This document shows positions 1 through 64,000 of a stretch of DNA of 64,000 nucleotides, in pieces. Within the stretch, counting starts at the first letter, position 1; the number at the start of each line of letters is the position of its first letter. Location: the NCBI RefSeq assembly GCF_900636575.1, contig NZ_LR134293.1, positions 927,001 to 991,000 on the forward strand, written 5' to 3'. The stretch is from Streptococcus canis (GTDB taxonomy: Bacteria > Bacillota > Bacilli > Lactobacillales > Streptococcaceae). The position numbers were made by a program, and so were the translations under genes. Below the pieces are notes generated by a model that ran no database searches, was not told where the DNA came from, and worked only from the letters and a program-made list of their open reading frames with translations.

Positions 1-251
1 CGAGGCAAGAAGTTTCTACAATGGGGGCATGTTGCGCGTCCTATGTAGAGATAAAAAGCTTTTTTGTTTCCCATCATGATTTGTATCTCACTAATAGAAA
101 CAGATTTTAAGAAATGACTGCTTTTTTGATAAGACGAAATAGCTTTAGCTTCATTATCTAATAAATAGTCTTTAGCGCTAGCATGACCGATAGTAGGCTG
201 TAAAAATATCAGTAACAATATGACTTTCAAAAGTAATTGTTTTTTAATCAT
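1..251 (-). CDS. Secreted thioredoxin-like protein (3' end beyond window)
   Basis: The reading frame starts at ATG 249-251 and runs off the window at base 1, giving about 83 residues. It begins MIKKQ, followed by a hydrophobic stretch ending in a signal-peptide-like GHASA. A CPHC motif in the context GRATCPHCRNF lies near the visible end. CxxC in this setting is typical of thioredoxin-fold proteins of the bacteriocin transport accessory / PedC-BrcD kind, which probably act as thiol oxidoreductases outside the membrane. The start overlaps the stop of the upstream gene as ATGA, so the two are likely translationally coupled. The fold is inferred from the motif and context only, because the C-terminal half is missing. 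Confidence 0.7.
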   Translation of the reverse strand, partial: MIKKQLLLKVILLLIFLQPTIGHASAKDYLLDNEAKAISSYQKSSHFLKSVSISEIQIMMGNKKAFYLYIGRATCPHCRNFLP

Positions 252-1258
252 TCGCAAGCCCAGCCATCATGATCACGGTCTAAATATGTTGCATAACCAG
301 GTTGTCCCTGTTGAATGGGTGCTACCCCGGCATTACGCATTTCTGTACAATTAGCGTAGTAAGTACGAGGTGCTTGTGGTGATTGAGCAAACTGTTGTTG
401 TGTTGCTGCAGCTGTTTGAGCTTCGCGTTCCTGAGCTTCGCGAGTCTCTATTGAGGAGATCACATTGTTTATGCGGTTAGTAAAGGCACTTTTCTTTTCA
501 CCATCTGACAGAAAGTTAACCTTAGTTTGGGCATTAGCAATATTATCACGAATTTGATTATTTTCGAGTTGTTGAATAGCTATCTCGGCGTCGTTTACAG
601 CAATTTCTTGTTCTTCAATCACTCTAGCTACTGAATCAATACGACCAATAAGTGAACTTCTCTGATTAGCATTAGAAATAAGATTTACTTTTTGTTTGGC
701 ACTTTCAACTAATTGTTTCGTTTTACTGACTTCTAACTCTTTAATGACAGCTTCAGCTTCTGTAAAGTAAAGAGTTTGCTCTAGGTTGTTAAACTGCTTC
801 TGTAGCCCCTCTTTGTGCTTTGAGTTTTTGATTCGTCTAAGAGGTTCTCTTGCTTTTTCTAGATTTGTTCGATTAGTATTTTGTTCTAAAAGAATCAGAG
901 CCTGTTTAGCTTCTTGAATTCTTCTGTCTTCCTCACGAGAGCTGCTATCTTTTGGCTGTTGAGCTAGTTTCTTAGATACAGGCTTCATGACTGTTTTAGA
1001 AGAAGTTTGAGTTATGGTTTTAGCTTTGTTAGAATTGTTGGTAAGTCCTACTCCCAGAATGATGGTGCCGATTAATCCGATAACGGTTGCTACAATAGCA
1101 ACATTTTTTCGCTTCGTATCAGGTTTCTTTTTACTGTAGAACCATAATCCAATAATTCCTGCAATTAAAATAAATGGCATTAGCATTAAAAGGATGCTAA
1201 GAACGATGATTCCCAGTGTAAAGTAGAAAATAATTGTGAGACAACTTTTGTGTTTCAT
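248..1258 (-). CDS. Membrane-anchored coiled-coil protein with C-terminal excalibur motif
   Basis: 336 residues. The N-terminus carries about three hydrophobic segments (roughly residues 7-40 and 50-72). A hydrophilic helical region follows (about 105-275) built of three imperfect repeats of about 50 residues, each starting with a pattern like EAxxAIxxLE and ending RI(D/N)xVxxxI. The C-terminus has a Cys after YYAN and ends DRDHDGWACE, the excalibur signature (DxDxDGxxCE) proposed to bind calcium at the cell surface. The role is unknown; a wall- or membrane-associated extracellular protein is inferred. Its stop overlaps the start of the thioredoxin-like gene. An RBS (AAGGAA) lies just upstream of the ATG. 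Confidence 0.75.
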   Translation of the reverse strand: MKHKSCLTIIFYFTLGIIVLSILLMLMPFILIAGIIGLWFYSKKKPDTKRKNVAIVATVIGLIGTIILGVGLTNNSNKAKTITQTSSKTVMKPVSKKLAQQPKDSSSREEDRRIQEAKQALILLEQNTNRTNLEKAREPLRRIKNSKHKEGLQKQFNNLEQTLYFTEAEAVIKELEVSKTKQLVESAKQKVNLISNANQRSSLIGRIDSVARVIEEQEIAVNDAEIAIQQLENNQIRDNIANAQTKVNFLSDGEKKSAFTNRINNVISSIETREAQEREAQTAAATQQQFAQSPQAPRTYYANCTEMRNAGVAPIQQGQPGYATYLDRDHDGWACE

Positions 1259-1397
1259 TATTTAATCCATTCCTTAATTTTTATGTTAATTTTACATTTT
1301 TTATCTCTCGATGTAAACGCTTATTTTTAGAAAATAATCACTTTTTTAAAATCTATATATTTTTTCATTTAATTTCTAACGATCAAGTAGTTTTTCA

Positions 1398-1429
1398 TGC
1401 TACAATATTCTCAAAAGTTATCAAAGGAG
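1398..1429 (+). promoter_or_regulatory. Extended -10 promoter and RBS of pepP
   Basis: TGCTACAAT (1398-1406) is an extended -10 element, and AAAGGAG at 1423-1429 is the RBS for ATG 1436. Transcription would begin near 1413. An in-frame ATG at 1397 therefore lies inside the promoter and cannot be the translation start of this transcript. Confidence 0.65.
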
Positions 1430-1435
1430 TTTGCT

Positions 1436-2509
1436 ATGTCAGGATTTTTAGAGCAACGACTAAGGCAATGTCAAGAGCAAATGAAGGAGCGAGGGCTAGA
1501 AGCGCTGCTCATTACCCATTTAACCAATATTTACTACCTGACAGGTTTTTCGGGGACTGCAGCAACGGTCCTGATAATGCCCAATCGCCGTGTTTTTATT
1601 ACAGACTCACGTTATACCTTGATTGCCAAGGCTAGTGTGCAAGGCTTTGATATTATTGAAAGCCGTACACCACTCAAGGTTGTGGCAGAATTGTTAGAAG
1701 CTGACCACATAGATTGCCTTGGTTTTGAAGATCAAGTTGCCTTCTCTTTTTATCAGGCCATGCAAACAGAATTGTCAGGGATAACCTTGCTTGCCCAGTC
1801 AGGTTTTGTGGAGAACTTGCGTCTTATTAAGGACGCCTCTGAAATTGAGACCATTGCTAAAGCTTGTTCCATCTCGGACAAGGCATTTGAAGACGCTCTT
1901 GATTTTATTAAAGCAGGAACAACCACCGAACGTGACCTGGCTAATTTTTTAGATTTTCGCATGCGTCAGTATGGTGCTAGCGGAACATCATTTGAGACCA
2001 TTGCAGCATCAGGCTATCGCTCTGCCATGCCTCATGGCCGTGCTAGTGATAAGGTTATTCAGAATGGAGACAGCTTGACCATGGATTTTGGTTGCTACTA
2101 CAACCATTATGTTAGTGACATGACGAGGACCATTCATATCGGACAGGTTACGGATGAAGAGCGCGAGATTTATGCTTTTGTTCTGGCGGCTAATAAGGCT
2201 TTGATTGCTAAAGCTAGCGCTGGCATGACTTATAGTGACTTTGATGGTATTCCACGTCAGTTAATCACTGAGGCTGGTTATGGTAGTCACTTCACACATG
2301 GCATTGGTCATGGTATCGGGCTTGACACCCATGAGAATCCATTTTTCGGGAAATCTGAGCAGACCCTCCGAGCAGGTATGGTAGTAACAGACGAGCCAGG
2401 AATCTATTTGGATAACAAGTATGGTGTTCGTATCGAAGATGACTTGGTCATCACAGAAACTGGCTGCCAAGTCTTAACCTTGGCACCAAAAGAATTGATT
2501 GTATTGTAA
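1436..2509 (+). CDS. pepP: Xaa-Pro peptidase, M24B family
   Basis: 357 residues from the MSGFLEQR start, chosen for its AAAGGAG RBS and the promoter just upstream. The N-terminal third is a creatinase-like domain. The C-terminal pita-bread metallopeptidase domain shows the expected ligands: MDFGCYY and SDMTRT (Asp, Asp), [14 protein letters not shown] (His), TDEPGIY (Glu) and VRIEDD (Glu). It cleaves N-terminal Xaa-Pro bonds in cytosolic peptides. The gene sits upstream of efp, a common Firmicute arrangement. Aminopeptidase P and prolidase (PepQ) are hard to separate by sequence alone; the neighbourhood favours the pepP-type paralogue. Confidence 0.85.
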
Positions 2510-2541
2510 AAGAATGGTGTAGAAAAATTAGGAGAGAAGCA

Positions 2542-3003
2542 ATGACAAATCGTTTATCATGGCAAGACTATTTTATGGCCAATGCAGAGCTTATTTCTAA
2601 GCGCTCTACCTGTGACCGCGCCTTTGTAGGAGCTGTTTTAGTAAAGGACAATCGGATTATTGCCACAGGTTACAATGGCGGCGTTTCTGCCACAGACAAC
2701 TGCAACGAAACTGGTCACTATATGGAAGACGGGCATTGTATCAGAACGGTTCATGCTGAAATGAATGCCTTGATTCAATGTGCGAAAGACGGTATTTCAA
2801 CTGATGGAACGGAAATTTACGTGACTCATTTTCCTTGTATCAACTGCACCAAGGCGCTTTTGCAGGCGGGGATTAAAAAGATTACTTACAAGGCTCACTA
2901 TCGTCCACATCCTTTTGCCATTGAACTGATGGAGAAAAAAGGGGTTGCTTATGTGCAACATGATGTGCCCCAAATTATTTTGGGTGGTGATGAAGAGAGT
3001 TAA
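2542..3003 (+). CDS. comEB: Deoxycytidylate (dCMP) deaminase, ComEB-like
   Basis: 153 residues with a cytidine/deoxycytidylate deaminase zinc site: HAEMNAL supplies His and the catalytic Glu, and PCINC the two Cys ligands. Typical of ComEB/dCMP deaminases, which convert dCMP to dUMP for thymidylate synthesis. An extra Cys/His-containing segment ([13 protein letters not shown]) between the conserved blocks fits the second zinc site of this family. An RBS (GGAGAGAAG) precedes ATG 2542. It follows pepP by 32 bp, so co-transcription is likely. Confidence 0.9.
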
Positions 3004-3034
3004 GAAGAAGCCTGTGGCAATGGTCATAAAAGAT

Positions 3035-3063
3035 TTGAGCCTAGGGCACTTTTATGGTAAAAT
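3035..3063 (+). promoter_or_regulatory. Promoter of efp-asp23-nusB
   Basis: TTGAGC (3035-3040), a 17-bp spacer and TAAAAT (3058-3063) preceded by TGG, giving an extended -10. It lies 35 bp before the efp ATG. Confidence 0.6.
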
Positions 3064-3097
3064 GAAGTGATAAATATTTTAGTAAGAGGTAATAACA

Positions 3098-3655
3098 ATG
3101 ATCGAAGCAAGTAAGCTTAAAGCAGGTATGACATTTGAAACAGAAGGAAAATTAATCCGTGTCCTTGAGGCTAGCCACCACAAGCCAGGTAAAGGAAACA
3201 CAATCATGCGTATGAAATTGCGTGATGTGCGTACAGGTTCTACCTTCGACACAACTTACCGCCCAGATGAAAAATTTGAGCAAGCTATCATTGAAACTGT
3301 TCCAGCACAATACCTATACAAAATGGATGATACTGCTTACTTCATGAATACTGAAACTTACGATCAGTACGAAATTCCAGTTGCTAACGTTGAGCAAGAA
3401 TTGCTTTACATTCTTGAAAATTCAGACGTGAAAATCCAATTTTATGGAAGCGAAGTGATTGGGGTAACTGTTCCAACAACTGTTGAATTGACTGTTGCTG
3501 AAACACAACCTTCTATCAAAGGAGCAACTGTAACAGGTTCTGGTAAACCTGCAACCCTTGAAACAGGACTTGTGGTTAACGTTCCAGATTTTATCGAAGC
3601 TGGCCAAAAACTAATCATCAATACTGCAGAAGGTACTTACGTTTCTCGTGCTTAA
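3098..3655 (+). CDS. efp: Translation elongation factor P
   Basis: 185 residues, the standard EF-P length, starting [11 protein letters not shown] with the three OB/KOW-type domains expected. The loop HHKPGKGN contains the lysine at the tip of domain I that acts at the ribosomal peptidyl-transferase centre. EF-P relieves ribosome stalling at polyproline stretches. RBS AAGAGG is at good spacing. First gene of efp-asp23-nusB, an arrangement conserved in streptococci. Confidence 0.97.
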
Positions 3656-3700
3656 TCCTTTGTCAGAACAGATTAGTCTAAAGAAGAGAAAGGAAATGCT

Positions 3701-4090
3701 ATGACAACTGAACATATCGGTGAAATCGTCATTTCACCACGAGTACTTGAAGTTATTACTGGGATTGCTACCACACAAGTTGAGGGCGTTCATTCCCTTC
3801 ATAATAAAAAAATGGCAGATAGCTTTAATAAAGCGAGCCTTGGGAAAGGGGTCTATCTCCAGACACAAGAAGATGGCAGCGTAACAGCAGATATTTATGT
3901 CTATTTGCAATACGGTGTTAAAGTTCCTGCTGTTTCCATGGCTATTCAAAAAGCTGTTAAATCTGCTGTCTATGACATGGCAGAAGTGACTATTTCAGCG
4001 GTTAATATTCATGTTGAAGGAATTGTTCCTGAAAAGACACCAAAACCAGAGTTGAAGTCGCTTTTTGATGAGGATTTCTTGAATGACTAA
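3701..4090 (+). CDS. Asp23/Gls24 family envelope stress protein
   Basis: 129 residues matching the Asp23/DUF322 pattern: [23 protein letters not shown] at the start, then a repetitive beta/alpha domain including VYLQYG and [12 protein letters not shown]. Family members are membrane-associated alkaline-shock or envelope-stress proteins without known enzymatic activity. It is translated from an RBS (GAGAAAGGA) and its last codons overlap nusB by 8 bp, so the two are coupled. Confidence 0.92.
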
Positions 4091-4532
4091 AAGTTTTCAA
4101 AATTCAAGAAGAGACTTACGTGAACGTGCCTTTCAAGCCTTGTTTACGATGGAAATGGGTGGTGATTTCTTACTTGCTTCTCGGTTTGCCTATGATTATG
4201 ACAAGGCTGTGGACAAAGAAGATCAAGCCTTGGAATTACCGATTTTCCTGTTAAATCTTGTCAACGGGGTCAATGATCACAAAGAAGAACTTGATGGCAT
4301 TATTTCAGAGCATTTGAAGACAGGCTGGTCACTAGAACGCTTGACTGTAACAGATAAAGCCTTACTGCGTTTAGGTCTTTTTGAAATCAAGTATTTCGAT
4401 GAAACACCTGATCGTGTGGCCTTAAATGAAATCATCGAAGTGGCTAAAAAATATTCTGATGAGACCTCTGCTAAATTTATTAATGGCTTGCTTAGCCAAT
4501 TTGTTTCAGAAGCATCTTCAGCAAGTGAATAA
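4083..4532 (+). CDS. nusB: Transcription antitermination factor NusB
   Basis: 149 residues, all-helical NusB pattern: [18 protein letters not shown] at the N-terminus, and [18 protein letters not shown] plus [26 protein letters not shown] at the C-terminus. NusB with S10 binds boxA RNA and supports rRNA antitermination. It overlaps the end of asp23 by 8 bp. A terminator follows the stop. Confidence 0.96.
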
Positions 4533-4539
4533 GACCAAT

Positions 4540-4571
4540 CGGACCAATCTTAGGATAGTGTCCGTTTTTTT
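4540..4571 (+). terminator. Terminator after nusB
   Basis: CGGAC (4540-4544) pairs with GTCCG (4560-4564), followed at once by a run of seven T. The stem is short and the loop is 15 nt. Confidence 0.55.
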
Positions 4572-4673
4572 GTCAGTATGATGATTAGGACAGTTGCAAT
4601 AACTAGCGGAGGTGTGGTTTGCCCACGATTTTTCTAGATAAAGCAGAGAGCAAAGCTAGTAAAAGGAGAGACT

Positions 4674-4793
4674 GTGGAAAAGGTTTCCTATAAACGACGG
4701 GGGCTTAAAGAAAAGAAAAAACAAACAGAAAGTCAGATTGAAGAAAAAGTCCATTTAGGACAATGTTTCTTCAATCTTTTTTCACTCTTCTAA
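4674..4793 (+). CDS. Possible 39-residue protein, GTG start
   Basis: A short frame in an otherwise gene-free gap of about 450 bp. AAAAGGAGAG lies 3-4 nt before GTG 4674. The product would be very basic and charged in its first two thirds (KRRGLKEKKK, then Gln/Glu-rich) and hydrophobic at the end (CFFNLFSLF). I recognise no family. It lies between the nusB terminator and the terminator of the opposite scrBR unit. It may be a chance frame; the RBS is the only positive evidence. Confidence 0.25.
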   Translation: MEKVSYKRRGLKEKKKQTESQIEEKVHLGQCFFNLFSLF

Positions 4794-4840
4794 AAAAGAA
4801 AAACTCCTGAAACACGATAACATAAGTGTTTCAAGAGTTG
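4793..4840 (-). terminator. Terminator of scrBR (minus strand)
   Basis: CTCcTGAAACAC and GTGTTTCAaGAG form a long hairpin around a 10-nt loop. Read on the minus strand it is followed by a T-rich tail (GTTTTTCTTTTTT). It ends the scrB-scrR transcript about 140 bp after the scrR stop. Confidence 0.7.
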
Positions 4841-4983
4841 GTTGAAGTCATGATCATTAAATCATTTTCATAGACACCTTCTTAAAAATAGAGTTTGTCT
4901 ACGTTCTGCAGAAAGTTTCTTTTCCGAAGAAAAGAGTGCTCCTGTTTGTTGTCGCCAATAGTCATTGATTGGTTGGGCGCTGC

Positions 4984-5949
4984 TCAAATGCTTGTTCCTG
5001 GTAAAAGAGTAATAGGTAAAATATAGTCCTTGCTAGTCTTTTCTCCTTTGATTTTTTTGAGGAGGACTTCGACGCTAAGCTTGGCAATTTCTTTAATGGG
5101 CTGCTTAATTGTTGCTAACTGAGGAACGTATTGTTCGACAAAAGCAGTGCCGTCGTAACCAATTATTTTCATGTCTTGTGGAATAGCAATATCAAGTTGC
5201 TTGGCCACTTTCATGATGAGAATAGCCGTCAGGTCATCGGAAACGAAGAGTCCATCAGGCTTTCGGGTTGCCAAAATAGACTTGATTTCCATTTCACGGC
5301 GGATGGGAGAAAGATCGTTTGGCAATTTAATGATTTCAGCGCTCCGTTTCAGTTGGTAGTTGAAACCTAGCTGGCGCAGCCCTGTGGGCGAATCAGAATT
5401 ATCATTGCCCGTAATCATAATAATCTTTTGACAGCCGTGTTTTTGAAGGGTCTGCGCAGCTAATTTACCACCTTCAAAATTATCTGAAGAAATAATTGGA
5501 ATATTTGGTGCTAGATTACGGTCAAAGGCTACAATAGGGGCTTCGACACGCTCGTAATCATCAATCCCTAGGTTGTGACTGGAAGATATAATGCCGTCAA
5601 CTTGATTGGCCGCAAGCATTTCTAAGTATTCGCGTTCTTTGACAGGGTTATGCTCACTATTGCAAATAATGGTTTTGTAGCCCTGTTTAAACAAGTCAAT
5701 TTCCAAGTGTTCAATTAATTCGGCGTAAAAGATATTGCTGATGTTGGGGAAGATAAGGCCAATGAGTTGGGCTGATTTGCCTTGCAAACTTCTAGCGAGA
5801 TTATTGGGTTTGTATCCCAATTCGCGCATGGCTCTATTCACCTTATCCACAGTTTTCTGGGAAAGGTAGCCTTTTTTGTTGATAACACGTGAAACGGTTG
5901 TTGGGCTGACGCCTGCCAAAGCTGCCACGTCTGTTAATTTTGCGACCAT
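4984..5949 (-). CDS. scrR: Sucrose operon repressor, LacI family
   Basis: 321 residues. The N-terminal LacI helix-turn-helix (KLTDVAALAGVSPTTVSRVIN) is followed by the hinge helix and KPNNLARSLQGK, then a periplasmic-binding-protein-like effector domain with QLIGLIFPNISNIFYAEL. It lies 4 bp downstream of scrB in the same orientation, which identifies it as the sucrose repressor rather than CcpA. It is expected to repress scrA and scrBR through the palindromes between 7434 and 7502 and to release them on sucrose- or fructose-derived signals. Confidence 0.92.
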   Translation of the reverse strand: MVAKLTDVAALAGVSPTTVSRVINKKGYLSQKTVDKVNRAMRELGYKPNNLARSLQGKSAQLIGLIFPNISNIFYAELIEHLEIDLFKQGYKTIICNSEHNPVKEREYLEMLAANQVDGIISSSHNLGIDDYERVEAPIVAFDRNLAPNIPIISSDNFEGGKLAAQTLQKHGCQKIIMITGNDNSDSPTGLRQLGFNYQLKRSAEIIKLPNDLSPIRREMEIKSILATRKPDGLFVSDDLTAILIMKVAKQLDIAIPQDMKIIGYDGTAFVEQYVPQLATIKQPIKEIAKLSVEVLLKKIKGEKTSKDYILPITLLPGTSI

Positions 5950-5953
5950 TTGC

Positions 5954-7393
5954 CTAATACCTCATTTCATAATAATAGCCAGAAGCTTGCCCTTCTACTA
6001 ATTGGATACCTGTTTGCCCCTGAGTTGGGAAAACACGACTGGTGAGGACTTTTTGTCCCTGATTGATAAAAATTTCAAGGATGGAATTATCCACATAGAT
6101 GTTAAGTGTAACACGGTCTTGGGGGATTTGGCAAGAGCGCACCCTACCATAGTCTTGGGCATACTGAACTCCTGCCTTGCTACGGTCAATGCTTACCTGT
6201 CCGTGGTCGGTGTCTACTTTCAGTTTTAGGCCATTACCCTCTTGATCAGCAAATAGGTGTAGTTCAAGCTTCTCTTGGCTTGGAATAGCTAGTTCTAGTT
6301 CATAGCAGTTGCTCGTTGTCTCCTTATTTTGAAAGGGTTCTGTCTGCCCCCGAAGGTTTCTTAAAGCGGCAACGGGGCGTTGATAGAGTTGTCCATTTTG
6401 AAGAGACAATTTTTTGACCAGACTAAGGGCCCCTTGATAGTCATAGTTATCTGTCGGATAATCAATATCTGGAAGACCAATCCAAGACACGGCTAGCACG
6501 CTACCGTCTGGACTATTAAAGGCTTGAGTCGCATAAGCTTCAAAACCAAAATCTAGATTTTGAAGAGAGCCGCCACCAAGTAATTGTCCAGTTTCTGGAT
6601 TGAAGCTTTCAAAAATTTTATAGGTGTTAGGATAAATATTTTGGTAATCTAGATCAGTTTTGGCAAGTCCTTGTGGACTGAAAATGAGAACGGGTTTGTC
6701 ATCGACAAAGACGAGGTTGGGGCACTCAATCATGTACTCGGTGCCAGAATCATCAAAGTCCAAATCGGCTATAAATTGCCAGTTGTCCACATGATTGTCC
6801 ACAGCTTTGTAAAGTTTGATTTTTCCTTTGCCGTCTAAACCTTGGGCGCCAATAATAGTATAAAACTGACCTTGATAAGAAAAAAGCTGGGGGTCTCGAA
6901 AATGCTCCGTAACATCATCGGGCTGTTCAATCAAAACATGTGGGATTTTGGAGATATTTCCTTGTTTATCCATCCAAGCTCCCACCTGTAATGGTGTTCT
7001 GACCCAGTTGTCATCGCGGACATTACCAGTGTAAAACAGAAAAAGTTTATCATCAATAGCATAGGCAGAGCCCGAGTAAGCTCCATGGCTATCATGAGGA
7101 TGATCTGGCAAGAGACGGCTCCCTGTTTCCGTGAAATGGACCAGATCTGTGGAGGTCATGTGTACCCATTGCTTCAAACCATGAGCAGCGCCATAAGGCC
7201 AATTTTGATAAAAGAGGTGGTAGCCCCCATTGAAATAAGAAAAACCATTAGGGTCATTGAGTAGACCAGTCTTGGCTTCAACATGATATTGACTCCGCCA
7301 GGGAGATTTAGCCATCTTGTCAATGATAGCTTGGTAATCTGTTTGGTTCCATTCCTTGTAAGGACGATAACGAACCGCTTGTGGTAAATCCAT
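5954..7393 (-). CDS. scrB: Sucrose-6-phosphate hydrolase (GH32)
   Basis: 479 residues from ATG 7391-7393, preceded by AAGGAG at good spacing. The open frame continues further upstream into the promoter region, so longer starts are rejected. GH32 motifs: LLNDPNGF (nucleophile Asp), FRDP, and ECPNL (acid/base Glu). It hydrolyses the sucrose-6-phosphate made by ScrA to glucose-6-phosphate and fructose. The C-terminal beta-sandwich typical of GH32 is present. First gene of the scrB-scrR unit, divergent from scrA. Confidence 0.95.
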   Translation of the reverse strand: MDLPQAVRYRPYKEWNQTDYQAIIDKMAKSPWRSQYHVEAKTGLLNDPNGFSYFNGGYHLFYQNWPYGAAHGLKQWVHMTSTDLVHFTETGSRLLPDHPHDSHGAYSGSAYAIDDKLFLFYTGNVRDDNWVRTPLQVGAWMDKQGNISKIPHVLIEQPDDVTEHFRDPQLFSYQGQFYTIIGAQGLDGKGKIKLYKAVDNHVDNWQFIADLDFDDSGTEYMIECPNLVFVDDKPVLIFSPQGLAKTDLDYQNIYPNTYKIFESFNPETGQLLGGGSLQNLDFGFEAYATQAFNSPDGSVLAVSWIGLPDIDYPTDNYDYQGALSLVKKLSLQNGQLYQRPVAALRNLRGQTEPFQNKETTSNCYELELAIPSQEKLELHLFADQEGNGLKLKVDTDHGQVSIDRSKAGVQYAQDYGRVRSCQIPQDRVTLNIYVDNSILEIFINQGQKVLTSRVFPTQGQTGIQLVEGQASGYYYEMRY

Positions 7394-7433
7394 CAGAAAG
7401 CTCCTTGTATCTACATTCATCTTTAAGAATATA

Positions 7434-7524
7434 CTAAACGTTTTCTTTCTAAAAATCAACATTTTAAACCAAATAAAATAAAAATGTGTCAAACGCTTGA
7501 CATAAAAAATATTAGTGATAAAAT
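7434..7524. promoter_or_regulatory. Divergent scrB/scrA promoters with ScrR operators
   Basis: TGTCAAACGCTTGACA (7487-7502) is a LacI-type palindrome with 7 of 8 symmetric pairs. Its right arm is the TTGACA -35 box of scrA (16-bp spacer, TAAAAT at 7519-7524). Its left arm read on the minus strand is also TTGACA, the -35 of scrB (TTTAAA about 18 bp further). A second AAACGTTT core lies at 7436-7443 downstream of the scrB promoter. Bound repressor would block both promoters at once. Confidence 0.75.
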
Positions 7525-7638
7525 GATAGTCAAGAAGTGAAGCGGATTCACAACTGTTAGTCAAGCCTGCTTCTCATTAGCGGAGCTGGCAGAATTACTG
7601 AAAGACTGACACCGAATAAAAAAGGAGATGTTGTAGGC

Positions 7639-9522
7639 ATGGATAATCGTCAGATTGCTACTGAAGTGATTAAGGCTTTAGGTGGCCAAGAAAATGTAAG
7701 AAGTGTTGCCCACTGTGCAACCCGCCTTCGCGTGATGGTTCATGATGAAGGAAAGATTGACAAGGAAAAAGCAGAAGCTATTGATAAGGTTAAAGGAGCG
7801 TTCTTTAACTCTGGTCAATATCAGATGATTTTTGGGACAGGTACTGTCAATAAAATTTATGATGAAGTGGTTGCTCTTGGTTTGCCAACGTCATCTAGCA
7901 GTGAGCAAAAGGCCGAGGCAGCCAAGCAAGGCAATGTCTTTCAACGGGCGATTCGTACGTTTGGCGATGTCTTTGTTCCTATTATTCCAGCTATTGTGGC
8001 AACAGGTCTCTTTATGGGGGTACGTGGCTTGCTTACGCAGCCAGCTATCATGGATTTATTTGGAATTCAGGCCTATGGAGAAAATTTTCTGATGTACACC
8101 CGTATCCTAACGGATACTGCCTTTGTCTATTTGCCAGCCTTGGTTGCTTGGTCAGCCTTTAGGGTATTTGGGGGTAACCCTATTATCGGTATTGTTTTGG
8201 GGCTGATGTTGGTGTCCAATGAATTGCCAAACGCCTGGGTAGTTGCTTCTGGTGGGGATGTTAAACCACTTACTTTCTTTGGCTTTGTTCCCGTTGTTGG
8301 TTATCAGGGAACTGTTTTGCCAGCCTTCTTTGTAGGTCTGGTAGGGGCTAAATTAGAAAAATGGTTGCATAAAAAAGTTCCAGAAGCTTTGGATTTATTG
8401 GTGACACCTTTTCTAACCTTTGCTATCATGAGCACCTTGGGTTTATTTGTGATTGGACCAATTTTCCACTCTCTTGAAAATCTTGTTCTTGCTGGAACAC
8501 AGGCCGTCTTGCGTTTGCCACTTGGTATCGCAGGCTTGATTGTTGGGGGAATCCAACAGTTAATCGTAGTGACTGGTATTCACCATATCTTTAACTTTTT
8601 GGAAGCGCAGCTGATTGCCAATACTGGGAAAGATCCTTTCAATGCTTACTTAACAGCGGCAACAGCTGCCCAGGCTGGAGCTACCTTAGCTGTTGCTGTT
8701 AAAACCAAGTCAACGAAATTAAAAGGGTTAGCCTTTCCATCAACTTTATCTGCTCTTTTAGGGATTACTGAACCAGCTATCTTCGGGGTCAATCTCCGTT
8801 ATCCGAAAGTCTTTGTTTCAGGTCTTATTGGTGGTGCCTTAGGTGGTTGGGTTGCTGGACTCTTTGGCATTGCAGGAACTGGTTTTGGGATTACTGTTTT
8901 GCCAGGGACTCTCCTTTACTTGAACGGCCAATTATTACAATACCTTGTGACCATGCTTGTCGGTCTAGGAGTTGCTTTTGCGATTGCTTATGCTTGGGGG
9001 TATCAAGACAAGGATACTCTTCCCTTTCCAGCTGTCGAAGCTGATCAAAGGACTGATCAACCAGATTTAATAGAAGAAACCTTATATAGTCCTTTAGAGG
9101 GAACAGTTGTAGAGTTATCCGCGGTTTCCGACCCTGTTTTTTCATCAGGCGCTATGGGACAAGGTCTTGCAATTAAGCCAGAAGGCAACGCCCTCTACTC
9201 ACCAGTTGATGGGAAAGTCGAAATTGTTTTTGAAACGGGACATGCTTACGCCATGACGTCAACAAAAGGAGCAGAAATATTACTCCATATCGGCATTGAC
9301 ACTGTTTCAATGGCAGGAGATGGTTTTAACGCTCTTGTGACAGCAGGACAGGTGGTTAAAAAAGGTGACCTTCTTGGACATTTTGATTCTGCCAAGATTG
9401 CGCAAGCAGGATTGGATGACACCACGATGATGATTGTAACCAATAGTGCTGATTATCGGAACGTGGACATTCTTGTTCAAGGACAAGTTCGTGTCGGTCA
9501 ACAGGTGGTACTTGTGGAATAA
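7639..9522 (+). CDS. scrA: Sucrose PTS transporter, EIIBCA
   Basis: 627 residues. EIIB occupies about 1-85 with the phosphocysteine in SVAHCATRLR. The EIIC membrane domain spans about 105-450 (many helices; GITEPAIFGVNLRYPKV is the conserved GITE loop). The EIIA domain covers about 480-627 with the phosphohistidine in LLHIGIDTV. It imports sucrose and phosphorylates it on the way in. RBS AAAGGAGA is at 7621. Divergent from scrBR. A single-gene transcript is likely, since a terminator follows within 10 bp. Confidence 0.96.
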   Translation: MDNRQIATEVIKALGGQENVRSVAHCATRLRVMVHDEGKIDKEKAEAIDKVKGAFFNSGQYQMIFGTGTVNKIYDEVVALGLPTSSSSEQKAEAAKQGNVFQRAIRTFGDVFVPIIPAIVATGLFMGVRGLLTQPAIMDLFGIQAYGENFLMYTRILTDTAFVYLPALVAWSAFRVFGGNPIIGIVLGLMLVSNELPNAWVVASGGDVKPLTFFGFVPVVGYQGTVLPAFFVGLVGAKLEKWLHKKVPEALDLLVTPFLTFAIMSTLGLFVIGPIFHSLENLVLAGTQAVLRLPLGIAGLIVGGIQQLIVVTGIHHIFNFLEAQLIANTGKDPFNAYLTAATAAQAGATLAVAVKTKSTKLKGLAFPSTLSALLGITEPAIFGVNLRYPKVFVSGLIGGALGGWVAGLFGIAGTGFGITVLPGTLLYLNGQLLQYLVTMLVGLGVAFAIAYAWGYQDKDTLPFPAVEADQRTDQPDLIEETLYSPLEGTVVELSAVSDPVFSSGAMGQGLAIKPEGNALYSPVDGKVEIVFETGHAYAMTSTKGAEILLHIGIDTVSMAGDGFNALVTAGQVVKKGDLLGHFDSAKIAQAGLDDTTMMIVTNSADYRNVDILVQGQVRVGQQVVLVE

Positions 9523-9528
9523 CAGGAG

Positions 9529-9554
9529 AAGAGTTGAATAGTCAGCTCTTTTTT
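9529..9554 (+). terminator. Terminator after scrA
   Basis: AAGAGTTGA and TCAGCTCTT form a 9-bp stem (one G-U pair) around a 4-nt loop, followed by T residues. Confidence 0.8.
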
Positions 9555-9637
9555 CATGTTAATGATGAAAAGATGTCAAAAAAATGATAGTAACCTAAAA
9601 ACCTTAAATTTGTGTTATTTTACCTATACTTTGTTCC

Positions 9638-9667
9638 TTGTTTTTTTTGAAGAGGTGTTGTTATACT
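9638..9667 (+). promoter_or_regulatory. Putative ndoS promoter
   Basis: TTGTTT (9638), an 18-bp spacer and TATACT (9662-9667) preceded by TGT, an extended -10. It leaves an 80-nt leader before the ATG. Confidence 0.45.
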
Positions 9668-9753
9668 AAAGGCGAGCCAAGAGAGTGCGCTTACAAAAGT
9701 TGGTGTAGCAACTAATAAGCCCTAACTTGGTATCAAAAATAAGGAGTGTCCAA

Positions 9754-12700
9754 ATGGATAAACGTTTGTTGGTTAAAAGAACACTGGGATGTGTTTGTGC
9801 TGCAACAGTGATGGGAGCTATTTTAGCGACCCACCATGCTTCACTCAATACTGTAACAGCGGAGGAGAAAACTATTCAGGTTCAGAAAGAATTACCTTCT
9901 ATCGACAGCTTGCATTATCTATCAGAGAATAGCAAAAAGGAATTTAAAGAAGAGCTCTCAAAAGCGGGGCAAGCATCTCAAAAAGTTAAGGAGATTTTAG
10001 CAAAAGCTCAGCAGGCAGATAAACAAGCCCAAGCTCTTGCTGAAATGAAAATTCCTGAGAAAATACCGATGAAACCGTTACATGGACCTCTCTATGGTGG
10101 TTATTTTAGAAGTTGGCATGATAAAACATCAGATCCATCAGAAAAAGATAAGGTCAATTCAATGGGAGAACTTCCTAAAGAAGTAGATCTAGCCTTTGTT
10201 TTCCATGACTGGACAAAAGATTATAGCCTTTTTTGGAAAGAATTAGCCACCAAACATGTGCCAAAGTTAAACAAGCAAGGCACACGTGTCATTCGTACCA
10301 TTCCATGGCGTTTCCTAGCTGGGGGTGATAACAGCGGCATTGCAGAAGATGCTAGTAAATACCCAAATACACCCGAGGGAAATAAAGCTTTAGCCAAAGC
10401 TATTGTTGATGAATATGTTTATAAATACAATCTTGATGGCTTAGATGTGGATATTGAGCGGGATAGTATTCCAAAGGTTAATGGAGAAGTTAGTGACGAA
10501 AATCTCAAACGTTCTATTCACGTCTTTGAAGAAATTGGAAAATTAATTGGACCAAAAGGTGCTGATAAATCGCGGCTGTTTATCATGGACAGCACCTACA
10601 TGGCTGATAAAAACCCATTGATTGAGCGAGGAGCTCCTTATATTGATTTGTTATTGGTACAAGTCTATGGTTCACAAGGAGAGAAAGGTAGTTGGGATCC
10701 TGTTTCTAATCGACCTGAAAAAGCAATGGAAGAACGGTGGCAAGGTTATAGTAAATACATACGTCCTGAACAATACATGATTGGTTTTTCTTTCTATGAA
10801 GAAAGAGCAGGCAGTGGCAACCTTTGGTATGATATTAATGTAGAAGATGAGTCTAATCCAACTATTGGTAAAGAAATTAAAGGAACTCGTGCGGAACGGT
10901 ATGCAAGGTGGCAACCTAAAACAGGTGGGGTTAAGGGAGGAATCTTCTCCTATGCTGTGGATCGTGATGGTGTAGCACATCCTAAAAAGAATGGTCATAA
11001 AAATTCAAAATTGGACAGTATAGTAACATCAGATTATAGTGTCTCCAAGGCATTAAAGCAGGTTATGCTGAAAGATAAATCGTATAATCTGATTGATGAG
11101 AAGGATTTCCCAGATAAGGCTTTGCGAGAAGCGGTGATCGCGCAAGTTGGAACCAGAAAAGGTGATTTGGAACGTTTCAATGGCACTTTACGATTGGATA
11201 ATCCAGCTATTCAAAGCTTAGAAGGTCTAAATAAGTTTAAAAAATTATCTCAATTAGACTTGATTGGGTTATCTCGCATTACAAAACTCGACCGTTCTGT
11301 TTTACCAGCTAATATGAAATCAGGCAAAGACACTTTGGAAACAGTTCTTGAAACCTATAAAAAGAATAGCAAAGAAGAACCTGCTACTATTCCACCAGTA
11401 TCTCTCACTATTTCTGGTTTAACTGGTCTGAAAGAATTAGATTTGTCAGGTTTTGACCGTGAAACCTTGGCTGGTCTTGATGCCGCTACTTTAATGTCTT
11501 TAGAAAAAGTTGATATTTCTGGCAACAAACTTGATTTGGCTCCAGGAACAGAAAATCGACAAATTTTTGATGTGATGCGATCAACTGTCAGCAATCATGT
11601 TGGAAGCAATGAACAAACCGTGAGGTTTGACAAGCAAAAACCAACTGGGCATTACCCAACTACCTATAGCACAACTAGTTTGCGCTTACCAGTAGCAGAG
11701 GGAAACATTGATTTGCAAAGTCGGTTGTTGTTTGGAACTGTTACGAATCAAGGAACTCTAATTAATAGCGAAGCAGACTATAAGGCTTACCAAAATCAGA
11801 AAATTGCTGGACATAACTTTGTTGATCCAGACTATCATTACAATAACTTTAAAGTATCTTATGATAATTATACCGTTAAAGTAACAGATTCCACCTTGGG
11901 AACCACTACTGACAAAAGGCTAGCAACTGATAAAGAAGAGACCTATAACGTTGACTTCTTTAGCCCAGCAGATAAAACAAAAGCTGTTCATACTGCTAAA
12001 GTGATTGTTGGTGACGAAAAAACCATGATGGTTAATTTGGCAGAAGGCGCAACAGTTATTAAGAGTGAAAATGATGAAAATGCCAAAAAAGTTTTTAATG
12101 GCATCATGGAATATAATCCTTTATCGTTTAACAATAAATCTTCGATTATCTTTGAAATTAAAGACCCTAGTCTAGCGAAATACTGGCGCCTTTTCAATGA
12201 TAGTAGTAAAGGTAAAGACGACTACATCAAGGAAGCAAAACTGGAAGTCTTTACAGGCCAGCTGAATGCTGAGGCAGATGTGAAAACGAGCTTGGAAAAG
12301 TCAGGTGATTGGGTAACCGTTTCAACCTATTCAGGAGAAGAAAAGGTATTTAGCCATTCGCTGGATAATATTAGTGCCAAGTACTGGAGAGTAACCGTAG
12401 ATACTAAGGGCGGGAATTATAGTTGGCCATCCCTCCCTGAACTGCAAATTCTAGGTTATCCGTTACCTAACGCTGATGCTATCATGAAAACAGTAACTGC
12501 TGCTAAAGAGTTGTCTCAACAGAAGGAGAAGTTTCCCCAACAGGTTCTCGATGAATTAACAGCAAAAGAAGCAGTTGTAGAAGCTTCTTTAAATAGCAAG
12601 TTGTTTGATACAGCAGTTATCAATACGAATGTGGAAGCCCTGAAAAACGTTGTTGATGAATGCTTAGCTTATGACAAAAATAAAGAAACTGCCTTTAAAG

Positions 12701-12915
12701 TCACTGAAGATTATCAGGCAGCTGTAAATAGGATAAAAGCAGAACGTGTGACTGTTGAAGAAATGGCACAATTCAAAGATTTAACAGAAAAAGCGACTTC
12801 GCTTAATAGTAAGATTGAAGCAAAATTGTCTGATCGTGGATATGATGAAGACTTAATGGGATTAGTTGACAAACTGACCCATATCACGGAAGCATTAAAG
12901 CTCTTTGCTAAGTAG
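9754..12915 (+). CDS. ndoS: Secreted IgG-specific endo-beta-N-acetylglucosaminidase EndoS
   Basis: 1053 residues from ATG 9754 with AAGGAG 8 nt upstream; a TTG start at 9727 is in frame but has no RBS. A signal peptide ends near TVTAEE. The GH18 catalytic domain (about 98-445) has LDGLDVDIE with the catalytic Glu at residue 235. Leucine-rich repeats follow (about 460-630), then a hybrid Ig/carbohydrate-binding region (about 640-915) and a helical C-terminus. EndoS removes the biantennary glycan from Asn297 of IgG, lowering Fc-receptor and complement engagement. The catalytic and LRR parts closely resemble S. pyogenes EndoS as I remember it (995 residues); the carbohydrate-binding region differs more and the C-terminus is extended. 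It is inserted between scrA and scrK. Confidence 0.95.
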   Translation: MDKRLLVKRTLGCVCAATVMGAILATHHASLNTVTAEEKTIQVQKELPSIDSLHYLSENSKKEFKEELSKAGQASQKVKEILAKAQQADKQAQALAEMKIPEKIPMKPLHGPLYGGYFRSWHDKTSDPSEKDKVNSMGELPKEVDLAFVFHDWTKDYSLFWKELATKHVPKLNKQGTRVIRTIPWRFLAGGDNSGIAEDASKYPNTPEGNKALAKAIVDEYVYKYNLDGLDVDIERDSIPKVNGEVSDENLKRSIHVFEEIGKLIGPKGADKSRLFIMDSTYMADKNPLIERGAPYIDLLLVQVYGSQGEKGSWDPVSNRPEKAMEERWQGYSKYIRPEQYMIGFSFYEERAGSGNLWYDINVEDESNPTIGKEIKGTRAERYARWQPKTGGVKGGIFSYAVDRDGVAHPKKNGHKNSKLDSIVTSDYSVSKALKQVMLKDKSYNLIDEKDFPDKALREAVIAQVGTRKGDLERFNGTLRLDNPAIQSLEGLNKFKKLSQLDLIGLSRITKLDRSVLPANMKSGKDTLETVLETYKKNSKEEPATIPPVSLTISGLTGLKELDLSGFDRETLAGLDAATLMSLEKVDISGNKLDLAPGTENRQIFDVMRSTVSNHVGSNEQTVRFDKQKPTGHYPTTYSTTSLRLPVAEGNIDLQSRLLFGTVTNQGTLINSEADYKAYQNQKIAGHNFVDPDYHYNNFKVSYDNYTVKVTDSTLGTTTDKRLATDKEETYNVDFFSPADKTKAVHTAKVIVGDEKTMMVNLAEGATVIKSENDENAKKVFNGIMEYNPLSFNNKSSIIFEIKDPSLAKYWRLFNDSSKGKDDYIKEAKLEVFTGQLNAEADVKTSLEKSGDWVTVSTYSGEEKVFSHSLDNISAKYWRVTVDTKGGNYSWPSLPELQILGYPLPNADAIMKTVTAAKELSQQKEKFPQQVLDELTAKEAVVEASLNSKLFDTAVINTNVEALKNVVDECLAYDKNKETAFKVTEDYQAAVNRIKAERVTVEEMAQFKDLTEKATSLNSKIEAKLSDRGYDEDLMGLVDKLTHITEALKLFAK

Positions 12916-13026
12916 TGAGAGATGCTGTCCTTTCCAAAAACAAAGAACGGTAGCATTTTTAAGACTCTTTAGCCATAATGAGAAGGTCCTAAAACTGCTT
13001 TTTGCTCACGTCAGTTTTTAACGGAC

Positions 13027-13069
13027 GACTAAAAATCTGAGATGAATAGTCCCAGATTTTTAGTCTTTT
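13027..13069 (+). terminator. Strong terminator after ndoS
   Basis: GACTAAAAATCTG (13027-13039) and CAGATTTTTAGTC (13053-13065) are perfect 13-bp arms, followed by TTTT. It lies 110 bp beyond the ndoS stop and insulates scrK. Confidence 0.8.
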
Positions 13070-13204
13070 ATAGGTTTTGAAAAGATAAAACGGAATAAGC
13101 GTCAGATGACCAGAAAGCGGCGCTTGTTCGTGGGAAAATGGCTGTCTTGATAAGAGCTTGTGTTATCATAAAAATAAAAAGGAATAGGAAAAAGGAGAGA
13201 AAAA

Positions 13205-14089
13205 ATGGGAAAATTATACGGAAGTATTGAAGCTGGTGGAACAAAGTTTGTCTGTGCGGTTGGTGATGAGAGTTTTACGGTTCTAGACAAGACACAGTTT
13301 CCGACAACGACACCAGAGGAAACGATTGCGCAAACCATCGCATATTTTAAAATCTTTGAGGCCGATTTAGCTGGTATTGCTATTGGTTCTTTTGGACCGA
13401 TTGATATTGATCCGTCGTCAGAAACTTACGGCTATATCACAACCACTCCAAAACCAGGTTGGGGCAATGTAGACTTATTGGGCCAACTATCTGCTGCTTT
13501 TGAGATTCCTTTTGATGTGACCACAGATGTTAATAGTTCTGCTTATGGCGAAGCCCTTGCTCGTCCTGGTGTGGAGCATTTGGTTTATTATACGATCGGT
13601 ACAGGCATCGGGGCGGGAGCTGTTCAACATGGCCACTTTATTGGGGGATTAGGTCATACAGAAGCTGGCCATACCTATGTGATGCCTCATCCAGAAGATG
13701 TGGCAAATGGTTTTTTAGGGGTATGTCCTTTCCATAAGGGGTGCTTGGAAGGAATGGCGGCAGGTCCAAGTCTTGAAGCAAGGACAGGAGTGCGAGGTGA
13801 ACGGCTTGATCAGGAAGCTGATGTTTGGGACATTCAAGCTTTCTATATTGCCCAAGCAGCACTGCAAGCAACCATGCTTTACCGTCCCCAAGTGATTGTT
13901 TTGGGAGGAGGGGTGATGGCGCAAGAACACATGCTTGTGCGTGTTCACAAGCACTTTGAAAGCCTTTTAACGGATTACTTGCCAGTTCCCGCTTTACCAA
14001 ACTACATTGTTACTCCTGCTGTTGCGGACAATGGCTCTGCTACTCTGGGAAATTTTGCCTTGGCCAAGTTGGCTGCGGAAGCAAAATAA
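13205..14089 (+). CDS. scrK: Fructokinase, ROK family
   Basis: 294 residues. The N-terminal phosphate loop GSIEAGGTKFVCAVG is followed by the ROK zinc motif GH(x)nCPFHKGCLEG with the catalytic Asp region upstream, then GPSLEARTG. It phosphorylates the fructose released by ScrB to fructose-6-phosphate. RBS AAAGGAG precedes ATG 13205. It is separated from scrA by ndoS but functionally belongs to the sucrose set. Confidence 0.93.
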   Translation: MGKLYGSIEAGGTKFVCAVGDESFTVLDKTQFPTTTPEETIAQTIAYFKIFEADLAGIAIGSFGPIDIDPSSETYGYITTTPKPGWGNVDLLGQLSAAFEIPFDVTTDVNSSAYGEALARPGVEHLVYYTIGTGIGAGAVQHGHFIGGLGHTEAGHTYVMPHPEDVANGFLGVCPFHKGCLEGMAAGPSLEARTGVRGERLDQEADVWDIQAFYIAQAALQATMLYRPQVIVLGGGVMAQEHMLVRVHKHFESLLTDYLPVPALPNYIVTPAVADNGSATLGNFALAKLAAEAK

Positions 14090-14141
14090 GGTCTGGTTTT
14101 GCCTGTTTGTCTAGTAAAAGAAAGCGCAGTCAGCCAGAACA

Positions 14142-14150
14142 TGCTATAAT
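14142..14150 (+). promoter_or_regulatory. Extended -10 promoter of manA
   Basis: TGCTATAAT is a perfect extended -10, 33 bp before ATG 14184. No good -35 is visible. Confidence 0.6.
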
Positions 14151-14183
14151 AAACAGAGATTAACATCAGAAGTGAGGAATATT

Positions 14184-15137
14184 ATGTCAGAACCATTATT
14201 TCTAAAATCAACCATGCACGACAGAATTTGGGGTGGCACCAAGTTGAGAGATGTCTTTGCTTACGACATTCCAAGCGAAACCACAGGTGAGTATTGGGCT
14301 ATTTCTGCTCATCCTAATGGTGTTTCGACAGTTACCAATGGGCGTTATCAAGGGCAACCTTTAAACAAATTATATGTGGAAGAGCCGGCTTTGTTTGGAA
14401 ATCCCAAAGAAGAAGTCTTTCCGTTGTTAACCAAGATTTTAGACGCCAATGACTGGCTAAGTGTTCAAGTTCACCCAGATGATGCTTATGGACTTGAGCA
14501 TGAAGGAGAACTGGGCAAGACAGAATGCTGGTATATTATTTCTGCCGAAGAAGGTTCCGAAATCGTTTATGGTCACCAAGCCAAGTCTAAAGAAGACCTT
14601 CGTGCGATGATTGAAGCAGGCGATTGGGATGATTTACTGACTCGCATACCAGTCAAGGCAGGAGATTTTTTCTATGTTCCAAGTGGCACCATGCATGCGA
14701 TTGGTAAGGGAATCCTTATTTTAGAAACTCAGCAGTCATCTGATACCACTTATCGGGTTTATGATTTTAATCGTAAAGATGCTAATGGTAATCTTCGTGA
14801 CCTTCATATTGAAAAATCCATTGATGTCTTAACTATCGGTAAGCCTGAAAATAGTGTGCCAGCCATTATGGTTTTGGATAATATTACAGCAACAACTTTA
14901 GTCTCAACGCCATTTTTCACCGTTTACAAATGGGTAACTAGCCAAATGGTTGATATGAAACAAGCTGCTCCTTACTTGCTAGTCAGTGTCTTAAATGGTC
15001 AAGGGAAACTCTATGTTGACCAGAAGGCTTATGAGCTAGAAAAAGGCATGCATTTTATCTTGCCTAACGATGTTAAATCATGGTCTTTTGATGGTCAATT
15101 GGAAATGATTGTGAGTCATCCTAACCATCATATGTAA
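14184..15137 (+). CDS. manA: Mannose-6-phosphate isomerase, class I
   Basis: 317 residues from MSEPLFLKS, chosen over an upstream in-frame ATG (14172) because GAGG sits 6 nt before ATG 14184. A cupin-type zinc enzyme: WGGTKL near the start, VQVHPDD with zinc ligands, KTECWYII, and a second cupin His in SGTMHAIGKG. It interconverts mannose-6-phosphate and fructose-6-phosphate, feeding mannose into glycolysis. Streptococci commonly carry manA next to scrK and secA. Confidence 0.94.
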   Translation: MSEPLFLKSTMHDRIWGGTKLRDVFAYDIPSETTGEYWAISAHPNGVSTVTNGRYQGQPLNKLYVEEPALFGNPKEEVFPLLTKILDANDWLSVQVHPDDAYGLEHEGELGKTECWYIISAEEGSEIVYGHQAKSKEDLRAMIEAGDWDDLLTRIPVKAGDFFYVPSGTMHAIGKGILILETQQSSDTTYRVYDFNRKDANGNLRDLHIEKSIDVLTIGKPENSVPAIMVLDNITATTLVSTPFFTVYKWVTSQMVDMKQAAPYLLVSVLNGQGKLYVDQKAYELEKGMHFILPNDVKSWSFDGQLEMIVSHPNHHM

Positions 15138-15160
15138 TATCATGGCATTAAAATGAGAAG

Positions 15161-15186
15161 AAGGAGGCACTTGTAGCTTCCTTTTT
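15161..15186 (+). terminator. Terminator after manA
   Basis: AAGGAGGC and GCTTCCTT (one G-U pair) around a 7-nt loop, with T residues following. Confidence 0.65.
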
Positions 15187-15210
15187 CTCCGACATCTTTG
15201 CCATCATTTC

Positions 15211-15239
15211 TTGAACTGCCTGCCTATTTATGTTAGAAT
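15211..15239 (+). promoter_or_regulatory. secA promoter
   Basis: TTGAAC (15211), a 17-bp spacer and TAGAAT (15234-15239) with TG one base upstream. Confidence 0.6.
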
Positions 15240-15269
15240 GAACTGATTAGACGATCGAAAGGAAAGAGA

Positions 15270-17798
15270 ATGGCCAATATTCTACGCAAAGTCATCGAAA
15301 ATGACAAAGGCGAACTAAGAAAATTAGAAAAAATTGCAAAAAAAGTAGAATCCTACGCAGACCACATGGCGTCCTTGTCAGATAGAGAGCTACAAGCAAA
15401 AACACCAGAATTTAAAGAACGATACCAAAAAGGGGAAACCCTTGAACAATTATTACCAGAGGCTTTTGCGGTTGTCCGTGAAGCTTCAAAACGTGTGCTT
15501 GGTTTGTATCCTTACCGCGTCCAAATCATGGGGGGAATTGTCCTTCATAATGGGGATGTTCCTGAAATGCGAACCGGTGAAGGGAAAACCCTAACAGCTA
15601 CGATGCCTGTTTACCTCAATGCCCTTGCTGGCGAAGGGGTTCACGTTATCACCGTCAATGAGTACTTGTCAACACGTGATGCGACAGAAATGGGTGAGGT
15701 TTACAGCTGGTTAGGACTTTCAGTTGGGATTAACCTAGCTGCAAAATCTCCTGCTGAAAAACGCGAAGCCTACAATTGCGATATTACTTATTCAACCAAC
15801 TCTGAGGTCGGTTTTGACTACCTTCGTGATAACATGGTTGTCCGCCAAGAGGACATGGTTCAACGCCCACTCAATTTTGCCCTAGTCGACGAAGTTGACT
15901 CAGTCTTGATTGATGAAGCAAGAACCCCTCTGATTGTGTCAGGTGCTGTCAGCTCAGAAACCAATCAATTATATATTCGTGCAGACATGTTCGTTAAGAC
16001 CTTGACCTCCGTTGATTACATTATTGATGTCCCAACTAAGACCATTGGTCTGAGTGATTCAGGAATTGACAAGGCGGAAAGTTATTTCAACTTAGCTAAC
16101 CTGTACGATATTGAAAATGTTGCCTTAACCCACTTCATTGACAATGCTCTTCGTGCTAACTACATCATGTTATTAGATATTGACTATGTGGTCAGTGAAG
16201 ATGGTGAGATTCTGATTGTCGATCAATTTACTGGTCGTACGATGGAAGGTCGCCGTTTTTCTGACGGTTTGCACCAAGCTATTGAAGCCAAAGAAGGCGT
16301 TCGTATCCAAGAAGAATCAAAAACCAGTGCCTCAATCACCTACCAAAACATGTTCCGTATGTATAAAAAATTGGCAGGGATGACTGGTACTGCGAAAACT
16401 GAGGAAGAAGAATTCCGCGAAGTTTACAACATGCGTATTATTCCGATTCCAACCAACCGTCCTATTGCCCGTATTGACCATACAGACCTACTCTACCCAA
16501 CTCTGGATTCTAAATTTAGAGCGGTGGTAGCAGACGTTAAAGCGCGTCACGACAAAGGACAACCGATTCTTGTTGGTACTGTTGCTGTTGAGACCAGTGA
16601 TTTGATTTCTCGTAAGTTGGTGGAAGCAGGTATTCCTCATGAAGTCTTAAATGCTAAGAACCACTTCAAAGAAGCCCAAATTATTATGAATGCCGGCCAG
16701 CGCGGTGCTGTTACCATTGCGACCAACATGGCAGGTCGTGGTACTGATATTAAACTCGGTGAAGGCGTTCGTGAACTTGGTGGCCTCTGTGTCATTGGTA
16801 CAGAGCGTCATGAAAGCCGTCGTATTGATAATCAGCTTCGTGGTCGTTCAGGACGTCAAGGAGACCCTGGTGAATCTCAATTCTACCTATCATTGGAAGA
16901 CGATTTGATGAGACGTTTCGGTTCAGACCGGATTAAGGCTTTCTTGGACCGTATGAAATTGAACGAAGAAGATACTGTGATTAAGTCAGGCATGTTGGCA
17001 CGTCAAGTGGAATCGGCTCAAAAACGGGTTGAAGGAAATAACTACGATACCCGTAAACAAGTCTTGCAGTATGATGATGTGATGCGTGAGCAACGTGAAA
17101 TTATCTATGCTAACCGTCGTGATGTCATTACTGCTAATCGTGATCTTGGCCCAGAAATTAAAGGCATGATGAAACGAACTATTGACCGTGCCGTGGATGC
17201 TCACTCACGCAGCAATCGCAAAGATGCTGTTGATGCTATCGTGACCTTTGCGCGTACATCACTTGTTCCCGAAGAATCTATCAGCGCTAAAGAATTGCGT
17301 GGCTTGAAAGAGGATCAAATCAAAGAGAATCTTTATCAAAGAGCACTGGCTATTTATGACCAACAGTTATCCAAACTTCGTGATCAAGAAGCGATTATTG
17401 AATTCCAAAAAGTATTGATTTTGATGATTGTGGACAATAAATGGACTGAGCACATTGATGCCTTGGATCAGTTACGTAACGCAGTTGGCCTTCGTGGCTA
17501 TGCTCAAAATAACCCTGTGGTGGAATACCAAGCAGAAGGCTTCAAAATGTTCCAAGACATGATTGGTGCTATCGAGTTTGATGTGACACGTACCATGATG
17601 AAAGCGCAAATTCACGAGCAAGAACGTGAACGAGCAAGTCAACATGCGACAACAACTGCGCCTCAAAATATCCAATCCCAAGGATTTAACGATGATATGA
17701 CTGGTAGTATTGATTTTTCAACGGTTGGCCGTAACGATGTTTGCCCATGTGGTTCAGGGAAAAAATTCAAAAACTGTCATGGACGTCAAGCCTTCTAG
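15270..17798 (+). CDS. secA: Preprotein translocase ATPase SecA
   Basis: 842 residues. Walker A MRTGEGKT, Walker B-type [27 protein letters not shown] and [16 protein letters not shown] in the second motor domain, and a C-terminal zinc-binding tail [14 protein letters not shown] that contacts SecB or phospholipid. It drives Sec-dependent export at the membrane. Length and tail identify the housekeeping SecA rather than the shorter accessory SecA2, which usually lacks the zinc tail. Confidence 0.98.
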
Positions 17799-17919
17799 TG
17801 GTAATCAACAGGCATCATGATAAGATGATGACATAAAGTAAGAAGCTGGGAATTGTTCTTGGCTTCTCACTATTTAAGTCTTTCTAATTTCAAAATGAGA
17901 TAAGGGCTGGTAAAAGAAA

Positions 17920-18276
17920 ATGATTGTTGGACATGGAATAGATTTACAAGAGGTTTCAGCCATTGATAAAGCTTACCAAAGGAATCCCCGTTTAGCGCAG
18001 AAAGTACTGACGAAGCAGGAATTAGCTGTTTTTGAGACTTATCCCTATAAGCGTCAGATTAGTTATTTGGCAGGTCGCTGGTCAGGTAAGGAAGCCTTTG
18101 CTAAAGCTATGGGAACAGGCATTGGCCAGTTAACTTTTCAGGACATTGAAATATTAAATGATACGAAAGGTCGCCCTGTTCTAACCAAGTCCCCTTTTGA
18201 AGGAAAGAGTTTTATCAGCATTTCACATAGTGGAGACTACGTCCAAGCCAGTGTTATTTTGGAGGATGGCAAATGA
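17920..18276 (+). CDS. acpS: Holo-[acyl-carrier-protein] synthase
   Basis: 118 residues. [13 protein letters not shown] supplies the Mg-binding Asp and [17 protein letters not shown] the second metal Glu and CoA-binding block; [11 protein letters not shown] is the third conserved motif. It transfers 4'-phosphopantetheine from CoA to ACP. The end overlaps alr by 4 bp (ATGA), the usual streptococcal secA-acpS-alr order. Confidence 0.96.
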
Positions 18277-19373
18277 TTTCAAGTTTACACCGCCCAACCA
18301 TTGCTAGGATAGATTTATCAGCGATAAAGGCCAATCTCGCGAGTGTCAAAAAATATATTCCTGTGGGAACCAAGACTTATGCAGTGGTTAAGGCTGATGC
18401 GTATGGTCACGGTGCTGTTGAGGTATCAAAGGCTCTGTTAGATCAAGTAGATGCCTACTGTGTGTCGAATCTTGACGAAGCTTTGGAACTGCGTCAGGCT
18501 GGTATTGACAAAGACATTTTAATCCTAGGGGTGCTTGTTCCCAATGAATTGGATTTGGCGATTGCTCACCGAATTACAGTTACGGTGGCCAGCTTAGAAT
18601 GGCTGGAAGTTGCAAAGATACAAAGAGAAGACCTGCAAGGTTTGACAGTTCATATCAAAATTGACTCAGGTATGGGGCGTATTGGACTTCGCTCAGTCGA
18701 AGAAACAGATGCTCTGATTGCTGGCTTGCTGGCTATGGGAGCTAATGTCGAAGGTGTTTTCACACATTTTGCCACGGCAGATGAGGCTGATACGCGTCAA
18801 TTTAATCAGCAACTAAACTTCTTTAAAGACTTGCTTGGTCAGCTTACTTACAAGCCTAGTTTGGTGCATGCCAGCAATTCAGCGACAAGTCTCTGGCATA
18901 GTGAAACCATTTTTAATGCGGTTCGTTTGGGGATTGTTATCTATGGCTTAAACCCAAGCGGGACTGAGCTAGCATTGCCATTCCCTCTTACAGAAGCCTT
19001 GTCCCTCGAAACTGTTTTGGTTCATGTGAAGGAAATTACAGCTGGTGATACCGTTGGCTATGGGGCGACGTATGTGGCGACACAGTCAGAATATGTGGGG
19101 ACCATTCCAATTGGGTATGCTGATGGCTGGACGAGAGAGATGCAGGGATTTTCAGTTCTTGTTGAAGGGCAATTTTGTGACATCATTGGTCGAGTATCCA
19201 TGGACCAAGTGACGATACGCCTCCCTAAAGCTTATCCTCTGGGAACCAAAGTGACCTTAATTGGTCAAAATCAAGGGGCAGTCATTTCTGTGACAGATGT
19301 GGCGACCTACCGCAACACTATTAATTATGAGGTCTTATGCCTACTAAGTGATCGCATTCCAAGGGTGTATTAG
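18273..19373 (+). CDS. alr: Alanine racemase
   Basis: 366 residues, PLP-dependent fold type [18 protein letters not shown] contains the PLP lysine, [12 protein letters not shown] is the conserved phosphate-site block, and VGYGATYV contains the catalytic tyrosine; YADGW follows. It makes D-alanine for peptidoglycan and teichoic acids. Overlaps acpS as ATGA. Last gene before a new promoter. Confidence 0.97.
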
Positions 19374-19393
19374 AATAATAGTACAGAAAAGGA

Positions 19394-19423
19394 TTGCATT
19401 TTATTTCTACTTAGTGTTATAAT
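19394..19423 (+). promoter_or_regulatory. Promoter of the isp2-like gene
   Basis: TTGCAT (19394), an 18-bp spacer and TATAAT (19418-19423). An in-frame ATG at 19422 lies inside this -10, supporting ATG 19461 as the real start. Confidence 0.65.
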
Positions 19424-19460
19424 GAAGTGGATAATATTAGAAAGAAGTACTAATGAATTC

Positions 19461-20948
19461 ATGAATAAAAATAAATTATTAAGGGTTGTCATGCTATTAG
19501 CTCTCTTAGCACCGACCGCTGGAAACATGACCGTTCTGGCTCAGGATGCTTTGCTTGATGCTAATCAATTGACAGCAACTACTACTGATGTCACAAGCAA
19601 TGCCTCTTCCTCTCAAGAGGAAACAGGAAGTGATACCAAAATAGAAACTGGTCAAGTAGATAAAGCAGACCAAACTGGAAACGAGACTTCTGCTAAGCCT
19701 GACCCTGCTAGTCCAGTTGTACCTGAACAGCCAGATGAGCAGACCAAGTCTGACGCTAGCCAAGATTCTAAAGATTCTTCTGAAAAATCCAAAGAAGAGC
19801 CGTCAGAGAAGCAGCCTGCTGACCAATCAAAACCCCAGCCACCAAAATCAGATACGGCACCTGTTGCCCCCGCACCCCAAGTGCCGCAAGCACCAGCTAG
19901 TCATCTTCCTGGCTCTCCTTTGGATTTAGATGTAAGAGTAGACATGCCAGTGGTACCATCTGTCAATACGTATGCAGCTTATGTAGAGCATTGGAGTGGC
20001 AAGGATGCCTACACGCACAACCTTTTATCACGTCGCTATGGCATCAAGGCAGAGCAAATTGATGGTTATTTGAAGTCAACAGGTATTGCTTACGATAGCA
20101 CGCGTATCAACGGTGAAAAACTCTTACAATGGGAAAAGAAAAGTGGTTTAGATGTCCGTGCTATTGTTGCCATTGCGATGTCTGAAAGTTCTTTGGGAAC
20201 TAAAGGCGTTGCTACCTTGCTTGGTGCCAATATGTTTGGCTATGCCGCTTTTGATCTGGACCCAACGCATGCCAGTAAATTTAATGATGATGTGGCTATT
20301 GTTAGACTGACCCAAGAAACCATCATCAAGAATAAAAATATTAATTTTGCTTTGCAGGATGCCAAAGCTGCTAAGCTTTCAAAAGGGCGATTAAATTTTG
20401 CCACTGATGGTGGGGTTTACTTTACAGATACCACAGGCAGTGGTAAACGCCGTGCTCAAATCATGGAAGACATGGATAAATGGATTGACACCCACGGTGG
20501 CACACCGGCTATCCCAGCAGAATTGAAGATTCAATCCTCTTCTAGTTTTGCGACCGTTCCAACAGGTTACAAGCTCTCTAAGAGTTATGATGTCTTGAGC
20601 TATCAAGCGTCAAGCTATGCTTGGGGACAATGTACTTGGTATGTGTATAACCGTGCTAAAGAATTGGGTTACCAGTTTGATCCTTTCATGGGAAATGGTG
20701 GTGACTGGAAATACAAAGCCGGTTATGCTCTGTCTAAGACACCAAAAGTTGGTTATGCCGTTTCTTTTGCGCCAGGACAAGCAGGTGCCGATGGCATGTA
20801 TGGTCATGTCTCCATTGTTGAAGATGTCAGAAAAGATGGGTCTATCCTCATTTCCGAATCTAACTGTCTTGGTTTAGGTAAGGTATCTTACCGTACCTTC
20901 ACTGCCCAGCAAGCAGAACAATTAACCTATGTTATCGGGAAAAAATAA
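19461..20948 (+). CDS. isp2: Secreted CHAP-domain protein, Isp2-like
   Basis: 495 residues from MNKNKLLRVV, with a signal peptide ending near VLAQ. A long low-complexity Ser/Thr/Asp/Glu/Pro/Lys linker (about 30-165) is followed by a glucosaminidase-like helical domain (VRAIVAIAMSESSLGTKG, LLGANMFGYAAF, about 210-330). The C-terminal CHAP amidase/endopeptidase domain (about 375-495) has YAWGQCTWYVY (catalytic Cys) and GHVSIVED (His). Probably a secreted murein hydrolase. I recall an immunogenic secreted protein homologue (isp2) at this place in S. pyogenes; the symbol rests on that memory. The RBS is weak. Confidence 0.8.
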   Translation: MNKNKLLRVVMLLALLAPTAGNMTVLAQDALLDANQLTATTTDVTSNASSSQEETGSDTKIETGQVDKADQTGNETSAKPDPASPVVPEQPDEQTKSDASQDSKDSSEKSKEEPSEKQPADQSKPQPPKSDTAPVAPAPQVPQAPASHLPGSPLDLDVRVDMPVVPSVNTYAAYVEHWSGKDAYTHNLLSRRYGIKAEQIDGYLKSTGIAYDSTRINGEKLLQWEKKSGLDVRAIVAIAMSESSLGTKGVATLLGANMFGYAAFDLDPTHASKFNDDVAIVRLTQETIIKNKNINFALQDAKAAKLSKGRLNFATDGGVYFTDTTGSGKRRAQIMEDMDKWIDTHGGTPAIPAELKIQSSSSFATVPTGYKLSKSYDVLSYQASSYAWGQCTWYVYNRAKELGYQFDPFMGNGGDWKYKAGYALSKTPKVGYAVSFAPGQAGADGMYGHVSIVEDVRKDGSILISESNCLGLGKVSYRTFTAQQAEQLTYVIGKK

Positions 20949-20968
20949 AGGTTAATCACTTTTCTCCA

Positions 20969-21004
20969 GACTCAGCTCTCCTTGTCGAGAGTTGGGTCTT
21001 TTTT
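20969..21004 (+). terminator. Terminator after isp2-like gene
   Basis: GACTCAGCTCTC and GAGAGTTGGGTC pair over 12 bp including G-U pairs, with a 6-nt loop and a run of six T. Confidence 0.85.
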
Positions 21005-21062
21005 GTTCTTTTTATGGCCTATAAAAACCTATAGAGCCTTAGAAAGCGCTCTTAAAATCCGC

Positions 21063-21118
21063 TTGACAAAGTAATCACAAAGTGATAAATTAGGGGCAGT
21101 TAATAAAAAAGTTAATAA
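21063..21118 (+). promoter_or_regulatory. shr promoter with possible iron-regulator site
   Basis: TTGACA (21063-21068), a 17-bp spacer and TAAATT (21086-21091). Just downstream are two direct GTTAATAA repeats (21099-21106 and 21111-21118) offset by 12 bp. In S. pyogenes the DtxR-family regulator MtsR represses this promoter in iron; the repeats are a candidate site by position only. Confidence 0.6.
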
Positions 21119-21149
21119 TTTTATAAAAATTTTTAGAAAGTTGATTGAA

Positions 21150-24100
21150 ATGAAAAAAATCAGCAAGTACGCCCTTGTGGCAATGTCAGCATTTGTTCTG
21201 GCTCAGGCTGCGCAAACGGTCAAATCAGAAGGCTATTTGGTTCAGTCACAGTTGGTTACAACGGTTAAACTAACACAGGACAATATTCTCTTGTTTGAAG
21301 AGATTGGCCCTTATGCTGATAAGTCAGCTGGAAAACAATATTATAAAAACATTGAAAAGATTATCCTTGATAAGGAAACCTATGAAAAAAGCATGGCAGG
21401 TGATCGCAGTTTTGACATCAATTACCAAGGGGTTAAAATAAACGCTAAGCTTATTAAAGATGGCAAACATGACTTGGTTATTGTCAATAAAAAGGATGGC
21501 GGTATTCTTGTGACCTTTGAAAAAGAGGGCAATAAGGTCACTTTTATAACAGCTAAAACTTTGGATGCTACTGCTAGCCTTGAACAAGTCGATGAATACA
21601 CTGGTTCTAATAAAGACATTACTGAAAAAGAAGTTGCTAAAGCTAGCAAGCAGCCAGAAACAACTAGTGACGAATTATCGCTGATTACAAAACTGGTCGA
21701 AGAAGATGGCGCTATTGTATTCCCAGAGATTGACCGTTATTCTACTAACAAACAAGTCAAATCGTTAACGCAACAAATTACAGACATCAAAGTGAATGGT
21801 TCTCTTTATAAGGATTTGATTTCTGATTCTGTGAAAGATACTCTTGGTTGGGTCTCCAATATGAAAGGACTTCATCTTGGAACAAAAGCTTTTAAAGATG
21901 GGGAAAATACTATTGTGATATCTTCCAAAGGATTTGAAGATGTCACTATTACTGTTGCCAAGAAAGATGGTCATTTCCATTTTGTATCTGCCAAACAAAA
22001 GCGGAGTGTGTCTGCCAAAGACAGTCAGTCAACAGAGTTGGATGTCACCTCTTTAGAAAAAGCAATGAAAGAGGCGGATGCTATTATTGCTAAAGAAAGT
22101 AACAAAGACGCAGTTAAAGATCTGGCTGAGAAACTTCAAGTCATCAAGGATTCTTACAAGGAAATCAAAGATAGTAAGCTACTTGCTGATACTTATCGAC
22201 TGTTAAAAGATACCATTAAAGTTTATCAATCAGCTGATATTTCTATTAATAACCTGACTGCCGGTACTTATACGTTAAATTTTAGAGCCAACAAGGAAAA
22301 TACAGAAGAGTCTTCTATGCTTCAAGGAGCTTTTGATAAAAAGGCTAAATTGGTGGTGAAGGAAGATGGGAAAATGGAAATTTCCTTGCTTAACACTGCC
22401 TTGGGAGCATTTTTGATTGATTTTTCCATTGAAAGCAAAGGCACTTATCCAACCTCTGTGCGGACTCAAGTTGGTAAGCGAGACATTAACAACAACTACA
22501 TTCGCAGTGAATTTACCATGCCAATCGAAGATCTGAATGCATTGCACAAGGGTGCTGTATTGGTGTCGGCTATGGGTGGGCAAGAGAGTGATTTACACCA
22601 CTATGACAAATACACCAAGCTTGATATGACCTTTGATACAGCTATTAGTAAAGGTTGGACGGGTTATCAGGCAGAAACTGATGACAAAGAAAAGGGAGCT
22701 GGTTCGGAACGGCTTGAAAAAGTTTTGATTAAACTTGGCAAAGATTTAGATGGTGATGGCAAGCTGTCAGAGGCTGAGTTAGGTCAAATTCAAGGGGAAT
22801 TACGCTTAGACCACTACGATTTGACAGATATTTCCCTTTTAAAACACCTTAAAAAGGTTACCGAATTACACTTAGAAGGAAACCAAATTACGGAAATTCC
22901 AAAAGAGATGTTTAGCCAAATGAAACAACTTCGGTTTCTTAATTTAAGAAGTAATTATTTAACCTACCTAGACAAAAATATATTTAAGAATAATACTCAA
23001 TTAAAAGAACTCTACTTATCAAGTAACTTTATTCACACTCTTGAAGGGGGATTATTTAAACCACTTAATCACCTAGAACAACTTGATCTCTCAAAAAATC
23101 GTATTAAAAGTCTTCACGACGACCTATTTGAAGGCTTGTCTCATCTCACGTCATTAGGATTTGCAGAAAATAATCTTGAAGATATATCTGAAAAGGCACT
23201 AGAGCCTCTAGTATCACTCAGCTTTATTGATTTTTCTCAAAACCATTTATCGCTACTGCCAAAAGCGATTGGAAAATTACACCACTTAAATACTATCGTG
23301 GCAAGTAGGAATCATATTACTAGCATTGAAAATATTTCATTTAAAGATCTTCCAAAATTATCTGTACTCAATTTATCAACAAATGAAATCTCAAGCCTTC
23401 CAGATAAGATATTTAAACATAATAGCCAATTAACGAAACTTGATTTTTTTAATAACATACTTACTCAAGTTGAAGAATCGGTATTTCCAGATATTGAAAC
23501 GCTTAATTTAGATGTGACATTCAACCAGTTAAAAAGTGTCAGTCCAAAAGTAAGAGCTCTTATTGGGCAACATAAACTGACTCCACAAAAACATCTTGCA
23601 AAACTTGAAGCTTCTTTAGATGGAGCAACAATTAAGTATCATCAAGCGCTCAGTCTTTTAGATTTGTATTATTGGGAGCAAAAGACAAATTCTGTCATCA
23701 ATAGAGAACTAGTTTCTATTGATGACTATCAACAATTTTTACAAGAAAAAGGTTCAGATACCACTTCTTTACTTAATGATCTGCAAATCGACTGGAATAT
23801 TATGATTCAGTTGCAAAAGAAAACGTCCAATGGACAATATGTGACCGTTGACAAAAAAGAAATGGTCAATGACCCAAAAGATGAACTGGAAGGCAGTTTT
23901 GATTTAAAAGGTGCGGGCACTTACCGCATTCGTAAAGCTATGCTAATCAAGGAATTTGCCAAAAGACGCGAGTATGTTTACCTTGTCTCAAATGATATTA
24001 CGGTGACGAAAGAGCAAGCACTGAAACAAGAAGCAACTGCTAACAAGGAAGAAATAGGACTGACTAAAGATCAACTGGTAGACGGTATTTATTACCTGAC

Positions 24101-24977
24101 TGCCGATATGTTGAAGACAGACTTGGCATCAGAATCTATGTCCAATAAGGCTATTAATCACCGAGTGACCTTGATTGTGGAAAAAGGTCTTCCTTATTTG
24201 GAAATTGAATTTAAAGGCATGACAGTTGGTAAAATGCAGGGTTATCTTGGGGAATTGAGCTATTTTGTGGATGGTTACCAAAGAGATTTGGCTGGTAAAC
24301 CGATTGGTCAAAAAGAAAAAGCAGAGGTGATTTCTTACTTTACCGATGCTACTGGCATATCTCTTGAAGACACCTATGGCAAAAACTATCCTAAGGTACT
24401 TCGCATTAAATTGATTGAACAAGCTAAAAAAGATGGACTTGTGCCATTACAGGTCTTTGTTCCTATCATGGACTCTATTTCAAAGGGTTCAGGTTTCCAA
24501 ACGGTCTTTATGCGTCTGGATTGGCAGAGCCTCACCAAAGATAAGAATAAAGTAGGAGATGAGCCCCTTTCTCGAACTGGAGATGGGGGAGTTACCACAG
24601 TAAGCCAGCCGACAGGAGTACCAGCTACCCAGCAAGGAGGAGCAAGTCCTAAGCAATCGTCATCTGGTTCAGGAATTGCCAACTTAACTGATTTATTGGC
24701 TAAGAAACCAGCAACTCAAGCTAAGCAAGAAACAACTTCTCAAAAGGCTGATTCCAGTAAAATAGATAAATTAAAGCGTTTGATTTCTGATCATCAATCA
24801 TCAGCTAGTCAGGATTCAAAAGGTTTGACATCAAAAGCAGCTGACAAAGGAGAACATTTAGGACAACTATCAAAATTCAAGGGCAGTAACAATGACTATC
24901 ATTTGATTGCTGGCCTGTCCACTTTTGTGATAGCAGCTCTAGGATTAGTTCTCGGTCGAAAAAAATTATTCAAATAA
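21150..24977 (+). CDS. shr: Haem/haemoprotein receptor Shr
   Basis: 1275 residues from ATG 21150, the length I recall for S. pyogenes Shr. A signal peptide is followed by two related N-terminal modules (about 50-160 and 190-290; each contains [17 protein letters not shown] strands and a KDGKH/KDGEN turn). The first NEAT domain (about 365-490) starts [18 protein letters not shown] short Ca-binding-like loop [13 protein letters not shown] precedes leucine-rich repeats (about 565-800). A second NEAT domain (about 975-1100) contains [18 protein letters not shown] Ser/Thr/Lys-rich spacer and a C-terminal transmembrane helix with a GRKKLFK tail end the protein; there is no LPXTG. Shr takes haem from haemoglobin and passes it to Shp. 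First gene of the haem operon. Confidence 0.96.
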
Positions 24978-25023
24978 GAAGCTCAATAGCAGGCTAAACA
25001 ATAATGCAGTCTAGCTAATAAGA

Positions 25024-25098
25024 GCTAAAAACATGCCTATTTCCGATAAGCTGTATGAGTTTGATTGAGAGCAGTCGGGGAATAGGTGTGTTTTTAGC
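25024..25098. repeat. Long inverted repeat between shr and shp
   Basis: Arms 25024-25044 and 25077-25098 share GCTAAAAACA, then CCTATT and CC, pairing over about 20 bp with two weak positions around a 32-nt loop. No T-run follows, so it is not a typical terminator. It may be a partial attenuator or an RNA-processing element that separates shr from the rest of the operon. Confidence 0.6.
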
Positions 25099-25218
25099 GT
25101 TTGATAATCCTATTTGGTTTAGGCAGAATCAGCGTGGGGCAGGGCAAAAGAACTGCTTTGATAATTGTTCTAAGAACAAAGCGAGCTAATGACGAAAAAG
25201 ACAGAAAAAGAGGAAGAT

Positions 25219-26103
25219 ATGACAAAGGCAGCAACAAACCGTATTTTGCAAGGAATAATTGTATTTATGCTAGGCTTGTCTGCAATGACAGGTCCTGTTT
25301 ATGCGGATAAGGGCCAGCTTTACAGTTGTCTGATTCAGAGAGATTACCGCCATCCTGTGTCTGGAGTGATCGAAGACAGTGGTGGTGAGAATGCCTTTGA
25401 TATTGGTCAAGGCATGGTGGAGGGCACTGTATATAACAATGGGCTGCTGGAAGCTTCGGAGTCAGGGGAGCTCGTTTTAACCTTTCGCATGAGTTTGGCT
25501 GATTTTTCAGGTCATTACCATTTTTGGGTGCAGTCTGGAGGACGGGGTGACTTTCAGGTAGTTGATTACAGGGTAACGCACCAAGGGACAGATTCAAACG
25601 GAACAACCAAAGACATTGCCATAACCTTGCCTGATATTAATAGTGTTATTCGAGGAAGCATGTTTGTGGAGCCTATGGGACGAGAAGTGGTCTTTTACCT
25701 CTCTCCTGCTGGGCTTGAAGCTGGTTATTCAGGCGATATGGTAGCACAGCTGGTCACCGAAACAGATGAGTATCAAGACAGACAAGATAAGGTGGTTAAG
25801 GAAGCCGTTGCACCAAAAGTGGTAGATAAATCCCAATCCCTTGACCAAGAGACTAAGAAGTCACAGGAACAAGTAGTGCCTAAATCAGCAAGTTCCTCAA
25901 CGTTAACGGCTAAGAAACTTCATCAGAAAAAGTCATCTAAGTTGGGCTTGACTACTTCTTTAGACCAGAAAACAGAAGAAAAGTCCAAGGGTAAGAAGGC
26001 CTTACCAGTGATTATTTACTATCTTCCAACTCTTTTCCTAATACTAGGAGGGGCTGCAGCATGGGTTTGGAGAAAGAGAAGAAAAGATGATAAAACAAGT
26101 TAA
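25219..26103 (+). CDS. shp: Cell-surface haem-binding protein Shp
   Basis: 294 residues from ATG 25219, chosen over the in-frame ATG at 25189 because GAGGA lies just upstream and because it puts the known haem ligands at their S. pyogenes numbers: Met66 in DIGQGMVEG and Met153 in VEPMGRE. Signal peptide to VYADKG; NEAT-like haem domain to about 180; charged Lys/Gln/Ser spacer; C-terminal transmembrane segment (PVIIYYLPTLFLILGGAAAWVW) with a basic tail. It receives haem from Shr and transfers it to SiaA/HtsA. Overlaps siaA by 17 bp. Confidence 0.95.
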   Translation: MTKAATNRILQGIIVFMLGLSAMTGPVYADKGQLYSCLIQRDYRHPVSGVIEDSGGENAFDIGQGMVEGTVYNNGLLEASESGELVLTFRMSLADFSGHYHFWVQSGGRGDFQVVDYRVTHQGTDSNGTTKDIAITLPDINSVIRGSMFVEPMGREVVFYLSPAGLEAGYSGDMVAQLVTETDEYQDRQDKVVKEAVAPKVVDKSQSLDQETKKSQEQVVPKSASSSTLTAKKLHQKKSSKLGLTTSLDQKTEEKSKGKKALPVIIYYLPTLFLILGGAAAWVWRKRRKDDKTS

Positions 26104-26971
26104 AGGAATTGGTCTGGCCTTAATGACCTTCTTTTTGGTAGCTTGTGTGAATCAGCATCCTAAAACTGCTAAAGAGACTAAAGAGCAGAGAATTGTAGCC
26201 ACTTCGGTGGCTGTGGTTGATATTTGTAATCGTTTAAATCTTGACCTCGTTGGGGTTTGTGATAGTCAATTATATACCCTACCCAAACGCTATGACGCTG
26301 TTAAGCGTGTGGGTTTACCCATGAATCCTGATATGGAATTGGTGGCTTCTTTGAAACCAACTTGGATTTTAAGCCCTAATTCTTTACAGGAAGACTTGGA
26401 ACCCAAGTATCAAAAATTGGATACTGAGTATGGTTTTTTGAACTTACGAAGTGTTGAGGGGATGTACCAGTCCATTGATGATTTAGGAAACCTTTTCCAA
26501 CGTCAACAAGAAGCAAAAGAATTGCGCCAGCAATATCAGAATGATTATCATGCTTTCCAAGCGAAACGTAAAGGGAAGAAAAAACCTAAAGTGCTTATCC
26601 TTATGGGCTTGCCAGGCAGTTATTTGGTGGCGACTAACCAGTCTTATGTAGGGAATCTTTTGGACTTGGCAGGTGGTGAGAATGTTTATCAGTCAGCTGA
26701 TAAGGAATTTCTATCAGCTAACCCTGAAGACATGCTGGCTAAGAGGCCCGATTTGATTTTACGGACAGCTCATGCCATTCCAGACAAGGTAAAAGTGATG
26801 TTTGACAAAGAATTTACTGAGAATGATATTTGGAAACATTTTACGGCAGTCAAGAAAGGGAAAGTCTATGACTTGGATAATACTCTCTTTGGAATGAGTG
26901 CTAAATTTAACTACCCAGAAGCCTTAGACACCTTAGCACAGCTTTTTGACCAGATGGGAGGTCATCAGTAA
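26087..26971 (+). CDS. siaA: Haem-binding lipoprotein SiaA (HtsA)
   Basis: 294 residues. Lipobox LVAC with Cys20 as the lipid attachment site, then a class III (FecB/BtuF-like) substrate-binding fold. Axial haem ligands known for the S. pyogenes protein are conserved at the same numbers: Met79 (GLPMNPD) and His229 (RTAHAIP). It hands haem from Shp to the SiaB permease. It starts inside the end of shp and is followed directly by siaB. Confidence 0.96.
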   Translation: MIKQVKGIGLALMTFFLVACVNQHPKTAKETKEQRIVATSVAVVDICNRLNLDLVGVCDSQLYTLPKRYDAVKRVGLPMNPDMELVASLKPTWILSPNSLQEDLEPKYQKLDTEYGFLNLRSVEGMYQSIDDLGNLFQRQQEAKELRQQYQNDYHAFQAKRKGKKKPKVLILMGLPGSYLVATNQSYVGNLLDLAGGENVYQSADKEFLSANPEDMLAKRPDLILRTAHAIPDKVKVMFDKEFTENDIWKHFTAVKKGKVYDLDNTLFGMSAKFNYPEALDTLAQLFDQMGGHQ

Positions 26972-26972
26972 C

Positions 26973-27995
26973 ATGACAGCATCAGATTTACAAAGGGATC
27001 AATCTCTACTGGCTAAAAAACGTTTCAGAAGTGGTCTTTATCTGATTCTTTTGATTCTCGCCCTCGTGTTTTTGGCGACTATTGCCTTATCCCTTGGTGG
27101 TTTGGCGGTTTCTTACGGAGCGATTGTCAAGGGATTGTTTGTGGCTTATGACCCCCAAGTGGCCTTGATTTATGACTTACGCTTTCCAAGAATTGTCATT
27201 GCTTTATTGGCAGGAGCAGGGATAGCTGTTTCGGGAGTTCTTTTTCAAGCGGTTTTGAAAAATCCCATTTCGGATCCTGCTATTATCGGTATTTCCAGTG
27301 GAGCGAGTTTTATGGTTTTAGTCTCTAGTTTACTTTTACCGCAATTGCTTCTTTATGGGTCAATCGTATCTTTTTTAGGAGGCGGGGTGTCTTTCCTGCT
27401 GATTTATGGTCTAGCGTGGAAAAAGAGGCTTCATCCTATTCGGATTATGCTAACAGGGATTGCCATTAATGCTTTATTTATGGGGTTGTCAACTGCTTTA
27501 ACCAGTTTTTCTGCCTCAGCTAGTCCTGTGGTCAATGCTCTTTTAGCAGGTCATATTAGTCAGAAAACATGGTCTGATGTAGGGGGATTGCTCCCTTGTA
27601 CATTCATTGGCTTGTTGCTAGCTCTGCTATTGTCAAAAACCTGTGACCTTCTTCTCTTAGATGACCGGGTGATTCGTAATCTAGGAATTGATGCTACGGT
27701 GTTACGGTTGGGAATTTCCTTGGTTGCTGTTTTACTGGCTTCGGTAGCCACTTCGGTCGTTGGAGTGGTTTCTTTCCTAGGCTTGATTGTCCCTCATATT
27801 AGCCGCTTGCTGGTTGGAAGTAAGCACCAAATCTTAATTCCTTTTTCAGCTTTGCTTGGAGCCTTTGTCTTTTTGCTAGCCGATACCTTAGGAAGAAGTC
27901 TTGCTTACCCATTGGAAATTAGCCCTGCGATTATAATGAGTATTGTAGGCGGGCCTTACTTTATCTACCTGTTAAGGAGGTCTGATATTATATGA
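26973..27995 (+). CDS. siaB: Haem ABC transporter permease SiaB (HtsB)
   Basis: 340 residues from MTASDLQ, 1 bp after the siaA stop and preceded by GGGAGGT; an earlier in-frame ATG (26946) lies within siaA and lacks an RBS. FecCD/BtuC-type permease with about ten hydrophobic segments and typical blocks FPRIVIALLAGAGIAVSGVLFQAVLKNP, ISSGAS and VPHISRLLVG. The 3' end overlaps siaC by 4 bp. Confidence 0.94.
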   Translation: MTASDLQRDQSLLAKKRFRSGLYLILLILALVFLATIALSLGGLAVSYGAIVKGLFVAYDPQVALIYDLRFPRIVIALLAGAGIAVSGVLFQAVLKNPISDPAIIGISSGASFMVLVSSLLLPQLLLYGSIVSFLGGGVSFLLIYGLAWKKRLHPIRIMLTGIAINALFMGLSTALTSFSASASPVVNALLAGHISQKTWSDVGGLLPCTFIGLLLALLLSKTCDLLLLDDRVIRNLGIDATVLRLGISLVAVLLASVATSVVGVVSFLGLIVPHISRLLVGSKHQILIPFSALLGAFVFLLADTLGRSLAYPLEISPAIIMSIVGGPYFIYLLRRSDII

Positions 27996-28828
27996 GCAAG
28001 AACAGCAGTCATATTAAGGTGCAAAACCTTTCCTTTGCTTATGGGGAAAATCTTGTTTTAGATAACCTGACCTTTAGCATTCCAAAGGGGAAAATTACCA
28101 CTATTATGGGGGCAAATGGCAGTGGCAAGTCGACCTTATTACAATTATTAACCAAAAATCTTCCATTAAAACAAGGGCAGGTTTGGCTTGAGCAGGAAGA
28201 ATTAGCAACTATTTCTCTTAAGGCTTTTGCGAAAAAAGTGGCAGTGGTACACCAATACCATCAAGTGGCCGAAGGTTTGTTAGTGGGTGAATTGGTAGCC
28301 ATGGCTAGGCTTGCCCGTCGTTCTTTTTTTAGAACGACTACCAAAGAAGATGAAGAACGTCTTGCTTGGGCCTTAGAGGTAACGGCTTTGAGTGATTATG
28401 TTTATCGTGACATCCAACACCTTTCTGGTGGTGAGCAGCAGAGGGTTTGGATTGCCATGGCTCTTGCTCAGGAAACAGATATTATTTTTTTAGATGAACC
28501 AACGACTTATTTGGATATTAGGTACCAGCTTGACATTCTCAAGCTGATTGCTAAAATCAACCAAGAACTAGGGCTAACAATTGTTTTAGTATTACATGAT
28601 ATCAATCAGGCCTTGTCTCTTTCAGACCATCTTATTGGACTGAAAGATGGGCGGCTTTATGCCCAAGGTCAGCCAAGAGAACTCCTTGATCAACAATTTA
28701 TCGGAGATGTCTTTGGTGTTGAATTGCCCTTTGTTGAGAAAAATGGTCAACAGTTTGTCCTCACCTCATTGGTCAACAAAACCAATGATACTAGAAGTCA
28801 AAGGAGAGATAGGAACAAGAACAGATGA
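27992..28828 (+). CDS. siaC: Haem ABC transporter ATPase SiaC (HtsC)
   Basis: 278 residues. Walker A GANGSGKST, Q-loop VVHQYHQ, signature LSGGEQQRVWIA, Walker B IIFLDEPTTYLD and switch His VLHD. FecE/BtuD-type ATPase powering SiaAB haem uptake. ATGA overlap with siaB and ATGA overlap with siaD. Confidence 0.95.
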   Translation: MSKNSSHIKVQNLSFAYGENLVLDNLTFSIPKGKITTIMGANGSGKSTLLQLLTKNLPLKQGQVWLEQEELATISLKAFAKKVAVVHQYHQVAEGLLVGELVAMARLARRSFFRTTTKEDEERLAWALEVTALSDYVYRDIQHLSGGEQQRVWIAMALAQETDIIFLDEPTTYLDIRYQLDILKLIAKINQELGLTIVLVLHDINQALSLSDHLIGLKDGRLYAQGQPRELLDQQFIGDVFGVELPFVEKNGQQFVLTSLVNKTNDTRSQRRDRNKNR

Positions 28829-30588
28829 CGGCAACAGGAGATACAATATCAAGGAAAAAAAGAAAAAAGCTGCTAAAGCGATTACGAGAGCGCATTGCAC
28901 CGAAAAACTATTTGCTTTATATGTCAGCCTTTTTATCTTGGTTACAATTTTTGATGAGGATTATCAGTTTTTACCTCATCGCTAAAACCTTTGCGGCCTT
29001 TGTCTCAGGACAAGTCGTTGTTCTAGGGCATTTGGTAGGCTTACTCTTGCTTTTAAATGTGGTAGGCTTTGCCCTTGCTATGTTAGGCAAGCAATTGCAA
29101 GGGATTGCTTCACAATTTGCTAGAGACTCACTCAAAGAATCTTTCTTTGAGGCTTTTGTTGCCTTGGATGGGCAATTTGATCTTAATTCCAGCAATGCTG
29201 ATATTTTGACGCTGGCTTCGCAAGGGATTGACAGTTTGGACACCTATTATGCCTATTATTTGTCCTTATCTATGCGAACCAAATGGAATTGTACAACGGT
29301 TATGCTCTTGGTTTTTTTAAGTTATCCCTTGGCAGGTTTAGTCTTTTTATTAGCTCTGCCTCTTATTCCTATTTCTATTATGGCTATGCAAAAGCGGTCT
29401 AAGCAAATCATGAATCATTATTGGTCTTCTTATATGGATGTTGGCAATTTATTTATGGATGATCTTAAAGGCCTTAATACCCTGTATTCTTATCAAGCAG
29501 CAGAACGTTACGAGCAACAATTTGCTGGTAAGGCAGAGCAGTTTCGCAAGGCTACCATGTCCTTGCTCGGCTTTCAACTACAAGCAGTTGGTTATATGGA
29601 TGCAGTCATGTATCTAGGAATTGGTTTGTCAGGATTTTTAGCTGTTCAAGCTTTGGCAACAGGCCAGTTATCGTTCTTTAGTTTCCTCTTCTTTCTCTTG
29701 ATTGCCACAGAATTTTTTGCCCCTATTCGTGAGCAGGGCTATGGCATGCACTTGGTTATGATGAATACCAAAATGGCTGACCGTATCTTTACTTTCTTGG
29801 ATAGTGTTCCAGCAAGAAAAGATGACAAGAGTAAACTAGCAACTAGCTTTAGCCGGGTTGACATTCAACATCTGACCTTGGCTTATGGGGAAAAAACAGT
29901 GCTTAATGGGATTACGATGACCCTGACTAAGGGGCAACTAACAGCTATTGCGGGAGTGTCAGGACAGGGGAAGACAAGTCTAGCTCAACTGCTCTTGAAA
30001 CGTCAGCAAGCAACGAGTGGTCATATTCTCTTTGATGATTTAGACAGCGAAAGTTTATCGCAAGAAAGCATCAATCAGCAGGTTCTTTATGTATCGGACC
30101 AATCTACCTTGTTGAACCGTAGCATTTACGATAATTTAAGGCTGGCAGCAGATCTCTCTAAAAAAGAAGTCTTGGATTGGATTGATCAGCATGGGTTATT
30201 GAGTTTCATTAATTGGCTGCCAGATGGGATTGATACGCTGGTTGGAGAAAACGGCAATCTCTTGTCACCTGGCCAAAGGCAACAGGTCATTTGTGCCAGA
30301 GCTTTCTTAAGTCAACGCTCCCTCTATATTTTTGATGAAGCCACTTCGAGTTTAGATGCTGAAAATGAGAGCATCATCTATGATTTGATGAGCCAGTTAG
30401 CTAAGACAGCTATGGTCGTTGTCATTACTCACAAGATGTCTCGCCTGAAAAGGGCTGATCAGATTCTCTTTTTAAGTCCAGGCCAAGCTGCTTGCTTAGG
30501 TAGGCCTCAAGACCTTTACCGAAACCAAGCATCTTATCGTCAACTGGTTGACACTCAGGCAAGACTGGAGGCAAGTATTTATGGCTAA
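28825..30588 (+). CDS. siaD: ABC transporter, fused membrane/ATPase half SiaD
   Basis: 587 residues. An N-terminal six-helix exporter-type domain (about 25-310) precedes an ATPase domain (about 335-587). Walker A is GVSGQGKTS, Walker B SLYIFDEATSSLD, and the signature is LSPGQRQQ, with Pro in place of the usual Gly. It forms a likely heterodimer with SiaE. The operon position suggests a part in haem or related-compound handling, but substrate and direction are not shown by the sequence. Confidence 0.85.
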   Translation: MTATGDTISRKKRKKLLKRLRERIAPKNYLLYMSAFLSWLQFLMRIISFYLIAKTFAAFVSGQVVVLGHLVGLLLLLNVVGFALAMLGKQLQGIASQFARDSLKESFFEAFVALDGQFDLNSSNADILTLASQGIDSLDTYYAYYLSLSMRTKWNCTTVMLLVFLSYPLAGLVFLLALPLIPISIMAMQKRSKQIMNHYWSSYMDVGNLFMDDLKGLNTLYSYQAAERYEQQFAGKAEQFRKATMSLLGFQLQAVGYMDAVMYLGIGLSGFLAVQALATGQLSFFSFLFFLLIATEFFAPIREQGYGMHLVMMNTKMADRIFTFLDSVPARKDDKSKLATSFSRVDIQHLTLAYGEKTVLNGITMTLTKGQLTAIAGVSGQGKTSLAQLLLKRQQATSGHILFDDLDSESLSQESINQQVLYVSDQSTLLNRSIYDNLRLAADLSKKEVLDWIDQHGLLSFINWLPDGIDTLVGENGNLLSPGQRQQVICARAFLSQRSLYIFDEATSSLDAENESIIYDLMSQLAKTAMVVVITHKMSRLKRADQILFLSPGQAACLGRPQDLYRNQASYRQLVDTQARLEASIYG

Positions 30589-32251
30589 ATCTAACACATC
30601 TACCTTAACCCTCATTGGACGTTTATTAACTTTGATGAAGGCATTGCTTCCTTGGATTGCCTTAGCAGTGACCTTTGCTGTTATGGGCTTCCTCATCACG
30701 GTAAGCATTCCAACTAGTCTAGCTTATTTGGGGCTATTGGCTCTTAAGCAAGATGCTATTTCAATAACTGATTTATATCTGTTGCTTGCTTTGGCCTTTC
30801 TACGAGGACTTGTTCGTTATGGGGAACACTATTTTGGTCATTTTGTTGCCTTTCACAGTTTAGCTGCTTTTAGAAATATGATCTTTAAGAAATTAAGAGC
30901 TCTTTCACCAGCTCGTCTCGACCAACAAGACAGTGGCCACTTGCTAAAAATGATTGGGGAGGATATTGAAGCGCTAGAAGTCTTCTTTGCCCACACCATT
31001 GCGCCTATTTGCACAGCCATTTTATCAGCGGGATTGATGTTTGGCTTTTTTTGGCAGAGCAGCTGGAAACTAGCCTTTTTGGCCTTACTAACCTATGCCT
31101 GCTTAGCCATTCTTATTCCTATTTACTTTGCTAATATTTTGCAATTATTACTGAAAAACCAAAATGAGGGACGCAAGGCTTACCTGTCATATTTCTTAGA
31201 GAGCTTACGATCAGTCAAGGATTTATTGCAATTTCAGATTTTGGAAGAACAATTTGACCACTTAAGTCAAAAAAGCAAGCAGGTCAATGCCCTTGATCGA
31301 AAAGTGGCACAGGCACAATTTTTACAAATGGCTTTGACCTTTTTCTGGCTTGGTTTAACCATCTTAGCCTTTGCTTATATTGTTTTTGATAGCATTCGGC
31401 AAGGCAGTTTATCCTTTGACAAGGGACTCCTTGCTTTTGTGGCTTTTACGGCTTCGTTTGCTCCTTTTTTAGAATTAGGTCGTCTGCCCTTAGGATTTAA
31501 ACGTGCTATGAATGCCGCTAGAAATATGTTTAGTCTTTTAGATAAGACAGTTGTGGCAGATAAAGGAACAGAGCAGTTAGAAGACTTGACAGATATTGTG
31601 ATTAAGGATCTTAGCTTTGCCTACCCTGACCGTCGAGAACTGGTTTTCAATCATTTATCGGTGGCATTCCAAAAGCAAGGCATCATTGGTATCCAAGGGG
31701 AATCAGGCTCTGGGAAGTCAACCTTGGTGAAATTAATCATGAAATGGTATAATTGGAAGGCTGGGGACATCTTCTTGAATGATGTGGATAGTCAGTTGCT
31801 TAGTGCAGCCAACTTACAGTCTAATATTGCCTATGTGCCACAAACAGCGCAGCTTTTCCAACAAACTATCCGTGAAAATCTGACCTTTGGCCGTCAGGAT
31901 ATTTCAGATGAGTCCATTTGGAATTTGGCTGAGGCTTGTGATATGAAAGAACGCTTGTTGGCTTGTGAACAAGGTTTGGATACAGTTATTAAGAGCCCAG
32001 CTGATTTTTCAGCGGGTGAGGGGCAACGTTTAGAGCTGATGCGGGCACTGCTGAAAAATGCCAGTTGTTATATTTTTGACGAACCAACATCCAATCTAGA
32101 TTCCCTTAACGAAGCGATACTCATTGATTTAATAAAAACACATTGTCAAGGGCTGGTCTTTTTAATTTCGCACAGGCCATCAACTTTAGCTTGTGCTGAC
32201 CAATTATTTTACGTCAGAAATGGTTCTCTAAAAGAGGTAAAGGAAATATGA
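30581..32251 (+). CDS. siaE: ABC transporter, fused membrane/ATPase half SiaE
   Basis: 556 residues from MAKSNTS, with GGAGG upstream inside siaD; the genes overlap by 8 bp. Exporter-type membrane domain (about 20-310) and ATPase domain (about 330-556). Walker A GESGSGKST and Walker B CYIFDEPTSNLD are intact; the signature reads FSAGEGQRLEL, Gly and Gln of SGGQ being replaced. CydC/CydD-like halves show such asymmetry. Role in haem homeostasis is inferred from the operon. Confidence 0.85.
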   Translation: MAKSNTSTLTLIGRLLTLMKALLPWIALAVTFAVMGFLITVSIPTSLAYLGLLALKQDAISITDLYLLLALAFLRGLVRYGEHYFGHFVAFHSLAAFRNMIFKKLRALSPARLDQQDSGHLLKMIGEDIEALEVFFAHTIAPICTAILSAGLMFGFFWQSSWKLAFLALLTYACLAILIPIYFANILQLLLKNQNEGRKAYLSYFLESLRSVKDLLQFQILEEQFDHLSQKSKQVNALDRKVAQAQFLQMALTFFWLGLTILAFAYIVFDSIRQGSLSFDKGLLAFVAFTASFAPFLELGRLPLGFKRAMNAARNMFSLLDKTVVADKGTEQLEDLTDIVIKDLSFAYPDRRELVFNHLSVAFQKQGIIGIQGESGSGKSTLVKLIMKWYNWKAGDIFLNDVDSQLLSAANLQSNIAYVPQTAQLFQQTIRENLTFGRQDISDESIWNLAEACDMKERLLACEQGLDTVIKSPADFSAGEGQRLELMRALLKNASCYIFDEPTSNLDSLNEAILIDLIKTHCQGLVFLISHRPSTLACADQLFYVRNGSLKEVKEI

Positions 32252-32841
32252 AACAGTTACGAATTAAAGATATTATGACAACAGGCGCCTTTGCTGCCCT
32301 CTATTTTATTTGTGTCGGTATGGGCACTTTGATTGGCATCTTTTTTGATCATTCGGGAAATATGTTATATGCGCCAGCTTTTGCTGCCTTATTAGGGGGA
32401 ACGGTTTATTTTCTTCTGATTGCTAAACTGCAAAAATTTGGACCAGTAACCTTGTTAGGCTTGATTATGGGAGGTTTCTTTTTTCTCAGTGGCCATTTTT
32501 TTGCGGCTATGTTTCCAAGTATTGTTTTTGGCTTCCTAGCAGATGTCATTGCTTCTCTAGGTAAATACAAGTCACGAGTTTTCAACAACTTGTCTTATCT
32601 GGTGTTTGCCTTTGTCAACAGTGGTCCAATTCTGTTGATGTGGTTGTTGAAAGATGCTTATGTGGAAAGCTTGTTGGCGCGTGGTAAGGACATGGCCTAT
32701 GTCAACCGTGTCATGTATGACTTTAGTCTGAGTCATGTGACGTGGTTTGTTGGGACAGTTCTTGTAGGAGCCTTATTGGGGTCAGCTTTTGCCCATTACT
32801 TGCTAAGAAAACATTTTGCCAAATCGGGATTGTTATCATGA
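32248..32841 (+). CDS. siaF: ECF-type transporter S component SiaF
   Basis: 197 residues, almost entirely hydrophobic with about five to six membrane helices and a short hydrophilic loop (VESLLARGKDMAYVNRV). MptS/Trep_Strep-type S component, recognised from its overall pattern and from the T and A genes that follow. In S. pyogenes SiaFGH has been reported to act as a haem importer. ATGA overlaps with both neighbours. Confidence 0.85.
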   Translation: MKQLRIKDIMTTGAFAALYFICVGMGTLIGIFFDHSGNMLYAPAFAALLGGTVYFLLIAKLQKFGPVTLLGLIMGGFFFLSGHFFAAMFPSIVFGFLADVIASLGKYKSRVFNNLSYLVFAFVNSGPILLMWLLKDAYVESLLARGKDMAYVNRVMYDFSLSHVTWFVGTVLVGALLGSAFAHYLLRKHFAKSGLLS

Positions 32842-33518
32842 GGCTTGATGTTCGCACCAAACTACTCTTGTTGGTACTTGCCAACGCCTGCTTCTTTTTC
32901 CGTATTGATGGTTGGCTAGAAATGCTGGTAGTCGCTGGTTTACTAATGCTTTTATATGCCTTGGGCAAAAAAGGTTTGACCTTTAAGCTGGCTCTGATTT
33001 ACTTGTGGCTTGTTGGTTTGTCTTTTGTTCCCTTAGCGGTGCTGCCGACCTATTTTTACCGCTTGCTGACCTTTGTACCTGTTGCAGGGAAATTGATTTA
33101 CCCTTCCTTGCTGGCGGCTTTGATTGCTATTAAAACCACCACCATTTACGAATTGGTTCATGGTTTACGCAAATGGCATGTTCCAGAAGTTTGGTTATTG
33201 ACCTTTGCAGTCATGTTTCGTTTTTTGCCAACCATTAAGCAAGAAAGTCGGGTGATTCACCGCTCCTTAAAAATTAGAGGCATTTTCTTGGACAAGTGGT
33301 CTATATTAATCAAACCCAAACACTATCTGGAATATTTATTGGTGCCCTTGCTTTTCTCTTTGATACGGAGTAGTCAAGATTTAACCATTGCTAGTTTAAC
33401 CAAAGGGTTGGCCGTCCAAAGAGGCACCAGCGAATGTTTTGGATCACACCTAACTTGGAAAGATTGGGGGGTACAACTGTGGATTCTCATCATCATCACC
33501 ATCATGGTGCTTCAGTGA
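32838..33518 (+). CDS. siaG: ECF transporter T component SiaG
   Basis: 226 residues from ATG 32838, overlapping the siaF stop as ATGA; longer in-frame starts lie inside siaF. Four to five membrane helices and two cytoplasmic coupling segments with the EcfT signature (RSLKIRG and LAVQRG, variants of xRG). It links the S component to the ATPase SiaH. Confidence 0.88.
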   Translation: MRLDVRTKLLLLVLANACFFFRIDGWLEMLVVAGLLMLLYALGKKGLTFKLALIYLWLVGLSFVPLAVLPTYFYRLLTFVPVAGKLIYPSLLAALIAIKTTTIYELVHGLRKWHVPEVWLLTFAVMFRFLPTIKQESRVIHRSLKIRGIFLDKWSILIKPKHYLEYLLVPLLFSLIRSSQDLTIASLTKGLAVQRGTSECFGSHLTWKDWGVQLWILIIITIMVLQ

Positions 33519-34909
33519 TTTCAGCCAAGGACCTATGCTTTACTTATCAGCAGAGTCAAAAAGCAGCCTGCCAAGTGGCTGATTGTCAGGTTAGAGCAGG
33601 GCAACTAATTGTCCTTTGTGGCCAGTCAGGTTCTGGGAAATCGACGTTTTTGAAACTACTCAATGGCCTGATTCCCGATTATTACGCCGGAGAATTGCAG
33701 GGCAGTTTAAAAGTTGCTGATTGTCAAGCAGGCAGAGACAGTGTTGAAAGTTTCTCTAGGTCTGTGGCCTCCGTTTTTCAAAACCCAGCCAGCCAGTTTT
33801 TCTATCGCGAAGTCCAACACGAATTGGTTTTCCCCTGTGAAAACCAAGGACTTGCTTCTGAGCTGATTATGGAACGTCTCAACGGCTTGGCGCAGGATTT
33901 TGACTTTCAAGACTTGCTTGGTAGAGACATGTTTCATCTATCTGGAGGGCAAAAGCAAAGGGTTGCTATTGCCACGGCAATCATGCAAGGGACGGATATT
34001 ATGGTTTTTGATGAGCCAACAGCTAACCTAGATCAGGCAGGAATAGAGGTAGTCAAAACCTACCTGTGTCAGCTAAAAGCGGCAGGAAAGACTATTATTG
34101 TGGCAGAACATCGCCTACATTACTTGACCGATTTGGCTGATGCGTTTTTCTATTTCCAACAAGGCTACTTGTCTCAAGTGATGACTGCTGAGACCTTACT
34201 AGCTTTGCCAGACCAAGATCGTCAAGATATGGGCTTGCGCCGCTTGGACCTATCTGATTTAATTCCTACTCTAACAAAAAAAAGCAGCAGTCAGCATTAT
34301 AGTGATAAGGATGACCTTTGTATTTACAATTTGACTGTCCGAGCTGGCTCCAAAATCCTTAGACGAATTGACCAGCTTAGTTTTGCTGCAGGAAAGGTAT
34401 CCGGAATCACAGGGCCAAATGGTTTGGGGAAATCCCAACTAGTGGCTTATCTGTCAGGTATCTTGGAAGATAAGCAAGCTACGATTCGTTTTCAGGGGCA
34501 GACCTTATCTGCTAAGGAGCGCCTGGCAAAGACGAGTCTTGTCTTGCAAGATGTCGGGCTTCAGTTATTTTCGGAATCGGTTTTGGAAGAAGTCAATTTA
34601 GGACATGAGCAACACCCAGAGACAGCAGTGGTGCTAGAACGTTTAGCCTTGACAGACCTTTTGGAGCGGCATCCTGCCAGCTTATCAGGAGGTGAACAAC
34701 AAAGAGTCATGATTGCAGCCAGTCTGTTATCTGGAAAAGAGATTTTGATTTTTGATGAGCCAAGCAGCGGGCTTGATTTACGACAAATGCAGGCCTTGTC
34801 TAGTCTTCTTAAAGATGTAAAATCCCAAGATAAGGTGGTTATCCTGATTTCACATGATGAGGAACTCTTAACTGATGTCTGCGACAGCATTTACCACATG
34901 AGCCCGTAA
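33515..34909 (+). CDS. siaH: ECF transporter double-ATPase SiaH
   Basis: 464 residues from GTG 33515, which overlaps the siaG stop as GTGA, in line with the other junctions of the operon. The frame is open further upstream, with a GTG at 33479 and an ATG at 33434, so the start is not certain. Two ABC ATPase modules in tandem: module 1 has GQSGSGKST, LSGGQKQR and IMVFDEPT; module 2 has GPNGLGKSQ (Gln where Thr/Ser is usual), LSGGEQQR and ILIFDEPS. One chain thus replaces EcfA1 and EcfA2. Last gene of the ten-gene haem operon. Confidence 0.9.
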   Translation: MISAKDLCFTYQQSQKAACQVADCQVRAGQLIVLCGQSGSGKSTFLKLLNGLIPDYYAGELQGSLKVADCQAGRDSVESFSRSVASVFQNPASQFFYREVQHELVFPCENQGLASELIMERLNGLAQDFDFQDLLGRDMFHLSGGQKQRVAIATAIMQGTDIMVFDEPTANLDQAGIEVVKTYLCQLKAAGKTIIVAEHRLHYLTDLADAFFYFQQGYLSQVMTAETLLALPDQDRQDMGLRRLDLSDLIPTLTKKSSSQHYSDKDDLCIYNLTVRAGSKILRRIDQLSFAAGKVSGITGPNGLGKSQLVAYLSGILEDKQATIRFQGQTLSAKERLAKTSLVLQDVGLQLFSESVLEEVNLGHEQHPETAVVLERLALTDLLERHPASLSGGEQQRVMIAASLLSGKEILIFDEPSSGLDLRQMQALSSLLKDVKSQDKVVILISHDEELLTDVCDSIYHMSP

Positions 34910-34928
34910 AGAATTAACATGACTTTTT

Positions 34929-34947
34929 AGCTTGCTCACAAGCTTTT
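34929..34947 (+). terminator. Terminator of the haem operon
   Basis: AGCTTG-CTCA-CAAGCT hairpin followed by TTT. Short but well placed, 20 bp after siaH. Confidence 0.5.
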
Positions 34948-34949
34948 AT

Positions 34950-34978
34950 CTGAAAATAACTTAAAACTCTTGTATAAT
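34950..34978 (+). promoter_or_regulatory. recG promoter
   Basis: CTGAAA (34950), a 17-bp spacer and TATAAT (34973-34978), 31 bp before the recG ATG. Confidence 0.55.
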
Positions 34979-35009
34979 AGATGCAAGAGTTTTTGTGAAG
35001 GGAAGAAAG

Positions 35010-37025
35010 ATGTTATTAACAGCCCCCATTGCTAGCTTAAAAGGCTTAGGCCCTAAGTCAGCAGAAAAATTTCAAAAATTAGCTATTTATCAAGTGAAAG
35101 ACCTCTTGCTCTATTACCCGTTTCGTTACGAGGATTTTAAGAGCAAGTCTATTGTTGAGCTTTTAGATGGTGAAAAGGCTGTGCTCACAGGTACCATTGT
35201 GACGCCACCCAGTGTGCAATATTATGGCTTTAAGCGGAATCGGTTGACTTTTAAATTGAAACAAGGCGAAGTGGTCATAGGGGTTAGTTTTTTTAACCAG
35301 CCTTATTTACAGGACAAATTGATTTTAGGTAATGAGGTCGCTATTTTTGGAAAATGGGATCAGAAAAAAACGGCCTTGACAGGGATGAAATTACTCATGA
35401 CCTTGGAAGATGATTTGCAGCCAGTTTATCATGTGGCTCAGGGCATTAGTCAAACGGCCCTGATAAAAGCTATCAAAGCAGCTTTTGATAGCGGAGCTTT
35501 AGCAAGTCTAAAGGAAAATCTGCCTGATCACCTCCTTGCTAAATACCGATTAATGCCAAGGCAAGAAGCGGTTTATGCCATGCATTTTCCCAAAACCTTG
35601 AGTGAGTACAAGCAGGCCTTGAGACGCATTAAATTTGAGGAACTCTTTTATTTTCAAATGCAGTTGCAGGTATTGAAGCGAGCAAACAAATCAGAGAGTA
35701 ATGGACTGGCTATTGCCTTTGATCAAGAAAAGCTTGATCACAAAATTGCTGCTCTGCCATTCCCCTTGACCCAAGCTCAGGAACAAAGTCTAAAGGAAAT
35801 TTTAAAGGATATGCGTTCAGGTGCCCACATGAATCGGCTCTTGCAAGGAGATGTTGGATCTGGGAAAACAGTTATTGCTAGCCTTGCCATGTATGCTGCC
35901 TATACTGCTGGCCTCCAATCAGCCCTGATGGTGCCCACAGAAATTCTTGCCGAGCAACATTATGATAGTCTGAGCCAGCTCTTTCCTGACCTTTCTATTG
36001 CTATTCTGACCTCAGGCATGAAGGTTCCTGAAAAACGCACAGCTTTAGCGACTATTGCAGATGGATCGGTGGATATGATTGTGGGGACTCACGCGCTGAT
36101 TCAGGATGCGGTTCAATACCACAAGTTAGGTCTTGTCATTACAGATGAACAGCACCGATTTGGGGTTAAACAGCGCCGTATTTTCCGTGAAAAAGGCGAT
36201 AATCCAGATGTCCTTATGATGACAGCAACTCCTATTCCAAGAACCTTAGCTATTACAGCCTATGGGGAAATGGATGTGTCCATTATTGACGAATTACCAG
36301 CTGGTCGAAAACCCATTGTCACGCGCTGGGTCAAGCATCAACAATTGAACACCGTTTTAGCTTGGATGAAAACTGAACTGGAACAAGGAGCACAAGCCTA
36401 TGTGATTTCTCCTTTGATTGAGGAATCTGAAGCCTTGGACCTTAAAAATGCTGTTGCCTTGGAAGCTGAATTAAAGGCCTATTTTAAGAAATCCGCCCGC
36501 ATTGCTCTGATGCATGGTAAGATGAAGACCGACGAAAAAGAAGCCATCATGCAAGCTTTCAAAGCACAGGAAATTGATCTCTTGGTCTCAACAACAGTTA
36601 TTGAAGTCGGTGTCAATGTGCCTAACGCTAGTATCATGCTGATTATGGATGCCGACCGTTTTGGCCTTAGTCAACTGCATCAGCTACGTGGGCGCGTAGG
36701 CCGTGGACACAAACAGTCTTATGCGGTGCTGGTGGCCAATCCTAAGACGGAATCGGGTAAGGAACGCATGACCATTATGACAAAAACTAATGATGGCTTT
36801 GTTCTGGCTGAAGCAGACCTCAAAATGAGAGGGGCTGGGGAAATTTTTGGAACCCGTCAGTCTGGTATTCCAGAATTTAAGACTGCAGATATTGTCGAAG
36901 ATTATGCCATTTTAGAAGAGGCTCGCAAGGTAGCAGTAGCCATTGTTTCTGAGCCTAATTGGCAGCAGCAAGCAAAATGGCAGAGCATTGTTAGTCATCT
37001 TGAAATCAAAGGGGACTTTGATTAG
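35010..37025 (+). CDS. recG: ATP-dependent DNA helicase RecG
   Basis: 671 residues from ATG 35010 with GAAGGGAAG upstream; GTG 34995 is in frame but poorly supported. N-terminal wedge/OB domain (LKGLGPKSAEKFQKL, YPFRYEDF), then SF2 helicase motifs: Walker A GDVGSGKT, DEQHRFGV, MTATPIPRTL, and the C-terminal motifs STTVIEVGVNVPNA and QLRGRVGRG. It remodels stalled replication forks and Holliday junctions. Own promoter upstream. Confidence 0.97.
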   Translation: MLLTAPIASLKGLGPKSAEKFQKLAIYQVKDLLLYYPFRYEDFKSKSIVELLDGEKAVLTGTIVTPPSVQYYGFKRNRLTFKLKQGEVVIGVSFFNQPYLQDKLILGNEVAIFGKWDQKKTALTGMKLLMTLEDDLQPVYHVAQGISQTALIKAIKAAFDSGALASLKENLPDHLLAKYRLMPRQEAVYAMHFPKTLSEYKQALRRIKFEELFYFQMQLQVLKRANKSESNGLAIAFDQEKLDHKIAALPFPLTQAQEQSLKEILKDMRSGAHMNRLLQGDVGSGKTVIASLAMYAAYTAGLQSALMVPTEILAEQHYDSLSQLFPDLSIAILTSGMKVPEKRTALATIADGSVDMIVGTHALIQDAVQYHKLGLVITDEQHRFGVKQRRIFREKGDNPDVLMMTATPIPRTLAITAYGEMDVSIIDELPAGRKPIVTRWVKHQQLNTVLAWMKTELEQGAQAYVISPLIEESEALDLKNAVALEAELKAYFKKSARIALMHGKMKTDEKEAIMQAFKAQEIDLLVSTTVIEVGVNVPNASIMLIMDADRFGLSQLHQLRGRVGRGHKQSYAVLVANPKTESGKERMTIMTKTNDGFVLAEADLKMRGAGEIFGTRQSGIPEFKTADIVEDYAILEEARKVAVAIVSEPNWQQQAKWQSIVSHLEIKGDFD

Positions 37026-37169
37026 CACTTATGGAAAATCACTTGTCTGCCAACCCGCTTAACCTCTTTAGTAATAGTGATAAGGGGGAGATAAAACTTT
37101 TTGTTTGACCTTTTCGTTAGTTTCCATGTGAGATTATTTAGTAGTATTCAAAGATCAGCTTGTCTGGTT

Positions 37170-37343
37170 ATGATTTTTGAGTTTATCGCCCTAGAACAAA
37201 GCCCTTCTAAAAAGTTTTGAAAGGATTGCCTCCAAATTGATTTGGGCAAGGGCCTATTTATAGGGCACCCTAATTACCAAGAGTTAACTAAAATCTTGAC
37301 TGATTTGGCTGATGCTTACCAACTTCTGTGGAAGCGATTGTAA
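37170..37343 (+). pseudogene. Decayed coding remnant, family unknown
   Basis: A frame starting ATG 37170 reads MIFEFIALEQSPSKKF, meets TGA at 37218, and continues in the same frame for 40 residues (LGKGLFIGHPNYQELTKIL, then DLADAYQLLWKRL) to TAA 37343. The amino-acid texture looks protein-like and the single stop suggests a degraded gene or its 3' end. I do not recognise the family. The flanks 37026-37169 hold nothing I can interpret. Confidence 0.35.
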
Positions 37344-37401
37344 TGGCATGGATTCTGCGGCACCCAGCAAAAATGCAGGCACTGTGTTGCTTTAACCAAT
37401 T

Positions 37402-37530
37402 AAAAACTCCTACAATCATTAGAGCCGCACCCCAAAAAGTTAGACAAAAAATGATATGTACCCAGAATCCTAGGTACATATCAAAAACTTTAACTTTTGG
37501 GGGCAGTATCACAGCTAGTGGGAGTTTTTT
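37402..37530. repeat. Nested palindrome with IS3-like ends
   Basis: Three concentric inverted repeats: outer AAAAACTCC / GGAGTTTTTT (37402-37413 and 37515-37528), middle CCCCAAAAAGTTA / TAACTTTTGGGGG (37430-37442 and 37491-37503), inner TGATATGTACC / GGTACATATCA (37452-37462 and 37473-37483). The middle arms resemble terminal repeats of IS3-family elements. No transposase is inside. It lies between the convergent recG and ansA and could also act as a bidirectional terminator. Confidence 0.6.
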
Positions 37531-37546
37531 GATAAGGTGGCTATTT

Positions 37547-38512
37547 TTATCCCTCAATGTAATCTTTTAAAGCTTTGCCGCTAAGGCCAGCATTGAGAGC
37601 AATTAACAATTTTAGTCGAGCCTTGGGAGCATTTAATTCTTTAACGAACATGACCCCTGCTTCTTGCAGCATGGCTCCACCTCCTTGATAGGCATAGACT
37701 GGTTCAGCCATGCCATTGAAGCATCGCGAAACAAGAACCACTGGGATACCTAGGGCAATCAGGCGTTCAATTTCAGTTACTGCTAGAGGAGACACATTAC
37801 CAGCTCCAAGAGCTTCGATGACCAGCCCTTGAATGCTATCAGGCGTTAGAAGGCTTAAAATACTCCCATCCCCCATTCCAGCATAGGCTTTAATAATAGG
37901 AACTGTTCCAGAAATACTGCGAAGGTCAAAACGCACACGAGGCTCAGCAGTTTTGAAAAAGAGCAGGTCATTTTTCATGACGATACCCAATGGCCCATGA
38001 GTTGGTGTTTGGAAGGTGGAAATATTCGTTGTATGGGTCTTTGTGACGTATTTGGCAGCATGGATTTCATCGTTCATAACCACCAAAACACCTTTGTCTT
38101 TAGCTTTGTCACTGCTTGCTACTCTAAGGGCAGTAAGGTAATTGTAAACACCATCGCTTCCAATTTCATTAGAAGACCTCATAGCTCCTGTGATAACGAT
38201 TGGAAAATTCGCAGGCAGAGCCATGGTATCCAAAAAATAAGCAGTTTCTTCCAGAGTATCGGTACCATGGGTAATGACTACGGCATCAACCTCAGCTGCC
38301 TTCTCTTGGATATAATGATAAATACTCAGCATGTGGTAAGGGGTAATGTGAGGGCTTGGAAGGTTTAAAAAATCCACCACAGTAAGGTGAATGTCTTGGG
38401 GCGTCAAGCCAATTTGGGTCATCGGATTGTTTTGATTTGGGGTAACTTTACCAGAATCATCCGCCTGCATAGAGATGGTTCCACCAGTGTGTAAGACAAG
38501 GATTTCTTTCAT
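37547..38512 (-). CDS. ansA: L-asparaginase, type I
   Basis: 321 residues. The two asparaginase threonine motifs are clear: LVLHTGGTISM near the N-terminus and VITHGTDTLEETAYFLD at about 85-100. Length and absence of a signal peptide fit the cytoplasmic type I enzyme, which converts asparagine to aspartate and ammonia. The closest RBS (AAAGGAAG) is about 12-14 nt from the ATG. Convergent with recG; divergent from the HAD gene. Confidence 0.93.
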   Translation of the reverse strand: MKEILVLHTGGTISMQADDSGKVTPNQNNPMTQIGLTPQDIHLTVVDFLNLPSPHITPYHMLSIYHYIQEKAAEVDAVVITHGTDTLEETAYFLDTMALPANFPIVITGAMRSSNEIGSDGVYNYLTALRVASSDKAKDKGVLVVMNDEIHAAKYVTKTHTTNISTFQTPTHGPLGIVMKNDLLFFKTAEPRVRFDLRSISGTVPIIKAYAGMGDGSILSLLTPDSIQGLVIEALGAGNVSPLAVTEIERLIALGIPVVLVSRCFNGMAEPVYAYQGGGAMLQEAGVMFVKELNAPKARLKLLIALNAGLSGKALKDYIEG

Positions 38513-38539
38513 TTAATTGGCATACTTCCTTTAATTTTG

Positions 38540-38548
38540 TGATATAAT
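38540..38548 (+). promoter_or_regulatory. Extended -10 promoter of the HAD gene
   Basis: TGATATAAT, a perfect extended -10, with TTGGCA about 20 bp upstream. It lies in the divergent ansA/HAD intergenic space. Confidence 0.55.
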
Positions 38549-38584
38549 CTATTCTATCATAAACAGAAGAGAGAACAGAAGGTT

Positions 38585-39973
38585 TTGACAATAAAAGCAG
38601 TCTTTTTCGACATTGATGGAACCCTCCTCAACGATCGTAAAAATGTCCAAAAAACGACACAAAAAGCCATTCAACAGTTAAAAAAACAAGGGATTATGGT
38701 TGGTTTAGCGACTGGTCGTGGGCCTGGTTTTGTGCAGCCTTTTTTAGAAAATTTTGGACTTGATTTTGCAGTTACCTATAACGGGCAATACATTTTAACG
38801 CGTGATAAGGTTCTTTACCAAAATCAATTACCCAAATCCATGATTTACAAGATTATTCGGTATGCTAGTGATAAAAAACGAGAGGTTTCCTTGGGAACGG
38901 CCTCTGGTCTGGCGGGTTCGCGGATTATTGACATGGGAACTAGCCAGTTTGGTCAGATGGTTAGTAGTATTGTGCCCAAAAGCTGGGTTAAGACGGTTGA
39001 GGGAAGTTTTAAGCACCTGATTCGTCGCGTCAAGCCTCAAAGTTTTAGCAATTTGGTAACCATTATGCGTGAACCTATTTATCAAATTGTTTTGGTGGCC
39101 TCGGCGGATGAAACCAGTAAGATTCAAGAAAAATTCCCGCATATCAAAATCACACGAAGTAGCCCTTACTCTTTGGACCTGATTTCTGTAGATCAGTCTA
39201 AAATCAAGGGGATTGAGCGCTTAGGTCAGATGTTTGGTTTTGAATTATCAGAGGTCATGGCTTTTGGGGACTCCGATAATGACTTGGAAATGTTATCAGG
39301 TGTTGGTGTCGGTGTTGCCATGGGCAATGCGGAAGCTGTGGTCAAAAATGGGGCTCATTTTACAACGGCTTCTAATAACAATGATGGGATTTCGAAAGCT
39401 TTGTCTCACTATGGGCTTATTCATTTTGATGTGGAAAAAAGCTTCAAGAGTCGTGATGAAAACTTCAATAAGGTTAAGGATTTCCATCGTCTGATGGACG
39501 GAGATACAATTGAGACTCCAAGAAGTTATGTGCTTGCAGAAGCGGGTCACCGTGCTGATTTTAAAGTGGAAGAAATTGTAGAATTCCTTTATGCAGCCAG
39601 CAAGGGAGACAAGCAGCAGTTCACACAATCCGTCCTTAATTTACATGCAGCCATTGATAAGGCAGCTAGCAAGGTACAAGCTAAAGAACATACTGAGTCA
39701 CCTCTGGTTGGGCAAGTGGATGCCTTGGCAGATTTGTTATACTTTACTTACGGTTCTTTTGTGCTAATGGGAGTGGACCCACAGCCTATTTTTGAGACGG
39801 TGCATGAAGCTAATATGGGTAAGATTTTTCCTGATGGTAAGGCTCATTTTGATCCAGTGACCCATAAGATTCAAAAACCTGCTGATTGGGAAGAACGCTA
39901 TGCACCTGAGTCAGCTATTAAAAAGGAATTAGACAAACAGTTACAAAAATCCCTGCAACGACTTGAGAAATAA
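38585..39973 (+). CDS. Cof-type HAD hydrolase fused to an NTP-pyrophosphohydrolase-like domain
   Basis: 462 residues. The frame offers only TTG 38585 as a sensible start, giving MTIKAVFFDIDGTLL, the HAD nucleophile motif. The Cof/IIB cap follows and GDSDNDLEMLSGVGVGVAMGNA is the Mg-binding motif (to about 270). The remaining 190 residues match the all-alpha MazG/PRA-PH pattern: VEEIVEFLYAASKGD, DALADLLYFTYGSFVLMGVDP and HEANMGKIFPDGK. The two activities together suggest a house-cleaning role on phosphorylated or nucleotide metabolites, but the substrate is unknown. Confidence 0.85.
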   Translation: MTIKAVFFDIDGTLLNDRKNVQKTTQKAIQQLKKQGIMVGLATGRGPGFVQPFLENFGLDFAVTYNGQYILTRDKVLYQNQLPKSMIYKIIRYASDKKREVSLGTASGLAGSRIIDMGTSQFGQMVSSIVPKSWVKTVEGSFKHLIRRVKPQSFSNLVTIMREPIYQIVLVASADETSKIQEKFPHIKITRSSPYSLDLISVDQSKIKGIERLGQMFGFELSEVMAFGDSDNDLEMLSGVGVGVAMGNAEAVVKNGAHFTTASNNNDGISKALSHYGLIHFDVEKSFKSRDENFNKVKDFHRLMDGDTIETPRSYVLAEAGHRADFKVEEIVEFLYAASKGDKQQFTQSVLNLHAAIDKAASKVQAKEHTESPLVGQVDALADLLYFTYGSFVLMGVDPQPIFETVHEANMGKIFPDGKAHFDPVTHKIQKPADWEERYAPESAIKKELDKQLQKSLQRLEK

Positions 39974-40061
39974 AATGAAACGAACAACTTGCTTACCCAA
40001 AACGACGGAAGAAAAGGGTAACTATTTGGGAGGTCATGGATATGACTGAAATCAAAAGAGA

Positions 40062-40174
40062 GTGGGACAAAAATCGGTATTGTGTAGCAATCGATTTTGT
40101 AGTCCCACCCCCGCACAGTTGATTAGGAGGGTCGTTGTCACTTGCGCGGCAAGGAATGAGATCCTCTAATCAAC
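40062..40174. repeat. Intergenic element with two strong hairpins
   Basis: Hairpin 1: GTGGGAC-(A)-AAAATCG ... CGATTTT-(GTA)-GTCCCAC (40062-40108). Hairpin 2: GTTGATTAGGAGG (40118-40130) with CCTCTAATCAAC (40163-40174), one bulge. A small TTGCGCGGCAA hairpin sits in the loop of the second. It fills most of the gap between the HAD gene and usp. The layout resembles dispersed intergenic repeats of streptococci; copy number cannot be judged from one window. Confidence 0.55.
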
Positions 40175-40206
40175 CATTGCGTCAAAGTGCTAAGTATTTA
40201 AAAAGG

Positions 40207-40240
40207 AAAGAGGCAAGGACTTTTATCCCAGCCTCTTTTT
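40207..40240. terminator. Bidirectional terminator between HAD gene and usp
   Basis: AAAGAGGC and GCCTCTTTTT form an 8-bp stem with T-rich sequence on both strands (TCTTTCCTTTT on the minus side). It serves the convergent HAD and usp transcripts. Confidence 0.7.
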
Positions 40241-40307
40241 CCCATTATTAAGGTCATGTTATTTTGACAGTTAAGGAGTTAATACTGCCCATTATTATCC
40301 TCAATTG

Positions 40308-40760
40308 TTAAAAGGTTTTAGTGCTATCACGAACCACGAGCAAGTCTACTTTGGCATTACGCATAATATATTCAGAAGATGAGCCAATAAGGAGACGTTC
40401 AAAGGTATTAAGACCAGTTGCTCCAACCATGATTAAATCCACCTTTTCACGGTCTGGAATATCATGAGCTAGTAAAGTTTTTGGATTGCCAAATTCAATA
40501 ATTTGTTTCACCGTTTCAATGCCAGCCGCCCGTGCTTGTTTTTCAAAATCATCTAACACATGTTTGGCTTCTTGTTCCAGCTTTTCATAGATATAGGTAT
40601 CAAATGTGGCAACGCTTTGCAAGGCGCGTGTATCAATAACATGGGCTAAAAATAGGGAAGCTCCATTACGTAAAGCAACATTGACCCCTTTATTAAATGC
40701 TAGTTCGGACTCGTAAGAACCATCGATGGCGACGAGGATACGTTCGTATTTTTGTGACAT
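40308..40760 (-). CDS. Universal stress protein, UspA family
   Basis: 150 residues from MSQKYERIL with AAAGGAGG upstream; a longer in-frame start 33 bp earlier lacks an RBS. VAIDGSYESELAF at the N-terminus and MVGATGLNTFERLLIGSSSEYIMRNAKVDLLVVR at the C-terminus match the ATP-binding UspA type (GxxGxnGxxxxxxGSxS). Such proteins are induced by starvation and stress; the exact role is unknown. Confidence 0.93.
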   Translation of the reverse strand: MSQKYERILVAIDGSYESELAFNKGVNVALRNGASLFLAHVIDTRALQSVATFDTYIYEKLEQEAKHVLDDFEKQARAAGIETVKQIIEFGNPKTLLAHDIPDREKVDLIMVGATGLNTFERLLIGSSSEYIMRNAKVDLLVVRDSTKTF

Positions 40761-40813
40761 AAGAGTGCCCTCCTTTAACAGTTTGTCAACCAATAGCTTT
40801 TGTTGTTACTTTT

Positions 40814-40851
40814 ATTATACTCCTTTTCTTGTGTTTATGAAAGCGTTTCAT
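40814..40851 (-). promoter_or_regulatory. usp promoter with cre-like palindrome
   Basis: On the minus strand TATAAT (40819-40814) lies about 55 bp before the usp ATG. The 15-bp palindrome ATGAAAGCGTTTCAT (40837-40851) covers the -35 zone. It differs from the CcpA cre consensus at one or two positions, so catabolite control of usp is plausible but unproven. The remaining gap to 41057 holds nothing clear. Confidence 0.45.
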
Positions 40852-41087
40852 TATATTTACTGAAATAAAAGCTGATATGATGACTAGCTATCCTAACTAG
40901 GACAGCACAAGGGAAGTCATCGGACAACGGTTCTTAGATAAGCTAAAGAAGAGTTCACTCACCTAAGGCATAAAGTGAGGGGAAATTGACTTGCTAGTAG
41001 TAGCTAAGTGGGCTATGCCTTGCTGGATAAATTCTTTCTATTTTACTGGTTTTGGTTTATAATATGGGATACGAGGTATATGAGACT

Positions 41088-42302
41088 ATGAAAATTATTG
41101 AAAAATCATCAAAATTAGAAGATGTTGCCTATGATATTCGAGGGCCTGTTTTGGACGAGGCTAACCGTATGATTGCGAATGGTGAAAAAATTCTGCGCTT
41201 GAATACTGGCAACCCAGCTGCCTTTGGATTTGAAGCACCCGATGAAGTGATTCGCGATTTAATTGTGAACGCTAGGTTAAGTGAGGGCTATTCTGATAGT
41301 AAAGGGATTTTTTCAGCTCGTAAGGCTATCATGCAGTACTGCCAGCTCAAGGATTTTCCAGAGGTTGATATTGAGGATATTTATTTAGGAAATGGTGTGT
41401 CAGAACTGATTTCCATGTCTCTTCAAGCCTTGCTTGATAATGGTGATGAGGTTTTGGTTCCCATGCCAGATTACCCTCTTTGGACGGCTTGTGTCAGTCT
41501 GGGCGGTGGAAAGGCTGTGCATTATCTTTGTGATGAAGAAGCTGACTGGTACCCAGATATTGCCGACATAAAATCAAAGATTACTGATCGTACCAAAGCC
41601 ATTGTGGTCATCAATCCTAATAACCCAACAGGAGCCCTTTATCCCAAGGAGATTTTAGAAGACATCGTTGCTCTGGCTAGAGAGTACCAGCTGATTATTT
41701 TTGCAGATGAAATTTATGACCGCTTGGTAATGGATGGCAAGGAGCATGTCGCTATTGCTAGCTTGGCACCAGATGTTTTTTGTGTATCCATGAATGGTTT
41801 GTCAAAATCCCACCGAATTGCTGGTTTTCGAGTGGGTTGGATGGTGCTATCGGGTCCTAAAGACCATGTTAAAGGTTATATCGAAGGCTTAAACATGTTA
41901 GCCAATATGCGCCTTTGTTCAAACGTTTTAGCCCAACAAGTGGTGCAAACTTCTTTAGGAGGACGTCAGTCTGTTGATGACCTCTTACTGCCGGGGGGGC
42001 GCATTTTTGAACAGCGCAACTTTATTCATAGGGCTATCAACGATATTCCTGGTTTATCAGCGGTCAAGCCTAAGGCAGGGCTCTATCTTTTTCCTAAAAT
42101 TGACCGTCAGATGTATCGTATTGATGATGATGAAGAGTTTGTCTTGCAATTATTAAAACAAGAAAAAGTGATGCTGGTGCATGGCCGTGGCTTTAACTGG
42201 AAAGATCCAGATCATTTCCGTATTGTTTATTTGCCAACGGTAGAAGAACTTGAAGATGTACAAGAAAAAATCACGCGCGTTTTACAACAGTATAAGCGTT
42301 AA
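41088..42302 (+). CDS. alaT: Class I aminotransferase (alanine-synthesising type)
   Basis: 404 residues from MKIIEKSSKLED; a TATAAT at 41058-41063 overlaps the earlier in-frame start, which is therefore rejected. PLP-enzyme features: NPNNPTGALYP, FADEIYDRL and the PLP lysine in SMNGLSKSHRIAGFRVGW. The DVAYDIRGPVLDEANRMI start is typical of the AlaT/AlaA group (glutamate-pyruvate transaminase). Lies just upstream of codY, as in other streptococci. Confidence 0.88.
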   Translation: MKIIEKSSKLEDVAYDIRGPVLDEANRMIANGEKILRLNTGNPAAFGFEAPDEVIRDLIVNARLSEGYSDSKGIFSARKAIMQYCQLKDFPEVDIEDIYLGNGVSELISMSLQALLDNGDEVLVPMPDYPLWTACVSLGGGKAVHYLCDEEADWYPDIADIKSKITDRTKAIVVINPNNPTGALYPKEILEDIVALAREYQLIIFADEIYDRLVMDGKEHVAIASLAPDVFCVSMNGLSKSHRIAGFRVGWMVLSGPKDHVKGYIEGLNMLANMRLCSNVLAQQVVQTSLGGRQSVDDLLLPGGRIFEQRNFIHRAINDIPGLSAVKPKAGLYLFPKIDRQMYRIDDDEEFVLQLLKQEKVMLVHGRGFNWKDPDHFRIVYLPTVEELEDVQEKITRVLQQYKR

Positions 42303-42333
42303 TATTTTTCTCATATCAGATTAATCAAAAAGC

Positions 42334-42366
42334 AAGGGAGATAGCAAGGCATGTGGTCTCTCTTTT
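42334..42366 (+). terminator. Terminator after alaT
   Basis: AAGGGAGA pairs with TCTCTCTT (G-U pairs included) over a 15-nt loop, with T residues after. Moderate. Confidence 0.5.
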
Positions 42367-42475
42367 TGATGTGGCTGTCTAGCTATCTAGATTGCTTAGT
42401 CCTAACTACTTGAAATGATGTGGTCACTTTTGGTAGGTAAGGACTTTATTGGTTGGAATTGTCAAAACAATAAAC

Positions 42476-42521
42476 AATTTTCTGATAATTCCTTGCAAAA
42501 GCAAGCAGGCTTTGTTATAAT
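42476..42521 (+). promoter_or_regulatory. codY promoter with CodY box
   Basis: TTGCAA (42493-42498), a 17-bp spacer and TATAAT (42516-42521) with TG one base before, a very good promoter. AATTTTCTGATAATT (42476-42490) matches the CodY consensus AATTTTCWGAAAATT at 14 of 15 positions and abuts the -35, which suggests autoregulation. Confidence 0.8.
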
Positions 42522-42555
42522 TGAAACGCAAATCATTCAAAGGAAAAGGAAGAAA

Positions 42556-43338
42556 ATGCCTAACTTATTAGAAAAAACTCGTCAAATTACGTCTATTCTG
42601 CAGCGTTCCGTAGATAGCTTGGAGACAGAACTCCCATACAATGCCATGGCATCTCGCTTAGCAGATATTATTGACTGTAATGCTTGTATTATTAACGGTG
42701 GCGGAACCCTACTTGGTTATGCCATGAAATATAGAACCAACACTGACCGTGTGGAAGAATTTTTTGAAGCAAAACAATTTCCAGATACTTATGTAAAGGC
42801 GGCTAGTCGAGTTTACGACACGGAAGCCAATCTTTCAGTTGAAAATGAATTAACCATTTTCCCAGTAGAATCTAAGGACATTTACCCTGATGGCTTGACC
42901 ACCATTGCTCCAATTTACGGTGGTGGGATGCGTCTTGGTTCTCTGATTATCTGGCGAAATGACAATGAGTTTAGCGATGATGATTTGATTTTGGTGGAAA
43001 TTTCAAGCACTGTTGTAGGGATTCAATTATTGAACCTTCAAACAGAAAACTTGGAAGAGACCATCCGTAAACAAACGGCTATCAATATGGCTATTAATAC
43101 CTTATCTTATTCCGAAATGAAAGCTGTCGCAGCTATTCTGGGAGAATTAGATGGTAACGAAGGTCGCTTAACCGCTTCTGTTATTGCTGACCGTATTGGC
43201 ATTACCCGTTCTGTTATCGTCAATGCCCTTCGTAAATTAGAAAGTGCTGGGATTATTGAGAGCCGTTCGCTTGGAATGAAGGGAACCTATCTCAAAGTTA
43301 TCAACGAAGGTATTTTTGATAAATTAAAAGAATTTTAA
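42556..43338 (+). CDS. codY: GTP/branched-chain amino-acid responsive global repressor CodY
   Basis: 260 residues from [11 protein letters not shown], the conserved CodY start, with AAGGAAG upstream; the longer open frame runs back through the promoter. GAF-type ligand domain to about 155, and C-terminal winged helix-turn-helix with [40 protein letters not shown]. It represses amino-acid biosynthesis and uptake and affects virulence genes in streptococci. Own promoter and terminator, single-gene unit. Confidence 0.97.
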
Positions 43339-43346
43339 GCTGGAAG

Positions 43347-43372
43347 CACCTCCTTGTTGAGAGGTGTTTTTT
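43347..43372 (+). terminator. Terminator after codY
   Basis: CACCTC and GAGGTG stem with an 8-nt loop, followed by six T. Confidence 0.8.
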
Positions 43373-43396
43373 GATGGAGTTGTTGGTTCACTTGTC

Positions 43397-43425
43397 TTGA
43401 CACCTGTAAATATAGTTGTTACAAT
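43397..43425 (+). promoter_or_regulatory. pncA promoter
   Basis: TTGACA (43397-43402), a 17-bp spacer and TACAAT (43420-43425) preceded by TGT: consensus -35, near-consensus extended -10. Confidence 0.75.
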
Positions 43426-43464
43426 GGGAAAAATAATGAGGAACAACCTGTTTAGGAGACACAG

Positions 43465-44016
43465 ATGAGAGCATTGATTTCTATTGATTATACCTATGAT
43501 TTCATAGCAGATGATGGCAAACTGAGTGCAGGGAAACCAGCTCAGGCGATTGCTGATAAGATGGCGGAGGTTACTCAAAAAGCCTTTGATCAAGGGGATT
43601 ATATTTTCTTTGCCATTGATTGCCACGATCAAGATGATCCTTGGCATCCTGAAAGTAAGTTGTTTCCAGCTCATAATATAAAAGGGACAAAAGGTCGTGA
43701 CCTTTACGGTCCCTTGGCTCAGGTTTATGATAACATCAAGCAAGACCCTAAGGTTTTTTGGATAGATAAACGCTATTATTCTGCCTTTTCAGGGACTGAT
43801 CTGGATATTCGACTAAGGGAGCGTGGGGTTAACAGGCTAGTCTTGATAGGTGTGTTGACCGATATTTGTGTCTTACATACTGCCATTGACGCCTACAATC
43901 TGGGTTACCAACTGGAGGTTGTTCGTTCAGCAGTTGCTAGTGTATCGATTGCGTCACATGAGTGGGCCTTAAGCCATTTTGAACAGGTACTTGGTGCCAA
44001 GATAATTGCTGATTAG
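43465..44016 (+). CDS. pncA: Nicotinamidase / isochorismatase-family amidase
   Basis: 183 residues. Catalytic triad motifs: SIDYTYDF (Asp), FWIDKRYYSAFSGTDLD (Lys) and GVLTDICVLHTAIDA (Cys, after the cis-peptide). Metal-binding residues fit in DCHDQDDPWHPES. Nicotinamidase, turning nicotinamide into nicotinate for NAD salvage, is the likely activity; other isochorismatase-fold amidases cannot be excluded. RBS TTAGGAGA. Confidence 0.88.
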   Translation: MRALISIDYTYDFIADDGKLSAGKPAQAIADKMAEVTQKAFDQGDYIFFAIDCHDQDDPWHPESKLFPAHNIKGTKGRDLYGPLAQVYDNIKQDPKVFWIDKRYYSAFSGTDLDIRLRERGVNRLVLIGVLTDICVLHTAIDAYNLGYQLEVVRSAVASVSIASHEWALSHFEQVLGAKIIAD

Positions 44017-44291
44017 GTAACTGAGAGCTTAGCTACGGCAGACGATATTGAGAGGTAATTTTAATTGAGTTAATGCTAGTGTTTTTGCTGCTGAGGCCAG
44101 AGGTAACAGAGTTTTGCAACCTCTAAAGGTAAGAGGTTCCGCCACTCTTTTTTCATCATGCAGTCTTGAGGGAGATTTAAATTGCATTTGGTCAAATCTT
44201 GTGCTATTTTTGAAATAGCTTGGAAAGGATGTAAGGGGAAGGTCATTTCCTTGAAAGGTTAGTTTTTACATCATAGAAGGGAGCATTTGAG

Positions 44292-44603
44292 ATGCAAACT
44301 GAATCGCCAGAGACCTTAAGAGTCGCCATTGACCAAGGGCATGTCTTGGTAGTAGATGTCCGTGAGCCAGAGGAATATCAGAAAGGGCATATCCCGGCGG
44401 CCATTAATATGCCATTATCAACCTTTTCTGACCACTACCAAGAACTTGAATTTGAGCAAGAAATTCATGTCATTTGCCAGACTGGTGTACGTTCGGCGCA
44501 GGCTGTAGCTTTTTTAGAAGAAAAGGGCTTTCCAGCTATTACAGTTGAAGGGGGCATGAAAGCATGGAAAGGCAACCTAAACGTGGAACCTTCTAAGTCA
44601 TAG
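44292..44603 (+). CDS. Single-domain rhodanese-like protein
   Basis: 103 residues. VVDVREPEEYQKGHIPAAINMP is the rhodanese N-terminal block, and VICQTGVRSAQAV the active-site loop with the sulfur-carrying Cys. GGMKAWKG ends the domain. It probably carries persulfide sulfur in the cytosol; partner unknown. The preceding 275 bp holds small hairpins (one AGAGGT/ACCTCT pair) but no gene I can support. Confidence 0.9.
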   Translation: MQTESPETLRVAIDQGHVLVVDVREPEEYQKGHIPAAINMPLSTFSDHYQELEFEQEIHVICQTGVRSAQAVAFLEEKGFPAITVEGGMKAWKGNLNVEPSKS

Positions 44604-44796
44604 ATTGCCTTGGTCAAAAGAAGTTGCAATGAGTACAGTAAAAAAGAGCCGAGATGCATGCTTTTTAGGAGGTTAAAAAGTCTGTCAATTTTGTTTTTTG
44701 TTAGCTCATTAGAGCCGTCCAGTGGTATTAACAATCGAAAAAGAGAAGCACTAGGTGCTTTAGTCGAAAGGTAGTTTTTTACAGGTTTTTGATGGG

Positions 44797-44826
44797 GAAT
44801 TAGACGATTGGTCTGATTCTTTTTTG
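44797..44826 (+). terminator. Terminator after rhodanese gene
   Basis: GAATTAGAC and GTCTGATTC form a 9-bp stem with one G-U pair around GATTG, followed by six T. It lies about 190 bp after the stop. The rest of the gap to the ccpN promoter shows no supportable gene. Confidence 0.7.
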
Positions 44827-44961
44827 TTTTCTTTTATTGCTTAATTATGGTAAGTGATTTTTGCCTTATATAGGGAGAAAATTTGGAAGAAAAAGTGATG
44901 GAATTAGAATAATATCAAGACCTATGTGAGTATTTTTTAGCAGTAAAGGCTAACTTTTTAA

Positions 44962-45019
44962 TTGAAATCGCTTTTATTATGTTATATAATATAGCATATA
45001 TTGTAAATGGTATAACACA
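44962..45019 (+). promoter_or_regulatory. ccpN promoter with two CcpN-like operator sites
   Basis: TTGAAA (44962), a 17-bp spacer and TATAAT (44985-44990). TATGTTATATA (44978-44988) overlaps the -10 and fits the B. subtilis CcpN consensus TRTGHYATAYW (recalled) fully. A second copy on the minus strand (45009-45019, TGTGTTATACC) fits 10 of 11. Both suggest self-repression. Confidence 0.65.
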
Positions 45020-45040
45020 ATTAAGAGAGGGTGTGATCGT

Positions 45041-45661
45041 ATTCAATTAACGCAGAGGCAGGAAGCTATTGTTGCCATTGTTAAAAAAGAGGAACCTATT
45101 ACAGGAGAGCATATTGCAGATTTGCTCAAAGTTACGCGGGCAGCTTTGAGAGCTGATTTGGTTGTTCTGACCATGTTGGGGATTTTAGATGCTAAGCCTA
45201 AAGTGGGCTATTTTTATCAAGGAGAGGGCATTTTGATGGCTGCCCATTCTTCTATCAGAGAAACCAAGGTGTCAGACGTCATGGGTATCCCGCTAACAGC
45301 TCATCAGGACGATTCAGTTTATGATGTGATTGTTAGTATTTTTATGGAAGATAGTGGAGGGGTATTTATTTTGGATAAGAACAATTACCTTTGTGGCTTG
45401 GTGTCACGAAAGGATTTGCTCAAGGCTGCGATAGGCGGTGGGGATTTAACAAAAATACCGATTGGTGTGGTCATGACTCGGGTTCCTAATGTAACCACTG
45501 TTTTAGAAGATACTTCAGTGAGTCAGGCGGCGGATTTACTGGTCAAACGAGAGGTGGATAGCCTACCGGTGGTTCGGTTAGATCCTGATTTTCCTGATAA
45601 AATGACTGTGGTTGGAAAATTATCTAAAACAATCATCAGCCGTCTTTTTCTCGAGTTATAG
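45041..45661 (+). CDS. ccpN: CcpN-like HTH-CBS transcriptional repressor
   Basis: 206 residues if started at ATT 45041. No ATG, GTG or TTG occurs in frame between the promoter and TTG 45122, and starting at 45122 would remove half of the DNA-binding domain. From ATT the frame reads [16 protein letters not shown] and continues with [23 protein letters not shown], aligning from the first residues with B. subtilis CcpN. GAGAGGG lies 9 nt upstream. A pair of CBS domains (about 70-200: [40 protein letters not shown]) would sense nucleotides. CcpN represses gluconeogenic genes on glucose; here it heads an operon with ppsR and ppdK, the enzyme set it would be expected to control. Confidence 0.85.
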
Positions 45662-45681
45662 CTTCACTGGAGGAAGTGTTT

Positions 45682-46521
45682 ATGGAAGACCAACTATCAA
45701 TTTTCATTATCTCTGATTCTCTAGGAGAGACAGCAAGGGCTCTAGCTAAGGCCTGTATTTACCAGTTTCCTAATCATGACCATTGGGAATTTCGCCGTTT
45801 TTCCTATATCAATAGGACTGATTTGCTTGACAAGGTGTTTGAGGAGGCTAGCCAAACAACAGCCTTTTTGATGTTTAGTCTGGTTGACGAGAAGCTGGCT
45901 AGCTATGCTGAAAAACGTTGTCAGGAAGAAGGGTTTGTCTATGTTGATTTGCTGACTAATGTCATTAAGGCTATGGCTAGCATTTCAGGGGCTAAGCCTT
46001 TGGGGCAGCCAGGTATGTTACGGCGTTTGGACAATCATTATTTCAAACGGGTGGATGCCATTGAATTTGCAGTTAAATATGATGATGGCAAGGATCCTAG
46101 GGGAATTCTGAAAGCTGACGTGATTTTGCTGGGAGTATCAAGAACCTCTAAAACGCCTCTTAGCATGTACCTTGCCGACAAGCAATTAAAGGTAGTCAAT
46201 ATCCCCTTGGTACCTGAAATTCCAATTCCCAAGGAATTGAGTCAGGTGTCTCCTAAGCGAATTATCGGATTGACTAACTCGCCGGAAAAACTCAATCATA
46301 TTCGAAGCGAACGCCTGAAGACGCTGGGTGTCTCGGGCGCAGCTAATTATGCTAAAATGGACCGCATTTTGGAAGAACTGGACTATGCTGATAAGCTGAT
46401 GAAAACTCTCAAGTGTCCAGTCATCAATGTGGCTCATAAGGCGATTGAGGAAACAGCAAGTATTATTTTAGAGTTGTTGACGTCAAATGGTGTAGCTGTC
46501 GTTAAAGATTACGACAGGTAA
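45682..46521 (+). CDS. ppsR: Pyruvate,phosphate dikinase regulatory protein (kinase/pyrophosphorylase)
   Basis: 279 residues from ATG 45682 with GGAGGA 8 nt upstream (a GTG two codons earlier is too close to the RBS). DUF299 family: [12 protein letters not shown] at the start and a P-loop-like [13 protein letters not shown] in the middle. It inactivates PPDK by ADP-dependent phosphorylation and reactivates it by phosphate-dependent removal. It sits between ccpN and ppdK, so regulator and target are co-expressed. Confidence 0.93.
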
Positions 46522-46534
46522 TAGGAGGCTTATC

Positions 46535-49180
46535 ATGGGAAAGACATTTGTTTATCGGTTTGATCAAGGTCACAAAGACATGTGCGATTTATTAGGAGGC
46601 AAGGGAGCAAATTTGGCTGAAATGACAGCTATTGGCCTGCCTGTGCCGCAAGGGTTTACCATTACGACAGAAGCCTGTAATGATTATTATGAAAAAAACG
46701 GTCAGATCAGTTCGCTGGTGTTAGAACAAATTGATCAGGCTTTGCTGGAATTGGAGCAGGTTCAGGGGAAGGTATTAGGCAGTGACGACAGCCCGTTATT
46801 GGTTTCAGTCCGTTCAGGTGCTGTTTTTTCCATGCCTGGCATGATGGATACCATTTTAAATCTCGGATTAAATGATAAGAGTGTGCTTGGCCTTGCCGCA
46901 AGCACACAAAATGAACGTTTTGCTTATGATAGCTACCGCCGTTTCATTCAAATGTTTTCGGACGTGGCTATGGAGATTCCCAAGTACAAATTTGAAGCTG
47001 TCCTTGACCGTATCAAAGAAGTCAAGGGGTATCAAAATGATACGGAATTAACAACAGACGATTTACTGGCTATCGTGACTGAATACAAGGCTATTTATCA
47101 AAGTGAGATTGGCAAGGCTTTTCCCCAAAATCCCAAAGAGCAATTATTGCTTGCGATTAAGGCTGTTTTTCGGTCTTGGAATAATCCAAGGGCTCGTGTT
47201 TACCGTCAACTCAATGATATTTCGGACCAATTGGGAACAGCGGTGACTATCCAGTCCATGGTTTTTGGGAATATGGGAGCAGATAGTGGTACGGGAGTTG
47301 CCTTTACCCGCAATCCCGCCACAGGAGAGGCTGTTATTTTTGGAGAATATTTGATCAATGCCCAGGGAGAAGATGTGGTGGCAGGCATTCGGACGCCACA
47401 AAGTATAGCCACTCTAGAAAAAGAAATGCCAGCTATTTATGCCCAATTTGTTGCTATCACCAAGCTTCTGGAAAAACACTACCGTGACATGCAAGATGTG
47501 GAATTCACCATAGAAAAAGGCAAGCTTTATATGCTGCAGACCCGTAATGGGAAACGCACTGCCAAGGCCGCTATCAAGATTGCCGTTGATTTGGTGACAG
47601 AAGGTTTGATTAGCAAAGAAGAAGCTATTTTACGCATTGACCCTAGTCAGCTGGATCAGTTGCTTCACCCAACCTTTGACCCCAAAGCCCGTCAAGAGGC
47701 CTTGTGTCTGACTAAGGGATTACCAGCCTCACCAGGAGCTGCTTCGGGTCGTGTTTATTTCCAAGCAGAGGATGTGGTGGCTCATGCCAAACAAGGTGAA
47801 CCATGTCTTTTAGTTCGTCAAGAGACGTCACCAGAAGATATTGAAGGGATGGTGAGTTCAGTTGGTATTTTAACGGCTCGCGGGGGCATGACTTCTCACG
47901 CAGCAGTGGTTGCAAGAGGTATGGGGAAAACCTGTGTGGCTGGTTGTAGTCAATTACGGGTTAATGAAGTAGCAAAAAGCATTGAAGTAGACGGTAGACA
48001 GATTCATGAGGGAGACTATCTTTCTATTGATGGCAGCACAGGTGCTGTTTATCTGGGAGAACTCGCCATGACCTCCGTAACAGTTGACGACACTTATACA
48101 ACCTTTATGAGCTGGGTCGATGAGGCGCGTGATATGTTGGTCAGAACCAATGCTGACAATCCTCGTGACGCCCAAAAAGGGATTGACTTTGGCGCAGAAG
48201 GTATAGGCTTGTGTCGGACAGAACACATGTTCTTTGAGGAAGACAGGATTCCAGCTGTTCGTGAAATGATTTTAGCGGACGGCTTAGATGATCGTCTCAA
48301 GGCCTTGGACAAGCTCCTGCCTTTCCAACGTCAGGATTTTTATGAGATTTTTAAAGTATTGAATGGCAGAGCCTGCACCATTCGTCTCTTAGACCCACCA
48401 TTACATGAATTTCTGCCGCATGAGGAAAAAGCGATTAAGGATTTGGCAGAGCAGCTGGGTTATCCCCTAGATTACCTTCACAAACGCATTGCTGACTTGG
48501 AAGAATTTAACCCTATGTTGGGACACCGTGGTTGTCGTTTAGCCATTACTTACCCAGAAATTTATCAAATGCAGGTCAAAGCCATTGCTCAAGGTGCTAT
48601 CAAGGCCTTGCAAGAAGGGTATGAAGTGAGACCCGAAATTATGGTTCCTCTGATTAGTAGTGCCAAGGAACTGGCTATGTTACGTCCCCTCATTGAGCAA
48701 ACCATGCAAGAAGAATTGACAGCCCTAGATCAAGAGTTGGCTTACACCATTGGGACGATGATTGAAATTCCAAGAGCCTGTGTGACAGCTGATGACATCG
48801 CTCAGTATGCTGATTTCTTTAGTTTTGGCACAAATGACCTAACACAAATGGGCTTTGGTTTTTCCCGAGACGATGCTGGAAAATTCTTGGGGGAATACGT
48901 TGACAGGGGAATTTTTGATAAGGATCCATTCCAGACCTTTGATCAGAAAGGAATTGGTCGTCTCTTTAGCACCGCAGTTGCATTAGGTCGTTCGGCTAAG
49001 CCTGAGTTGAAACTTGGTATTTGTGGGGAACATGGTGGCGACCCAGCTGCCATTGCCTTTTGCCACAGTCAAGGTCTAACCTACGTTTCTTGTTCGCCAT
49101 TTAGAGTGCCGCTTGCTCGCTTAGCGGCTGCTCAGGCGGCTATCAAAGCTTCAAGCTACAGTTTTACCCAAGACAAATAG
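46535..49180 (+). CDS. ppdK: Pyruvate, phosphate dikinase
   Basis: 881 residues. N-terminal ATP-grasp domain (GGKGANLAEM, SVRSGAVFSMPGMMDTILNLGLND), central phosphohistidine domain (ARGGMTSHAAVVARGMGKTCVAG) and C-terminal PEP/pyruvate barrel (GAEGIGLCRTEHMFF, MLGHRGCRLAITYPEI, and CGEHGGDPAAIAF with the catalytic Cys). It interconverts pyruvate, ATP and Pi with PEP, AMP and PPi. RBS ATAGGAGG, 13 bp after ppsR. Confidence 0.96.
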   Translation: MGKTFVYRFDQGHKDMCDLLGGKGANLAEMTAIGLPVPQGFTITTEACNDYYEKNGQISSLVLEQIDQALLELEQVQGKVLGSDDSPLLVSVRSGAVFSMPGMMDTILNLGLNDKSVLGLAASTQNERFAYDSYRRFIQMFSDVAMEIPKYKFEAVLDRIKEVKGYQNDTELTTDDLLAIVTEYKAIYQSEIGKAFPQNPKEQLLLAIKAVFRSWNNPRARVYRQLNDISDQLGTAVTIQSMVFGNMGADSGTGVAFTRNPATGEAVIFGEYLINAQGEDVVAGIRTPQSIATLEKEMPAIYAQFVAITKLLEKHYRDMQDVEFTIEKGKLYMLQTRNGKRTAKAAIKIAVDLVTEGLISKEEAILRIDPSQLDQLLHPTFDPKARQEALCLTKGLPASPGAASGRVYFQAEDVVAHAKQGEPCLLVRQETSPEDIEGMVSSVGILTARGGMTSHAAVVARGMGKTCVAGCSQLRVNEVAKSIEVDGRQIHEGDYLSIDGSTGAVYLGELAMTSVTVDDTYTTFMSWVDEARDMLVRTNADNPRDAQKGIDFGAEGIGLCRTEHMFFEEDRIPAVREMILADGLDDRLKALDKLLPFQRQDFYEIFKVLNGRACTIRLLDPPLHEFLPHEEKAIKDLAEQLGYPLDYLHKRIADLEEFNPMLGHRGCRLAITYPEIYQMQVKAIAQGAIKALQEGYEVRPEIMVPLISSAKELAMLRPLIEQTMQEELTALDQELAYTIGTMIEIPRACVTADDIAQYADFFSFGTNDLTQMGFGFSRDDAGKFLGEYVDRGIFDKDPFQTFDQKGIGRLFSTAVALGRSAKPELKLGICGEHGGDPAAIAFCHSQGLTYVSCSPFRVPLARLAAAQAAIKASSYSFTQDK

Positions 49181-49193
49181 AACTGAGTCTATC

Positions 49194-49239
49194 AAACTTC
49201 TTGACTAAGGTTTTCTGACCTTAGTCAGGGAGTTTTTTT
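49194..49239 (+). terminator. Strong terminator after ppdK
   Basis: TGACTAAGG (49202-49210) and CCTTAGTCA (49219-49227) pair perfectly. The stem can extend outward through AAACTTCT / GGGAGTTT with G-U pairs, and a run of seven T follows. Confidence 0.85.
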
Positions 49240-49293
49240 GCTGTATAGCTTTCTAGAATTGCATCGGTCATCTATGGTAAATGGGAGCAATTG

Positions 49294-49302
49294 TGATATA
49301 AT
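49294..49302 (+). promoter_or_regulatory. Extended -10 promoter of gatCAB
   Basis: TGATATAAT, a perfect extended -10, about 110 bp before the gatC ATG. The leader shows no T-box hallmark that I can find. Confidence 0.55.
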
Positions 49303-49411
49303 AATTGAGACTATGTAAAAATGATGTGAGAAGTTTTTCCGGACCTTTGGAGAATGGCAGAGCTGTTCTTTGGCATTGGAATACTTCTGATCATCTTGGA
49401 TGGGAGAAATC

Positions 49412-49714
49412 ATGAAAATTTCTGAAGAAGAAGTTCGCCATGTCGCGAAACTATCAAAATTATCATTTTCAGAAAGTGAGACAAGAGCCTTTGCAACGAC
49501 CTTATCTAAAATCGTTGACATGGTTGAATTGCTGAACGAAGTTGATACCGAAGGTGTTGCCATTACAACAACCATGGCAGATAAGAAAAATGTGATGCGT
49601 CAAGATGTCGCCGAAGAAGGAACAGACCGTGCCTTGCTCTTTAAAAATGTTCCTGAAAAAGAAAATCACTTTATCAAGGTACCTGCTATTTTGGATGACG
49701 GAGGAGATGCCTAA
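49412..49714 (+). CDS. gatC: Asp/Glu-tRNA amidotransferase subunit C
   Basis: 100 residues from [17 protein letters not shown] with GGGAGA upstream; the ATG four codons earlier leaves no room for the RBS. The small helical wrap of GatC is followed by [11 protein letters not shown] and a C-terminal FIKVPAILD. It stabilises GatA-GatB for making Gln-tRNA(Gln) and Asn-tRNA(Asn). TAATG overlap with gatA. Confidence 0.95.
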
Positions 49715-51180
49715 TGTCTTTTAATCATAAAACCATTGAAGAGTTGCATGACCTCCTTGTGGCTAAGGAGATTTCAGCAACAGAATTGACCCAAGCAACG
49801 CTTGCAGACATCAAGTCTCGTGAGGAGGCTGTTGGGTCATTTATCACTGTTTCAGAGGAAGCTGCTCTTGAACAAGCTGCGGCAATTGATGCCAAAGGTA
49901 TTGATGCTGAGAACCTCATGTCAGGTATTCCACTAGCTGTTAAAGATAATATCTCAACCAAGGGAATCCTAACCACAGCCGCTTCAAAAATGTTGTATAA
50001 CTATGAGCCGATTTTTGATGCCACATCAGTAGCTAATGCCTACGCTAAAGACATGATTGTCATCGGGAAAACCAACATGGACGAATTTGCCATGGGTGGT
50101 TCAACCGAAACGTCATATTTCAAGAAAACGAAAAATGCTTGGGACCACACAAAAGTACCTGGTGGCTCATCAGGTGGCTCAGCAACAGCAGTGGCTTCAG
50201 GACAAGTTCGTTTGTCTCTTGGTTCAGATACCGGTGGTTCTATTCGGCAGCCAGCTGCCTTTAATGGTGTTGTCGGTTTGAAACCGACCTATGGTACTGT
50301 TTCTCGCTATGGTTTGATTGCTTTTGGCAGCTCACTTGATCAGATTGGACCTTTTGCTCCGACAGTTAAAGAGAACGCCCAATTATTAAATGTGATTGCA
50401 AGTAGCGATGTCAAGGATGCTACTTCAGCACCTGTCCGCATTGCAGACTACACGTCTAAAATTGGTCGTGACATTAAAGGCATGAAGATTGCCCTTCCTA
50501 AAGAATACCTCGGAGAAGGGATTGATCCTGAGATTAAGGAAACGGTTCTTGCGGCCGCTAAACAATTTGAAGCCTTAGGAGCTACTGTTGAGGAAGTTAG
50601 CCTTCCACATAGCAAGTATGGTGTGGCGGTGTATTATATTATTGCGTCGTCAGAAGCGTCCTCAAACTTACAACGTTTTGATGGCATTCGCTATGGTTTC
50701 CGTGCTGACGATGCTAAAACCTTGGACGAAATCTATGTTAACACTCGTAGTCAAGGCTTTGGTGATGAGGTTAAACGTCGTATCATGCTTGGAACTTTTA
50801 GCTTATCATCGGGTTATTATGACGCTTATTTTAAAAAGGCTGGACAAGTGCGTACCTTGATTATCCAAGATTTTGACAAGGTTTTTGCGGACTATGATCT
50901 TATTTTAGGTCCAACAACACCGACGGTTGCCTTTGGACTAGATACCCTCAATGACGATCCTGTTGCCATGTATTTGGCTGATTTATTGACCATTCCGGTT
51001 AACTTGGCTGGTCTACCCGGGATTTCTATCCCAGCAGGTTTCGTCGATGGCTTGCCAGTAGGGCTTCAATTGATTGGTCCGAAATACGCCGAAGAAACCA
51101 TCTATCAAGCAGCCGCAGCCTTTGAAGCGGTAACAGATTATCATAAGCAACAACCGATTATTTTTGGAGGTGACAAGTAA
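49714..51180 (+). CDS. gatA: Asp/Glu-tRNA amidotransferase subunit A
   Basis: 488 residues, amidase-signature family. Catalytic Ser-cisSer-Lys residues are present in [11 protein letters not shown] (Lys), [16 protein letters not shown] (Ser) and [14 protein letters not shown] (Ser nucleophile). It releases ammonia from glutamine for GatB. One-base TAATG overlaps on both sides make the three genes one coupled unit. Confidence 0.97.
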
Positions 51181-52619
51181 TGAATTTTGAAACCATTATT
51201 GGGCTTGAAGTCCATGTGGAATTAAATACCAATTCCAAAATTTTCTCACCTTCGTCAGCTCACTTTGGTGAGGATCCAAATGCCAACACGAATGTAGTTG
51301 ATTGGTCTTTCCCGGGAGTTTTGCCAGTCATGAACAAAGGGGTTATTGATGCGGGCATAAAAGCGGCGCTTGCCCTCAATATGGATATCCATAAAGAGAT
51401 GCATTTCGACCGCAAAAATTATTTCTACCCAGATAATCCTAAAGCTTATCAAATTTCACAGTTTGACGAGCCGATTGGCTACAACGGCTGGATTGAGATT
51501 AAATTAGAAGATGGCTCAACCAAGAAAATTCGTATTGAACGCGCACACTTAGAAGAAGACGCTGGTAAAAATACTCATGGCACAGATGGTTATTCTTATG
51601 TGGACCTTAACCGCCAAGGAGTTCCTCTGATTGAGATTGTGTCAGAAGCAGACATGCGTTCCCCAGAAGAAGCTTATGCTTATTTGACAGCTCTGAAAGA
51701 AATCATCCAGTACACGGGTATTTCTGATGTCAAGATGGAAGAAGGCTCCATGCGGGTGGATGCCAATATTTCCCTTCGTCCTTACGGGCAAGAACAATTT
51801 GGAACAAAGACCGAATTGAAAAACTTGAACTCCTTCTCAAATGTCCGCAAAGGGCTCGAATTTGAGGTGGAACGTCAAGCCAAAATCTTGCGTTCAGGTG
51901 GGGTGATTCGCCAAGAAACGCGCCGCTATGACGAAGCAAATAAGGGGACTATTTTGATGCGGGTCAAAGAAGGAGCAGCGGATTACCGGTATTTCCCAGA
52001 ACCAGACCTACCATTATATGAGATTGATGATGCTTGGATTGACGAGATGCGTGCCCAATTACCACAATTTCCAGCTCAGCGTCGTGCAAAATATGAAGAG
52101 GAACTTGGTCTCTCAGCTTATGATGCTAGCCAGCTAACCGCTACCAAAGCCTTGTCAGACTTCTTTGAAGCTGCAGTGGCTCTTGGAGGCGATGCTAAGC
52201 AAGTCTCTAATTGGCTACAAGGAGAAGTTGCCCAATTTCTTAATGCTGAAAGCAAAACCATCGAAGAAATTGGCTTGACGCCTGACAACTTAGTGGAAAT
52301 GATTGGCATCATTGCTGATGGCACTATTTCTTCTAAAATCGCTAAGAAAGTCTTTGTACATTTGGCTAAAAACGGCGGTTCAGCTCGCGCTTACGTGGAA
52401 AAGGCAGGGCTTGTTCAGATTTCTGATCCAGCTGTTCTGGTACCAATTATTCACCAAGTCTTTGCTGATAATGAAGCTGCAGTGGCTGATTTCAAATCAG
52501 GTAAACGCAATGCCGACAAGGCTTTCACAGGCTTCTTGATGAAGGCAACCAAAGGTCAAGCAAATCCACAAGTCGCTCAACAATTATTGGCGCAAGAATT
52601 GCAAAAACTATTAGATTAG
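51180..52619 (+). CDS. gatB: Asp/Glu-tRNA amidotransferase subunit B
   Basis: 479 residues. It begins [16 protein letters not shown], the GatB signature, with [31 protein letters not shown] and [13 protein letters not shown] in the kinase-like cradle. The C-terminal YqeY-like tail domain (about 330-479, ending [15 protein letters not shown]) binds tRNA. It phosphorylates and amidates mischarged tRNA. Last gene of gatCAB. Confidence 0.97.
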
Positions 52620-52715
52620 TCCTTATCACCAATAGCTGATGAGAGACTTTAATATCAAAAAGTGATTGATTGACGAGTGCTTTTCTTAAAGTTCGCTCAT
52701 TTGTAACCAGAGTAG

Positions 52716-52887
52716 TATAATCGTAAGGACTGATAGAGCGTGCATCGTTAACTCAGACGCGGCGACTAGTTTATGAAGGATTGTCTAAGAGCTTAAAAAA
52801 GACTTCTCAAAGTAGCCTATTTAGGCTAGCTAAGCCTGCTTAACGGTGTTAAACTAATTTTTAAAGAGATGGAAAAAGGGTGGTGCT
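52716..52887 (+). promoter_or_regulatory. Possible promoter and structured leader of the EamA gene
   Basis: TATAAT at 52716-52721 would give a leader of about 160 nt before ATG 52888. The leader contains the hairpin AGCCTATTTAGGCT near 52815 and an overlapping GGCTAGCTAAGCC pairing. No known riboswitch pattern is recognised, and the -35 is weak. Confidence 0.3.
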
Positions 52888-53856
52888 ATGTCAAAAACGC
52901 TTAAAGGAAGTCTAATGGTTCTATTGGCAGGAGTGGCTTGGGGAATTTCAGGTGTTTCTGGTCAATATTTAATGGGACATGGCATGGACGTTCATTTATT
53001 GACCTCCCTTCGCCTGATCATATCTGGTCTGATTTTATCGGCTCTAGCTTGTTGGCGTCAAAAAGAACAGGTTGTAGCACTTATTACTTCTCAAAAACAG
53101 TTAAGAGAACTTTTGATTTATAGCTTACTTGGTCTGGGACTTAACCAATACGCCTACCTTTTGGCAATACGCTACTCCAATGCTGGTACAGCCACCGTTT
53201 TACAGTACTTATCTCCCATTTTGGTATTGGTTTTTGTTTCTTTGAAGGCTAAACGTCTGCCCAGTCTATCCGAAACGCTGGCTATTATACTGGCTATCGT
53301 AGGTACTGCTATTATGGCCTTTCATGGGGATTTAGCTCATTTGGCCATTAGTCCGATAGGATTGTTTTGGGGTATTTTTTCGGCCCTCACTTATGCCTAT
53401 TGCGTCATTAAGCCGGTTAAATTAATTGAGGAGTGGGGAAGTTTGCTGGTCATTGGACTGGCTATGCTAATGGGGGGGATCGTCTTTCCAGTAGTGACCA
53501 GAGCCTGGAGATACCCTCTAGTTTTAACAGTCGGCAACTTGATTGCTCTAGTCGGTATTATTGGGGTAGGAACCCTTTTTGCCTATACTTTTTTTCTCAA
53601 AGGTGCTTCTCTCATTGGGCCTGTTAAGGCAAGCCTGCTAGCATCTATTGAGCCAGTGGCCTCTGTTTTCTTTGCCATTGTGCTCCTGAAAGAGTTTTTT
53701 TACGCCATTGATCTTTTAGGAATGGTTTTGATTTTAGTGGCTGTTTTGCTGATTTCTTTTAGAGATTTGCTGATTTACCAAAAAGAAAAACGGTTGATGA
53801 AAGCAGCTGTGAGACAGAACATCAAGCGTAAGAAGGGTTGCGATTTATTAAGGTAG
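52888..53856 (+). CDS. EamA/DMT-family transporter
   Basis: 322 residues with ten hydrophobic segments arranged as two EamA repeats (about 5-140 and 150-290). Typical pieces: GVAWGISGVSGQYLM at the start of repeat 1, SNAGTATVLQYLSPILVL at its end, and PVKASLLASIEPVASVFFAIVLLKE at the end of repeat 2. A basic cytoplasmic tail ends the protein. Drug/metabolite exporter superfamily; the substrate cannot be predicted. Confidence 0.88.
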   Translation: MSKTLKGSLMVLLAGVAWGISGVSGQYLMGHGMDVHLLTSLRLIISGLILSALACWRQKEQVVALITSQKQLRELLIYSLLGLGLNQYAYLLAIRYSNAGTATVLQYLSPILVLVFVSLKAKRLPSLSETLAIILAIVGTAIMAFHGDLAHLAISPIGLFWGIFSALTYAYCVIKPVKLIEEWGSLLVIGLAMLMGGIVFPVVTRAWRYPLVLTVGNLIALVGIIGVGTLFAYTFFLKGASLIGPVKASLLASIEPVASVFFAIVLLKEFFYAIDLLGMVLILVAVLLISFRDLLIYQKEKRLMKAAVRQNIKRKKGCDLLR

Positions 53857-53891
53857 CTATAATAGACGAGATAAGAGAAAGAGGTAGTGAG

Positions 53892-54128
53892 ATGATTTGG
53901 TCTTTAATAGTAGGTGCTATCATCGGCATGATTGCAGGTAAAATCACCGAAAAAGGGCAGTCTATGGGCTGTTTTACTAATAGTGTTGCCGGCCTTATTG
54001 GGTCGGCCGTTGGTCAAAGGCTTTTTGGGGATTGGGGCATTCAGTTGGCAGGCATGGCTATTTTCCCCTCCATCATGGGAGCAGCCATTGTGATTGTTCT
54101 TGCGTCAGCTATTTTTGGTAACAAATGA
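53892..54128 (+). CDS. GlsB/YeaQ/YmgE family small membrane protein
   Basis: 78 residues from MIWSLIVGAIIGMIAGKI with GAGGTAGTGAG upstream; longer in-frame starts reach back into the EamA gene. Three hydrophobic segments with Gly-rich turns (GKITEKG, GLIGSAVGQ) match the transglycosylase-associated / stress-linked GlsB family. Function unknown. It begins 35 bp after the EamA stop, so probably co-transcribed. Confidence 0.85.
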   Translation: MIWSLIVGAIIGMIAGKITEKGQSMGCFTNSVAGLIGSAVGQRLFGDWGIQLAGMAIFPSIMGAAIVIVLASAIFGNK

Positions 54129-54194
54129 TAAGACGAGCTCTAGTAGTGCTCAGATAAGAAAAAGGTCTGAGATAAAATGAGTTCTCAGCACAGA

Positions 54195-54232
54195 AAAAAT
54201 AGGGATTCACTTCTGGTGAGTCTCTATTTTTG
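54195..54232 (+). terminator. Terminator after GlsB-like gene
   Basis: AAAATAGGGATTCAC and GTGAGTCTCTATTTT form a long stem with two G-U or mismatched positions and a 5-nt loop, ending in T-rich sequence. Confidence 0.8.
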
Positions 54233-54301
54233 TCTGATTGCTCTTTTGGTTGCGTTTATTTTTAAGGTTCCTTCTACATCACAATTTTTTATAAAAAAGG
54301 C

Positions 54302-54324
54302 TTGACAATATATATATATATAAT
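54302..54324 (+). promoter_or_regulatory. Promoter-like sequence containing an AT-dinucleotide tract
   Basis: TTGACA (54302-54307) is followed by an uninterrupted AT/TA tract that runs into TATAAT (54319-54324). The spacer is only 11 bp, too short for normal use; three more TA units would make it 17. A TATAAA at 54349 could act instead in this strain. Confidence 0.4.
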
Positions 54325-54374
54325 TGTTTTCTAATTAAAAAATAATTATATAAAAGTGAGGTATAGTTAATTTA

Positions 54375-55103
54375 ATGAACCAATCAAAAGGGAAATTCAG
54401 AACATGGAAATCCAAAAAGCAATGGCTATTTGCGGGTGGAGTAGTGACGAGTGGCTTACTGCTCTCTGCACTGGTCTCAGCCCTTTTTTTAGGCTCAGGT
54501 GCTGGGCCTCGGCAAGTTAAAGATCCAGATAATCGCCAAGTAGCCTTGAGCGGAGATAATGGCGGTTCTCAACGTCCAGGTCTAAGCGGAGATAATGGCG
54601 GTTCTCAACGTCCAGGTCTAAGCGGAGATAACGGCGGCCGACTTCCAGGTCTAAGCGGAGATAACGGAGGCCGACTTCCAGGTCTAAGCGGAGATAACGG
54701 CGGTTCTCAACGTCCAGGTCTAAGCGGAGATAACGGAGGCCGACTTTCAGGTCTAAGCGGAGATAACGGCGGTTCTCAACGTCCAGGTCTAAGCGGAGAT
54801 AATGGAGGCCGACTTTCAGGTCTAAGCGGAGATAATGGAGGCCGACTTTCAGGTCTAAGCGGAGATAACGGAGGCCGACTTCCAGGTCTAAGCGGAGATA
54901 ACGGCGGTTCTCAACGTCCAGGTCTAAGCGGAGATAATGGAGGCCGACTTCTAGGTCTAAGCGGAGATAATGGCGGTTCTCAACGTCCAGGTCTAAGCGG
55001 AGATAATGGCGGCCGACTTCCAGGTCTAAGCGGAGATAACGGCGGCCGACTTCCAGGTCTAAGCGGAGATAACGGAGGCCGACTTTCAGGCGAAGAAGGG
55101 TGA
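54375..55103 (+). CDS. Membrane-anchored or secreted protein of GLSGDNGG repeats
   Basis: 242 residues. The N-terminus FRTWKSKKQWLFAGG followed by a hydrophobic helix (to about residue 40) resembles a KxYKxGKxW-type signal, though with Trp for Tyr and Lys for Gly. After a 15-residue spacer come sixteen tandem repeats (residues 58-239): six of 12 residues (LSGDNGGSQRPG) and ten of 11 residues (LSGDNGGRLPG, with Ser or Leu variants). The chain then ends EEG. Gly positions do not follow Gly-X-Y, so it is not collagen-like. The stop seems to come from a one-base frame change: in the next frame 18 more codons read ETIDLSGGGTVTIDFNFL. RBS GTGAGG, 13 nt away. No family recognised; cell-surface location is inferred. 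Confidence 0.75.
   Translation: MNQSKGKFRTWKSKKQWLFAGGVVTSGLLLSALVSALFLGSGAGPRQVKDPDNRQVALSGDNGGSQRPGLSGDNGGSQRPGLSGDNGGRLPGLSGDNGGRLPGLSGDNGGSQRPGLSGDNGGRLSGLSGDNGGSQRPGLSGDNGGRLSGLSGDNGGRLSGLSGDNGGRLPGLSGDNGGSQRPGLSGDNGGRLLGLSGDNGGSQRPGLSGDNGGRLPGLSGDNGGRLPGLSGDNGGRLSGEEG
54546..55091 (+). repeat. Sixteen tandem 33/36-bp repeats
   Basis: Units of 36 bp (GGTCTAAGCGGAGATAATGG core plus TTCTCAACGTCCA) and 33 bp (same core plus CCGACTTCCA-type end) alternate irregularly. Units are nearly identical, differing mostly at AAC/AAT and at one or two third positions. Only one of the three frames is open, since TAA occurs in the other two within each unit. Recombination can change the copy number without shifting frame. 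Confidence 0.95.
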
Positions 55104-55202
55104 AACCATAGATTTGTCTGGTGGAGGAACTGTTACTATAGACTTTAATTTTCTTTAAGCCTTACCCTATCTCTCTTTATTCAGATGCCAATGAGCAAGC
55201 AC

Positions 55203-55237
55203 AAAAAAGCTGGTCCTGAAAGGATACCAGCTTTTTT
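55203..55237 (+). terminator. Strong terminator after the repeat gene
   Basis: AAAAAAGCTGG and CCAGCTTTTTT pair perfectly over 11 bp around a 13-nt loop. Confidence 0.85.
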
Positions 55238-55340
55238 GGCAGCTTCAAACATCTTATCTTTTATTAGCTACCATTATATTATAAAGTCTCAACATTAAGA
55301 AATAGTGTCAATTGAATAACAACTCTTCTTTTTCTGGTAG

Positions 55341-55466
55341 ATACTGACAACTTTTGGTGGTCTTTTAGAGACAGTTCCGGTCATGGCTGCTAATCCGCAT
55401 TCATCGGCTGACTTTATTGCTTGTGCTGGGCAGATGCCAGCTCCTGTCCACAGCTTTAAGAATTAA
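55341..55466 (+). pseudogene. 3' remnant of a UPF0210 (PFL-like, DUF711) gene
   Basis: 41 codons with no start, opening right after a TAG and ending TAA. They read [13 protein letters not shown], then [25 protein letters not shown]. This matches the conserved end of UPF0210/DUF711 proteins, which close with FI-GG-(R/Q)IPAP(I/V)HSFKN. Nothing upstream belongs to the gene, so it is the stump of a deletion. The rest of 55238-55480 shows no gene. Confidence 0.65.
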
Positions 55467-55486
55467 TGGCTAGCACTTGTCTGTTT

Positions 55487-55515
55487 TTGCAAGTGTTTTC
55501 TTTAAATGCTATAAT
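55487..55515 (+). promoter_or_regulatory. Promoter of the phosphatase-vanY operon
   Basis: TTGCAA (55487-55492), a 17-bp spacer and TATAAT (55510-55515) with TG one base before it. Confidence 0.75.
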
Positions 55516-55542
55516 AATAAGAAGAGATTTTTGGAGGTTGAA

Positions 55543-56250
55543 ATGACAAAAACAAGACTGTATATTGCTAGACACGGCAAAACCATGTTTAACACCATTG
55601 GTCGTGCTCAAGGTTGGAGTGATACACCTCTTACGAAAAAAGGAGAAGAGGGTATCCGAGAATTAGGCTTGGGACTGAAAGATGCTGGTGTTCCTTTTAA
55701 AGCCGCTTTTTCAAGTGATTCAGGGCGAACCATGCAAACCATGGACATTATTTTGAGAGAATCGGAAAACGAATTTCTCCCTTACACACGCGATAAACGC
55801 ATTCGTGAGTGGTGCTTTGGTAGCCTTGATGGGGCTTATGATTCAGAGTTATTCTTAGGTGTTCTTCCAAGAACAAAAGTCTTTGAAAACCGTGACAACT
55901 TGCGTGATGTCCCTTATTCTGAATTAGCAGAAAGCATCGTAGAAGTTGATACGGCTAACTGGGCAGAACCATGGGAAGTCCTCCGCAAACGTATTTGGGA
56001 CGGTTTTGAAGCTATCGCCCTATCTATTCAAAATGCTGGTGGTGGCAACGCCCTTGTGGTGAGTCATGGCATGACGATTGGTACTTTTATGTGGCTAATC
56101 GATCCAGATCGTGAAAAACAATATATTGATAATGGTAGTGTTACGGTTGTCGAATTTGAAGATGGGGAATTTACCATTAAAACTATTGGAGACATGAGTT
56201 ACCGTTACCGTGGTCGTGAAATAATAGAAGCAATGTCAAATGAAACATAA
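55543..56250 (+). CDS. Histidine phosphatase family protein (phosphoglycerate mutase-like)
   Basis: 235 residues from MTKTRLYIARHGKT with TGGAGGT upstream; the open frame further 5' runs through the promoter. RHG motif with the phospho-accepting His near residue 10, SDSGRTMQTMDI (Arg), a Glu in REWCFGSLDG, and the second His in VVSHGMTIGTF. A cofactor-independent broad phosphatase is as likely as a true mutase, and streptococci carry several paralogues. Overlaps vanY by 11 bp. Confidence 0.9.
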   Translation: MTKTRLYIARHGKTMFNTIGRAQGWSDTPLTKKGEEGIRELGLGLKDAGVPFKAAFSSDSGRTMQTMDIILRESENEFLPYTRDKRIREWCFGSLDGAYDSELFLGVLPRTKVFENRDNLRDVPYSELAESIVEVDTANWAEPWEVLRKRIWDGFEAIALSIQNAGGGNALVVSHGMTIGTFMWLIDPDREKQYIDNGSVTVVEFEDGEFTIKTIGDMSYRYRGREIIEAMSNET

Positions 56251-56980
56251 TCAGTTAAAACCCTTATTCCAATTACTCGTTGTTGGTCTGTTCTTGGGAG
56301 GTATCTACCTTTTTATTAAACCAGAAAAGCAAGTCTTACCGACCACACCCCAACACAAGGCAGCCAGTCAGCAAGTGGTCAAGCAAAAGAAATCATCCAC
56401 AAGGCTCCCCAAGGTGTCTCCGAAAGACTGGGAATTGGTCTTGGTCAATCGTGACCATATCACTGAGGAAATGAGCCCAGAATTGGTTGACGTGAATGGC
56501 ATTTCTGTTGACAAACGCATTGAACAAGCTACCGCTGATTTTTTAGCGGCAGCTCAAGCCATTGACCCTCAAGAACACCTTATTTCAGGCTATCGCTCAG
56601 TAGCCTATCAAGCGGAGCTTTATCAATCTTATCTTAGCCAAGAAATGGCCAAGGATCCTAGTTTAACACAAGAAGCTGCGGAAGCTTTGGTGCAGACCTA
56701 TTCTCAGCCAGCAGGTGCCAGTGAACACCAGACAGGACTAGCTATTGATATGAGTACCGTAGATAGCTTAAATGCTAGCGATCCACAAGTAGCCAAGGCT
56801 GTTCAAAAAATAGCACCTGAATATGGTTTTGTGCTGCGGTTTCCAGATGGGAAAAAACAAAGCACAGGGGTTGGTTATGAGGATTGGCATTACCGTTATG
56901 TGGGGAAGGCCTCAGCCCGTTATATGACCCAGCATAACCTTACTCTAGAAGAATATATCACTGCTTTGAAGGAGAAATGA
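56240..56980 (+). CDS. D-alanyl-D-alanine carboxypeptidase, VanY/DacY (M15B) type
   Basis: 246 residues. An N-terminal membrane anchor (LFQLLVVGLFLGGIYLFI) is followed by a Lys/Gln/Ser-rich linker. The M15B catalytic domain (about 80-240) contains HLISGYRSVAYQAELY, GASEHQTGLAIDMS (His and Asp zinc ligands) and EDWHYRYVG (catalytic Glu/Asp region and third zinc His). It trims the terminal D-Ala from peptidoglycan stem peptides outside the membrane. Overlaps both neighbours, so part of a three-gene wall-related operon. Confidence 0.92.
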   Translation: MKHNQLKPLFQLLVVGLFLGGIYLFIKPEKQVLPTTPQHKAASQQVVKQKKSSTRLPKVSPKDWELVLVNRDHITEEMSPELVDVNGISVDKRIEQATADFLAAAQAIDPQEHLISGYRSVAYQAELYQSYLSQEMAKDPSLTQEAAEALVQTYSQPAGASEHQTGLAIDMSTVDSLNASDPQVAKAVQKIAPEYGFVLRFPDGKKQSTGVGYEDWHYRYVGKASARYMTQHNLTLEEYITALKEK

Positions 56981-57552
56981 TGAGAAGCCGACTGAAATTA
57001 CCCTATTTTGTAGGGCTCCTACTCTTCTTTTTGATTTTGATGATTGGCCCTCTGCTTGTTAATGGAAGAACGGCTAGCGCCACCAAAGAGATTAAGGTAG
57101 GCTACACCCAAGAGCAACTGATTCAAAGCATTGGTCCAGAAGTGAAGCCTCTGGCAGAGTATTATGGAGTCAGCCCCTCTGTTTTGATTGGCCAAATCCT
57201 GTTAGACACCAAAGATGGCAAGACCTTGCTAGCTGCTAAGTATCATAATCTCTTTAACAAAGAAGCAGCAGTGGGACAGGCAGCCATTACATTAAAATCT
57301 CCTAAGCAAAACAACCGAAAAATTAGGTATGCTGTTTATAAAGATAGAGAAAGTGCTATCAGAGATTACCTAAGCATGCTTAGCCAAGGGAACATCGCTG
57401 ACAAAGGCTTGTACCGAAGTCTAGCAACAGAAAAAGGCTATAAAATTCCAGCTCAAAGCTTACAAGACTATCTTCACCCCGATGATAAAACTTACGCAAA
57501 ACGTTTGATTCAAGTCATTGAGGACAAGAATTTAACAAGCTATGATCAATAG
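56977..57552 (+). CDS. Membrane-anchored glucosaminidase-like protein, catalytic Glu apparently replaced
   Basis: 191 residues. N-terminal anchor (LPYFVGLLLFFLILMIGPLLV), then one domain like the FlgJ/LytG-type beta-N-acetylglucosaminidase: SVLIGQILLDTKDGKTLLAAKYHNLFN, followed by RYAVYKDRESAIRDYLSML and YLHPDDKTYAKRLIQVIED. In active family members the first block normally reads Q(A)xLES(G)WG; here ILLDT puts Asp where the catalytic Glu is expected. It may be weak, or a binding or regulatory protein. ATGA overlap with the vanY-like gene; RBS AAGGAG. Confidence 0.8.
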   Translation: MMRSRLKLPYFVGLLLFFLILMIGPLLVNGRTASATKEIKVGYTQEQLIQSIGPEVKPLAEYYGVSPSVLIGQILLDTKDGKTLLAAKYHNLFNKEAAVGQAAITLKSPKQNNRKIRYAVYKDRESAIRDYLSMLSQGNIADKGLYRSLATEKGYKIPAQSLQDYLHPDDKTYAKRLIQVIEDKNLTSYDQ

Positions 57553-57554
57553 AA

Positions 57555-57586
57555 TTAGCACTCTTTGAAAAGAGTGCTAATTTTTT
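57555..57586 (+). promoter_or_regulatory. CIRCE element 1, also terminator-like
   Basis: TTAGCACTC (57555-57563) and GAGTGCTAA (57572-57580) are perfect CIRCE arms with an 8-nt rather than 9-nt spacer. Six T follow, so the RNA form would also terminate the preceding operon. Confidence 0.85.
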
Positions 57587-57597
57587 GAGTTTTTCCC

Positions 57598-57663
57598 TTG
57601 ACATGCGTGTTGGAAGGAGTATAATGGAATTATAAATTAGCAGTCTGATACATAGAGTGCTAA
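57598..57663 (+). promoter_or_regulatory. hrcA promoter and CIRCE element 2
   Basis: TTGACA (57598-57603), a 16-bp spacer and TATAAT (57620-57625). Downstream, TTAGCAGTC-N9-GAGTGCTAA (57637-57663) is a CIRCE with one mismatch in the left arm. HrcA binding to both sites flanking the promoter would repress the operon until heat shock. Confidence 0.88.
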
Positions 57664-57684
57664 GTGAAAGGAAGTGGTTGGTTT

Positions 57685-58719
57685 GTGATTACCGAGCGTC
57701 AAAACGACATCTTAAACCTTATTGTGGAATTGTTTACGCAGACCCATGAACCAGTCGGCTCAAAAGCTTTACAGTCTGTTATAGATTCTAGTAGTGCTAC
57801 TATCAGAAATGACATGGCTAAGCTGGAAAAACTGGGCCTCCTTGAAAAAGCACATACTTCTAGCGGACGGATGCCGAGTGCTGCAGGGTTTAAGTATTTT
57901 GTGGAACACTCACTAAGTTTAGATAGCATTGATGAACAAGATGTCTATCAGATGGTCAAAGCCTTTGATTTTGAAGCCTTTAGACTGGAAGATCTTCTGG
58001 CTAAGGCCAGTCAAATTTTAGCAGAAATTACGGGCTATACGGCTGTAATTTTAGATGTGGAACCTGCTAGGCAAAAATTAACGGCCTTTGATATTGTTCA
58101 ATTGTCCAATCATGATGCCTTAGCTGTGCTTACCTTGGACGAATCAAAACCCTTAACCGTTCAGTTTGCCATTCCCAAAAATTTCCTTAGCAAAGACCTT
58201 TTAGTTCTCAAGGAAATTGTGGATGAGCGTCTATTAGGTAGGGACGTGATGGCTGTTCATTATAAATTACGAACAGAAATTCCACAGGTTGTTCAAAAGT
58301 ATTTCACAGTGACAGACAACGTCTTGGATCTGTTTGCTTACATCTTTGCTGGTCTTTTCCAAGAAACGATTTTTGTTTCAGGAAAGGTAGCTTCTCTTGA
58401 TTATGCTGGCTTAGCTACCTATCAATTTCTTGACCATGAGCAACAGTTGGCCCTGTCAATTAGGCAGAGCATGGCAGAAGATGATATGGCGATCGTTCAA
58501 GTGGCAGAAAGTCGAGAAGCAGCTCTGGCCAATGTCACCCTGTTGACTTACAAATTTTTAATTCCTTATCGTGGTTTTGGGCTGCTTAGCCTAATCGGAC
58601 CGATTGATATGGATTATCGCCGTAGTGTCAGTTTGATGAATGTTATCGGACGTATTCTGGCAGTTAAATTAAGAGATTACTACCGTTATTTGAATAGTAA
58701 TCACTATGAAGTTAACTAG
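57685..58719 (+). CDS. hrcA: Heat-inducible transcription repressor HrcA
   Basis: 344 residues from GTG 57685 ([16 protein letters not shown] is the standard HrcA beginning), with AAAGGAAG about 11 nt upstream. Winged-helix domain with [39 protein letters not shown]; effector domain with [19 protein letters not shown]; and a C-terminal [19 protein letters not shown]. It represses its own operon at CIRCE with help from GroEL. Confidence 0.97.
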
Positions 58720-58760
58720 CGCAGCTTATTGATTGAAAATATAAGAAAGAGGTATAGCCC

Positions 58761-59303
58761 TTGTCAAAAAAAGAAAAAAAAGAACAGGTCAAGCAAGAAG
58801 CTATCGACGAGGTTGTTGAGACAACTGAAGAGACAAAAGATAACGTCGTTGAAGAAACTCCTGAGAAAACAGACTTGGAATTGGCTAATGAACGCGCAGA
58901 AGACTTTGAAAACAAGTACCTCCGCGCTCACGCTGAGATGCAAAACATTCAACGCCGTGCCAACGAAGAACGTCAAAACTTGCAACGTTACCGTTCGCAA
59001 GACTTAGCGAAAAAAATTCTCCCAAGCCTTGATAATTTAGAACGTGCTTTAGCTGTTGAAGGGCTGACAGACGATGTCAAAAAAGGCCTTGAAATGGTTC
59101 AAGAGAGCCTTGTTCAAGCCCTTAAAGAAGAAGGGATTGAAGAAGTGGCTGTAGAAAGCTTTGATCACAATCTCCATATGGCTGTTCAAACCTTGCCAGC
59201 AGACGATGACCACCCAGCAGATAGCATTGCACAAGTTTTCCAAAAAGGCTACAAACTCCATGAGCGCTTGCTAAGACCAGCCATGGTGGTAGTTTATAAT
59301 TAA
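58761..59303 (+). CDS. grpE: Nucleotide exchange factor GrpE
   Basis: 180 residues. The only usable start is TTG 58761, with AAAGAGGT about 8 nt upstream. A charged Lys/Glu-rich N-terminus leads into the long coiled coil ([43 protein letters not shown]) and the beta domain ([43 protein letters not shown]). It releases ADP from DnaK. The first codons contain long A runs (AAAAAAAGAAAAAAAAG), and the N-terminus ([11 protein letters not shown]) differs from the S. pyogenes protein as I remember it. Confidence 0.95.
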
Positions 59304-61503
<2,200 letters not shown>

Positions 61504-61505
<2 letters not shown>

Positions 61506-61529
61506 AAATGTCTACTAGACATTTTTATC
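61504..61529 (+). terminator. Hairpin at the dnaK stop
   Basis: AAAAATGTC-TACTA-GACATTTTT starts within the stop region and is followed by ATCC, so it has the stem of a terminator but only a short T tract. Partial read-through is likely. Confidence 0.6.
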
Positions 61530-61553
61530 CCGAACCCTGAAACAAAAAGTGAT

Positions 61554-61680
61554 GCCGTCCACTGAACTGTTTTATCCCATGAGATGGAAATGCCAATCGA
61601 GTAGTAGGCTCTATGGACTATTTTAGCCTGTGAACCTAGAGACAGAGAGCGGACGGTTAAGGTTCGGGGGACCTTTTTAT
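61554..61680 (+). ncRNA. Candidate structured RNA ending in a terminator, dnaK-dnaJ gap
   Basis: CCGTCC (61555-61560) can pair with GGACGG (61651-61656), enclosing CCATGAGATGG and an AGGCT/AGCCT hairpin. Directly after comes AAGGT...ACCTT (61659-61675) with TTTAT, a terminator-like hairpin. This layout of a closed multi-stem followed by a terminator resembles a riboswitch or a small RNA. No known class is recognised. Confidence 0.35.
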
Positions 61681-61774
61681 CTCAAGCCAAGAAATTGGAG
61701 AGCTCGAATTCATGTTAATTCGAAAAGTGGTTACTATCGAATCACATGACACGCGTCATAATAAGCTACAAATT

Positions 61775-61800
61775 CAGAGGTTGCCCCAGCCTCTGTTTTT
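61775..61800 (+). terminator. Terminator within the dnaK-dnaJ gap
   Basis: CAGAGG and CCTCTG around TTGCCCCAG, followed by five T. It implies a transcript ending here that is separate from dnaJ. Confidence 0.75.
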
Positions 61801-62286
61801 GGCTAGAAAGCGACCGAAGACTGTAAAAAAGATGTATTAGGTCGTGGGAAAAGCGAAAGCGACGGGGTCGGAGACCGCAGATATGGGCAACTCCAACGTG
61901 GTGAAGGTCAGATGACAGTTGTGTTATTTGATGGGGAAAGACCTTAGGGCTTGATTATAAGTCATGATAGGCAATAAGCGACTGCTGACGATCACGCCAC
62001 TTAAGGAGTTTGTTGAAAAAAGATGAAACTCACAGAAAGGAAGGCAAGTGTTCTTAATTGAACATGAGCTACGGACTGTGCTAAAAAGATTGTTTTTCTT
62101 TGGACGCAAGTCGTCTGACGTCAAAACTCCTATTTCTTAGGAATTTATCGAGAGAAGAACCTTTATATAGAAAGGAAACGAACCCGCCCTAAAAGCTGTG
62201 TGAAAAAGATGAATCGTTTAGAAAATCAGGATTTTCTGTCGATTTCCTATTGTCACTTTGCTTTTTTCGGGCTTGGTATCTTAATT
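61801..62286 (+). other. Remaining dnaK-dnaJ gap, hairpin-rich, no gene
   Basis: No convincing reading frame. Pairings seen: CGACC/GGTCG (61812 and 61842), GGTC-GGA-GACC near 61877, AAGGTC (about 61906) with GACCTT (about 61941). No clear promoter for dnaJ is found; AACCTTTATATAG near 62160 is a weak candidate. Confidence 0.4.
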
Positions 62287-63423
62287 ATGAACAATACTGA
62301 ATTTTACGATCGTTTGGGGGTTTCTAAGGATGCCTCCCAAGACGACATTAAAAAAGCTTACCGTAAGATGTCCAAAAAATACCATCCAGACATCAATAAA
62401 GAAGCAGGTGCAGAGCAAAAATATAAGGATGTCCAAGAGGCCTATGAAACGCTAAGCGACTCTCAAAAACGTGCCGCTTATGACCAATATGGAGCTGCGG
62501 GTGCTAATGGTGGCTTCGGTAGTGGAGCGGGCGGTTTTGGTGGCTTTGATGGTGCTGGCTTTGGCGGCTTTGAAGACATTTTCTCAAGTTTCTTTGGTGG
62601 CGGTGGCATGCGCAACCCTAATGCTCCTCGTCAAGGCGATGACTTACAGTACCGTGTCAATTTGTCTTTTGAAGAGGCTGTTTTTGGTGTTGAAAAAGAA
62701 GTTAGCTATAACCGTGAAGCAACTTGTGGCACCTGTGCAGGGTCAGGTGCAAAACCTGGTACTAGTCCAGTGACCTGTCGTAAGTGTCACGGTTCAGGTG
62801 TGATGACGGTTGATACACAAACACCCCTAGGTATGATGCGTCGTCAAGTGACTTGTGATGTCTGTCATGGTAGTGGACAAGAAATTAAAGAACCGTGTCC
62901 AACCTGTCATGGGACTGGTCATGAAAAGAAAGTCCACAAAGTTTCCGTCAAAATTCCAGCAGGTGTGGAAACTGGTCAGCAAATTCGTCTTCAAGGACAA
63001 GGTGAGGCTGGTTTTAATGGTGGACCTTATGGTGATCTATTTGTCATTTTAAATGTCTTACCAAGTAAGAAATTTGAGCGAAATGGTTCGACGATTTATT
63101 ACAGTCTGAATATCACTTTCACTCAGGCAGCCTTAGGGGATACTGTAGATATTCCAACAGTCCATGGCGATGTTGAAATGGCTATCCCAGCAGGAACACA
63201 AACAGGTAAAACCTTCCGTCTCAAAGGCAAAGGGGCACCAAAGCTCCGTGGTGGTGGCCAAGGTGATCAGCATGTGACAGTCAATATTGTCACTCCAACC
63301 AAACTCAATGAAGCTCAAAAAGAAGCTTTAAGGGCTTTTGCTGAGGCAAGTGGTGAGCAACCTCTCCATCCCAAGAAAAAAGGATTCTTTGATAAGGTCA
63401 AAGATGCTTTAGAAGATATTTAA
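62287..63423 (+). CDS. dnaJ: Co-chaperone DnaJ (Hsp40)
   Basis: 378 residues from [17 protein letters not shown], the standard start, although the RBS is weak; a frame open 29 codons further upstream looks non-coding. J domain with the HPD motif ([10 protein letters not shown]), a Gly/Phe-rich region with [13 protein letters not shown], and four zinc repeats [24 protein letters not shown] and CPTCHGTG, then the substrate-binding C-terminus. It stimulates DnaK ATPase and delivers clients. Confidence 0.97.
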
Positions 63424-63431
63424 AAGAATTA

Positions 63432-63462
63432 AACGAATGCTTTTTTGAAAGCTGCGTTTTTT
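63432..63462 (+). terminator. Terminator after dnaJ
   Basis: AACG-aat-GCTTT ... AAAGC-tg-CGTT forms a hairpin with a small internal loop, ending in six T. Confidence 0.7.
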
Positions 63463-63557
63463 CTTATTAAAATCAAGGTGGGAGGCATTTTTGATGTTAA
63501 AACTCATTTTTTTCTTGCCAAAGTCCTCAATCTGGTGTATCATATTTAGGTAATTAA

Positions 63558-63587
63558 TTTGATTATCAAATCATTTTAAAATAAAAT
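63558..63587 (+). promoter_or_regulatory. fabM promoter with FabT-like operator
   Basis: TTTGATTATCAAA (63558-63570) is a perfect palindrome around a central T, matching the FabT site type (TTTGA-N3-TCAAA). It includes the -35 TTGATT (63559), 17 bp from TAAAAT (63582-63587). FabT, a MarR-family repressor, would block fabM transcription when acyl-ACP is plentiful. Confidence 0.75.
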
Positions 63588-63627
63588 AATTTTGTTTTCA
63601 AATAAGTTATCAGAAAAGAGGGCTGTT

Positions 63628-64000
63628 ATGCAGTTTAAACATATCATCTTTGACATTGAAGACGACCTTGCGACTCTAACCTTAAACCGTCCAGAGGTAT
63701 CTAATGGGTTTAACATTCCGATCTGTCAAGAAATTTTAGAAGCATTGGTGGAAGTTAAGCAGCAGTCTTCTGTGCGCTTTTTACTGATTAAAGCCAATGG
63801 GAAAATTTTTTCAGTTGGTGGGGATTTGGTTGAGATGCAAGCTGCTGTTGAAAAGGATGATGTCCAGTCATTGGTTAAAATTGCTGAGCTGGTTCAAGAA
63901 ATTTCATTTGCAATTAAGCAGCTGCCTAAACCAGTTATTCTTTGTGCTGATGGTGCAGTAGCTGGTGCAGCATTTAATATTGCTTTAGCAGTCGATTTTT
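63628..64000 (+). CDS. fabM: trans-2-decenoyl-ACP isomerase FabM (3' end beyond window)
   Basis: 124 codons visible. Crotonase fold: [21 protein letters not shown], then [13 protein letters not shown] and [20 protein letters not shown], the two oxyanion-hole blocks. In streptococci the gene following dnaJ and leading the fab cluster is fabM, which makes cis-3 from trans-2 enoyl-ACP for unsaturated fatty acids. A general enoyl-CoA hydratase is the alternative; the FabT-like site supports fabM. Confidence 0.88.

Follow-up and report, generated by a model that had tools for sequence, protein, structure and literature searches.

A Streptococcus canis protein with a KxYKxGKxW-like head and an LSGDNGG-repeat tail that varies in length among relatives

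A 64,000-nucleotide stretch of the Streptococcus canis genome, referred to here as the window, holds a gene whose product starts with a motif like the signal of serine-rich surface adhesins and continues as a long series of near-identical glycine-rich units. What kind of protein has such a head and such a tail, and does it belong with those adhesins? Positions below are those of the window, and the gene has the following parts.

54375..55103, + strand: open reading frame of a KxYKxGKxW-like LSGDNGG-repeat protein, 242 aa (translation, TIGR03715 match)
54375..54545, + strand: constant 57-aa head with FRTWKSKKQW and a hydrophobic helix at residues 14-40 (relatives, AlphaFold)
54546..55091, + strand: sixteen tandem LSGDNGG units of 33 or 36 bp (translation split, Tandem Repeats Finder, DNA pattern)

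The frame starts with ATG, and from residue 58 its translation splits into exactly 16 units, every one starting with LSGDNGG. Unit starts span 54546 to 55059, and the last unit is followed by EEG and a TGA stop. Six units have 12 residues (36 bp each), all of them LSGDNGGSQRPG, and the other ten have 11 residues with endings RLPG (five), RLSG (four), or RLLG (one). The initial annotation had described sixteen near-identical 11/12-residue repeats that are not collagen-like; the count is exact, and the translated repeats have no Gly-X-Y periodicity. Scl1 and Scl2 also contain glycine-rich tandem repeats, but the window protein lacks their Gly-X-Y order and LPXTG, and no Scl model was listed against it at E up to 1.

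On the DNA, Tandem Repeats Finder places the array at 54549-55090 as 15.9 copies of 33 bp (score 705), and a 204-bp super-unit scores 973. Unit 1 opens with TTGAGC and the remaining 15 with CTAAGC. Three nucleotide positions vary among the six 36-bp units, and four among nine of the ten 33-bp units, the final one (printed with EEG) being outside this count. The two unit lengths are each divisible by three, and the coding frame is open across all 16 units, while the other two frames have stops all along the array. Glycine accounts for 72 of the 242 residues (30%) and serine for 32 (13%), each unit having one Asp and one Arg. The protein contains neither LPXTG, its C-terminus being EEG, nor serine-rich repeats.

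A degenerate DNA pattern for LSGDNGG has 16 matches in this genome, equal to the unit count (14 are listed with position, all inside the reading frame). It matches four of 284 Streptococcus genomes; elsewhere it occurs twice in G214 (one reads LRGDNGG) and once in G309, all within LSG-type genes, and once on the reverse strand in G179, which is taken as chance. The reversed control pattern has one match, in one genome of the 284. With 16 matches here and only four of 284 genomes matched, chance is therefore excluded for the array. The gene is real and was correctly spotted.

The signal motif of the head reads R-T-W-K-S-K-K-Q-W within FRTWKSKKQW, with Trp for Tyr and Lys for Gly as first read. 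Against NCBIfam TIGR03715 the head scores 21.8 bits (25.5 in the genome search), passing the cut-off of 18, but against Pfam PF19258 it scores 11.7 bits (E 0.27), failing the cut-off of 23.6. The original description of the head as KxYKxGKxW-like is thus upheld by one model and not by the other. An S. halichoeri relative passes PF19258 with 29.4 bits. In the genome, TIGR03715 gives four matches at E up to 1, and two of them, the gene and a paralogue, are over the cut-off. The window protein shares with KxYKxGKxW proteins (TIGR03715; PF19258) a basic N-terminal motif and a Gly-containing hydrophobic stretch, followed here by low-complexity repeats; it differs from them in its R-x-W-K-x-K-K-x-W variant, its score under the Pfam cut-off, its lack of LPXTG, and a genome with no accessory Sec match over the cut-off.

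AlphaFold models one helix at residues 14-40, the only confidently modelled part (block pLDDT 74-90). The mean pLDDT is 47.3 with 176 of 242 residues below 50, which is weak evidence for disorder as the run used a single sequence. Solved structures gave no match at E up to 1. We read the model as a predicted N-terminal signal or anchor helix with a putatively disordered tail. By Kyte-Doolittle hydropathy, the best 19-mer starts at residue 22 (value 1.97), and no AxA motif occurs in the first 64 residues; hydropathy and the absent AxA do not decide between cleavage and anchoring. Cleavage-like sites are visible by eye in some relatives (S. phocae, the paralogue).

Another species carries a 371-aa relative at the same locus (genome G206) with neighbours of the same kind, glsB-like upstream and gpmB-like downstream past two more genes. 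Its N-terminus is identical to that of the window protein at 25 of 34 residues. Over 34 codons, 14 are the same, 11 differ silently, and 9 are changed, a pattern that points to amino-acid constraint on the head against this relative. Its units are related (GLSGNNQGR..LPGLNGEN).

Relatives were found in other ways as well. Protein searches with the single sequence gave none at E 0.001 among 7995 candidates scored, and with the head only none at 0.1 among 138 candidates. A profile of six relatives gave 49 matches at E 0.1 among 7993 candidates scored, and therefore the blank single-sequence searches do not equal absence. The whole protein matched this genome only in a search of 98 genomes, and a scan of genome contigs gave one locus, in S. 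phocae. Three tblastn matches (50-54% identity) were found in plasmids; the one examined is antisense to a YSIRK-type protein gene and was rejected as a low-complexity resemblance.

The same head occurs with much shorter tails. P0007 (83 aa; 7 member sequences, 11 contigs) has an identical 57-residue head with 2 units, and P0011 (93 aa; 1 contig of 2,056,205 bases) has the identical head with 3 units. Both end in GEEG as the window protein does, and judging from the identical head they would come from the window's species. S. equi relatives, 70-73% identical overall in the alignment, have 1 (P0014), 2 (P0010), 3 (P0012), and 5 (P0006) units; three of the four are named S. equi by source, and P0012 is without a name. 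The single-unit P0014 (69 aa) is present in 51 contigs, and a long tail thus seems dispensable. No 16-unit version is among the 49 profile matches. The tail in the window may be an unusually long allele, and an assembly error in its array is possible.

In another pair of relatives, from two other species, LSG-type and LPGxSGE motifs number 43 and 44 in the 1201-aa G214 protein and 3 and 4 in the 268-aa G309 protein; the N-termini of the two proteins are identical at 211 of 235 residues (90%) and their last 39 residues are identical. RTX and Scl matches of the 1201-aa protein lie far under the cut-offs (Scl 76.9 of 325 bits) and were rejected as composition. Size variation, earlier supposed from the repeat identity, is thus borne out by 2, 3, and 16 units behind the same head and by this pair, and repeat counts among relatives are not identical (1, 2, 3, 5, and 16). 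The head is constant, and the tail changes its length readily.

We define the LSG/LPG-repeat family by an FR[TM]WKS[GK]K.W head with LSG-type and LPG-type units. The proteins of the window, G206, G214, G309, S. halichoeri, and S. equi have both; castoreus- and gallolyticus-labelled versions and that of G145 are ended by contig ends. Relatives from S. suis, S. halichoeri, and S. castoreus have a head of the same type, with LSG/LPG-type repeats in S. halichoeri, S. equi, and the castoreus fragment, and LPGAEGE-type repeats in S. suis. Their units differ from those of the window protein in sequence and length, and S. suis P0022 and P0030 have a GGTV-type end. The S. halichoeri protein has LSGSNGDRELPG units, and P0001 of this species ends in a C-terminal membrane helix, unlike the window protein. 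P0001, P0002, P0005, and P0008 (all but P0002 named S. halichoeri) vary in how many LSG[SN]NGDRELPG..ITWGPAA units they have; the C-terminal helix is common to P0001, P0002, and P0008, P0005 being partial.

Similar heads also carry very different bodies, as read behind the matches of a profile built from eight heads, which matches 25 of 284 Streptococcus genomes at E 0.001. The signals FRMWKSGKQW and FRTWKSGKLW head two probable surface or secreted proteins, one of 1390 aa, whose Mac-1 domain scores 166.7 bits, and one of 186 aa, which matches Fibrinogen_BP at 405 bits and has an LPKTG-like C-terminus. Proteins of more than 1700 aa with similar heads at L169 and L170 look pullulanase-like by eye; no enzyme domain was given for L170, the one scanned. 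Genome G194 has five head-profile matches (stretches L097, L098, L163, L165, and L164), four of which read FRTWKSGKQWLY with differing bodies. The fifth has an internal stop, and a motif scan of its stretch gave no open copy.

By which route could such a head be exported? According to the excerpted text of PMC6973325, the accessory Sec system serves serine-rich glycoproteins. In the excerpts of PMC6973325 and PMC3584209, these glycoproteins are serine-rich, glycosylated, LPXTG-anchored, and exported by SecA2/SecY2; the window protein resembles them in its signal motif and long low-complexity repeats, but serine-richness, LPXTG, and SecA2/SecY2 were not found for it. The genome has a single SecY match, with 204.4 bits against the SecY2 cut-off of 249.6, and a single SecA match, with 876.4 bits against the SecA2 cut-off of 930. 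Because bacteria require housekeeping SecY and SecA, the lone matches are read as the housekeeping copies.

Among the 25 genomes with a head-profile match, SecY2 is over the cut-off in 9 (7 of 18 plus 2 of 7, the latter two being G041 and G057). Among the seven with an LSG-type protein (G000, G193, G206, G145, G214, G309, and G212, where those of G193 and G145 are contig-end fragments), it is over the cut-off in two, G214 and G212. The housekeeping-like SecY match of G206 is split into two pieces. As SecY2 does not pass the cut-off in most signal-bearing and most LSG-type genomes, we take the signal variant to be independent of accessory Sec.

We consider it likely that the gene encodes a Sec-exported and probably membrane-anchored surface protein with a disordered tail of variable length. 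The basic FRTWKSKKQW and the helix at residues 14-40 would serve as a Sec signal read by the housekeeping system, as no accessory Sec was found in the genome. Since there is no clear AxA cleavage site and no C-terminal anchor, the helix may remain in the membrane as an anchor. Outside the cell, the tandem units would form a flexible glycine-rich tail with no stable fold. Recombination or slippage between the near-identical 33/36-bp units could alter the tail length quickly, and strains would then differ in how far the tail projects. Such variation would most likely tune surface properties such as binding, shielding, or antibody recognition.

Alternatively, the head could be the working part, as a small membrane protein or peptide, with the repeats as an almost neutral tail that gains and loses units. 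The constant head and a tail of down to one unit in the 51 contigs of P0014 fit this explanation, which we nevertheless regard as unlikely, since LSG/LPG-type repeats recur behind diverged heads in several species, suggesting that the tail is used, and one relative keeps 43 LSG-type motifs in its tail.

The 3′ side of the gene bears on another explanation, and two features lie there.

55093..55158, + strand: KKGETIDLSGGGTVTIDFNFL, a short open piece that overlaps the stop of the gene but is read in a different frame (own translation)
55199..55240, + strand: intrinsic terminator-like hairpin with a T run (folding)

The out-of-frame piece, which contains GETIDLSGGGTVTIDFNFL, is similar to the C-termini of S. 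suis P0022 and P0030; the local score of 35 is reached by 6 and 5 of 2000 shuffles, respectively. Against two S. halichoeri proteins and the S. phocae protein there is no resemblance (1373, 508, and 430 of 2000 shuffles). The likeness is either the trace of an old frame change by which the protein became shorter in this lineage or due to chance; in the first case, the protein may have lost a former end. The hairpin folds with −22.6 kcal/mol (z −5.33; 0 of 200 shuffles), and the consensus terminator scan gave 55472-55497 rather than this site. Between these two sites, 55344-55463 is a 40-codon remnant, 75% identical to residues 409-448 of a G206 protein, of what we take to be a UPF0210-type gene. 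In G206 and G194, the UPF0210-type gene and a gene of 93 or 88 aa are whole before gpmB; in five other neighbour stretches searched (L092-L096), the remnant's gene has no match.

A decaying gene, in which a 3′ frame change removed a conserved C-terminus and the array is now drifting, would account for the S. suis-like piece at the stop and accord with the state of a neighbouring gene, which G206 has in full and of which just a 40-codon remnant is left here. We give this explanation somewhat less weight than a neutral tail. The likeness is notable for two near-identical targets of the five tested, all four S. equi versions end without an S. suis-like tail, and the three representatives of the head (the window protein, P0007, and P0011) share the present end; moreover, the coding frame is kept open over 16 units with the other frames full of stops.

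Sixteen near-identical units with regularly placed Arg could also suggest a precursor processed into multiple copies of a single short peptide that is secreted. This is improbable, as the units vary between species, single-unit tails exist, and the adjoining genes that were scanned or read (an EamA-type transporter, a small membrane protein, a phosphoglycerate-mutase-like protein, and cell-wall hydrolases) are unlike a peptide-processing set. As for an accessory-Sec serine-rich glycoprotein adhesin, the tie drawn at first from the motif and favored by the TIGR03715 match is largely refuted and very improbable, with no SecY2 or SecA2 over the cut-off in the genome, SecY2 in just two of seven genomes with an LSG-type protein, 30% Gly versus 13% Ser without serine-rich repeats or LPXTG, and similar signals heading unrelated proteins.

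A search of 5.39 million papers for twelve unit and signal strings, LSGDNG, LSGDNGG, LSGNNG, LSGSNG, FRTWKSKK, and FRTWKSGK among them, found none. The earlier statement that no described family with this unit is known stands in that no characterised family covering the repeats was found, but relatives are already deposited in databases, mostly named after the signal motif alone. In the excerpted text of PMC8733411, S. suis YSIRK- and KxYKxGKxW-type proteins are listed with functions still unknown, and in that of PMC3584209, SpcB of L. rhamnosus is a docking protein with a KxYKxGKxW signal. The signal class is thus known, and the repeat family is distinct and undescribed in the literature searched. 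A constant head followed by anything from 1 to 16 or more units makes a clean natural case for the role of a KxYKxGKxW-type signal without accessory Sec, a question that naming by signal alone leaves open in databases. In pyogenic streptococci, a quickly changing surface repeat would also be a candidate both as an antigen and for typing.

Upstream of the gene, three features precede the start codon.

54302..54323, + strand: TTGACA (54302-54307) followed by a 15-nt TA tract (54309-54323) (sequence)
54317..54352, no strand: 36-bp near-palindrome with 16 of 18 pairs, operator-like or hairpin (shuffles)
54358..54361, + strand: GAGG, candidate ribosome-binding site, 13 nt before ATG (sequence, spacing)

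The consensus promoter scan did not score the TTGACA/TA site as a standard promoter. A TTGAC-like hexamer, or part of it, with a TA tract precedes 9 of the 14 family genes with printed leaders, the tracts being 8, 8, 8, 8, 10, 11, 15, 19, and 29 nt long. It is not present before the genes of S. phocae, G214, G309, and G145, nor before L165, a G194 gene with no Met nearby; by eye, S. phocae has a standard-looking promoter instead. Slippage promoters of similar arrangement occur in other bacteria, and by analogy the TA tract after the hexamer is possibly such a promoter.

When the 75-bp upstream stretch was dinucleotide-shuffled 1000 times, no shuffle reached the pairing of the palindrome. The paralogue, a 300-aa protein at G000:C1:1150668-1151570 (L036:1480-2382), has the same leader and a similar head, near-identical 67-aa repeats replacing LSGDNGG. 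In its copy of the palindrome, 15 of 18 pairs form, a value attained by 2 of 100 shuffles. A 30-base palindrome core with up to 3 mismatches has two sites, those of the gene and the paralogue, and none in the other genomes of the 284. In the last 57 bases before ATG, a single substitution and a single inserted base separate the two leaders, which are closer to each other than the coding heads are.

The possibility that hairpins in the leader occlude the ribosome-binding site was tried on nine leaders and does not hold in general. The site's unpaired value is low in three of the nine, G193b (0.00), G193a (0.23), and G206 (0.26), and shuffled controls are as low in 1, 90, and 80 of 200, respectively, so that G193b alone departs from its controls; the window leader has 0.76. 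Folding from the tract end gives z of −3 or below in five of the nine and an unremarkable −1.00 in the window. The 57-nt stretch holding most of the palindrome does not stand out either, having z −1.78 with 11 of 200 shuffles as good. No Rfam family was over its gathering score in 54100-55300.

One may speculate, though we doubt it, that this is a surface family with two length dials, a TA tract of 8-29 nt for expression and an array of 1 to ~43 units for reach, with an accessory-Sec-free signal and, in this species, a palindrome that co-controls the gene and the paralogue.

S. pyogenes entries P0043 and P0044 have a related head with a YxxGYxxG-type body. Near the paralogue lie genes for a 339-aa Mac-1 domain protein (L103:9924-10943; 150.3 bits) and for a protein of 752 aa that contains 76-aa repeats and has an LPATG end (L103:13262-15520).
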